Source: Acidobacteriota bacterium (GTDB lineage Bacteria > Acidobacteriota > UBA6911). Taken from it: a stretch of 35,687 bases of DNA. The translations under genes and the position numbers were made by a program. Shown here piece after piece: positions 1-35,687 of this stretch. The DNA lies in contig JAAYCX010000055.1 of assembly GCA_012729555.1 (NCBI GenBank), positions 1 through 35,687 of the forward strand. Direction: 5' to 3'. Each line of letters begins with the position of its first letter. The first letter of the stretch is position 1. The notes under the pieces were generated by a model, which was not told the DNA's origin, did not search any database, and was given only the letters and a program-made list of their open reading frames with translations.

Positions 1-224
<224 letters not shown>

Positions 225-310
225 AAAATTTGCCCTGCTTGAAATCCAGGCCTGCGCAAAGGCTGCGGCTGGAAAGACCGTCGTTATCTGATTGTGAGAT
301 TTTTCGAGTT

Positions 311-426
<116 letters not shown>

Positions 427-436
427 TTTAAAAATT

Positions 437-468
437 AAGGGCCTCAGGTAAACTGGGGCCCTTTTTTT
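437..468 (+). terminator. Rho-independent terminator of the rRNA operon
   Basis: An 11-bp stem (AAGGGCCTCAG at 437-447 with CTGGGGCCCTT at 453-463, one G-U pair) has the loop GTAAA and runs into seven consecutive T at 462-468. This is a textbook intrinsic terminator 10 bases after the 5S gene. Confidence 0.93.
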
Positions 469-498
469 GTTACGGGCGTCCGATGGGAATGCGCGGGC

Positions 499-527
499 TT
501 GCATTCTGACCCCCTCTTGATTACATT
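499..527 (+). promoter_or_regulatory. Candidate sigma-70-type promoter of lon
   Basis: TTGCAT (499-504) and TACATT (522-527) are separated by 17 bases, placing a start site near 534, just ahead of the AAGGAG ribosome binding site at 541-546. The hexamers match the consensus at four or five of six positions. No CIRCE inverted repeat is visible, so I see no sign of HrcA control of this heat-shock-type gene. Confidence 0.5.
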
Positions 528-556
528 GTGCTTGGAAAGCAAGGAGACACACCGCT

Positions 557-2968
557 ATGAGTGACAACTTCCCCGGGCGCGACAACGGCGAAAAAGGAGC
601 GGAACAGGAGCCGCGGCTCATACTGGCTTCGGAGGTCCTGCCCGAACACCTCCCGGTGCTGCCCATCCGGCCCCGCCCCCTCTTTCCCGGTTTCCCGGTC
701 CCGCTCGAGATCGGGGCGGAGCAGGTGGGGATCGTGCAGCGGGCGCTCGAATACGCCTCCAAGACGATCGGGGTCGTACTGGTCCGGGACCCCAACGGAA
801 GCGACACTCCCGAAAACCTGCACTCGGTGGGGGTGGCGGCGAAGATCCTGAGGGTGTTCCAGGGGGAGGGGGACAGCACCAGCATCCTGATCAACTGCGT
901 CGAACGGTTCACGATCCTGGACGTCTCGAAAGCCGAGTTCGGCATGACGGCCAGGGTGCGGCATCACGCCCCGTCGGACATGGAAATCACCGAGGAGCTC
1001 AAGGCTTACGCCATGGCGGTGATGACGACGCTGCGGGACCTCGTGCAGTACAACCCCCTGCAGTCCGAGGCGATCAAGATGTTTCTGGGCAGGTCCACCT
1101 TCGACGACCCGGGCCGGCTCGCCGATTTCGCCGCGAACCTGACAACGGCCAGCGGGGCCGAGCTGCAGGAGGTGCTCGAAACCTTCGATGTGCGGCAGCG
1201 CATCAACCGGGTGCTGGTGCTGCTCAAGCGGGAGGTGGAAATCTCCAAGCTGCACGTGGAGATCAACCGGCAGATCCAGGAGAAGATCTCGGGGCAGCAG
1301 CGGGAGTTCTTTCTCAGGGAACAGCTCAAGGCCATCAAGAAGGAGCTCGGGCTCGAGAAAGAGGGGAAGACGGCGGAGATCGAAAAATTCCAGGAGCGCC
1401 TCAAGGAGCTGACCCTGAACGAGGAGGCGCGCAAAGCGGTGGATGACGAGATGGACAAGCTGCAGTTGCTCGAGCCCCATTCCCCCGAATACACCGTCTC
1501 CCGCAATTACCTGGACTGGCTGACATCGCTCCCCTGGGGCAGATTCAGCGAGGATTCCTACGATGTCGACCGGGCCCGGAGGATCCTCGACCGCGACCAC
1601 TACGGGCTGGCGGACGTCAAGGACCGGATCCTCGAGTTCATCGCCGTGGGGAAGCTCAAGGGTGAGATTTCGGGGTCGATCCTCTGCCTGGTGGGCCCCC
1701 CGGGAGTGGGGAAGACATCGGTGGGGAGAAGCATCGCGGACGCCCTGGGACGCACCTTCTACCGTTTCTCCCTGGGCGGGATGCGGGACGAGGCCGAGAT
1801 CAAGGGCCACAGGCGTACCTACATCGGGGCCCTGCCGGGGAAATTCCTGCAGGCAATGAAGACGGCCGGAACCTCCAACCCCCTGATCATGCTGGATGAA
1901 ATCGACAAGATCGGGGCCTCCTTCCACGGGGACCCCGCCTCGGCGCTCCTGGAGGTCCTGGACCCGGAACAGAACAACAGTTTCCGCGACCACTACCTGG
2001 ACGTGCCGTTCGATCTTTCCAACGTCCTTTTCATCTCCACCGGGAACCAGCTCGATACCATCCCGCGGCCGCTGCTGGACCGGATGGAAATCATCCGGCT
2101 CTCGGGCTACATCGCCGAGGAAAAGAGGGAGATCGCGCGCCGTTACCTCATCCCGAAGGCGATCAAGGCAAACGGGCTGAAGGCGGGGCAGGTGACCATC
2201 CGGGCGGACGCGCTCTCGCAGCTGATCGAGAACTACGCGCGCGAATCGGGCGTGCGGAACCTGGAGAACCTCATCAAGAAGATCTGTCGCAAGGCGGCCA
2301 TGAAGATCGTGCGGGAGGAGGAGGAGGGGATCGTCATCCGCAAGGAGGACGTGGAGCCCTATCTCGGCAAGCCCGTTTTCACCGCCGACGAGATGTTCGC
2401 AAGCACCCCCGGTGTCGTCACGGGGCTCGCCTGGACCAGCATGGGGGGGGCCACGCTGCAGGTCGAGGCGACGGCCGTTATCAGCAAATCCAAGGGCTTC
2501 AAGCAGACGGGACAGCTGGGGGCCGTGATGGTGGAGAGCGCCGACATCGCCTACTCCTACGTAATGGCGCATCTCGAACAGTACGGCGCCCGGGCCGATT
2601 TCTTCGACGAGCGATTCGTTCATATCCATGTGCCGGCGGGGGCCACCCCGAAAGACGGCCCTTCCGCCGGGGTGACGATGGCGACGGCCCTGCTGTCGAT
2701 GATGATCCAGAAGCCGGTGCTCAGGAAGATGGCCATGACGGGGGAGTTGACCCTCACGGGGCACGTGCTGCCGATCGGGGGGGTGAAGGAGAAGGTGATC
2801 GCCGCCCGGCGCGCCCGCCTCAAGGTCCTCATTTTTCCCGAGGGGAACCGGAAGGATTTCGAAGAGCTCCCCGATTATCTGAAAAAAGGGATCGTGGTGC
2901 ATTTCGCGGAAACGTTCAAGGACGTGTTCGCCCACGCTTTCCCGAAATCGGCGAAAAGGGACCGATGA
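557..2968 (+). CDS. lon: ATP-dependent Lon protease (endopeptidase La)
   Basis: Cytosolic AAA+ serine protease that unfolds and degrades damaged or regulatory proteins. At 803 residues it has the normal length of a LonA enzyme. The N-terminal substrate-recognition domain covers roughly residues 30-230, a coiled region 230-320, the AAA+ module 350-590 and the protease domain 600-795. Walker A is GPPGVGKT at 380-387 and Walker B LIMLDEID at 443-450. The catalytic Ser-Lys pair is Ser703 (in KDGPSAG) and Lys744 (in GGVKEK), so the enzyme should be active. The start is supported by AAGGAG ten bases upstream. The stop overlaps the next gene by ATGA, suggesting translational coupling. Identity is secure from motifs and domain order. 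Confidence 0.97.
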   Translation: MSDNFPGRDNGEKGAEQEPRLILASEVLPEHLPVLPIRPRPLFPGFPVPLEIGAEQVGIVQRALEYASKTIGVVLVRDPNGSDTPENLHSVGVAAKILRVFQGEGDSTSILINCVERFTILDVSKAEFGMTARVRHHAPSDMEITEELKAYAMAVMTTLRDLVQYNPLQSEAIKMFLGRSTFDDPGRLADFAANLTTASGAELQEVLETFDVRQRINRVLVLLKREVEISKLHVEINRQIQEKISGQQREFFLREQLKAIKKELGLEKEGKTAEIEKFQERLKELTLNEEARKAVDDEMDKLQLLEPHSPEYTVSRNYLDWLTSLPWGRFSEDSYDVDRARRILDRDHYGLADVKDRILEFIAVGKLKGEISGSILCLVGPPGVGKTSVGRSIADALGRTFYRFSLGGMRDEAEIKGHRRTYIGALPGKFLQAMKTAGTSNPLIMLDEIDKIGASFHGDPASALLEVLDPEQNNSFRDHYLDVPFDLSNVLFISTGNQLDTIPRPLLDRMEIIRLSGYIAEEKREIARRYLIPKAIKANGLKAGQVTIRADALSQLIENYARESGVRNLENLIKKICRKAAMKIVREEEEGIVIRKEDVEPYLGKPVFTADEMFASTPGVVTGLAWTSMGGATLQVEATAVISKSKGFKQTGQLGAVMVESADIAYSYVMAHLEQYGARADFFDERFVHIHVPAGATPKDGPSAGVTMATALLSMMIQKPVLRKMAMTGELTLTGHVLPIGGVKEKVIAARRARLKVLIFPEGNRKDFEELPDYLKKGIVVHFAETFKDVFAHAFPKSAKRDR

Positions 2969-3546
2969 CGATCCTCGTCGTCGGAGGGCATGCGCGGAAG
3001 GTGGGCAAGACGGCGGTGGCGGCGGGCATCATCGCCGCTTTCCCCCGGGCAGGCTGGACCGCCGTCAAGATCAGCCACCATTTCCACGGGGAGGACCCGG
3101 ACCGCGACGGTTGCCTCATTTCGGAGGAAACGAGCCTCCGGGGGGAGAACGACAGTTCCCGGTTCCTGGCCGCGGGCGCCCGGCGCTCCTTCTGGGTGCG
3201 CGTCGACGCGGCGCGCTCCGAATCCTGGACCGCGCGCCTCGAGCCGATCCTCAGGTCCAGCCCCTTTCTGATCCTGGAGGGGAACGCCGTCCTCGATCAC
3301 CTCCGTCCCGACCTCCACATCATGGTGCTGCGGTACGAGGTCGCCGAATTCAAGGAGAGCGCGCGCGGCTTCCTCGGCCGTGCCGACGCGGTGGTGGTCA
3401 TAGGGGAGGAGGCATCCGCGCCCCCCTGGGACGGCATCGACGCCGACGCGCTATCCGGTGCCGCGGTGTTCGCGGCCCCCGACCCGCGGACCCTCCCTGC
3501 CGGGCTGGTCGATTTCCTCGCCTCCCGCTTTCCCTCCCTGAGCTGA
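2965..3546 (+). CDS. MobB-like P-loop NTPase, function unknown
   Basis: A 193-residue protein opening with a beta strand and a GK[ST] loop (GGHARKVGKT, residues 7-16), followed by an alpha helix and a second strand with a VKISHHFHG segment. This resembles the SIMIBI-class NTPases around MobB, which helps attach GMP to molybdopterin. The classic A/G-x4-GKT pattern is slightly broken, because His9 occupies the first position. No molybdenum cofactor genes are next to it, so I do not assign that role. It starts within the lon stop codon (ATGA overlap), which points to co-translation with Lon and perhaps a role tied to protein quality control. The start ATG has no separate strong ribosome binding site, as expected for coupled translation. 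Confidence 0.8.
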   Translation: MTILVVGGHARKVGKTAVAAGIIAAFPRAGWTAVKISHHFHGEDPDRDGCLISEETSLRGENDSSRFLAAGARRSFWVRVDAARSESWTARLEPILRSSPFLILEGNAVLDHLRPDLHIMVLRYEVAEFKESARGFLGRADAVVVIGEEASAPPWDGIDADALSGAAVFAAPDPRTLPAGLVDFLASRFPSLS

Positions 3547-3633
3547 CGCCCCCCCTCTCCTGCAATTTTTGGAACCGCCCGCGCGCCGGTGCGTGTATTG
3601 AAATTGCGGACAACGATTACACGGGAGGGTGCC

Positions 3634-4452
3634 ATGAACCTGCGTAGATTCCTGTTTTCCTTTATGGCGGCCGGGCTGCTGATTCCGGGAGCGGCGCAGC
3701 TGTCGGGAGCCCAGAGCTTTTCCATCATCCAGGAAACCGACGGGGCTTTCCTCGGGATCAGCATGGAGGACGTGGGAGCGGATGCGGTGTCGGTCCACCG
3801 GCTCGACCGGCAGCGGGGCGTCGTGGTCCGCTCCGTATCGAAGGGGAGCCCCGCGGAGGCGGCGACGGTGCGGGAGGGGGACGTCATCCTGCAATACGGC
3901 CCCTTCCCGGTATGGTCGGCGAGCCAGCTGTCCCGGCTGGTGCGCGAGACCCCCGTTGGGAGGAAGGTCGACCTGGTCGTCAGCCGGGCGGGGAAGACCC
4001 TGACCCTGACGGCCACCCTGGGGAAGCGGGGGGGGGCTCTCCCGGACAACTTCCGGGACCGGGTGCCCGACCCGGAACGGAGAATGTTCCTGCTCCCCCG
4101 GCCGGGGGAAAGGCGGGAGGAGGCCGAATCGGCCCCGGCGGGAAAACCGAGACTGGGGGTGACCCTCCTTCCCCTGACGGAACAGCTGGCGGAATTTCTG
4201 GGGGTGCCGGGGAAAAAGGGAGTCCTGGTTTCCTCGGTGCTCGCGGGCTCCGCAAGTGACGGCCGCCTGAAGCCGGGCGATGTGATCGTCGCCGTCGACG
4301 GGAGGGGGATGGCCGATCCGGAAGACCTGACCCGGGCGGTTGCGGGCGCACCGGCCGGAGACATGAGGTTGACCGTCATCCGGAACAGAACGGAATCGAT
4401 CGTTACCGTTACCCTTCCAGGGGACCCGGATTCGAAGGGCTACCGGCTCTAG
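3634..4452 (+). CDS. Secreted protein with two PDZ domains
   Basis: A 272-residue protein with a signal peptide (positive start MNLRR, hydrophobic core to about residue 20, likely cleavage near Ala26). Two PDZ domains follow, roughly residues 38-130 and 172-262, separated by a charged, proline-rich linker. The pattern resembles the C-terminal half of HtrA/DegP proteases, but there is no trypsin-like domain and no His-Asp-Ser triad, so it is not a protease by itself. It may act as a periplasmic adaptor or peptide-binding protein. I chose ATG 3634, not an in-frame GTG at 3589, because GGGAGG stands directly upstream and the signal peptide begins there. It lies between the lon pair and lexA in its own transcription context. 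Confidence 0.82.
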   Translation: MNLRRFLFSFMAAGLLIPGAAQLSGAQSFSIIQETDGAFLGISMEDVGADAVSVHRLDRQRGVVVRSVSKGSPAEAATVREGDVILQYGPFPVWSASQLSRLVRETPVGRKVDLVVSRAGKTLTLTATLGKRGGALPDNFRDRVPDPERRMFLLPRPGERREEAESAPAGKPRLGVTLLPLTEQLAEFLGVPGKKGVLVSSVLAGSASDGRLKPGDVIVAVDGRGMADPEDLTRAVAGAPAGDMRLTVIRNRTESIVTVTLPGDPDSKGYRL

Positions 4453-4490
4453 GGCGCACCCGCGCGGCCTGAAAATCTGAAAATTATTCA

Positions 4491-4519
4491 TTGACTTTCA
4501 CCTTTTCGCCACCCATAAT
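4491..4519 (+). promoter_or_regulatory. Promoter of lexA
   Basis: TTGACT (4491-4496) and CATAAT (4514-4519) are spaced by exactly 17 bases and each matches the sigma-70 consensus at five of six positions. The predicted start near 4526 leaves a leader of about 17 bases. The -10 box lies inside an inverted repeat, as expected for an autoregulated repressor gene. Confidence 0.75.
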
Positions 4520-4541
4520 GGCGGTGAAATAAAGGTGAAAT
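4496..4541 (+). promoter_or_regulatory. Candidate LexA operator region (inverted and direct repeats)
   Basis: TTTCACC (4496-4502) faces GGTGAAA (4523-4529), and GGTGAAAT occurs twice, at 4523-4530 and 4534-4541, 11 bases apart or one helical turn. A tighter palindrome, CGCCA-N7-TGGCG (4507-4523), covers the -10 box. None matches the E. coli CTGT-N8-ACAG or the Gram-positive GAAC-N4-GTTC box, so the true LexA half-site of this lineage is uncertain. The location is right for autorepression. Confidence 0.5.
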
Positions 4542-4542
4542 C

Positions 4543-5145
4543 ATGAAACTGACCCAACGCCAGAAGGAAATCCTGGATTTCATCACCCGCTTCATCGAAG
4601 AAAACGGGTATTCCCCAAGCATGGAGGAGATCGCGGCCCATTTTCGCATCGCCTCCCTCAACGCCGTATTCAAGCATCTGGAAGCCCTGGAAATACGGGG
4701 CTATCTCCGCAGGGATGCCAACCGGGCGCGCTCCATACAGCTCGCTTCGGACAGCGTCGGGGCGACGGCGCTCCCCCTGTACGGCTATGTGGCCGCCGGG
4801 CGCCCCATCGAGGCGATCGCGGCGCCTGAGACGATGCCGGTTCCCGAGCCGTTCCTGCCGAAGGGGGGCAAGGGGTACGTTCTTCAGGTCAGGGGGGATT
4901 CGATGATCGAGGAGCATATCCAGGATGGGGACTATGTCGTCATCGAATCGCGGGAAACGGCCCTGCCGGGAGAAACGGTGGTGGCCCTGGTAGACAACGA
5001 GAACGTGACCCTCAAGAAGTTCTACCCCGAGGGGAGGCGCGTACGGCTCCAACCGGCCAACGAGAGCCTCGAGGCCATCGTCCTGGATGCCGGAAGGGTA
5101 AGGATCCAGGGGGTGGTCACGAGCGTGTTGCGCAGATATCATTAG
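4543..5145 (+). CDS. lexA: LexA repressor
   Basis: SOS-response repressor that binds operator DNA as a dimer and inactivates itself by cleavage when RecA is activated. The 200 residues comprise an N-terminal winged helix (about 1-66, beginning MKLTQRQKEILDFI) and a C-terminal S24 peptidase domain. The cleavage site is Ala85-Gly86 (in GYVAAGRP), the nucleophile Ser120 (in RGDSM) and the general base Lys158 (in NVTLKK), so autoproteolysis should work. The recognition helix segment (residues 36-50) differs from the E. coli version, in line with a different operator. The gene has its own strong promoter, and the small gene that follows 8 bases later may be in the same transcript. Confidence 0.95.
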   Translation: MKLTQRQKEILDFITRFIEENGYSPSMEEIAAHFRIASLNAVFKHLEALEIRGYLRRDANRARSIQLASDSVGATALPLYGYVAAGRPIEAIAAPETMPVPEPFLPKGGKGYVLQVRGDSMIEEHIQDGDYVVIESRETALPGETVVALVDNENVTLKKFYPEGRRVRLQPANESLEAIVLDAGRVRIQGVVTSVLRRYH

Positions 5146-5153
5146 GGGGCATC

Positions 5154-5351
5154 ATGAATAAGGTCTATTACGTCACCATCAAGGGAAGGACGCTGGAAAG
5201 CCGGAATCTCAAACACCTGCTGGCCCGGGCCGTCGCCACCAAGAGGACCATGGACCGCGGGGGCCCGATCGAGTCCCCCCGCCCGGGGTGCCCGTCGCCG
5301 GGAACCGGCCCGGACCTCTACGCCCGGTCCTGCCAGGCGGTCGGGGCCTGA
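5154..5351 (+). CDS. Small hypothetical protein downstream of lexA
   Basis: A 65-residue frame starting 8 bases after the lexA stop, with GGGGG just ahead of ATG 5154. The first half (MNKVYYVTIKGRTLESRNLK onward) reads like a basic folded protein, with a short strand and then a helix rich in Lys, Arg and Ala. The second half is Pro/Gly-rich and may be only translated GC-rich sequence. I do not recognise a family. If real, it would be co-transcribed with lexA and so might be SOS-induced. The true end may be earlier in evolutionary terms, and the gene could be spurious. Confidence 0.42.
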   Translation: MNKVYYVTIKGRTLESRNLKHLLARAVATKRTMDRGGPIESPRPGCPSPGTGPDLYARSCQAVGA

Positions 5352-5472
5352 CCCGGGGCGCCGCGATTCCAGCCGGTTCAGGCGGGTCCCGGCGGGGGCG
5401 GGCGCACATTCTTTATGCAAAGCGGTGAGAAACAACCTGTATTCAACCGCTTATACCTGTTAAAAACCTGGC

Positions 5473-5505
5473 TTTTCCACAGTTTTCCACAAATTCTGTG
5501 AATAA
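5473..5505. promoter_or_regulatory. Cluster of three DnaA-box matches
   Basis: TTTTCCACA occurs at 5473-5481 and 5483-5491 on the + strand, and TTATTCACA (seen as TGTGAATAA) at 5497-5505 on the - strand. All three fit the relaxed DnaA box TTWTNCACA exactly. They lie next to an AT-rich stretch (about 5409-5470) that contrasts with the GC-rich surroundings. The arrangement resembles a small origin-like element or a DnaA-controlled regulatory site. The interval 5352-5521 holds no gene. No dnaA or dnaN is adjacent, so an origin call would be premature. Confidence 0.55.
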
Positions 5506-5521
5506 CCCGCTCGGGCGGCCC

Positions 5522-6487
5522 CTACTCTCCGCAACAGGGGGCGACCAGGGCCGCCAAGTTTTCTCCCACCCCGGTCAGTACGTCGGAGTTTTCCACCGCG
5601 CTCGCCCATCCCGCCCGGATGACGGGCGCCCCCGACAAGAGTCCGACAAAACTCCCGGTCAGGGCCCCGATGGAGGCCGCGGCGTCTCCGGCGTTGACGG
5701 CGGCCAGGACCGCGCGGGGAAAATCCCCGGGATATTTCAGGAAACAGTACACGGCGGCGGGAACCGTTTCCATGGCGTCGGAACTCGTCCCGATTTCGAA
5801 CAGGGCCTCTTCGGGGGGGAGATGGGTGATCTGGGTGGACCAGCGCAGCACGGCGGCCAGATCCCTGTCCAGGTAGGCGACATGATCGGCCGTATCCAGG
5901 ACCTGGTCCCCCGGTGAGGACCTTTCGCCCGATTGCAGCAGCCGGGCGGCCAGGTAGGCCACGGCCACGGCGGCGGCCAGCGCCCTGGGCTCGGTGTGCG
6001 TGATCATGCAGTTGTCGAGGGCCGCCCGCGAGAGGAGACCGGTGTCGCGGCTGAAGAAAATGCCGATCGGGACCATGCGCATCGAGGCCGAGCAGCCGGA
6101 ACTGAAAACCCCGCTCTTGGTCCAGGGGCGCCCCATCGCCAGGTGCCGGCAGGCCTGCAGCAGGGAGGTCGAGGGAGCCCGGTGCGGGACCATGTCCCGG
6201 AACCACGAAAGCAGGGTGTCGGCATGGCGGGCCGGGTCCATCTCCCTGCATTCGATCAGGCACTCGGCCGTGGCCAGCATCGTCCGGGTGTTTTCGGTAT
6301 AGGAACCGGGCGGCAGGAAATCGTTGGCGTGTTCCGCATGGGCCTGGATGAAATCTGTTATGGGCCCGCCGTAACAATCCGCGATCTCGTCGCGGCTCAG
6401 AAATTCCGCGGGCATGCCGAGCGCGTCCCCCACCGCAAATCCCAACAAAGCGCCCACGCAGCGATCCTTGAGAATTTTGGGGTTCAT
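5522..6487 (-). CDS. ADP-ribosylglycohydrolase-family protein with altered metal site
   Basis: The fold is recognisable: an N-terminal GALLGFAVGDALGMPAEF segment (residues 12-29), a middle SASMRMVPIG motif (133-142) and a C-terminal AGDAAASIGALTGSF segment (266-280). Active members remove ADP-ribose from proteins or small molecules with two Mg ions held by T-D-D and D-x-D-T. Here the first set reads Thr64-Glu65-Asn66 and the second Asp268-Ala-Ala270-Ala271, so most ligands are replaced. The protein may have a different activity, bind without cleaving, or be inactive. I start at ATG 6487 because AAGG lies nine bases upstream; the other ATG at 6496 directly abuts that AAGG. A TATAAT box at 6508-6513 precedes it. 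Confidence 0.82.
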   Translation of the reverse strand: MNPKILKDRCVGALLGFAVGDALGMPAEFLSRDEIADCYGGPITDFIQAHAEHANDFLPPGSYTENTRTMLATAECLIECREMDPARHADTLLSWFRDMVPHRAPSTSLLQACRHLAMGRPWTKSGVFSSGCSASMRMVPIGIFFSRDTGLLSRAALDNCMITHTEPRALAAAVAVAYLAARLLQSGERSSPGDQVLDTADHVAYLDRDLAAVLRWSTQITHLPPEEALFEIGTSSDAMETVPAAVYCFLKYPGDFPRAVLAAVNAGDAAASIGALTGSFVGLLSGAPVIRAGWASAVENSDVLTGVGENLAALVAPCCGE

Positions 6488-6507
6488 AAGATCCATCCTT
6501 TTGTGGA

Positions 6508-6513
6508 ATTATA
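6508..6513 (-). promoter_or_regulatory. Extended -10 promoter of the ADP-ribosylglycohydrolase gene
   Basis: On the - strand TGC-TATAAT forms a perfect -10 hexamer with a TGn extension, which can replace a weak -35. No good -35 is seen 17 bases upstream. The predicted start near 6501 leaves a very short leader beginning at the AAGG ribosome binding site. Confidence 0.55.
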
Positions 6514-6597
6514 GCACGCACGAACCGGGGCGTACGGGTGTAGTGAAGGAATGGCGGCAGGCCCCGACGCCCGGATGACTGTCGCGCGGAGGCGAAA

Positions 6598-8373
6598 ATG
6601 CAGCTGGGGCTTGTGGACTGGTTGGCGGTGGCGGCCTATTTTCTGTTCAACATCCTGATCGGGCTCTGGTTCCGGAAGCGCGCGACCGCGTCCACGGCGG
6701 ACTTCTTCGTGGGGGGCCGCAAGGTGAGCTGGTGGCTGGCCGGGACTTCCATGGTGGCGACCACTTTCGCCGCGGACACCCCCCTGGCCGTCACCGGGAT
6801 GGTGGCCGCGCACGGGATCGCGGGGAACTGGCTCTGGTGGAACATGCTGATGAGCGGCATGCTGACGGTGTTTTTCTACGCGCGGCTCTGGCGCCGGGCC
6901 GGGGTGCTCACCGATGTCGAGTTTGCCGAAATCCGTTACGGCGGCCGTCCGGCGGCCTTCCTGAGGGGGTTCCGGGCCCTGTACCTGGGACTTCCCATCA
7001 ACTGCATCATCATGGGGTGGGTCAACCTGGCCATGGTCAAGATCCTGATGCTGGTCTTCGGCATCGGCAAGGTCGAGGCGCTCGGGATCGTGTTCGCCAT
7101 CATGCTCTTCACGGCCCTGGTTTCCACCCTCTCGGGGATCTGGGGCGTGCTGGTCACCGACCTGTTCCAGTTCGTGTTGAAGATGGGGATGATGATCCTG
7201 CTGGCCTTTTTCGCCGTCCGCTCCGTCGGCGGGATGGAGGCGCTGGTGGAAAAAATCCTCGAGCTCGATTCGGCCCGGCAGGGGGGCGGGTCGATCCTCT
7301 CCTTCGTGCCCGAGGTCGGGTCGGTCTGGATGCCGATGCTGACCTTCATGGTCTACCTGGCCGTCAACTGGTGGGCGACCTGGTACCCGGGCGCCGAGCC
7401 GGGCGGGGGCGGCTACATCGCCCAGCGGATCCTGTGCGCCAGGGACGAAAAGCATTCACTCCTGGCCACACTCTGGTTCAACATCGCGCACTACGCCCTG
7501 CGCCCCTGGCCCTGGATCCTGACCGCCCTCTGCTCCCTGGTCCTCTACCCGTCACTCGCGGACAAGGAGTCGGGCTTCATCATGACCGTCATCGACCCGG
7601 CCGTGGTCCCCGCGGCGCTGCGCGGCCTGATGATCGCCGCTTTCGCCGCCGCCTACATGTCGACGATCAGCACCCAGCTCAACTGGGGGGCCTCCTACCT
7701 GGTCAACGATTTCTACCGTAGATTCATCGTCCGCCGGAGCGGGGAACGGCACTATGTCCTGGCCTCCCAGGCGGCCACCCTCCTCATCATGGTCCTGTCC
7801 TGCGTCGTCACCTATTACCAGGATTCCATCGCGGGGGCCTGGAAATTCCTGATCGCCATCGGCGCCGGCACCGGGAGCGTGCTCATCCTGCGCTGGTTCT
7901 GGTGGCGCATCAACGCCTGGAGCGAGGTGGCCGCCATGGCGACCTCCTTCTGCGTCTCCCTTTTCCTGCAGCTGGTCGTGGGGATGGACAACGACGACCC
8001 GCTGGACTTCGCCTGGATCGTGCTCCTCACGGTGGCCGCCTCCACCGTCGTCTGGCTCGGGGCCACGCTGCTGACGAAGCCGGAAAAGATGGAGGTCCTG
8101 GAGGCGTTTTACCGGCGCGTGCGGCCGGGGGCTTCCCTCTGGGGGCCGGTCGCCGCGGCGGCTTCCGACGTGCCCCGCTCCGGCGGCCTCGCGTTCAACC
8201 TGCTCGATTGGTTCTCGGGCTGCGTCATGGTCTACATGACCCTTTTCGGCGTCGGCAAGCTGATTTTCGGAGAGACCCTGCCCGGCCTCGGGTTCCTGGC
8301 GATCGCGCTTGCCGCCGGCGCCGTCATCTACCGGGACCTCAACCGGCGGGGGTGGGAAAGCGTGGTCCGGTGA
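6598..8373 (+). CDS. Sodium:solute symporter family protein
   Basis: A 591-residue inner-membrane protein with about 13 hydrophobic helices, the layout of the SSS family (SGLT/PutP type), which uses the sodium gradient to import sugars, amino acids or other organic solutes. The N-terminal helix (DWLAVAAYFLFNILIGLWF) followed by ADFFVGGRKVSWWLAGTSM is a family hallmark, as is the SGIWGVLVTDLFQF segment. GGAGG five bases upstream supports ATG 6598. The gene is followed 20 bases later by a NamZ-type muramidase and then a COG3375 protein, so a plausible but unproven substrate is a cell-wall sugar or muropeptide. The substrate cannot be read from the sequence. Confidence 0.9.
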   Translation: MQLGLVDWLAVAAYFLFNILIGLWFRKRATASTADFFVGGRKVSWWLAGTSMVATTFAADTPLAVTGMVAAHGIAGNWLWWNMLMSGMLTVFFYARLWRRAGVLTDVEFAEIRYGGRPAAFLRGFRALYLGLPINCIIMGWVNLAMVKILMLVFGIGKVEALGIVFAIMLFTALVSTLSGIWGVLVTDLFQFVLKMGMMILLAFFAVRSVGGMEALVEKILELDSARQGGGSILSFVPEVGSVWMPMLTFMVYLAVNWWATWYPGAEPGGGGYIAQRILCARDEKHSLLATLWFNIAHYALRPWPWILTALCSLVLYPSLADKESGFIMTVIDPAVVPAALRGLMIAAFAAAYMSTISTQLNWGASYLVNDFYRRFIVRRSGERHYVLASQAATLLIMVLSCVVTYYQDSIAGAWKFLIAIGAGTGSVLILRWFWWRINAWSEVAAMATSFCVSLFLQLVVGMDNDDPLDFAWIVLLTVAASTVVWLGATLLTKPEKMEVLEAFYRRVRPGASLWGPVAAAASDVPRSGGLAFNLLDWFSGCVMVYMTLFGVGKLIFGETLPGLGFLAIALAAGAVIYRDLNRRGWESVVR

Positions 8374-8393
8374 CGGGGGGGAAGGGGGGAGAG

Positions 8394-9647
8394 ATGCGGA
8401 GAGTCTGGATCGGCGCGGGAGTCCTCATCCTGCTCGGGGCGGCCCTGCCCTGGGTGTTCCGCCTCCCCGGGGAGGAGGGCGCCCGGGTAGTGCAGAACGG
8501 CATCGACGTCCTTCGGGAGGGGGGCTTCGCCCCGCTCGCGGGGAAAAGGGTGGGACTGGTCACCAATCACACCGGGCTCGCTTCCGACGGCGTCTCCACC
8601 ATCGAGGTGCTGCACCGCGCCGGAAACCTCACCCTGGCCGCGCTCTTCAGTCCCGAGCACGGGATCCGGGGGAACCTGGACGATGAGGAGATCGGTTCCT
8701 CGGTGGACCCCCCCACGGGGCTCCCGGTCCACAGCCTCTACGGCGGCACGCGCCGGCCCACGGCCGCCATGCTCGAGGGGCTCGACGCCCTGGTGTTCGA
8801 CATCCAGGACGTGGGCGCGCGCTTTTACACCTATATCACGACGATGGGTTATTGCATGGAGGCGGCCGCCGGGGCGGGGATCCCCTTTTACGTCCTGGAC
8901 CGCCCGAACCCGATCGGGGGGGTGCGCGTCGAGGGGCCGATGCTCGACCCGGACCGGACCTCGTTTGTCGGCTACATGCCGCTCCCGGTGCGCCACGGGA
9001 TGACGGTGGGGGAACTGGCGCGCTATTTCAACTCGGTCAAAAAGATCGGCGTCCGGCTCGAGGTGGTCCCGATGCGGAACTGGCGCCGGGACGATTACTT
9101 CTGGGATACGGGGCAGCTGTGGGTGAACCCCTCGCCCAACATGCGCACCGTCACCGCCGCCCTCTTCTACCCCGGCGTCTGCCTGCTCGAGCAGACCAAC
9201 GTGTCGGTGGGGCGGGGGACCGACCGCCCCTTCGAACTGGTCGGGGCCCCCTGGGTGGACCCGCGGCGGTTCGCCGCCCGGCTGCGGGGCGCCGGGATCG
9301 CGGGGGTGGAGTTCGTCCCGGTCCACTTCACCCCGGAGGCGGGCCCGAACCGGGGGCGGAAATGCGGCGGGGTGAGCCTGGTGCTCGGGGACGGGAAAGG
9401 GCTCGAATCGGTAAAGCTGGGCTTGACTCTCATGGCGGTTCTGCAAGAATTGTACCCTAACAAATTTGAAATCGACAAGGCGATGGCGTTGCTGGGGAAT
9501 GCCGGGGTCCTGAAGATATTGAAACAGGGGGGATTCCCCCCGGAATCGGCCCTGGAGCGCCACCCCGATTTTCTGAAATTTCTTGACCGGCGCCGGGCCG
9601 CTTTGATTTATCATCTACCATCGGGGCAAGGCAGAGGGGGGGAGTGA
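8394..9647 (+). CDS. namZ: NamZ-type exo-beta-N-acetylmuramidase (DUF1343)
   Basis: A 417-residue protein with an N-terminal hydrophobic segment (residues 5-22), either a signal peptide or a membrane anchor, and the full DUF1343 domain. Diagnostic motifs are SPEHGIRG (86-93), FDIQDVGARFYTYI (135-148) and DRPNPIGG (169-176). Characterised NamZ enzymes release N-acetylmuramic acid from the non-reducing end of peptidoglycan chains; Glu88 in SPEHG is the likely catalytic residue by analogy. GGGGGAG lies directly upstream of ATG 8394. It follows the symporter gene closely and overlaps the next gene by one base (TGATG), so the three probably form one operon for peptidoglycan-fragment use. Confidence 0.88.
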   Translation: MRRVWIGAGVLILLGAALPWVFRLPGEEGARVVQNGIDVLREGGFAPLAGKRVGLVTNHTGLASDGVSTIEVLHRAGNLTLAALFSPEHGIRGNLDDEEIGSSVDPPTGLPVHSLYGGTRRPTAAMLEGLDALVFDIQDVGARFYTYITTMGYCMEAAAGAGIPFYVLDRPNPIGGVRVEGPMLDPDRTSFVGYMPLPVRHGMTVGELARYFNSVKKIGVRLEVVPMRNWRRDDYFWDTGQLWVNPSPNMRTVTAALFYPGVCLLEQTNVSVGRGTDRPFELVGAPWVDPRRFAARLRGAGIAGVEFVPVHFTPEAGPNRGRKCGGVSLVLGDGKGLESVKLGLTLMAVLQELYPNKFEIDKAMALLGNAGVLKILKQGGFPPESALERHPDFLKFLDRRRAALIYHLPSGQGRGGE

Positions 9648-10528
9648 TGGCACCGGCGGTGCGCAGGAAGAAACGAAAGGACGAAATCCAGGTTTCCGTC
9701 GGTCCCTTCCGCAGCCTGGCGGACTACAAGGCGTGCGAGGACATCCAGCGCGAAGTCTGGAACATGCACGATATCGACATCGTTCCCGCCCCGCTGCTGG
9801 TCGAGGCCGGACGGAGCGGCGGCATCCTGCTCGGCGCCACGAGCAGCCTGGGGGACCTGGTCGGCTTCGTCTTCAGCCTGGCCGGGCTCGTCGGACTCCG
9901 GCCGATCCAGCACTCCTTCATGGTGGCCGTCCGGGCCGCCTACCGGAATTTCGACGTCGGGTACAAGCTGAAGGCGGCCGAGCGCCGCGAGGCGCTCAAG
10001 CGGGGGATGAAATGCATCACCTCCTCTTTCGACCCCATGCAGCCGGCCCAGGCCTATTTCGCGCTGGGAAAACTGGGTCAGAGAGCGGAGGCCTACGAAG
10101 AGAACTTCCACGGTGAAACGACCAGCCTCCCCGACCGGGGCCTGCCGACGGACCGGGTGCTGACGCGGTGGGACCTCGAGGACGCTGCCGCCGTGCGGCG
10201 CCTGGAGCAGGGGCCGCCGCGGCGCGACCTGCGCCGTGAACTGAAAGCCGCGACCGTAATCAACCAGCTGGCGGAGACGGCGCCGGGGCTGCTCAGCAGC
10301 ACGCCGGTCAAGCTCAACTGCACCGCCGACCGGTTCCTTTTCGAGATCCCCTACAATCTGCAGGAGATCAAGAACCGCGACCTGGGGGTCGCGCTTGAGT
10401 GGCAGGGAAGGATGCGGCAGGTGTTCCGGCACTATTTCAGGAAGAACTACGCCGCGGTCGATTTCTGGGTATGCGAGACGGACGGGCAGCTGCGCTCCTT
10501 CTACGTGCTGGAGCGTCGGGAGGGCTGA
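9647..10528 (+). CDS. COG3375-type predicted GNAT acetyltransferase
   Basis: A 293-residue cytosolic protein. It begins with a basic tail, then ISV-like strand and the segment ADYKACEDIQREVWN typical of GNAT proteins, followed by a region GDLVGFVFSLAG and HSFMVAV leading to a DVGYKLKAAER helix where acetyl-CoA binds in the fold. This matches the COG3375 group of predicted acetyltransferases, whose substrate is unknown. The start could be GTG 9644 or ATG 9647; I prefer ATG, which overlaps the stop of the NamZ gene by one base with a GGGGGGG-AG ribosome binding site. Coupling to NamZ and a symporter suggests processing of imported cell-wall sugars or peptides, an inference from context. Confidence 0.82.
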   Translation: MAPAVRRKKRKDEIQVSVGPFRSLADYKACEDIQREVWNMHDIDIVPAPLLVEAGRSGGILLGATSSLGDLVGFVFSLAGLVGLRPIQHSFMVAVRAAYRNFDVGYKLKAAERREALKRGMKCITSSFDPMQPAQAYFALGKLGQRAEAYEENFHGETTSLPDRGLPTDRVLTRWDLEDAAAVRRLEQGPPRRDLRRELKAATVINQLAETAPGLLSSTPVKLNCTADRFLFEIPYNLQEIKNRDLGVALEWQGRMRQVFRHYFRKNYAAVDFWVCETDGQLRSFYVLERREG

Positions 10529-10534
10529 TATTTC

Positions 10535-10563
10535 TTGACTCCCCGGGCCCGCGCGCCTATAAT
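10535..10563 (+). promoter_or_regulatory. Consensus promoter of the initiator tRNA gene
   Basis: TTGACT (10535-10540) and TATAAT (10558-10563) with a 17-base spacer form a nearly perfect sigma-70 promoter. The predicted start near 10570 lies 5 bases before the mature tRNA. It is the strongest promoter I see in the window, as expected for a stable RNA. Confidence 0.88.
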
Positions 10564-10574
10564 GTCCTCATCAT

Positions 10575-10651
<77 letters not shown>

Positions 10652-10664
10652 AGCCTTCATATCC

Positions 10665-10691
10665 AGCCACCCTTTCGGGTGGCTTTTTTTT
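10665..10691 (+). terminator. Rho-independent terminator of the tRNA-fMet gene
   Basis: A perfect 8-bp stem AGCCACCC / GGGTGGCT (10665-10672 and 10677-10684) with loop TTTC is followed by eight T (10684-10691). It ends the tRNA transcript 13 bases after the CCA. Confidence 0.93.
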
Positions 10692-10734
10692 GCTTCCGGG
10701 CGGGCGGGAGTGTTTCCCGCGAGGGAGGTGTCCG

Positions 10735-11490
10735 GTGCGTGAGAATTCCATCGACGCCATTGTCCGGCGGATCGGGCCGTCGGCCCGCGTCACCGTGCTG
10801 ACGGGGGCCGGGGTATCGGCAGCGAGCGGGGTGCCGACCTTCCGGGGGAAGGACGGGCTCTGGAAGTCGTACGCGGCCGAGCGGCTGGCCACCCCGGAGG
10901 CCTTCGCATCCGATCCGCGCCTGGTCTGGGAGTGGTACGACTGGCGGCGCACCCTGATCTCCAGGTGCCGGCCGAACGGGGCCCACCGCACCCTGGCCCT
11001 CTGGGGCAGGCGGTACGAGGGGTTCCGGCTGATCACCCAGAACGTCGACGGGCTCGACGAGAAGGCGGGGTCGGAGGGCGTCATCCGGTTTCACGGGTCG
11101 ATCTGGGAGGTTTTTTGCCTGGACGGGTGCGCGAGGTCCCCGAGGCGGTGGGTGCTCGACGAGGCGCCCCTCGGGCACATCCCCCCATCCTGCCCGTGGT
11201 GCGGGGGGCTCGTCCGGCCGGGGGTGGTCTGGTTCGGGGAGGGGATCGATCCGGAGGTGCTCCGCCGGGCGGACGCGGCCCTCGATTGCGATCTCTTCCT
11301 GGCCGTCGGGACCTCGGCCCTGGTCTATCCCGCGGCCGGCCTCGTCGACGCGGCGCGCAGGCGGGGGGCGTTTACCGTGGAGATCAACAGGGAAGCCACG
11401 CCGGCCACGGGGCGGGTCGACCTGGCGGTCCAGGGGGGCGCGGAAGAGGTTCTCGGGCTGCTGGAGCGGCGGCTGGGCGGGCGGGAGTGA
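10735..11490 (+). CDS. cobB: Sir2-family NAD-dependent protein deacylase (class III type)
   Basis: A 251-residue sirtuin that would remove acyl groups from lysines using NAD. Motifs: TGAGVSAASGVPTFR (23-37), TQNVDGLDEKAG (101-112), catalytic His120 in FHGS, and zinc ligands Cys128, Cys132, Cys153 and Cys156. The first pair is spaced C-x3-C, not the usual C-x2-C. Tyr68 and Arg71 in WYDWRR correspond to the Tyr-x-x-Arg pair that binds negatively charged acyl groups in SIRT5/CobB-like enzymes, so desuccinylase or demalonylase activity is likely. The frame is open further upstream through the tRNA, but the start must be GTG 10735, with GGAGGTG four bases before it. It converges on a CoA-transferase gene. 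Confidence 0.92.
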   Translation: MRENSIDAIVRRIGPSARVTVLTGAGVSAASGVPTFRGKDGLWKSYAAERLATPEAFASDPRLVWEWYDWRRTLISRCRPNGAHRTLALWGRRYEGFRLITQNVDGLDEKAGSEGVIRFHGSIWEVFCLDGCARSPRRWVLDEAPLGHIPPSCPWCGGLVRPGVVWFGEGIDPEVLRRADAALDCDLFLAVGTSALVYPAAGLVDAARRRGAFTVEINREATPATGRVDLAVQGGAEEVLGLLERRLGGRE

Positions 11491-11494
11491 AGAC

Positions 11495-11518
11495 GCGGGC
11501 GCCCGGACGGGCGCCCGC
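11495..11518. terminator. GC-rich hairpin between convergent genes
   Basis: GCGGGCGCCC (11495-11504) and GGGCGCCCGC (11509-11518) form a perfect 10-bp stem with loop GGAC, placed exactly in the 37-base gap between two converging genes. It lacks a T tract on either side, so it may act as a two-way pause or RNA 3'-end stabiliser rather than a classical intrinsic terminator. Confidence 0.5.
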
Positions 11519-11527
11519 GGGTGCCGA

Positions 11528-13147
11528 TCACTTCTGCGTTTTGGCCTCGATGATCCCTTTGAGTGCCCCCCACTCCTCGTGGAAGATGTGTTCGGGCATC
11601 GGGCGCAGGTCGGGCGAAATCTCCGGCCTGAAGTCCATGTGGGCCAGGATGTCCTTTTCCAGGTCGATCCCCGGGGCGATCTCGATGAGGGTGACCTTGC
11701 CGTCGACGAGCTGGAAGACGGCGCGCTCGGTGACGTACAGGATGGTCCTCCCCTTGGCCGCGTACTTGCCGCTGAAGGTGATCTGCTCGACGGCGTCGAT
11801 GAACTTCCTGCGGTTCCCCTCCTGGAGGATCCTCACCTTCCCGTTTTCGGCCGCCACCTTGAGACCGCCGGTGGTGAAGGTGCCGCAGAAGACCACCCTC
11901 TTCGCGGTCGTGGTGATATTGATGAAGCCGCCGCACCCGATCGGGCGGCCGCCGAATTTGCTGACGTTCACGTTGCCGAACTTGTCGATCTCGCCCATCC
12001 CCAGGAAGGTCTGGTCGATGCCGCCGCCGTCGTACCAGTCGAACATGTTCGGGTGCATGACGAAGGCCTCGGGGTTATAGGTCATGCCGAAGTTGGGCCA
12101 GCCGGCGGGGACCCCGCCCACCGCGCCCGCCTCGGTCGTCAGCGTCATCATGTGCGAAACCCCCTCGTGCCCGGTCAGGGTCGCCATGCGGTCGGGGATG
12201 CCGATGCCGAGGTTGACCACCGAATTCGGTTCGAGCTGCATGGCGGCGCGGCGCAGGATGAACAGCCGTTCATCGAACGGGAGTTTCGGCAGGGCGCCGA
12301 GGGGCATGATGACGTCGCCGCTGAAGGCCGGCTGGTAGTAAACCCCTTCGCTCTGCATGTGGAATTCCTGGGGGTTCTTGGCGATGACCACGTAGTCCAC
12401 CATCACCCCGGGCACCTGGATCGACTTGGGATGGAGCGTCCCCGCCTTGGTGACGTATTCCACCTGGGCGATGACGATGCCGCCCGAATTCTTCGCCGCC
12501 TGCGCCACCGGGAGCGCTTCCAGGAAGGCCCCCTCCTTGTCCATGGAGATGTTGCCGTGTTCGTCCGCCTTGGTCCCGCGGATCAGCCCGACGTGGATCG
12601 GGAACGGCTTGTACCACAGGTACTCCTCCCCGTTGAAGGTCACGACCTCGTTGAGGTCGGGCGCCTGCCGGGTCAGGTCGTTCATCTTCCCCCCCTCGAC
12701 ACGGGGGTCGACGAAGGTGCCCAGCCCGATCTTGGTCATCACCCCGAAACGCTTCGCGGCGATCTCGCGGTACATGTGGACCACCACCCCCTGGGGGAAG
12801 CAGTAGGCCAGCATCTTGTTGTTCTGGATGAGGGCGCCGATGTTGGGCGATCCGTGCGTGTGCGCGCCGATGAAGCGGGTGACCAGCCCCTCGATGCCGA
12901 TCACGTGCGGCCCCTTGTCCTTGTGGTTTCCCATGGCGGACCCGCAGACCAGGGTAAGATCCTTCGGGTGCTTCGTTTCCTCGTAACGCTTGGCGATCGC
13001 CCTTCCTATCTCCTCGGGCCATCCCGCCAGGCCCATGATGGGCGCACTGATGGTCACGCCATCCTGTATGAGAGCCGCGGCCTCCTCAGCGGAGATGACC
13101 TTGGATCCGCCGGATTTTGAAACATCGGCCATTTCTGTCTCAATCAT
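11528..13147 (-). CDS. Acyl-CoA:acetate/propionate CoA-transferase (YdiF/Pct type)
   Basis: A 539-residue cytosolic enzyme in which alpha and beta CoA-transferase halves are fused. The first half begins SAEEAAALIQDGVTI (about 19-33). The second carries SVVNLGIGIPD (309-319), and the catalytic glutamate is Glu339 in TTEAGAVGGVPAG, as in YdiF and propionate CoA-transferase. Such enzymes move CoA between short-chain acyl groups and free acids in fermentation or fatty acid and ketoacid use; the exact acids cannot be told. GGGGGAG four bases before ATG 13147 supports the start. It converges on the sirtuin gene. No partner genes for a specific pathway are adjacent. Confidence 0.9.
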   Translation of the reverse strand: MIETEMADVSKSGGSKVISAEEAAALIQDGVTISAPIMGLAGWPEEIGRAIAKRYEETKHPKDLTLVCGSAMGNHKDKGPHVIGIEGLVTRFIGAHTHGSPNIGALIQNNKMLAYCFPQGVVVHMYREIAAKRFGVMTKIGLGTFVDPRVEGGKMNDLTRQAPDLNEVVTFNGEEYLWYKPFPIHVGLIRGTKADEHGNISMDKEGAFLEALPVAQAAKNSGGIVIAQVEYVTKAGTLHPKSIQVPGVMVDYVVIAKNPQEFHMQSEGVYYQPAFSGDVIMPLGALPKLPFDERLFILRRAAMQLEPNSVVNLGIGIPDRMATLTGHEGVSHMMTLTTEAGAVGGVPAGWPNFGMTYNPEAFVMHPNMFDWYDGGGIDQTFLGMGEIDKFGNVNVSKFGGRPIGCGGFINITTTAKRVVFCGTFTTGGLKVAAENGKVRILQEGNRRKFIDAVEQITFSGKYAAKGRTILYVTERAVFQLVDGKVTLIEIAPGIDLEKDILAHMDFRPEISPDLRPMPEHIFHEEWGALKGIIEAKTQK

Positions 13148-13524
13148 CGAACTCCCCCTTGCTCATCGAGTTATCGTTACACTCAATTCTCTGAAATATT
13201 GCAGTTTGTCCACACATATGTATTTGCGGGGATATGCAGCGCGTCCGGCAACTCCCGGGGAAGGAGCGGCCCGGTTGCCGGCCGATCTTCCCGCCCGATA
13301 TTGCACTCCGGGCGTACCCGGAGATTACCGCAAATGGCTCACCATTGTATGCTAAAAAGAGCATCCGCCAAATGGTAAAGTTGGGGTCGGGGCCGATTTG
13401 AAGGCCGATTCCTGTTGCCATTCGGCCGCAAGGGTCCGAAGATATCGGGTCCCGGGGAGCGGGGGCGCTCTGGGGAGCGGGGGCGCTTCCCGGATTCCGA
13501 ATTCACTATAGGGCTTACGATCCT
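13148..13524. other. Intergenic region of 377 bases
   Basis: It separates two divergent genes. The left part (13160-13240) is AT-richer than its surroundings and probably holds the promoter of the CoA-transferase gene, although I see no convincing hexamer pair. The right part carries a short GC-rich tandem repeat, described separately. I see no convincing gene in it on either strand. Confidence 0.6.
13454..13487. repeat. 16-bp tandem repeat
   Basis: GGGGAGCGGGGGCGCT occurs at 13454-13469 and again, identical, at 13472-13487, with an 18-base period. It lies about 40 bases upstream of the zinc-ribbon gene. It could be a paired regulator site or a simple slippage duplication. Confidence 0.75.
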
Positions 13525-14625
13525 ATGCATTCCGACAATCCAGCGACGGGGCCCGGTGGGTCCGGCCCGACCGTATGCCGTCGGTGCGGGGCCGAACTCC
13601 GGTTCGAGCCGGGGACGGCCGAGCTGCGCTGTTCCCACTGCGGGGCCGCCCGCCCGATTCCCCCCGGAGGGGGGGTGGAGGAACGGGACTACGCGGCGGC
13701 CCTCGAGCGCTCTGCCCGGGAACGGGAGGCGGGGGAGGTGATCGAGGTGTCGTGCGACCAGTGCGGCGCCCGGACCGTCGTGCCGGAGCACCAGACCGCC
13801 GGGCCCTGCCCCTTCTGCGGCCGGCCGATGGTCTACGGGGATGCGGCCCGCAGGATCCGGCCCGATGCCGTCCTTCCGTTCGGCCTGTCCCGCAGACAGG
13901 CCGTCGAACACCTGAGAGGCTGGATCGCCCGGCTCTGGTTCGCGCCGGCGGGACTGGGGCGCCACGCGCGGATCGACGACGCGGTTACGGGACTCTACGT
14001 CCCCTTCTGGACCTACGACGCCCGCGCGCACACGCGGTACGTGGGGGAGCGGGGGGAGCATTATTACACCACCGAGAACCGGACCGTCCGCGAGGGGGGG
14101 CGCACCGTAACCCGGCCCCGGCGGGTGCGGCATACACGCTGGAGCCCGGCGGGCGGGAGCGTGGAGACGCGGTTCGACGACATCCTGGTCCATGCGGGGA
14201 AATCGCTGCCGGAGCGGTACGCCGCACTCATGGAGCCGTGGGACCTGGCCGGACTGGTCCCCTACTCGGACGACTACCTCCGCGGCTTCCGGGCAGAGGC
14301 CTACCAGGTGGGGCTCGAAGAGGGGTTCGCCCGGGCCAGGGGACTGATGGCGCCGGCGGTGGAATCGGCCGTCCGGAGCGATATCGGGGGGGACGAGCAG
14401 CGGATCCATTCGACCGACACCGAATATTCCGACCTCACCTTCAAGTACCTCCTGCTGCCGGTCTGGACGAGCGTCTATCGCTTCCGCGGCAGGGCCTATC
14501 CCATCGTCATCAATGCGCGGACGGGCGAGGTCCAGGGGGAACGCCCCTACAGCGCCTGGAAGATCGCCGGCGCCTCGCTCCTGGCTCTCGTCGCGGCGCT
14601 CTGCCTCCTTCTCTGGCTCCGCTGA
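13525..14625 (+). CDS. Zinc-ribbon membrane protein of unknown function
   Basis: A 366-residue protein with two zinc-ribbon units, Cys18/21/36/39 and Cys77/80/95/98, a central beta-rich domain (about 130-320, with LYVPFWTYDARAHT) and a C-terminal hydrophobic helix (about 347-365), which should anchor it in the inner membrane with the ribbons in the cytosol. Related proteins are often mislabelled as primosomal protein N' or helicase because of the ribbons; there is no helicase motif here. A family link to membrane-trafficking or TFIIB-type zinc-ribbon proteins is possible, but I do not assign a role. The ribosome binding site before ATG 13525 is weak. It ends 11 bases from the converging msrA gene. 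Confidence 0.78.
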   Translation: MHSDNPATGPGGSGPTVCRRCGAELRFEPGTAELRCSHCGAARPIPPGGGVEERDYAAALERSAREREAGEVIEVSCDQCGARTVVPEHQTAGPCPFCGRPMVYGDAARRIRPDAVLPFGLSRRQAVEHLRGWIARLWFAPAGLGRHARIDDAVTGLYVPFWTYDARAHTRYVGERGEHYYTTENRTVREGGRTVTRPRRVRHTRWSPAGGSVETRFDDILVHAGKSLPERYAALMEPWDLAGLVPYSDDYLRGFRAEAYQVGLEEGFARARGLMAPAVESAVRSDIGGDEQRIHSTDTEYSDLTFKYLLLPVWTSVYRFRGRAYPIVINARTGEVQGERPYSAWKIAGASLLALVAALCLLLWLR

Positions 14626-14636
14626 TCCCCGCCCTC

Positions 14637-15305
14637 TTACCCGGTTCCCTTGATCTTATCCCTGAAGATCTTGCGGAATTTCTCGATCTTGGGGGTGATG
14701 ACGCTGCGGCAATAGGCCTTTTCGGGGTTCCGGTCGTAGTAGTCCTGGTGGTAGTCCTCCGCCGGCCAGAATACCCCGCGGGGGACGATCTCGGTGACGA
14801 TGGGCCGGTCCCAGATGCGCTCCGCTTCGAGGCGCGCTTTCAGCTCCTCCGCCAGGGCTTTCTGCTCCCCGTCGTGATAGAAGACGACCGAGCGGTATTG
14901 CGGCCCGACGTCGTACCCCTGGCGGTTCGGCGTGGTGGGGTCGTGGGTCTTCCAGAACACCTCGAGCAGTTCGGCGTAGGAAATCACCGCCGGGTCGTAG
15001 GTGATCTCGACGGCCTCGGCGTGCCCCGTGTCCCCCCCGCTCACCTGTTCGTAGGTGGGACGCTCCACGTGCCCGCCGCTGTAGCCGGAGACCACCCGCT
15101 CGACCCCCCGAAGCCTTTCGAAAATCCCCTCGGTGCACCAGAAACAGCCGCCGGCGAAGGTGGCCGACCGGAAGCGTGCCTCGTCTCTTTTCTCCATATC
15201 CGCGGATCCTTTCCCCCGCGCGGCGGGGAGCTTGTCCGCCCCTGGGCCGCATCCGATGAGGCCCAGGACGACGGTCAGGACGGCAACGCGGGTGCGCAGT
15301 CTCAT
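14637..15305 (-). CDS. msrA: Peptide methionine (S)-S-oxide reductase MsrA, lipoprotein
   Basis: Repairs oxidised methionine in proteins. The catalytic Cys54 lies in the signature GGCFWC, and the conserved segments SGYSGG, PTYEQVSGGDTGHAEAV and FWKTHDPTTPNRQGYDVGPQYRS all follow. A later Cys in KAYCRSV could help resolve the disulfide. Unlike most MsrA it starts with a lipoprotein signal, with lipobox L-I-G-C at residues 16-19, so it should be attached to a membrane facing the periplasm and protect envelope proteins. GGAGGGGGG stands four bases before ATG 15305. No MsrB is adjacent, so electrons must come from a partner elsewhere. 222 residues, including about 40 of signal and linker. Confidence 0.94.
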   Translation of the reverse strand: MRLRTRVAVLTVVLGLIGCGPGADKLPAARGKGSADMEKRDEARFRSATFAGGCFWCTEGIFERLRGVERVVSGYSGGHVERPTYEQVSGGDTGHAEAVEITYDPAVISYAELLEVFWKTHDPTTPNRQGYDVGPQYRSVVFYHDGEQKALAEELKARLEAERIWDRPIVTEIVPRGVFWPAEDYHQDYYDRNPEKAYCRSVITPKIEKFRKIFRDKIKGTG

Positions 15306-15394
15306 GGAACCCCCCTCCTTCCCGGCCGACTTCGGCCTGAAACAACATAAGATCCCGGACCCCGGATTGCCAGCGGGGGACGGCCAGAGACAAT

Positions 15395-15423
15395 TTGCAA
15401 TCCGCGGGGAGTTTGATCATACT
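15395..15423 (+). promoter_or_regulatory. Candidate promoter of the MFS/spermidine-synthase fusion gene
   Basis: TTGCAA (15395-15400) and CATACT (15418-15423) are separated by 17 bases, each matching four of six consensus positions. The predicted leader is about 74 bases. It lies in the divergent gap shared with msrA. Confidence 0.45.
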
Positions 15424-15503
15424 ACTCGCCTTGACGCCCAGGCGCACGCGCGGCAGCCCGCGGCGCGGGCGCCGCCAACGTCGATTCGAGGAAACGGTGG
15501 ACT

Positions 15504-18500
15504 ATGCTTTACCTGCTGATTCTCGCCTGCTTTCTGGTCTCGGGGATTACGGGCCTGATCTACCAGGTCCTCTGGACCCGTATGATCGTCGGCATCATCG
15601 GGAGCTCCCCCTTTTCGGTCACCATCGTGCTGGCCGTCTTCATGGCGGGGCTCGGGCTGGGGAGCGCCGTTGCGGGGAAGACGGTGGACCGCGTCGCCCG
15701 GCCGGAAAAACTGATCCGGGTCTACGGCCTGCTCGAACTGGGGATCGGGCTCTACTGCCTCCTCCTCCCCCTGCTGCTCCTCCTCTTCAAGCCCCTGTAC
15801 GCCTGGATCTACAACCGGCTATTCGACCATTTCCTCCTGTATAACCTCCTGACCTTCGCCGGGTGCGCCCTCGTCCTCATCCTCCCGGCCACCTTCATGG
15901 GGGCCACCCTCCCGGTGCTCAGCCGGTTTTTCGTCAACACGCTTTCCCGGGTGGGGACGCACGTGGGGCGGCTGTACGGGCTGAACACCATCGGTTCGGC
16001 CGCCGGGTCGCTGCTGTGCGGTTTCTGGCTGATCAACCTCGTCGGGGTGCGAGGGGTTCTCGCCGTCGCCGTCCTTCTCAACGCCGGCATCGGTCTCCTA
16101 TGCCTCCTGGTCAGCCGGCGCCGGACGGGCTGGATCGCGCCGCAGGAGACGGAGGAAGGGACCGGGCCGCGGGCGCCCAGGCCCCGCAAGCCCGCTCCCC
16201 CCGCCGGGGAGGTGGTGCCCGTCGGAGTCGTGCTCGCGGTGTTCGCCGTCACCGGGTTCTGCGCCATGGCCTACGAGGTGATCTGGACCAGGCTCCTGGG
16301 GCTGCTGGTCGGGCCGACCACCTACTCCTTCACCGTCGTCCTGGTCACCTTCATCACCGGGCTGGCGCTCGGGAGCTTTTTCTTCGGGTGGCTGGGGGAC
16401 CGGGTCAAACTCCCGGCCGTGCTCCTGGTCCTGACCCAGATGGCCGCCGCCCTCACGGCGCTCCTGGCGAGCCAGGTCATCGGCGACAGCCAGATCTTCT
16501 TCGCCAAGCTGATCCATCTCCATCAGGACAGCTTCGGTTCGCTCTACCTCATGAAGGGGATCGTCCTCTTCGGGTTCATGTTCCTGACCACCTTCTCGCT
16601 CGGCGCCGCGTTCCCCCTGGTGGGGAAGATCTACACCCGGTCGCTCGCGGCCACCGGCCGCTCCATCGGCTACGCCTATGCCGTCAATTCCATCGGTGCG
16701 GTCCTGGGCTCCGCCGTGGCGGGTTTCGTCCTGATCCCCTTCCTCGGCAAGGAAAACGGCCTCCGCCTGGTTATCGGCCTCCAGCTCGCCGCCGCGCTCG
16801 GGGCGTGGCTCGTCATCGCCGCCGCTCGGCGGAGCACCTTCCCCCGCCGCTTCGCCCTGGCCCTCCCCGCGCTCCTGGGGTTCGGGCTGATGGCGGCGTT
16901 CCCCAGCTGGGACCACGTCATGCTCTCCATGGGGAAGTACCACCGTTTCGACCGGCCCGAGCTTCGTGACATCGGGTGGCTCGAGTCGCTCCTGGCCTGG
17001 GAGAAGCATTTCCCCGACCTGAAATCGGAAAAGCTCCTCTTTTACGGGGACGGCATCGGCGGGTTCACCACCGTGCTCGAATCGACCGGACTGCTGGGGG
17101 ACGTCAACTACAACCTGTGCAACAGCGGCAAGCCGGACGCCTCCTCCACGCGGGACATGGACACGCAGACGCTCCTGGCCCATTTCCCCCTCCTGTACCA
17201 CCCCGCCCCCGACGACGTACTGGTCATCGGCCTCGGGAGCGGGATAACGGCGGGCGAAATCCTTCACTACCCGGTCAAACGGCTGGACGTCGTCGAAATC
17301 AACGAGCAGGTGGTGGAGGCGAGCGGTTTCTTCACCCCCTGGAACAACCGGGTGCTGGAGGACCCGCGCACCCGGCTGATCGTGCAGGACGGGAGGGCGC
17401 ACCTGGAACTGGCCAGCCGGAAGTACGACCTCGTCACCAGCGAACCGTCCAACCCCTGGATGTCGGGGATCGCCGCCCTGTACACCCGGGACTTCTTCGA
17501 ACTGGTGGCCTCCCGGCTGAAACCGGGGGGGATGTTCGTCCAGTGGATCCCGGCCTACCAGATGGACTGGGAGGCCTTTTCCATGATCGGGCGGACCTTC
17601 GCCTCCGCCTTTCCCCGGAGCCTGCTGGTGTCGACCAACCCGGCCCGCCCCTCGAGCTTCCTCTTCGTGGGGATCCGGGGGGAGGGGGGGCTGGACGCCC
17701 GGACGGCGGAGGCGAACCTGGCCTATGCGGCCCGATCGGGCAATATCCGCCTTGCGGACGGCCGGATCCTCCAGAACCTGATCGTCAGCGACAGCCTCCC
17801 CTCGCTCTTCGCCAAGGGGCCGATTCACACCGACAACCACCCGCTGCTCGAGTACCACGCCCCCCGGGCGATGCACGTCATGGACGACACGATCATCCGG
17901 CGGATCGGCTCCGCCGCCGGGTACGGCGTCAGCGAAGGGCTGGCGGCCGCCATCCGGGAGAACCAGGACGACGTGGAGCGGCAGGTGGCCTACGCGGAAT
18001 ATTTCCTGAACTTCCGCGGAGTCGACAGCTCGGCCCTGCAGTACCGGGTGAACCTCGCCGCGGCGACGCCGGCGGAGAGGGAGCGGCATGCGGCCAACGT
18101 CGAGCGGTTCTGCCGGCTGAACCTGGTCACCGAGTTCCGGGCGCTGACCGATCCCGCCATCCGCGAGCGGTGCTACGCGGCCCAGGAGGAGGCGGTCACG
18201 GCGCGTCTCGGGCAGGCGGCGGACAAGGCCCCGCTCTACTCCCACCTGGGGGCGATCAGCCTCGAGAACCGGAGGCCGGAGAAGGCGATCGACTATTTTT
18301 CGCGCGAAGCCGGGCTCCATCCCCGGGACAAGGCCGCCCGGAACAACCTCGGGACGGCCTACGCTTCGGCCGGCCGGCACGCGGAGGCGGCCCGGGAGTA
18401 CCTCCGCGCCCTCGAGATCGACCCCGGCTACGTCCAGGCCCACGTCAACCTCGGCCTCTCCCTGGCGTCCCAGGGGCGGTCGCGGCTCGGAGAGGCCATC

Positions 18501-18689
18501 GTCCATTTCCGGGCGGCCCTGGAACTCGACCCCGAGAACGCCGATACCCACAACCATCTGGGCACGGCGCTGATGGCCGGGGGGGACGTCAACCCGGCCA
18601 TCGTCCATTTTTCGCGGGCGCTGGAGATCCGCCCCGGCTTCCCGCCGGCGGAGAACAACCTGCGGCGGGCGCTGGCGCTCCGGAAATAA
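15504..18689 (+). CDS. Fused MFS-like / spermidine-synthase-like / TPR membrane protein
   Basis: A 1061-residue protein in three parts. Residues 1 to about 470 form a double set of membrane helices, beginning SGITGLIYQVLWTRM and repeated near 250 as CAMAYEVIWTRLLGLL, which shows an internal duplication. Residues about 560-800 resemble the SAM-binding fold of spermidine synthase, with VLVIGLGSG near 572-580 and VEINEQ. The catalytic Asp region of true synthases reads SEPSNPW here, so aminopropyl transfer is doubtful. Residues about 910-1055 hold four TPR repeats for protein contacts. Family members occur widely in environmental bacteria without a proven reaction. A methyl or aminopropyl transfer to a membrane or exported product is a guess. 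It is likely the only gene of its transcript. Confidence 0.88.
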   Translation: MLYLLILACFLVSGITGLIYQVLWTRMIVGIIGSSPFSVTIVLAVFMAGLGLGSAVAGKTVDRVARPEKLIRVYGLLELGIGLYCLLLPLLLLLFKPLYAWIYNRLFDHFLLYNLLTFAGCALVLILPATFMGATLPVLSRFFVNTLSRVGTHVGRLYGLNTIGSAAGSLLCGFWLINLVGVRGVLAVAVLLNAGIGLLCLLVSRRRTGWIAPQETEEGTGPRAPRPRKPAPPAGEVVPVGVVLAVFAVTGFCAMAYEVIWTRLLGLLVGPTTYSFTVVLVTFITGLALGSFFFGWLGDRVKLPAVLLVLTQMAAALTALLASQVIGDSQIFFAKLIHLHQDSFGSLYLMKGIVLFGFMFLTTFSLGAAFPLVGKIYTRSLAATGRSIGYAYAVNSIGAVLGSAVAGFVLIPFLGKENGLRLVIGLQLAAALGAWLVIAAARRSTFPRRFALALPALLGFGLMAAFPSWDHVMLSMGKYHRFDRPELRDIGWLESLLAWEKHFPDLKSEKLLFYGDGIGGFTTVLESTGLLGDVNYNLCNSGKPDASSTRDMDTQTLLAHFPLLYHPAPDDVLVIGLGSGITAGEILHYPVKRLDVVEINEQVVEASGFFTPWNNRVLEDPRTRLIVQDGRAHLELASRKYDLVTSEPSNPWMSGIAALYTRDFFELVASRLKPGGMFVQWIPAYQMDWEAFSMIGRTFASAFPRSLLVSTNPARPSSFLFVGIRGEGGLDARTAEANLAYAARSGNIRLADGRILQNLIVSDSLPSLFAKGPIHTDNHPLLEYHAPRAMHVMDDTIIRRIGSAAGYGVSEGLAAAIRENQDDVERQVAYAEYFLNFRGVDSSALQYRVNLAAATPAERERHAANVERFCRLNLVTEFRALTDPAIRERCYAAQEEAVTARLGQAADKAPLYSHLGAISLENRRPEKAIDYFSREAGLHPRDKAARNNLGTAYASAGRHAEAAREYLRALEIDPGYVQAHVNLGLSLASQGRSRLGEAIVHFRAALELDPENADTHNHLGTALMAGGDVNPAIVHFSRALEIRPGFPPAENNLRRALALRK

Positions 18690-18809
18690 GGGGGGCCCCG
18701 CCGGTTCCGGACCGCCGGCGGCCGTAAGGGGAGATCCGGATGTGTGCCCGGGAGACGCGGGCGGGAGAGGGATCCACAGGGAAGGATCGGCGGAGGGAAG
18801 GGAATCGAT

Positions 18810-19901
18810 ATGAACAACATCCATCGCATCGGGATCATGACCTCGGGGGGGGACTGCCCCGGACTCAACGCCGTCATCCGGGCGGTCGCCAAGGCCGCCC
18901 TCGGATCGCACCACCTGGAGGTCATGGGGATAGAGGACGGGTTCCTGGGGCTGATCCAGAACCGCATGCGGATGCTGGACAACGAATCGGTCAGCAACAT
19001 CCTGACGCTCGGGGGGACCATCCTCGGGACCAACAACAAGGTGTCGCCCCGCAACTACGCTGTGAAGATCAACGACAGGATCGAAAACCGGGACGTCACC
19101 GACCGGTGCCTCGAGCATATCGCGCACAACCACCTGGACGCGCTGGTCGTGATCGGCGGCGACGGGTCGATGGCGATCGCGTCCGATTTCATCCGCCTCG
19201 GGATCAACTGCATCGGCGTCCCCAAGACCATCGACAACGACCTTTACGGGACGGATGTCACCTTCGGGTTCGCCACCGCCGTCAGCGTGGCCACCGACGC
19301 GCTGGACCGGGTCCACACCACGGCGGCCAGCCACCACCGAGTCATGATCGTGGAGGTCATGGGGCGCAACTCGGGCTGGATCGCGCTCCATTCCGGCATC
19401 GCCAGCGGGTCGGACGTGATCCTGATCCCGGAGATCCCGTTCGACGTCAAGATCATCTGCGATTACGTGACCTACCGGGCCCGGCACGGCAAGCGCTTCA
19501 GCATCATCTGCGTCTCCGAGGGCGCCATCCCCGTCGGGGGGAAGCAGGTGGTCGACCGGGTGGACCCCACGAGCCCCGATCCGATCCGCCTCGGCGGCAT
19601 CGGCCAGGTCCTGGCCGAGCAGGTCGAGGGGGCGACCGGGATCGAGACCCGGACGGTCAAGCTCGGTCACGTGCAGCGGGGGGGGAGCCCGGTGCCGGCC
19701 GACCGCGTCCTGGCCACCGAATTCGGCTACAAGGCGATCGAGATCCTCTGCGCGGGGGAACGCTCGCGCCTGGTCGTAATGAAGGGGCGGACGGTGACCC
19801 ACATCCCGCTCGAGGAAGCGGAAGGGAAGCAGCGGCTGGTCCCGGTGGACCACCCCCTCATCCTCGCCGGCCGCAACGTGGGGACCTGCTTCGGAGATTA
19901 G
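18810..19901 (+). CDS. pfkA: ATP-dependent 6-phosphofructokinase
   Basis: Cytosolic glycolytic enzyme that phosphorylates fructose 6-phosphate. The 363 residues show MTSGGDCPGLNAVIRA (10-25), IGGDGS (115-120), PKTIDND (138-144, catalytic Asp142), MGRNSGWIAL and the GHVQRGG segment that contacts the substrate. Two positions tell the phosphoryl donor: Gly119 is the ATP-type residue (Asp in pyrophosphate enzymes), while Lys139 is the residue seen in pyrophosphate enzymes and in the third ATP group. The combination predicts ATP use without classic E. coli-type regulation. GGAGGGAAGGG upstream supports ATG 18810. A GC-rich hairpin overlaps the stop, and a lytic transglycosylase gene follows 44 bases later. 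Confidence 0.94.
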   Translation: MNNIHRIGIMTSGGDCPGLNAVIRAVAKAALGSHHLEVMGIEDGFLGLIQNRMRMLDNESVSNILTLGGTILGTNNKVSPRNYAVKINDRIENRDVTDRCLEHIAHNHLDALVVIGGDGSMAIASDFIRLGINCIGVPKTIDNDLYGTDVTFGFATAVSVATDALDRVHTTAASHHRVMIVEVMGRNSGWIALHSGIASGSDVILIPEIPFDVKIICDYVTYRARHGKRFSIICVSEGAIPVGGKQVVDRVDPTSPDPIRLGGIGQVLAEQVEGATGIETRTVKLGHVQRGGSPVPADRVLATEFGYKAIEILCAGERSRLVVMKGRTVTHIPLEEAEGKQRLVPVDHPLILAGRNVGTCFGD

Positions 19902-19919
19902 GCGCCGCGGGCGGCGCCT
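19900..19919 (+). terminator. Hairpin at the pfkA stop
   Basis: AGGCGCCG and CGGCGCCT form an 8-bp stem with loop CGGG that begins in the stop codon. Only two T follow, so termination would be partial, letting some transcripts reach the next gene. Confidence 0.4.
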
Positions 19920-19945
19920 TCGATTCAAAAGGGGAGACAGCGCTC

Positions 19946-21148
19946 ATGCCCCTGCGTCTGCGGTTCGGGAAAGGGCCCGGTCCTCGGGGTAGACCGTGGG
20001 CCCGGAAGGGCGTCCTTCTCCTCCTCCTGCCGGCCGCCTGCGGCTTCGCCCTTCTCGCTCTTTCCACGTCGGGAATCGGGCTCGCGGCGACCCGGCTCCA
20101 GGCCCTGGGCGCCGCGTTCGCCGGTTTGCGGGCCATGGCCGTTCACGATCCGCGGTTGCATCGGAGGGTCTTCGCCGCGCACTCGGACCGTCTCCTGCGG
20201 GGGATGGACGAGGCGGACCGGGATCTGCTGGCCAGGGCCCTGTCGGACCGAAACCGCGCCTACGACCGCGCCCGGTGGCGTTACGGCCTGACGCCGGTGG
20301 AACTCGGGGTCGTCATCGACGGAGTGGAGCACCGGTTCCTGAGCGACGAGATCCTTTTCAACCGTTACCGCCGCGGCCACATGAGCCTTTTCGATTCAGC
20401 GTCGTTCGGGAACGGGCGGGAATTCCTGCCGTGGGAGGTGTTCCGCTCCGTCCAATACGACCAGCTCCCGCGGCCGCTCCGACAGCTGATCCTCCAGATC
20501 CAGATCGATCGATACCGCAGATACCTCGAGCCGTCGCTGTGGCCCGGGATCGGGGTCCGGGAGTGGCGCACGGTGCCCGACCCGGTCCTCAAGATCGCGG
20601 CCTACCGCATGGTGCGCCACTGGACCGGGGTGTACGCGCCCGAGGGGATGCGGCGGGAGGAGGCCGCGCGGATCCTGGCCTCCATCGGAAGGGTCGAGAG
20701 CCAGTTCGACCTGGACAAGATGGTGCATCGGGACCCCGCCACCGGGAGGGCGGACCTGGGTTTTCTCCAGATATCGGAGCCGTTGAGGAGGAGGCTGCGC
20801 GGGCTTCCGGAGTTCAGGGACTGCAGCGACAGCGACTTCCTGAAACCGTGGGTTTCGATCCGCGCGGGGGCCTACAGCTTCTTTTCCATTTTCCTCGAGG
20901 GGGCCGGCGGGGACGTGCTCGAGGCGATCGGCCATTACAATGCGGGCCGCTACGGCCCCCGGGAGCGGGCGGAGAAATACCTCGAAGCGGTGGCGGGGCA
21001 GTTCCAGCGGGCTTTCGTCAGCCGGAGATATTCCCCCACCCTGCGCTTCATCCTGACGACGGCGCACGGCGATTATTTCCGCGGGGTCGAAGAGGACCGT
21101 CTCTACCCCGTCCGCGGGGCTCCGTCCGCCTCGAAGGGGAAGCGGTAG
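19946..21148 (+). CDS. Lytic transglycosylase (SLT domain) with N-terminal anchor
   Basis: A 400-residue envelope enzyme that would cleave peptidoglycan between MurNAc and GlcNAc. A hydrophobic stretch at residues 22-48 is an uncleaved anchor or signal. The C-terminal SLT domain holds catalytic Glu251 in GRVESQFD, GFLQIS (272-277, the usual GLMQI motif), and the typical IGHYNAG segment near 333. The middle region (80-240) is not recognised. GGGGAG about nine bases upstream of ATG 19946 supports the start. Its 3' end overlaps the converging dehydrogenase gene by 46 bases. It may supply sites for pilus or secretion assembly, given exeA nearby, but that is only context. Confidence 0.87.
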   Translation: MPLRLRFGKGPGPRGRPWARKGVLLLLLPAACGFALLALSTSGIGLAATRLQALGAAFAGLRAMAVHDPRLHRRVFAAHSDRLLRGMDEADRDLLARALSDRNRAYDRARWRYGLTPVELGVVIDGVEHRFLSDEILFNRYRRGHMSLFDSASFGNGREFLPWEVFRSVQYDQLPRPLRQLILQIQIDRYRRYLEPSLWPGIGVREWRTVPDPVLKIAAYRMVRHWTGVYAPEGMRREEAARILASIGRVESQFDLDKMVHRDPATGRADLGFLQISEPLRRRLRGLPEFRDCSDSDFLKPWVSIRAGAYSFFSIFLEGAGGDVLEAIGHYNAGRYGPRERAEKYLEAVAGQFQRAFVSRRYSPTLRFILTTAHGDYFRGVEEDRLYPVRGAPSASKGKR

Positions 21149-22236
21149 GGGAGGCCCAGCTCGTCGCGCATGGCGCACAGCTCGCCCTGGACGACGGGGT
21201 CGACCGGGACCCCTGTTTTCTCCCGCTCGAGCCAGGCGAGGTATTCTTTTTCCCCGCAGGTGTAGATGCGGTCCCGGCCGGGGCTCTTGCGCGAACCGCG
21301 CAGCGTGCGCAGGATGTCGCCCGCCGTCTTCCTGAAGGACGCGAGGTCGGTGAAACACTCGATGTCGATGGCGATGAAGAAGTGTCCCAGCGCGTGGGGG
21401 GCGGGGCGCCCCTGGGCGTCCACCCCGCCGAGCTGACGGAGGAAAGCCCCCTGCTGCAGGGCGGCCGAAAGGATCTCGACCGCGGTGGCGAACCCGTACC
21501 CCTTGTAGCCGCCGGTCTCTTCGCCCAGGCCCCCTATGGGGGTGAAGGCGCATTTCCCCTGGAGCAGGTCCTCGAGGATCTTCCCGGGGTCGGTCTCGGT
21601 GTTCCCCTCCAGGTCGACGACCAGCCCCTCCGGGCACTGTTTCCCCTCGCGCGCGTACTGTTCGACCTTCCCCCGCTGGATGACGCTGGTGGCGTAATCG
21701 TTGGTGAAGGGGAAGGGATCGTCGGTGGGGAAGCCGAACACCAGCGGGTTGGTGCCCAGGAGGTTCTCCACCCCATGGGTGGGCGCGATCGAGGGGCGCG
21801 CGTTGGTCCCGGTCACCCCGATCATCCCGGCCGCGACGGCCATCAGCGCGTAATGGGCCGCGTAGCCGTAGTGGGTGGAATTGCGGGCGGCCACCATCCC
21901 CAGGCCGTGAACGCGGGCCTTTTCGATCGCCATTTCCATCGAGCGGCGGGCGATGACCATGCCCATCCCGTGGTGCCCGTCCACGACGGCCGTGGCCTTG
22001 CAGTCGCGCACCACCTCCAGCTGCGTCACCGGGCGCTGAACGCGGGTCTTGACGATGCGGTCGTAGTAGATGGGCTTCAGCCGGCCGACGCCGTGGGAGT
22101 CGATCCCGCGCTTGTCGGCCGTGATCAGGACTTCCGCGCAGACCCGGGCGTCGGCGTCGGGGACGCCGATCCCCCTGAAGACGTCGACCATGAAGGCTTC
22201 CAGCACATCGAACGGAATCCAGGTTTTCGGGCTCAA
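21103..22236 (-). CDS. Malate/L-lactate dehydrogenase-family NAD(P)-dependent oxidoreductase
   Basis: A 377-residue enzyme of the Ldh2/ureidoglycolate-dehydrogenase family, which oxidises 2-hydroxy acids and has a fold unrelated to classical lactate dehydrogenase. The catalytic His49 lies in RGIDSHGVGRL, and VAARNSTHYGYAAHYALMA plus NARPSIAPTHG are further family segments. The substrate (malate, lactate, sulfolactate and others) cannot be told. The frame is open to an ATG at 22302, but I choose TTG 22236 because AAGGAG lies six bases before it and family members start close to this point. The 3' end overlaps the transglycosylase gene by 46 bases on the opposite strand. Confidence 0.87.
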   Translation of the reverse strand: MSPKTWIPFDVLEAFMVDVFRGIGVPDADARVCAEVLITADKRGIDSHGVGRLKPIYYDRIVKTRVQRPVTQLEVVRDCKATAVVDGHHGMGMVIARRSMEMAIEKARVHGLGMVAARNSTHYGYAAHYALMAVAAGMIGVTGTNARPSIAPTHGVENLLGTNPLVFGFPTDDPFPFTNDYATSVIQRGKVEQYAREGKQCPEGLVVDLEGNTETDPGKILEDLLQGKCAFTPIGGLGEETGGYKGYGFATAVEILSAALQQGAFLRQLGGVDAQGRPAPHALGHFFIAIDIECFTDLASFRKTAGDILRTLRGSRKSPGRDRIYTCGEKEYLAWLEREKTGVPVDPVVQGELCAMRDELGLPYRFPFEADGAPRTG

Positions 22237-22436
22237 AACGGTCTCCTTTGCCCCGTCTTCACCGACGCGTCCGCCGGCCGGGGAAGGCCATCTTATCATC
22301 AATCAGGGCGGGCGCAAATGCCCCGAAAGTCCCCCAGGACCCGGGGGCGTAAACGCCGTTTGGGAGTTTCCCGGTTTTCGGTATATGATGGAGGCGCTTC
22401 CGGCCATTTCGCAGCTACGGAGAACGGTGCAGCGGC

Positions 22437-24059
22437 ATGTATCTCAAATACTTTGATCTGGAGGAACCCCCGTTTTCCCTGACCCCGGACCCGCAGTATC
22501 TCTTCATGAGCGGGCGGCACCGGGAAGGGCTCGCCCACCTCCTCTACGGGGTGCAGCAGCCGGGAGGTTTCGTGCAGCTGACGGGGGAGATCGGATCGGG
22601 GAAGACCACCCTCTGCCGCTGCCTGATCCGGCAGCTCCCCCCCGACACCGACATCGCCCTGATCCTCAACCCGCGCCTCACGGTGACGGAACTGCTCGCC
22701 GCGGTATGCGACGAGCTCCGGGTTCCCTACCCGGAGAAGACGGCGAGCGTCAAGGTCCTCGTCGACGCCTTGAACGGGCGGCTGCTGGAGTCTCACGCCC
22801 TCAGGCGCCGGACGGTCCTCATCATCGACGAGGCGCAGAACCTCGACGGCGACGTGCTCGAGCAGGTCCGGCTGTTGACCAACCTGGAGACGGCCCGCGA
22901 GAAGCTCCTCCAGATCATCCTGATCGGGCAGCCGGAGCTCCTCCGTATCCTCGGGAGCCGCCGGCTGCGTCAGCTGTCGCAGCGGATCACGGCCCGCTAC
23001 CACCTCGAGCCCCTGTCGCGCAGGGAGACCTATGCCTACGTCCGGCACCGGCTCCTGGTCGCCGGGAGGAGGGAGCCGCTCTTCACCCGGTGGGCGCTCC
23101 GGAGCGTGTATGCCCGCAGCCGGGGGGTGCCGCGCGTCATCAACATCATCTGCGACCGGGCCCTGCTCGGGGCCTATGCCCGGGACCGGAGGAAAATCGG
23201 CGCCGGCATCGTGCGCCGGGCCAGCAGGGAGACCCGGGGGCAGGTCCCGCTCCGCGCCAGGCTGAGGCCCGCCCTGGCGGCCGGGATCGTGCTCGCCCTC
23301 CTCCTCGGCGCCGCCGGGGCATGGCTGTTCGGCCCCGCGGCCCGCTCACGCAACGGGGGCCAGGCCCCCGCCGCGGTCCGGACAACACCGGGCCCGACCG
23401 TCCCGCCGGCGGCGGAAGCCCGGTCCCCCGTCCCCGCCGGGGGGGGGGCGGCCGTGTCGCTGGAAGCCGCACTTGCCGGCGCCGGCAATACCGACGCCGC
23501 GAGCTTCACCGCCCTGTACCGGCTCTGGGGCGCGGAGATCCCGGTCGCGTCCCCCGATTCGGGGTGCCGGGAGGGAGGCCGAGAGGGGTTCGAATGCCTC
23601 TTTCTGAACGGCGACTGGCCGAAACTGCGCCGATACAACCTCCCGGTGATCCTGGAACTGGTGATGCCCGGGGGGGGGCGCCACCGGGTGACGCTGGTGC
23701 AGCTGGCGGAAGGATCGGCCCTGCTCGACATCGGGGGGCGCCGGCGAAAGGTTCCGCTCGATGAGATCGACCGGTTGTGGGACGGGGCCTTCATCCTCCC
23801 CTGGAAGCCCCCGTTCCCCGTGCGCATCCTTTCGGCCGGGATGCGGGGGGAGGACGTGGGGTGGATCCGGAGCACGCTCGACCGGCTGGAAGGAGGCGCT
23901 CCCTCCCCGGGGGACCCGCTTCTGTTTGACGGGGACCTCGAGCAACGCATCACCGCCTTTCAAAAAAGAAAAGGGTTGATCCCGGACGGGATGGCCGGCT
24001 CGGAGACCCTGGCCCGCCTTCTCCTGGATCTCGACCGGGGGCCCGCGCTGAGGCGATAG
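22437..24059 (+). CDS. exeA: ExeA/GspA-type AAA+ ATPase with peptidoglycan-binding domain
   Basis: A 540-residue inner-membrane protein. The cytosolic ATPase (1-265) opens with YFDLEEPPFSLTPDP, the hallmark of ExeA, and has Walker A GEIGSGKT (50-57) and Walker B LIIDEAQ (128-134). One membrane helix (about 280-298) leads to a periplasmic part with a Pro/Ala-rich linker, a middle domain, and a C-terminal PG_binding_1-type domain (about 462-533, with FDGDLEQRITAFQKRKGL). ExeA with ExeB uses ATP to help the type II secretin pass the cell wall. The next gene, one base away, encodes the GspB partner, confirming the pair. The ribosome binding site is weak (GGAG, 14 bases away). Confidence 0.92.
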   Translation: MYLKYFDLEEPPFSLTPDPQYLFMSGRHREGLAHLLYGVQQPGGFVQLTGEIGSGKTTLCRCLIRQLPPDTDIALILNPRLTVTELLAAVCDELRVPYPEKTASVKVLVDALNGRLLESHALRRRTVLIIDEAQNLDGDVLEQVRLLTNLETAREKLLQIILIGQPELLRILGSRRLRQLSQRITARYHLEPLSRRETYAYVRHRLLVAGRREPLFTRWALRSVYARSRGVPRVINIICDRALLGAYARDRRKIGAGIVRRASRETRGQVPLRARLRPALAAGIVLALLLGAAGAWLFGPAARSRNGGQAPAAVRTTPGPTVPPAAEARSPVPAGGGAAVSLEAALAGAGNTDAASFTALYRLWGAEIPVASPDSGCREGGREGFECLFLNGDWPKLRRYNLPVILELVMPGGGRHRVTLVQLAEGSALLDIGGRRRKVPLDEIDRLWDGAFILPWKPPFPVRILSAGMRGEDVGWIRSTLDRLEGGAPSPGDPLLFDGDLEQRITAFQKRKGLIPDGMAGSETLARLLLDLDRGPALRR

Positions 24060-24060
24060 C

Positions 24061-24714
24061 ATGTCGTACATACTGGATGCGTTGAAAAAGGCGGAACGGG
24101 AGCGGGGGCTGGCGCGGGTGCCGGATCTCGGTTCCGTTCACGCCGAGCCCCGCGCGCCGCGCCGCGGCAGGTGGGTCGTGAGTGCGGTCGCCCTGGCCCT
24201 GCTGGCCCTCCTCCTCTGGGCTTTCTATCCCGGGGCGGACCGGGACCTGCCGCCCCGGGCGGAAGCGCCCGAGGGGAAACCTGTCGCCGCCGTACCGGTT
24301 GCGGCGGAGGCGCCTGCCGGGTATCTTCCGGCCGCCGGAGGCGGGGAGGAACCGGCGCCGCGGCGGGCGACACCCGCCGCCGCGGCGCTCCCCTCCCCCG
24401 TACCCCGGCGGGCCGATCCCCCGGCGCCCGGGCCGCCCCTGGCACAGAATCCGCCGGCGCCGGCCTCCGCCGCCAATCGTGCCCCGCCCGCCGCGACCGT
24501 CCCCGACGTTCCCCTTCGCGACGCGGTGGCGGGGATGACCCTGAGCGTTCATATGTACAGCGAGCGACCGGAGGACCGCATGGTCTTCATCAACGGCAGA
24601 CGCTACGTCGAGGGGGAGCTGGTCGAAAGGAGATACCTGCTCGAAAGCATCACGCCCGATGGGGCGGTGCTGCGCCTGGGCGGGGAAAGGGAGACCGTGC
24701 GCCCGGGGAACTGA
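24061..24714 (+). CDS. gspB: GspB-type general secretion pathway protein
   Basis: A 217-residue partner of ExeA/GspA. It begins with the diagnostic MSYILDALKKAERER, then a membrane helix (about 37-57), a long Pro/Ala-rich periplasmic linker (60-155), and the conserved C-terminal domain beginning LSVHMYSERPEDRMVFING. In characterised systems GspA-GspB multimerises on peptidoglycan and guides secretin assembly. No gsp core genes are in the window, but pilB, pilT and pilC lie 4 kb downstream, so the pair may serve either a type II system elsewhere or the pilus secretin. The start follows the exeA stop by one base. A hairpin spans its own stop codon. Confidence 0.92.
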   Translation: MSYILDALKKAERERGLARVPDLGSVHAEPRAPRRGRWVVSAVALALLALLLWAFYPGADRDLPPRAEAPEGKPVAAVPVAAEAPAGYLPAAGGGEEPAPRRATPAAAALPSPVPRRADPPAPGPPLAQNPPAPASAANRAPPAATVPDVPLRDAVAGMTLSVHMYSERPEDRMVFINGRRYVEGELVERRYLLESITPDGAVLRLGGERETVRPGN

Positions 24715-24722
24715 CCGGGCGC
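24699..24722 (+). terminator. Hairpin across the gspB stop codon
   Basis: GCGCCCGG (24699-24706) pairs perfectly with CCGGGCGC (24715-24722), with the stop codon in the 8-base loop. A run of T is missing, so it may only weaken transcription into the selenoprotein gene or stabilise the gspB mRNA. Confidence 0.35.
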
Positions 24723-24749
24723 GGGAGATTTCATCAAAGGAGGCGCCCC

Positions 24750-26525
24750 ATGGCACGACAGGGAGGGAGATCGACGACATCGCTGGTTGCGGTCCTGGAC
24801 CCGCGCGGGCAGCCCACGGCCGAGGTGGAGCCCCTTCCCCTGGCCCCCCGCCTGGACACCCTGCGGGGGCGGACGGTCTATTTCATCGACGTCGGGTTCG
24901 GCGGGGGCTGGGAGTTTCTCGAGGAGGCGGTGGACTGGTTCCACCGCCATCTTCCCGAGGTGAAGACGGTGCTCGAGCGGAAAAGGGGGATCATGTTCGC
25001 CGACGAGCCGGAGACATGGGCCAGAATCCAACAGGACGGGGACGCCGTGGTCTTCGGCGTGGGGGGTTGAGACGGGTGCACGGCGAGTGTCGCCGCCCAT
25101 TGCAGGGAACTGGAATCGAAATACGGCGTCCCCACCGCCCCGCTGGCCAGCGCCCGCTTCGCCGACTACGCGGAGCGCGATGCCCTCAACCACGGGATGA
25201 AGCTGCGCTTCACCTTCCCCCCCTATCCCCTTGTGGGAAGGCCGCGGGAGGTGCTCCGCCGCTACGTCGAGGGGAACGACGCCGTTACCGGGCGCCCGTT
25301 GATGCCCCAGGTCGTCGAGGCGCTGACGGCCCCCCTGACGGAGGAGGAACGGCACCCGCGGGCGGCCCGGCAGGCCCCCCGCCCGAGGCTGCTCCAGCCG
25401 GACACCGAGGAGAACCTCCACCGGCTCTTCCTCGAAAGCGGCTGGACCGACGGGGCCCCCATCGTCCTTCCCACCGAGGAGCGGGTGGCGCACATGCTCA
25501 CCGGGACCGCGGCCGACCCCGGTGAGGTGGTGGGGCGCATGTCGGTCACTATCCACCAGGAGAAGCTCGAATACACCGTGGAGAAGGTGGCCGTAAGCGC
25601 GGTGATGGCGGGGGCCGGCCCCGAACACCTCCCCGTAATCCTGGCGCTCGCGGCCAGCGGCGAGTGCTCCATGCCCAGCTCCACCACCTCCTTCGGCAGG
25701 ATGGCGGTGGTGAACGGGCCGATCCGGGAGGAGATCGGCATGAATTCGGGCCTGGGTGCCCTCAGCCCCTTCAACCATGCCAACACGGTGATCGGGAGGG
25801 CGTGGACCCTCATGACCCTGAACCTGGGGGACGCCCGGCTGGGGGAGACCTTCATGGGGTCGACGGGCAACAACCTGAATTACCAGAACATGCTCTTCGC
25901 CGAGAACGAGGAACGCAGCATCTGGGCCCCCTTCCACGTGCGGCGGGGGTTCGGGCGGGAGGAAAGCGTCCTCAGCCTCTTCCAGGGGTGGAGCGTCGTC
26001 AACAGCATGGGAGCGGCCGGGTGCCGCCGCCCGGCCGAGGAGGAGACCCTGATCCTCATGAATGCCTTCCCCGGAATGCACGGGGCCCTCACCCTGGTGA
26101 TGGACCCCCTCGTGGCCCGGCACCTCGAGGAGCGGGGGTTTGACGGTCCGGAGAGCCTCGCGCGCTACCTGTCGGAAAACTTCCGGATGCCCGCCGGGCA
26201 GTTCTGGGGGTCCGACGTCGTCTATTCCCTGGTGGAGCCCTCCGCGCGCGCCGGGGTGCAGCCCTACGCCTCCTGGCTCGACCTCCCCGGCGACACGCCC
26301 GTCGCCCCCTACACCTCCCCCGACAATATCCACGTCGTGGTGGCGGGGGGGGAAACCCAGGCGCTGTGGCTCACCACCGACATGTGGCACACCGGGTCGG
26401 TGTCGATCGACCGGTGGAGGCCCGCAGGCGGCGTGTACCGGGAGGATGAACGGGCGGGGCGGCGGCGCGACGCGCGCCGGAAGCGGCATGCGGCCGCGCT
26501 CAGGGCTTCCGGCTACGATCTCTAG
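24750..26525 (+). CDS. Predicted selenoprotein: UGSC-like domain fused to a large unknown domain
   Basis: One 591-residue product if the in-frame UGA at codon 107 is read as selenocysteine. AAAGGAGG six bases before ATG 24750 is the best ribosome binding site in the area. The N-terminal domain (about 10-210) starts with VAVLDPRG and LAPRLDTLRG and reaches VVFGVGG-Sec107-DGC110, matching the (U/C)-x-x-C site of the UGSC (seleno)protein family, with LESKYGVPTAPL after it. The domain continues in the same frame past the UGA without other stops. The second domain (about 215-590) begins LFLESGWTDGAPIVLPTEERV and contains VEKVAVSAVMAG and VVNGPIREEIGMNSG; I recall such proteins beside UGSC genes but know no function. 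A Sec-Cys redox centre suggests an oxidoreductase. The alternative is a gene broken by a nonsense mutation. Confidence 0.8.
25068..25070 (+). other. In-frame UGA, predicted selenocysteine codon
   Basis: UGA is codon 107 of the gene that begins at 24750. The frame before it is open for 106 codons from a strong start, and the frame after it is open for another 484 codons, with codon usage of the same GC-rich type on both sides. The UGA falls exactly where UGSC-family proteins have Sec or Cys, two residues before a Cys. Confidence 0.78.
25071..25104 (+). promoter_or_regulatory. Candidate bacterial SECIS element
   Basis: CGGCGA (25081-25086) and TCGCCG (25090-25095) form a perfect 6-bp stem with the apical loop GTG, 16 bases after the UGA. 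The stem can be extended below by GGG (25074-25076) with CCC (25096-25098), or alternatively by TGCA with TGCA (25077-25080, 25101-25104). A short stem close to the UGA with G as first loop base is what the elongation factor SelB recognises in bacterial SECIS models. High GC makes hairpins common, so this is supportive, not proof. Confidence 0.65.
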
Positions 26526-26556
26526 CCCCCCTTCCCCCGTGTGCTACCATTCGGGG

Positions 26557-27078
26557 ATGAGATGGCTTCTGCTGCTGCTGTTGCTCGGATCCGCCGCGGC
26601 CGCGGGGCTCGAAAAAGCGCCCGCGGATGAGGGGGTCTACGTGCTCCGCGGGGGCACGGAGTGGGTGGAACTCGAGCCCGCCCCGGTCGCCGGGACGCGG
26701 ATCCGGGGCCTCGAGACCTTCATCGAAAGCGGCGGGTACACCCGCTTTTTCGTGGATACCGAGCTCGAGGGGGCGAAGGCCGCGCGGCGCACGACCGATC
26801 GGTTCCCGCGCTTTTTCTGCCGCGGGCCGTTTTCCCCCGCCGACCTCCTGATCGTCCGGCTCACGCTCCAGGGGGGACGGCGGCTCAGCCGGACCTCCCC
26901 CGCGGCGGCCTCGATGACGAACAAGCCGGGATTTCCCCAGGAGGACCTCGTCCGGCTCCGGACGTCGGCCCGGGACGACGGCTCCTTCCTCGCCGTTCCC
27001 GAGGACCCTCTCCCCCCCGGCGAATATCTCCTGGTGACGGGCGACGTCGGCTCCGGGCGCGATTTCGGCGTCGATTAG
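26557..27078 (+). CDS. Small secreted protein of unknown function
   Basis: A 173-residue protein with a clear signal peptide (MRWLLLLLLLGSAAAAG, cleavage near Ala16). The mature part is beta-rich and has no motif I recognise. It has one Cys (in FFCRGPF) and ends SGRDFGVD. The phrases VYVLRGGTEWVELEP and PPGEYLLVTGDVG resemble repeated beta-sandwich envelope proteins. It lies 31 bases after the selenoprotein gene. The ribosome binding site is weak (GGGG directly before ATG), and TACCAT six bases before the start might be a -10 box of a leaderless transcript, without a good -35. Confidence 0.68.
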   Translation: MRWLLLLLLLGSAAAAGLEKAPADEGVYVLRGGTEWVELEPAPVAGTRIRGLETFIESGGYTRFFVDTELEGAKAARRTTDRFPRFFCRGPFSPADLLIVRLTLQGGRRLSRTSPAAASMTNKPGFPQEDLVRLRTSARDDGSFLAVPEDPLPPGEYLLVTGDVGSGRDFGVD

Positions 27079-27127
27079 GCCTCCGGCGCGGTGCCGGTTT
27101 ATGCTATTTTTGAGGGGGAGGAAAGCG

Positions 27128-27397
27128 ATGAGCGTTACGGTCCGCATCCCTGCAATCATCCGCCAGTTCACCGGGCAGGAGTCGGAGGTCCGGCTGGAAG
27201 GGAAGACGGTGGGCGAGGTCCTGGAGACCTTCAAGGCCCGGTTCCCCGCGGCCGGGGAGCGCTTCTTCTCGGAGCGGACCCTGCGCTACATGAACCTCTA
27301 CCTGAACGAGGAGGATGTCCGCTCGCTCGCCAACCTCGAGACCCCGGTGGGGGACTCGGACGTCCTGTCGATAGTATTCGCCGTGGCCGGCGGGTAG
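27128..27397 (+). CDS. MoaD/ThiS-family ubiquitin-like sulfur carrier
   Basis: An 89-residue protein with the beta-grasp pattern of small sulfur carriers: strand VTVRIPAIIRQFTG, helix VGEVLETFKARFP, then YLNEEDVRSL and a C-terminal SIVFAVAGG. The final Gly-Gly is the site that is adenylated and turned into a thiocarboxylate in MoaD, ThiS and CysO. No E1-like activating enzyme, MoaE or ThiG lies next to it, so the pathway (molybdopterin, thiamine, cysteine or other) is open. I start at ATG 27128 with GGGGGAGGAAAG upstream rather than at an ATG nine codons earlier. It ends one base before the converging racemase gene. Confidence 0.87.
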   Translation: MSVTVRIPAIIRQFTGQESEVRLEGKTVGEVLETFKARFPAAGERFFSERTLRYMNLYLNEEDVRSLANLETPVGDSDVLSIVFAVAGG

Positions 27398-27398
27398 A

Positions 27399-28109
27399 TC
27401 AGGCCCCGCCCCCTTCTTTCCCCAGCGCCCAGTCGACCGCCGCTTCCGCAAGGATTTCCGTCGCATCGAAAGTGGGGTACCCCGCGGCTTCGGGGTCGAA
27501 CGCCAGCGGGATTTCGGTGCAGCCCAGGATCACCGCCTGCGCCCCCCGGCGCACGAGGCTCCTTCCCGCCCGGTGAAAGATTTCCCGCGTGCTTGCATCG
27601 TGGGCGCCCGCCTTGACCTGCATGATGGCGCGGTGCAGCCGCTCCTGTCCCGGTGCGCCGGGGACCAGGACCCGGAGCCCGGCCGACTCCAGGGTACGGT
27701 GATACACGCGGCCGAGCACCGTGCCCGAGGCCGCCAGCAGCCCCACCCTTTTGAGCGGCGGCCTTCGCTTCACGACCCTGCGGCAGGTTTCCCCGATCAT
27801 GTCGAGGATCGGGATGCCGATGCGCGGGGCGATTTCGGGGAGAAAATGGTGGGAGGCGTTGCAGGGGATGGCGATGATGCCGGCGCCCGCGCGCTCGAGC
27901 ACTCGCGCCGACTCGACCAGCGCCTCGAGCGGGCTCGGCCCCTCGCCCAGGATCGCCAGGGTCCGGTCGGGGATCTTGGGGTTGGAATAGATGAGGACCC
28001 GGGGGTGGTCCTGGTCTTTCCGCGCCGGGACGAGGCGGATGATGCGATCATACAGGTCCAGCGTCGCCTCCGGCCCCATCCCTCCAAGGATCCCTATCAT
28101 CCGGTCCAT
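27399..28109 (-). CDS. Aspartate/glutamate racemase family protein
   Basis: A 236-residue enzyme of the cofactor-independent Asp/Glu racemase family, which moves a proton with two cysteines. Both are present: Cys83 in IPCNASHHF and Cys197 in LGCTEIPL. The opening MIGILGGMGPEAT is typical of aspartate racemases, so D-aspartate production is more likely than D-glutamate for the cell wall, though YgeA-type broad racemases share these motifs. Two starts are possible, ATG 28109 and ATG 28100. Neither has a ribosome binding site, and a TATAAT box lies only six bases before ATG 28109, suggesting a leaderless mRNA that begins at that ATG. Confidence 0.9.
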   Translation of the reverse strand: MDRMIGILGGMGPEATLDLYDRIIRLVPARKDQDHPRVLIYSNPKIPDRTLAILGEGPSPLEALVESARVLERAGAGIIAIPCNASHHFLPEIAPRIGIPILDMIGETCRRVVKRRPPLKRVGLLAASGTVLGRVYHRTLESAGLRVLVPGAPGQERLHRAIMQVKAGAHDASTREIFHRAGRSLVRRGAQAVILGCTEIPLAFDPEAAGYPTFDATEILAEAAVDWALGKEGGGA

Positions 28110-28115
28110 TTGCGG

Positions 28116-28144
28116 ATTATAGGGCCGCCGCAGGGCGGCCGCAA
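28116..28144 (-). promoter_or_regulatory. Promoter for a leaderless racemase transcript
   Basis: On the - strand TTGCGG (28139-28144) and TATAAT (28116-28121) are 17 bases apart. The -10 box ends six bases before ATG 28109, so transcription should start at or next to the A of the ATG. Confidence 0.7.
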
Positions 28145-28369
28145 GGGCCGGCTCGAGCCGGAATTTTTCGCCCATTTCCCCCCGCCCCGGTTAGATAAGG
28201 GGATCCCCCGGACCGGGACCGGAAAATCGGTACATAAAACCCTCCCCGGTGCCGATAACTATACCCGACGAGCGGATGCGTCCGCGCGGGCATCCCCTTT
28301 TTCCGGGGAGGTGCGCCGGCGGAAGTGCCGCGGGCCGGGGATTCCTGCGGGAGGGGATCGGACAGGGCA

Positions 28370-30100
28370 ATGGCCACTCAAATCGGAGAATTGCTGATCA
28401 AGGAAAGCCTCCTGACCCAGGAGCAGCTCCACCTCGCTCTCAAGCACCAGCGGGAGAACGGCGGGAGGCTGGGGTCGATCCTCATCCAGCTCGGGTTCGT
28501 CGAGGACGACGACATCACCTCCCTGTTGAGCCGGAAATACGGGGTGCCTTCCATCAACCTGGCCTATTTCGAGATCGACCCCTCGGTCATCAAGCTGATC
28601 CCGATGGAGGTGGCCCAGAAGTACATGGTCATCCCGCTGAGCCGGGTGGGGAGCACCCTGACGGTGGCCAGTACCGACCCGACCAACGTCTTCGCCCTGG
28701 ACGACATCAAGTTCATGACCGGCTTCAACGTCGAGCCGGTGGTCGCCACCGAGGCGTCGGTCCTGGAGGCGCTCGAAAAGTACTACGGGACGGCCCATTC
28801 CATCGAGCTGAAAAAGGTCTACGAGGCGATCGCGCAGGGGGACAAGGACAGCCTGGAGCTCAACCTGGAAGCGGGCGGGGACGAGGAAGAGGTCTCCATC
28901 GACCAGCTGCAGCGCTCGAGCGAAGACGCCCCCATCATCAAGCTGGTGAACCTGATCCTGTCGGAATCGCTCAAGCGGGGGGCCAGCGACATCCATATCG
29001 AGCCCTACGAAAGGGATTTCCGGGTGCGCTTCCGGATCGACGGCATCCTCTACAACATGATGAGCCCGCCGCTGAAGCTGAGGGACGCCATCACTTCGCG
29101 CGTGAAGATCATGGCGAAGATGGACATTTCCGAAAAACGGCTCCCCCAGGACGGCCGGATCAAGATCCGGACCTCGTCGGGCGGCAGGAAAAAGGAGATC
29201 GATTACCGCGTCTCCTCCCTCCCGACCCTGTTCGGCGAAAAGATCGTGCTCCGGATCCTCGACAAGGACGTGCTGCCGCTCGACATGAGCATGCTGGGGT
29301 TCGAGCAGAGTTCGCTCCGGAAGATCGAGGCCGCCATCGCCAAGCCTTACGGGATGGTGCTGGTCACCGGCCCCACCGGCAGCGGCAAGACCTCCACCCT
29401 GTACGCGTCGCTCAACCGGTTGAACACCCCCGAAACCAACATCATGACGGCCGAGGACCCCGTCGAGTACAACTTCCGGGGGATCAACCAGGTCCAGATC
29501 AAGGAACAGATCGGGCTGACCTTCGCAGCCGCCCTCCGCTCCTTCCTCCGGCAGGACCCGAACATCATCCTGGTCGGGGAGATCCGCGATTTCGAGACCA
29601 CCGAAATCGCCATCAAGGCGGCGCTCACGGGCCACCTGGTGCTGTCGAGCATCCACACCAACGACGCCCCGTCGACCATCTCCCGGCTGCTCAACATGGG
29701 GATCGAGCCCTTCCTGGTGGCGACATCGGTGCACCTGATCTGCGCCCAGCGCCTGATCCGCAAGATCTGCCCGGAGTGCAAAGCGGAGGTCAAGACCCCC
29801 GTCCCGGCCCTCGTCAAGGCCGGGTTTTCGGCCGAAGAGGCCGAGACGCTGCGCACCTTCAAGGGGGAGGGGTGCAAGACCTGCAACGACACCGGCTACA
29901 AGGGCCGGGTCGGCATGTACGAAGTGATGGAAATCAGCGAAGCGATCCAGGAGCTGATCCTCATCGGGGCCTCGGCCCGGGAGATCCGCCAGAAGGCGGT
30001 GGAGGAGGGGATGCTCACGTTGCGCCAGAGCGGCCTTGAGAAGATCCGCGCCGGGATGACGACGCTCGACGAAGTGCTGCGGGAGACCGTGGAGGTCTAG
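28370..30100 (+). CDS. pilB: Type IV pilus assembly ATPase PilB
   Basis: A 576-residue cytosolic hexameric ATPase that powers pilus extension. The N-terminal MshEN/GspE_N domain (about 1-150) begins IGELLIKESLLTQEQLHLAL; such domains can bind cyclic di-GMP. The ATPase core has Walker A GPTGSGKT (334-341) and a DPVEY/GEIRD region, and a zinc tetracysteine site Cys467/470/502/505 typical of PilB/GspE. The frame is open upstream to 28325, but ATG 28370 starts the conserved domain. First gene of the pilBTC-pilSR block. GspE is the closest alternative, but the immediately following pilT settles it as a pilus system. Confidence 0.95.
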   Translation: MATQIGELLIKESLLTQEQLHLALKHQRENGGRLGSILIQLGFVEDDDITSLLSRKYGVPSINLAYFEIDPSVIKLIPMEVAQKYMVIPLSRVGSTLTVASTDPTNVFALDDIKFMTGFNVEPVVATEASVLEALEKYYGTAHSIELKKVYEAIAQGDKDSLELNLEAGGDEEEVSIDQLQRSSEDAPIIKLVNLILSESLKRGASDIHIEPYERDFRVRFRIDGILYNMMSPPLKLRDAITSRVKIMAKMDISEKRLPQDGRIKIRTSSGGRKKEIDYRVSSLPTLFGEKIVLRILDKDVLPLDMSMLGFEQSSLRKIEAAIAKPYGMVLVTGPTGSGKTSTLYASLNRLNTPETNIMTAEDPVEYNFRGINQVQIKEQIGLTFAAALRSFLRQDPNIILVGEIRDFETTEIAIKAALTGHLVLSSIHTNDAPSTISRLLNMGIEPFLVATSVHLICAQRLIRKICPECKAEVKTPVPALVKAGFSAEEAETLRTFKGEGCKTCNDTGYKGRVGMYEVMEISEAIQELILIGASAREIRQKAVEEGMLTLRQSGLEKIRAGMTTLDEVLRETVEV

Positions 30101-30133
30101 CGGGCGCACAACGACATTGCGAGGAGTGAAACG

Positions 30134-31261
30134 ATGGCCACCTTGCCCGAACTGCTACAGAAAACGCTCCAGTCCGGGGCTTCCGACCTTCACCTGACCA
30201 CGGGGGTGCCCCCCCAGATCCGCGTGGACGGCCGGCTGCGGCCGGTCAACGACGAGATCCTGGCCGCCGCCGACACCAAGCGGCTGGCCTACAGCGTCAT
30301 GACCGACGGGCAGAAGCACCAGTTCGAGGAAAAGTGGGAAATCGACTTCTCCTTCGGCATCAAGGATCTGTGCCGGTTCCGCGCCAACGTCTTCAACCAG
30401 CGGGGGGCGGTCGCCGCGGTGTTCCGCATCATCCCGTTCGAGGTCAAGGGGTTCCAGAGCCTCAACCTCCCCCCCGTGGTGGAGAAGCTGTGCGACAAGC
30501 CGCGCGGGCTGATCCTGGTTACGGGGCCCACCGGGAGCGGGAAATCGACCACGCTGGCGGCCATGATCGACAAGATCAACTGCGAGCGGAACGAGCACAT
30601 CCTGACGATCGAGGACCCGATCGAGTTCCTCCACTCCCACAAGAGCTGCATCGTCAACCAGCGGGAGGTCAGCGCCGACACCCACTCCTTTTCCGACGCG
30701 CTCCGGGTGGCGCTGCGCGAGGACCCCGACGTGGTGCTGATCGGCGAAATGCGCGACCTGGAAACGGTGGAGGCCGCGCTGCGCATCGCCGAGACCGGAC
30801 ACCTGACCCTGGCCACGCTCCATACCAACAGCGCCGCCAGCACCATCAACCGGATCGTCGACATCTTCCCCTCCGGGCAGCAGCCGCAGATCCGGGCCCA
30901 GCTGAGCCTGGTCCTGGAGGGGATCCTCTGCCAGGCGCTGATCCCGCGGGCGAGCGGCTCGGGGCGCGCCATGGCCATGGAGATCCTGGTGCCGACCACG
31001 GGGATCCGGAACCTGATCCGCGAGGACAAGATCCACCAGGTCTACAGCTCCATGCAGACGGGTCAGGACAAGTACGGCATGCAGACGTTCAACCAGTCGC
31101 TGTCGCACCTGGTCCTGACCAAGCAGATCAGCAGGGAAGACGCCCTCAACAAATCGTCGAACGCCGAAGAACTCCAGGACCTCATCCAGCGCGGGGTCGG
31201 GCTCAACCTGCAGGCCTCGGCCCACCGTCTGCAGCCGGCCGCGGCCGGAATGCGTCCATGA
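30134..31261 (+). CDS. pilT: Type IV pilus retraction ATPase PilT
   Basis: A 375-residue cytosolic hexameric ATPase that depolymerises the pilus, driving twitching motility and DNA uptake. It starts with the typical LLQKTLQSGASDLHLTTGVPPQIRVDG pattern, split here into conserved short blocks, has Walker A GPTGSGKS (131-138), a GEMRDLET Walker B region and the C-terminal GIRNLIRE block that corresponds to the AIRNLIRE motif needed for retraction. GAGGAG seven bases before ATG 30134. It lies 33 bases after pilB. Confidence 0.96.
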   Translation: MATLPELLQKTLQSGASDLHLTTGVPPQIRVDGRLRPVNDEILAAADTKRLAYSVMTDGQKHQFEEKWEIDFSFGIKDLCRFRANVFNQRGAVAAVFRIIPFEVKGFQSLNLPPVVEKLCDKPRGLILVTGPTGSGKSTTLAAMIDKINCERNEHILTIEDPIEFLHSHKSCIVNQREVSADTHSFSDALRVALREDPDVVLIGEMRDLETVEAALRIAETGHLTLATLHTNSAASTINRIVDIFPSGQQPQIRAQLSLVLEGILCQALIPRASGSGRAMAMEILVPTTGIRNLIREDKIHQVYSSMQTGQDKYGMQTFNQSLSHLVLTKQISREDALNKSSNAEELQDLIQRGVGLNLQASAHRLQPAAAGMRP

Positions 31262-31278
31262 TTCTGAAAGGATAAGCC

Positions 31279-32490
31279 ATGCCAACCTATGCATACCGCG
31301 GGCGAAACCTCCGAACCAACGAAAGCGTCCTGGGAGAACGTTTCGCCACCAGTCCCCAGGCCCTGGCCGGGCTGCTGCGGCGCGAACAGATCGCCCCGGC
31401 CTCCATCCGCGAGAAGAAGGCTTCGGGGCTCGATTTCTCCTTCAAGAAGAAGGTGTCGCAGAAGGAGGTCGCGATCTTCACCCGCCAGTTTTCGGTCATG
31501 CTGGGAGCCGGGCTCCCGCTGATCCAGGCCCTCGACGCCATCGGGAGCCAGCACCCGAACAAGGAGTTCAAGGCGGTGCTCGAGCAGATCAAGGGGGACG
31601 TGGAGTCGGGGACCACCCTTTCGGTCGCCATGGCGCGCCACCCCAAGGTGTTCGACAATCTCTACACCAACATGATCGCCGCGGGCGAATCGGGCGGCAT
31701 CCTGGAAACGATCCTGCAGCGGTTGAGCGTCTTCATCGAAAAAATCGTCAAGCTGAAGGGGGCGCTCAAGTCGGCCCTCATCTACCCGGCTACCATCCTG
31801 ACCATCGCCGTCGGGGTGGTGGCCGTCATCCTCTGGAAGGTGGTGCCGGTGTTCCGCACCCTCTACGAGGGGTTCAACGTCGACCTGCCGCTGTTGACGC
31901 GCGTCGTGATCGCCCTGTCGGAGATCGTGGAACGGTTCATGATCCCCATCGTCATCCTCGCCGCCCTGGCGGCCTTCGGCTTCAGGAGCTATTACAAGAC
32001 CGACAAGGGACGGCACGTGGTGGACAAGGCCATCCTGAAGATCCCGGTGATCGGGGAGGTGATCCGCAAGATCGGGATCGCCCGCTTCACCCGCACCCTG
32101 GCCACCCTGCTCTCGAGCGGCGTCCCGATCCTCGAGGGCCTCGAAGTCACGGCCAAGACCGCCGGGAACGCCATCCTCGAGGACGTCATCCTCGAGGTGC
32201 GCCAGCGGATCGAGGCGGGCGGGAACATGGCCGACCCGATGCGCCAGTCCAATTTCTTCCCCCCCATGGTGACGCAGATGGTGAGCGTGGGGGAATCGAC
32301 GGGCGAAATCGACTCCATGCTCACCAAGGTGGCCGACTACTACGAAGAAGAAGTCGACACCGTGATGGCCAACCTGATGACGATCCTGGAGCCGATCCTG
32401 ATGGTGTTCCTCGGCGTCGTCGTCGGCGGCATCGTCATCGCCATGTACCTCCCCCTCTTCAAGCTGATCCAGGTGCTGTCGGGAGGCTAA
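31279..32490 (+). CDS. pilC: Type IV pilus inner-membrane platform protein PilC
   Basis: A 403-residue polytopic membrane protein on which the PilB and PilT motors act. It shows the two GspF/T2SSF domains (about 70-190 and 273-395) with the repeated pattern FTRQFSVMLGAGLPLIQAL and FTRTLATLLSSGVPILEGL, and membrane helices near 170-195, 220-240 and 375-395. AAAGGA six bases before ATG 31279. The 17-base gap from pilT implies one transcript pilB-pilT-pilC. A GC-rich hairpin follows its stop. Confidence 0.96.
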   Translation: MPTYAYRGRNLRTNESVLGERFATSPQALAGLLRREQIAPASIREKKASGLDFSFKKKVSQKEVAIFTRQFSVMLGAGLPLIQALDAIGSQHPNKEFKAVLEQIKGDVESGTTLSVAMARHPKVFDNLYTNMIAAGESGGILETILQRLSVFIEKIVKLKGALKSALIYPATILTIAVGVVAVILWKVVPVFRTLYEGFNVDLPLLTRVVIALSEIVERFMIPIVILAALAAFGFRSYYKTDKGRHVVDKAILKIPVIGEVIRKIGIARFTRTLATLLSSGVPILEGLEVTAKTAGNAILEDVILEVRQRIEAGGNMADPMRQSNFFPPMVTQMVSVGESTGEIDSMLTKVADYYEEEVDTVMANLMTILEPILMVFLGVVVGGIVIAMYLPLFKLIQVLSGG

Positions 32491-32504
32491 GCGCACCCGG
32501 TGCC

Positions 32505-32526
32505 GGGGGGCGGCCCGCCGCCCCCC
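32505..32526 (+). terminator. Strong GC hairpin after pilC
   Basis: GGGGGGCGG (32505-32513) and CCGCCCCCC (32518-32526) form a perfect 9-bp stem with loop CCCG, 14 bases after the pilC stop. No T tract follows. It probably separates or tunes expression between pilBTC and the regulators pilSR. Confidence 0.45.
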
Positions 32527-32556
32527 GCGATCCCCCCCTCCCCCCCCATCCCGCTG

Positions 32557-32585
32557 TTTACTCCTTCCCCAAAAGTGTTTATCCT
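32557..32585 (+). promoter_or_regulatory. Weak candidate promoter of pilSR
   Basis: TTTACT (32557-32562) and TATCCT (32580-32585), 17 bases apart, each match four of six consensus bases. The -10 box ends seven bases before ATG 32593, again the spacing of a leaderless transcript. Confidence 0.35.
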
Positions 32586-32592
32586 CCCAGGT

Positions 32593-34251
32593 ATGAAACC
32601 TCAGGATCTCCACCGGCGCCTGCTCGAGCTCATCGTCCTGCGCGTCATCGTGCTCCTGGTCTGGCTCAACATCGCCCAGCGGCTGGGGCTGCTGCCCGAC
32701 CAGTTCCTTTCCCTCCCCTTCCTCCCCTTTTTCCATTTCCTGGCGCTCGGCCTGTCGCTCCTCTATCTCGTCGCCTGGTTCGGCCGGCGCTTTCCCCGGG
32801 CCCAGCTCCTGCTGCAGGCCGGGGCCGACCTCGCCCTGGCCACGGTGCTGGTGGCCCAGACCCGCGGGATCGAGAGCCCCTTCGTCCCCTTCTACCTCCT
32901 CGTCATCATCTACGCGAGCCTCATGATGGGGAAAAACGGCGGCATCCTCGCCGCCGCGCTGAGCACCATCCTCTACTCCGCCACGTTGATCGCCCCCCAC
33001 CTGGGGCTGCCGGGCCTCCCCGGGCCGAAGACGGACACGCTGCAGGCCGCCTTCCGGATCGCGGGGCACGCGCTGGGGTTCTGGGCCGTCGCCTTTCTCG
33101 GGACCTACCTCCACCGGCGGCTGCGGGTGGTGGAAAGCGAGCTGCGGGAAAAGATCGACACCCTCGAGCAGCTGCAGCACCTGAACGAGCACATCATCCG
33201 CAGCATCCGCAGCGGGCTGGTCACCACCGACCTGGGTGGGACGATCGCCACCTTCAACACCGCGGCCTCGGAACTGACGGGGCGCGAAGAGGCCGAGGTC
33301 CTCGGGACGCCGATCGCGAAGATCATCAGCGCCGAATTCTGGCAGCGGGTGCGCTCGGCCGACCTCCTCGGCAGCGCCCGGGCGCTGCGGCACGAGGAGT
33401 GGGTCGAGGTGCCGGGCGGCGCCCGGCGCTACCTCGGCTTCGGCGTCTCCCCCCTCTTCGGGGCCGACCGGGGGCTGATCGGCTACATCATCTCCTTCCA
33501 GGACCTGACCGAGATCCGCCGCCTGGAGGAAGAGGTCCGGCTCAAGGAGCGGATGGCCGCGATCGGGAGGATGGCGGCGGGGATCGCGCACGAGATCCGC
33601 AACCCGCTCACCGCCCTGCGCGGCTCGGCCGAGATCCTGAAGTCGCGGGCGAGCCTGCCCGAAAAGGACGCCCGGCTGCTCGACATCCTCGTGCGCGAAA
33701 GCGACCGGCTGAACACCTTCATCGAGGACTTCCTCGATTTCGCCCGCCCCCGGACCTACGCCCGGGAGTGGCTCGACCTGGTCCCGCTCCTGGGCGATTC
33801 GGTGACGCTCCTCGAAAACAGCCCCGAGATCAGGGCGAAATACCTGGTCACCCTGAAGGACGAAATCCCCTCCATCCGTATCCTGGGGAGCGCGGACCGG
33901 CTCAAACAGGTCTTCTGGAACCTGGCCCAGAACGGCATCCGGGCCATGCCGGACGGGGGGGAGCTGACGATCACCGTGCGCCGGGCGCCGGACGGGGCGG
34001 AGGTCGTGTTCGAGGACCGCGGGGTCGGGATGACGCCCGAGGAGCTGGAGCGGTTGTTTCAGCCTTTCAACTCCGGCTTCTCGAACGGGATGGGGCTGGG
34101 GCTGAGCATCATTTTTCAGATTATGGAAGACCATCAGGGTAAAATCTCCTTCGAGAGCGAAAAGGGGAAGGGGACGCGGGTGCGCCTCCTCTTCCCCACG
34201 GAGTCCGCCCCGCCCGGGGCGGGGCCGGAGCCGCACATTGCCGCGGGGTAA
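32593..34251 (+). CDS. pilS: Sensor histidine kinase PilS
   Basis: A 552-residue membrane kinase. About six helices occupy residues 10-175, followed by a short coiled segment, a PAS domain (about 195-310) and the HisKA/HATPase core. The phosphorylated residue is His333 in GIAHEIRNPL; the ATP-binding part has N, G1 and G2 boxes (FWNLAQNGIRAM, FEDRGVGM, GMGLGLSI). In characterised bacteria PilS senses pilin in the membrane and phosphorylates PilR to control pilA. The open frame runs further upstream, but I start at ATG 32593, where the first helix begins. The response regulator follows three bases later. Confidence 0.92.
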   Translation: MKPQDLHRRLLELIVLRVIVLLVWLNIAQRLGLLPDQFLSLPFLPFFHFLALGLSLLYLVAWFGRRFPRAQLLLQAGADLALATVLVAQTRGIESPFVPFYLLVIIYASLMMGKNGGILAAALSTILYSATLIAPHLGLPGLPGPKTDTLQAAFRIAGHALGFWAVAFLGTYLHRRLRVVESELREKIDTLEQLQHLNEHIIRSIRSGLVTTDLGGTIATFNTAASELTGREEAEVLGTPIAKIISAEFWQRVRSADLLGSARALRHEEWVEVPGGARRYLGFGVSPLFGADRGLIGYIISFQDLTEIRRLEEEVRLKERMAAIGRMAAGIAHEIRNPLTALRGSAEILKSRASLPEKDARLLDILVRESDRLNTFIEDFLDFARPRTYAREWLDLVPLLGDSVTLLENSPEIRAKYLVTLKDEIPSIRILGSADRLKQVFWNLAQNGIRAMPDGGELTITVRRAPDGAEVVFEDRGVGMTPEELERLFQPFNSGFSNGMGLGLSIIFQIMEDHQGKISFESEKGKGTRVRLLFPTESAPPGAGPEPHIAAG

Positions 34252-34254
34252 ACA

Positions 34255-35664
34255 ATGCCGAGCGTACTGATCGTAGACGACGAGCCGAACATCATCGAGA
34301 TCCTGGAGATCGTGCTCCAGGACGAGGGGATGGAGGTCCACCGGGCCTCGCGCGGGAGCGAGGCGCTCGCGATCCTCAAGAAGAAAGAGATCGATGTCGT
34401 CGTCAGCGATATCCGGATGCCCGACCTTTCGGGGGTGGAACTCCTGCGCGAAGCCAAGAAGATCGTGCCCGACACCGTGTTCGTCATGATCACGGCCTAC
34501 GCGAGCACCGAGACCGCCATCGAGGCGGTGCAGCACGGGGCCTACGATTACGTCACCAAGCCCTTCCAGCTCGACGACATCCGCGCCGTGGTGCGCCGGG
34601 CGATCGAGGAGCGGCGCCAGCAGCAGCCCGCCGCCCCCCCCGCCCCCGCCGAGATGGCGGCGGCGCAGGGGCAGAGTTTGTTTCAGGCGCTGCAGGGGAG
34701 CCACGTGGTCGGGCGCAGCCCGCGCATGGTGGAGGTCTACCGCACCATCGGGACGGTGGCGATGGGGGACAGCACCATCCTGATCACGGGGGAGAGCGGC
34801 ACCGGGAAGGAGCTGGTCGCGCGCGCCATCCACGAGGCCTCGCGGAGGAAGGAGAAGCCGTTCGTGTCGATCAACTGCAGCGCTTTCCCCGAGACCCTGC
34901 TCGAATCGGAGCTGTTCGGCTACATGAAAGGGGCGTTCACCGGCGCCAATAATAACAAGAAGGGGCTGTTCGAGGCCGCCGACGGCGGCTCGGTCTTCCT
35001 CGACGAGATCGGCGACATGACCCCGGCGATGCAGGTGAAGCTGCTGCGGGTGCTGCAGGAGCGGCGGTTGCGCCCGCTCGGGGGGACGGCCGAGATCCCG
35101 GTCGACGTCCGGGTGATTGCGGCCACCAACCGCGACCTCGAGGAGGGGATCCGCCAGGAGACCTTCCGCGAGGACCTCTACTACCGGATCGCCGTCATCA
35201 ACATCCACCTCCCCGCCCTGAGGGAGCGGCGGGAGGATATCGCGCTCCTCGCCGCGAGCTTCCTCGCCCATTACACCCAGAAGGCGGGGAAGGGGATCAC
35301 GGCGATCTCCCCGGAAGCCCTCCGGCTGCTCGAAGCCTATTCCTGGCCCGGCAACGTGCGCCAGCTCGAAAACGCCATCGAGCGCGCCGTCGCCCTCGAA
35401 ACCACCTCCGAAATCCAGCCCGAGCGCCTCCCCGACGCCGTGCGCCACCCCGCCGCCCCCGGCGCCGGCCCCGCCCCCGCCGACCTCTTCCCCCTCCCCG
35501 ACGGCCCCTTCGACCTCCCCGCCTTCCTCTCCCAGGTCGAAGCCAGCCTGATCACCCAGGCCCTCCGCCGCACTGACGGCAACCAGACGCTGGCCGCCCA
35601 GCGCCTCAACCTCAGCAAGGGCTCTCTCCGCCACCGGATGCTGACGCTCAACATCAAATTGTAA
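34255..35664 (+). CDS. pilR: Sigma-54-dependent response regulator PilR
   Basis: A 469-residue NtrC-type activator: receiver domain (1-120, phospho-acceptor Asp52 in SDIRMPD), AAA+ domain with Walker A GESGTGKE (179-186) and the sigma-54-contacting GAFTGA loop (226-231), and a C-terminal Fis-type helix-turn-helix ending in [12 protein letters not shown]. It would switch on genes with sigma-54 promoters, classically the major pilin pilA, which is not in the window and may lie just to the right. It is complete, ending 23 bases before the window edge. The call as PilR rather than another NtrC protein rests on the pilS and pilBTC neighbours. Confidence 0.92.
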
Positions 35665-35687
35665 TCCCCGAAATCTTTCTTGGCACT

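Follow-up and report, generated by a model that had tools for sequence, protein, structure and literature searches.

The gene at 24,750 to 26,525 of the window (the whole 35,687-nucleotide contig analysed here, from an Acidobacteriota bacterium of the GTDB lineage UBA6911) is, judging from its sequence and those of its relatives, a genuine selenoprotein gene that ordinary annotation would split in two. Its in-frame UGA, codon 107, almost certainly encodes selenocysteine (Sec), and the product joins a UGSC-family domain to a large partner domain. We think it rather likely that this family is a thioredoxin-dependent Sec reductase in which the UGSC domain and the partner act together. The frame runs from the ATG at 24750 through 106 sense codons, the TGA as codon 107 and 484 further codons to the TAG at 26523-26525 (Table 1). 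Sequence and translation agree in this with an earlier note on the same DNA, which had described the ribosome binding site, both open stretches, the UGA and Cys110, and had placed the opening of the second domain at the GWTDG-PIV-PTEERV segment, where we also find it. Upstream and downstream of the TGA alike, the protein closely resembles its homologues, with 77% identity to loci L039 and L040 across residues 1-590. The genes flanking the window copy are unrelated, and no conserved operon was found around it. Elsewhere in the window (15504-18689) lies a gene for a 1061-residue protein, seemingly a membrane protein that has TPR repeats and a part resembling spermidine synthase, relatives of which occur near other family copies (L021, L022, L057, L073, L074, and L083).

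Table 1 Features of the selenoprotein gene (window coordinates)
Feature	Position	Strand	Details
Ribosome binding site AAAGGAGG	24736..24743	+	6 nt ahead of ATG 24750
Whole selenoprotein gene	24750..26525	+	591 residues, ATG to TAG
UGSC domain	24792..25271	+	Pfam PF24696, 71.8 bits, residues 15-174
In-frame TGA	25068..25070	+	Sec107 (predicted)
Cys110	25077..25079	+	Invariant Cys of the UxxC pair
SECIS-type hairpin	25081..25095	+	6-bp stem CGGCGA/UCGCCG, apical loop GUG, loop 16 nt past the UGA
C-terminal partner domain	25374..26522	+	Residues 209-591, includes GWTDG-PIV-PTEERV

The earlier note had read codon 107 as Sec, and the homologues bear this out. Among 98 aligned homologues (19 copies from the same genome, including the distant p19, plus 79 loci from GTDB genomes) the codon at the Sec column is TGA in 87, TGC in eight, Leu in two and Met in one, i.e., Cys is the sole common alternative while Leu and Met are confined to side branches. 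Cys110 is kept in all 95 members with Sec or Cys, the Sec-site label switches only four times on the homologue tree, and the Cys forms in that tree make up two groups in Pseudomonadota. The frame is intact, and homologues read through the UGA. The host genome (98.9% complete) contains all four genes that the note had proposed to look for: tRNA-Sec (selC; 72.4 bits, with a TCA anticodon according to ARAGORN), selB (380 bits), selA (564 bits), and selD (369 bits), the last with a UGA of its own. This in-frame TGA of selD (AAGUAAKMG; L153, G000:C9:39575-40507) lies within an open frame of 643 codons, perhaps a larger or fused SelD. The note had named three findings that would overturn its reading, and none of them was made.

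The motif U-D-G-C is present in the window protein as the note had described; its view of this motif as a special deviation from U-G-S-C does not hold, since the family motif is simply UxxC, as already given in a 2008 report (PMC2398784), and the family alignment contains UDGC (27), USTC (24), UPGC (13), and others. The two proteins with Leu at the Sec site (GQLDTC; L084:5580-7418 and L086:7408-9186) are sisters, each adjoining another family copy in opposite orientation, and are possibly inactive paralogues paired with an active one. One branch of fused UGSC-partner proteins lacks both Sec and Cys at this position (L035:6672-8384 on the minus strand, L162:5314-7038, and L161:4371-6056); the own copy of this branch reads GDMGTSPATC, and in Sporomusa termitida and Vibrio europaeus its members lie near aconitase X and DUF126 genes, neighbours that make a non-redox or different function likely.

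A SECIS-type hairpin is conserved downstream of the UGA, as far as sequence comparison can tell. In the class to which the window copy belongs the loop starts 16 nt past the UGA and reads GUG, GUA, or GUC, and the 6-bp stem is paired in 20/20 distinct sequences. The commonest other class has the loop GGUC (GGUU once) starting at 17 nt, with four pairs formed in 26/26; GGUC is the core of the Escherichia coli fdhF SECIS loop. Mean hairpin energy is -12.9 kcal/mol at Sec sites versus -7.8 elsewhere in the same genes (p 3e-15), and -9.5 in Cys homologues (n = 8). Coding constraint acts on the stem positions too, and most stem pairs vary little. Folded plainly and by itself, the stretch from the window copy does not stand out from shuffled sequences (z -0.39), and p16-p18, the own copies with the UGSC motif proper, show no clear hairpin of this geometry.

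The N-terminal domain, the same UxxC-bearing domain as in the UGSC family of PMC2398784, exceeds the Pfam cut-off of 25 bits in a match that spans the TGA, and 18/18 paralogues match the same model. The NCBIfam equivalog NF041046 (UGSC_fam) gives 45.5 bits, under its curated cut-off of 125, and a pipeline relying on that model would therefore probably miss the window gene. AlphaFold predicts the whole protein (with Cys modelled for Sec) at a mean pLDDT of 89 and a pTM of 0.89; residues 36-200 of the model match Rossmann/flavodoxin-like chains (best Z about 10), and residue 107 sits where a helix begins, directly behind a strand. The modelled UGSC domain thus resembles a Rossmann/flavodoxin-like alpha/beta fold. 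In 2008 the fold was judged to be probably thioredoxin-like (PMC2398784). No thioredoxin stood among the structural matches seen, all of which were Rossmann/flavodoxin-like, although absence from such a list is no proof. A UxxC redox pair is common to the window protein and the thioredoxin-, peroxiredoxin-, and glutaredoxin-like selenoproteins, but the predicted fold of residues 36-200 in the former matches Rossmann/flavodoxin-like chains. Sequence searches of the PDB with the UGSC family and with PrdB-like proteins yielded nothing above noise.

The C-terminal 380 residues are covered by no Pfam family and are likely the 'Unknown_1' domain of the 2008 report, which lists a UGSC/Unknown_1 fusion from GOS data without giving a function (PMC2398784). 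The single fused polypeptide proposed in the earlier note stands; the fusion as such is not new. The note also took the second domain for a possible partner half, which split gene pairs elsewhere bear out. In genomes of the external loci, a partner gene is adjacent and on the same strand in 8/8 stand-alone Sec-UGSC genes examined, and in several pairs (L131, L144, and L145) the stop of one gene and the start of the other overlap. Of 149 surveyed genomes from the phylum, 14 had matches. Nine of those that lie outside the home genus contain a Sec-UGSC piece as well as a partner piece, mostly close together and some divergently transcribed, and a tenth had only a fragment at a contig end; haloarchaeal plasmids carry split UGSC/partner pairs of the Cys type. 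Given the constant adjacency and the split pairs, the C-terminal domain is best seen as a putative obligate or near-obligate partner of UGSC, fused to it in some lineages, i.e., as a regular companion, whereas the 2008 report (PMC2398784) lists the fusion without a function. Modelled alone, the partner reaches a pLDDT of 86.8 and has no confident match in the PDB (the best Z in VIA, 5.5, was taken as no match). A fumarate hydratase fold, the best Foldseek match at E 8e-4, was rejected at a TM of about 0.2 or less. The partner domain has no invariant Cys; its conserved residues include Asp234, Asn322, Asn345, Arg350, Glu385, and His396.

Gene neighbourhoods connect the family to thioredoxin. 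The order is trxB, trxA, partner, UGSC in Arthrobacter ERGS1:01, partner, UGSC, trxB in Roseovarius THAF8, trxB, importer, short-chain dehydrogenase (SDR), partner in Variovorax SRS16, and UGSC, partner, thioredoxin reductase-like flavoprotein, SDR in Haloterrigena. Such flavoproteins, with CASC or CATC, also adjoin the family gene in L087, L092, and L094, and CxxC is present in those of Haloterrigena and Variovorax boronicumulans. The partner of L149/L150 has an N-terminal CPTC domain that, searched alone, hits Thioredoxin_2 (1.5e-5) and TraF (4e-5), only the TraF match exceeding its curated cut-off. No thioredoxin gene lies beside the window copy; it is in the clusters of relatives that they are present. 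SDR genes occur within 250 bp at 16/96 loci (Pfam-confirmed for twelve SDR genes of the cluster), a count that lacks a proper genomic background and has as its sole control about ten elsewhere in the same loci, where most genes lie. Other neighbours are tungsten-type aldehyde:ferredoxin oxidoreductases (near own copies p04, p06, p17, and p18), a glycyl radical enzyme with its activase (near p05) and, recurrently, amidohydrolases and TTT, TRAP, ABC, or MFS transporters. Together these neighbours suggest a role in the catabolism of organic compounds; their variety agrees with a wide range of substrates and equally with a general redox role.

Seventeen more full-length relatives are encoded in the same genome, all with one in-frame TGA at this position, i.e., 18 UGA copies in all, besides the distant p19, which has no TGA at the site. 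These 18 copies are scattered over the tree, which argues against a recent tandem burst. In nine genomes of the same genus the matches number 11-35 per genome and mostly contain one TGA, against 0-2 in the surveyed genomes that do not belong to it. A signal-peptide-like start is seen in 16/18 own copies; the window copy and p02 are without one, and the window copy is probably cytoplasmic. At external loci the count was 5/61, a hint at most, owing to the crude hydrophobicity rule used and the 18 loci skipped. A loose residue scan of second copies in multi-copy loci showed further UGA copies in L049 and L053. Large selenoproteomes have been described (57 genes in an Olavius symbiont and 63 in a Methylomirabilota MAG, PMC13188914); within our partial coverage of the literature we found no report of an expansion of the UGSC family.

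A distant relation of the UGSC Sec region to selenoprotein B of the D-proline and glycine reductases is suggested by profile comparison. The Pfam model GRDB (PF07355) matches none of 18 members at E up to 10 and nothing in the host genome, and since its matches to PrdB/GrdB-like proteins of the phylum break off immediately ahead of Sec, it does not see the stretch that aligns with UGSC. When a profile built from seven PrdB/GrdB-like proteins of the phylum, read through Sec, was compared with UGSC by hhalign, the two aligned Sec on Sec at a probability of 92% (E 6e-7) in what is one pairwise test over 55 columns around the Sec motif only; control comparisons of the partner with either profile gave 0.4% each. 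PrdB/GrdB have a UxxC-type Sec motif in common with the window protein. Thioredoxin reductase and thioredoxin genes are present in the clusters of UGSC relatives, and the partner may be a separate substrate-side part. In contrast to PrdB/GrdB, many UGSC copies are exported, and only the Sec region aligns. The partner is not recognisably a pyruvoyl subunit of the PrdA/GrdE type (no Pfam match to that family in 18 members), and since it lacks an invariant Cys, the Cys-derived pyruvoyl chemistry of PrdA/GrdE would not be shared and the substrate must be activated in another way. Acidobacteriota also have short selenoproteins of the PrdB/GrdB-like kind, in which the motif is UPxC or UPxxC (L118-L124).

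In the mechanism proposed for PrdB, the pyruvoyl subunit PrdA holds the substrate, the selenolate attacks the alpha-carbon of that substrate, Cys releases the selenoether and re-reduction follows; in glycine reduction, electrons come from NADPH via thioredoxin reductase and thioredoxin (PMC3091704). We postulate a similar course for the window family. UGA 107 would be decoded as Sec by SelB and tRNA-Sec via the hairpin just downstream, giving one 591-residue protein in which the UGSC domain, with its Sec107/Cys110 pair, and the partner act jointly. The partner probably binds or activates the substrate, and the action would resemble that of the Sec-bearing subunit in D-proline and glycine reductases, with the selenolate attacking a carbon of the activated organic substrate and expelling a leaving group, Cys110 breaking the resulting selenoether, and thioredoxin reductase/thioredoxin re-reducing the Se-S bond. 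It is the gene organisation that links the two halves to each other and to thioredoxin, while the chemistry and the substrate are what we infer. Against a thioredoxin-driven reaction stands the fact that the exported copies (16/18) cannot meet cytoplasmic thioredoxin directly; for these a periplasmic thiol donor may take its place. The copies in the home genus, most of them exported, would have diversified, probably for different substrates. More tentatively, and with rather less confidence than in the reductase activity itself, UGSC and its partner could form a further class of thioredoxin-driven selenoenzyme reductases beside the glycine/betaine/sarcosine and D-proline reductases, a class without Cys-derived pyruvoyl, fused or split in bacteria and present among haloarchaea as Cys forms; its radiation within a single acidobacterial genus would have given rise to many copies, mostly exported, for different substrates.

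Other explanations have to be weighed against this one. The protein could be a thiol-redox protein of the peroxidase or disulfide-reductase type, acting in the detoxification of peroxides, disulfides, or metals and oxyanions, with Sec meeting the oxidant and thioredoxin recycling the UxxC pair. The motif and the thioredoxin neighbours are compatible with this, the many exported copies could face external oxidants, and most selenoproteins lacking a function have been given thiol-redox roles (PMC2398784). We nevertheless regard it as unlikely, given that the genes nearby are for catabolism and for the import of organic compounds and not for stress, that a simple peroxidase has no need of a conserved 380-residue partner, and that 18 diverged copies suggest a variety of substrates. 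Still less probable is a complex of partner and UGSC that handles sulfur, selenium, or metals as a carrier or transferase, in which Sec would be a ligand or acceptor instead of a redox catalyst. Sec does serve as a ligand in several enzymes, the fold of the partner is not recognised and some members have Met or Leu at the site, yet Cys110 is retained in 95/95 members whose residue 107 is Sec or Cys, and the UGSC/partner pair occurs together with genes for thioredoxin reductase.

There is hardly any likelihood left for the UGA being an ordinary stop or a sequencing or assembly error, with the downstream ORF a separate protein or pseudogene. Split genes in other lineages might be taken to favour it, but the same UGA recurs 18 times within one genome and is shared by 87 homologues that span many phyla, and the first start codon of the downstream frame comes only at 25197, inside the conserved UGSC domain; stop, frameshift, and pseudogene are ruled out by this conservation, the exchange with Cys, the SECIS hairpin, and the complete Sec machinery.

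What is already known, according to PMC2398784, is the UGSC family and its fusion to a second domain, without a function; as far as our partial coverage of the literature extends, what is new is the regular partner, the association with thioredoxin, the remote link to proline/glycine reductase, and the radiation within one genus. The 18 copies, the thioredoxin link, and the resemblance to the reductase Sec domain are absent from the earlier note. UGSC proteins were among the commonest selenoproteins of ocean and lake metagenomes, and the ties to a fixed partner, to thioredoxin, and to the proline/glycine reductase Sec domain turn this orphan family into a testable enzyme class. The Cys versions in isolates of Roseovarius, Variovorax, and Arthrobacter allow biochemistry without Sec incorporation. 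Even in isolates, UGSC genes are cut at the UGA or omitted, and a single genome can therefore hide 18 of them. On a plasmid of Paracoccus ferrooxidans the annotation breaks the Sec-UGSC gene (L165:4435-5004) at the UGA into two hypothetical proteins. The partner gene is its neighbour, and selB follows 4.4 kb downstream on that plasmid. A Cys-type fused copy on Neorhizobium galegae plasmids (L154:7980-9648) adjoins malonyl-CoA genes and is annotated in one strain as two overlapping hypothetical proteins.
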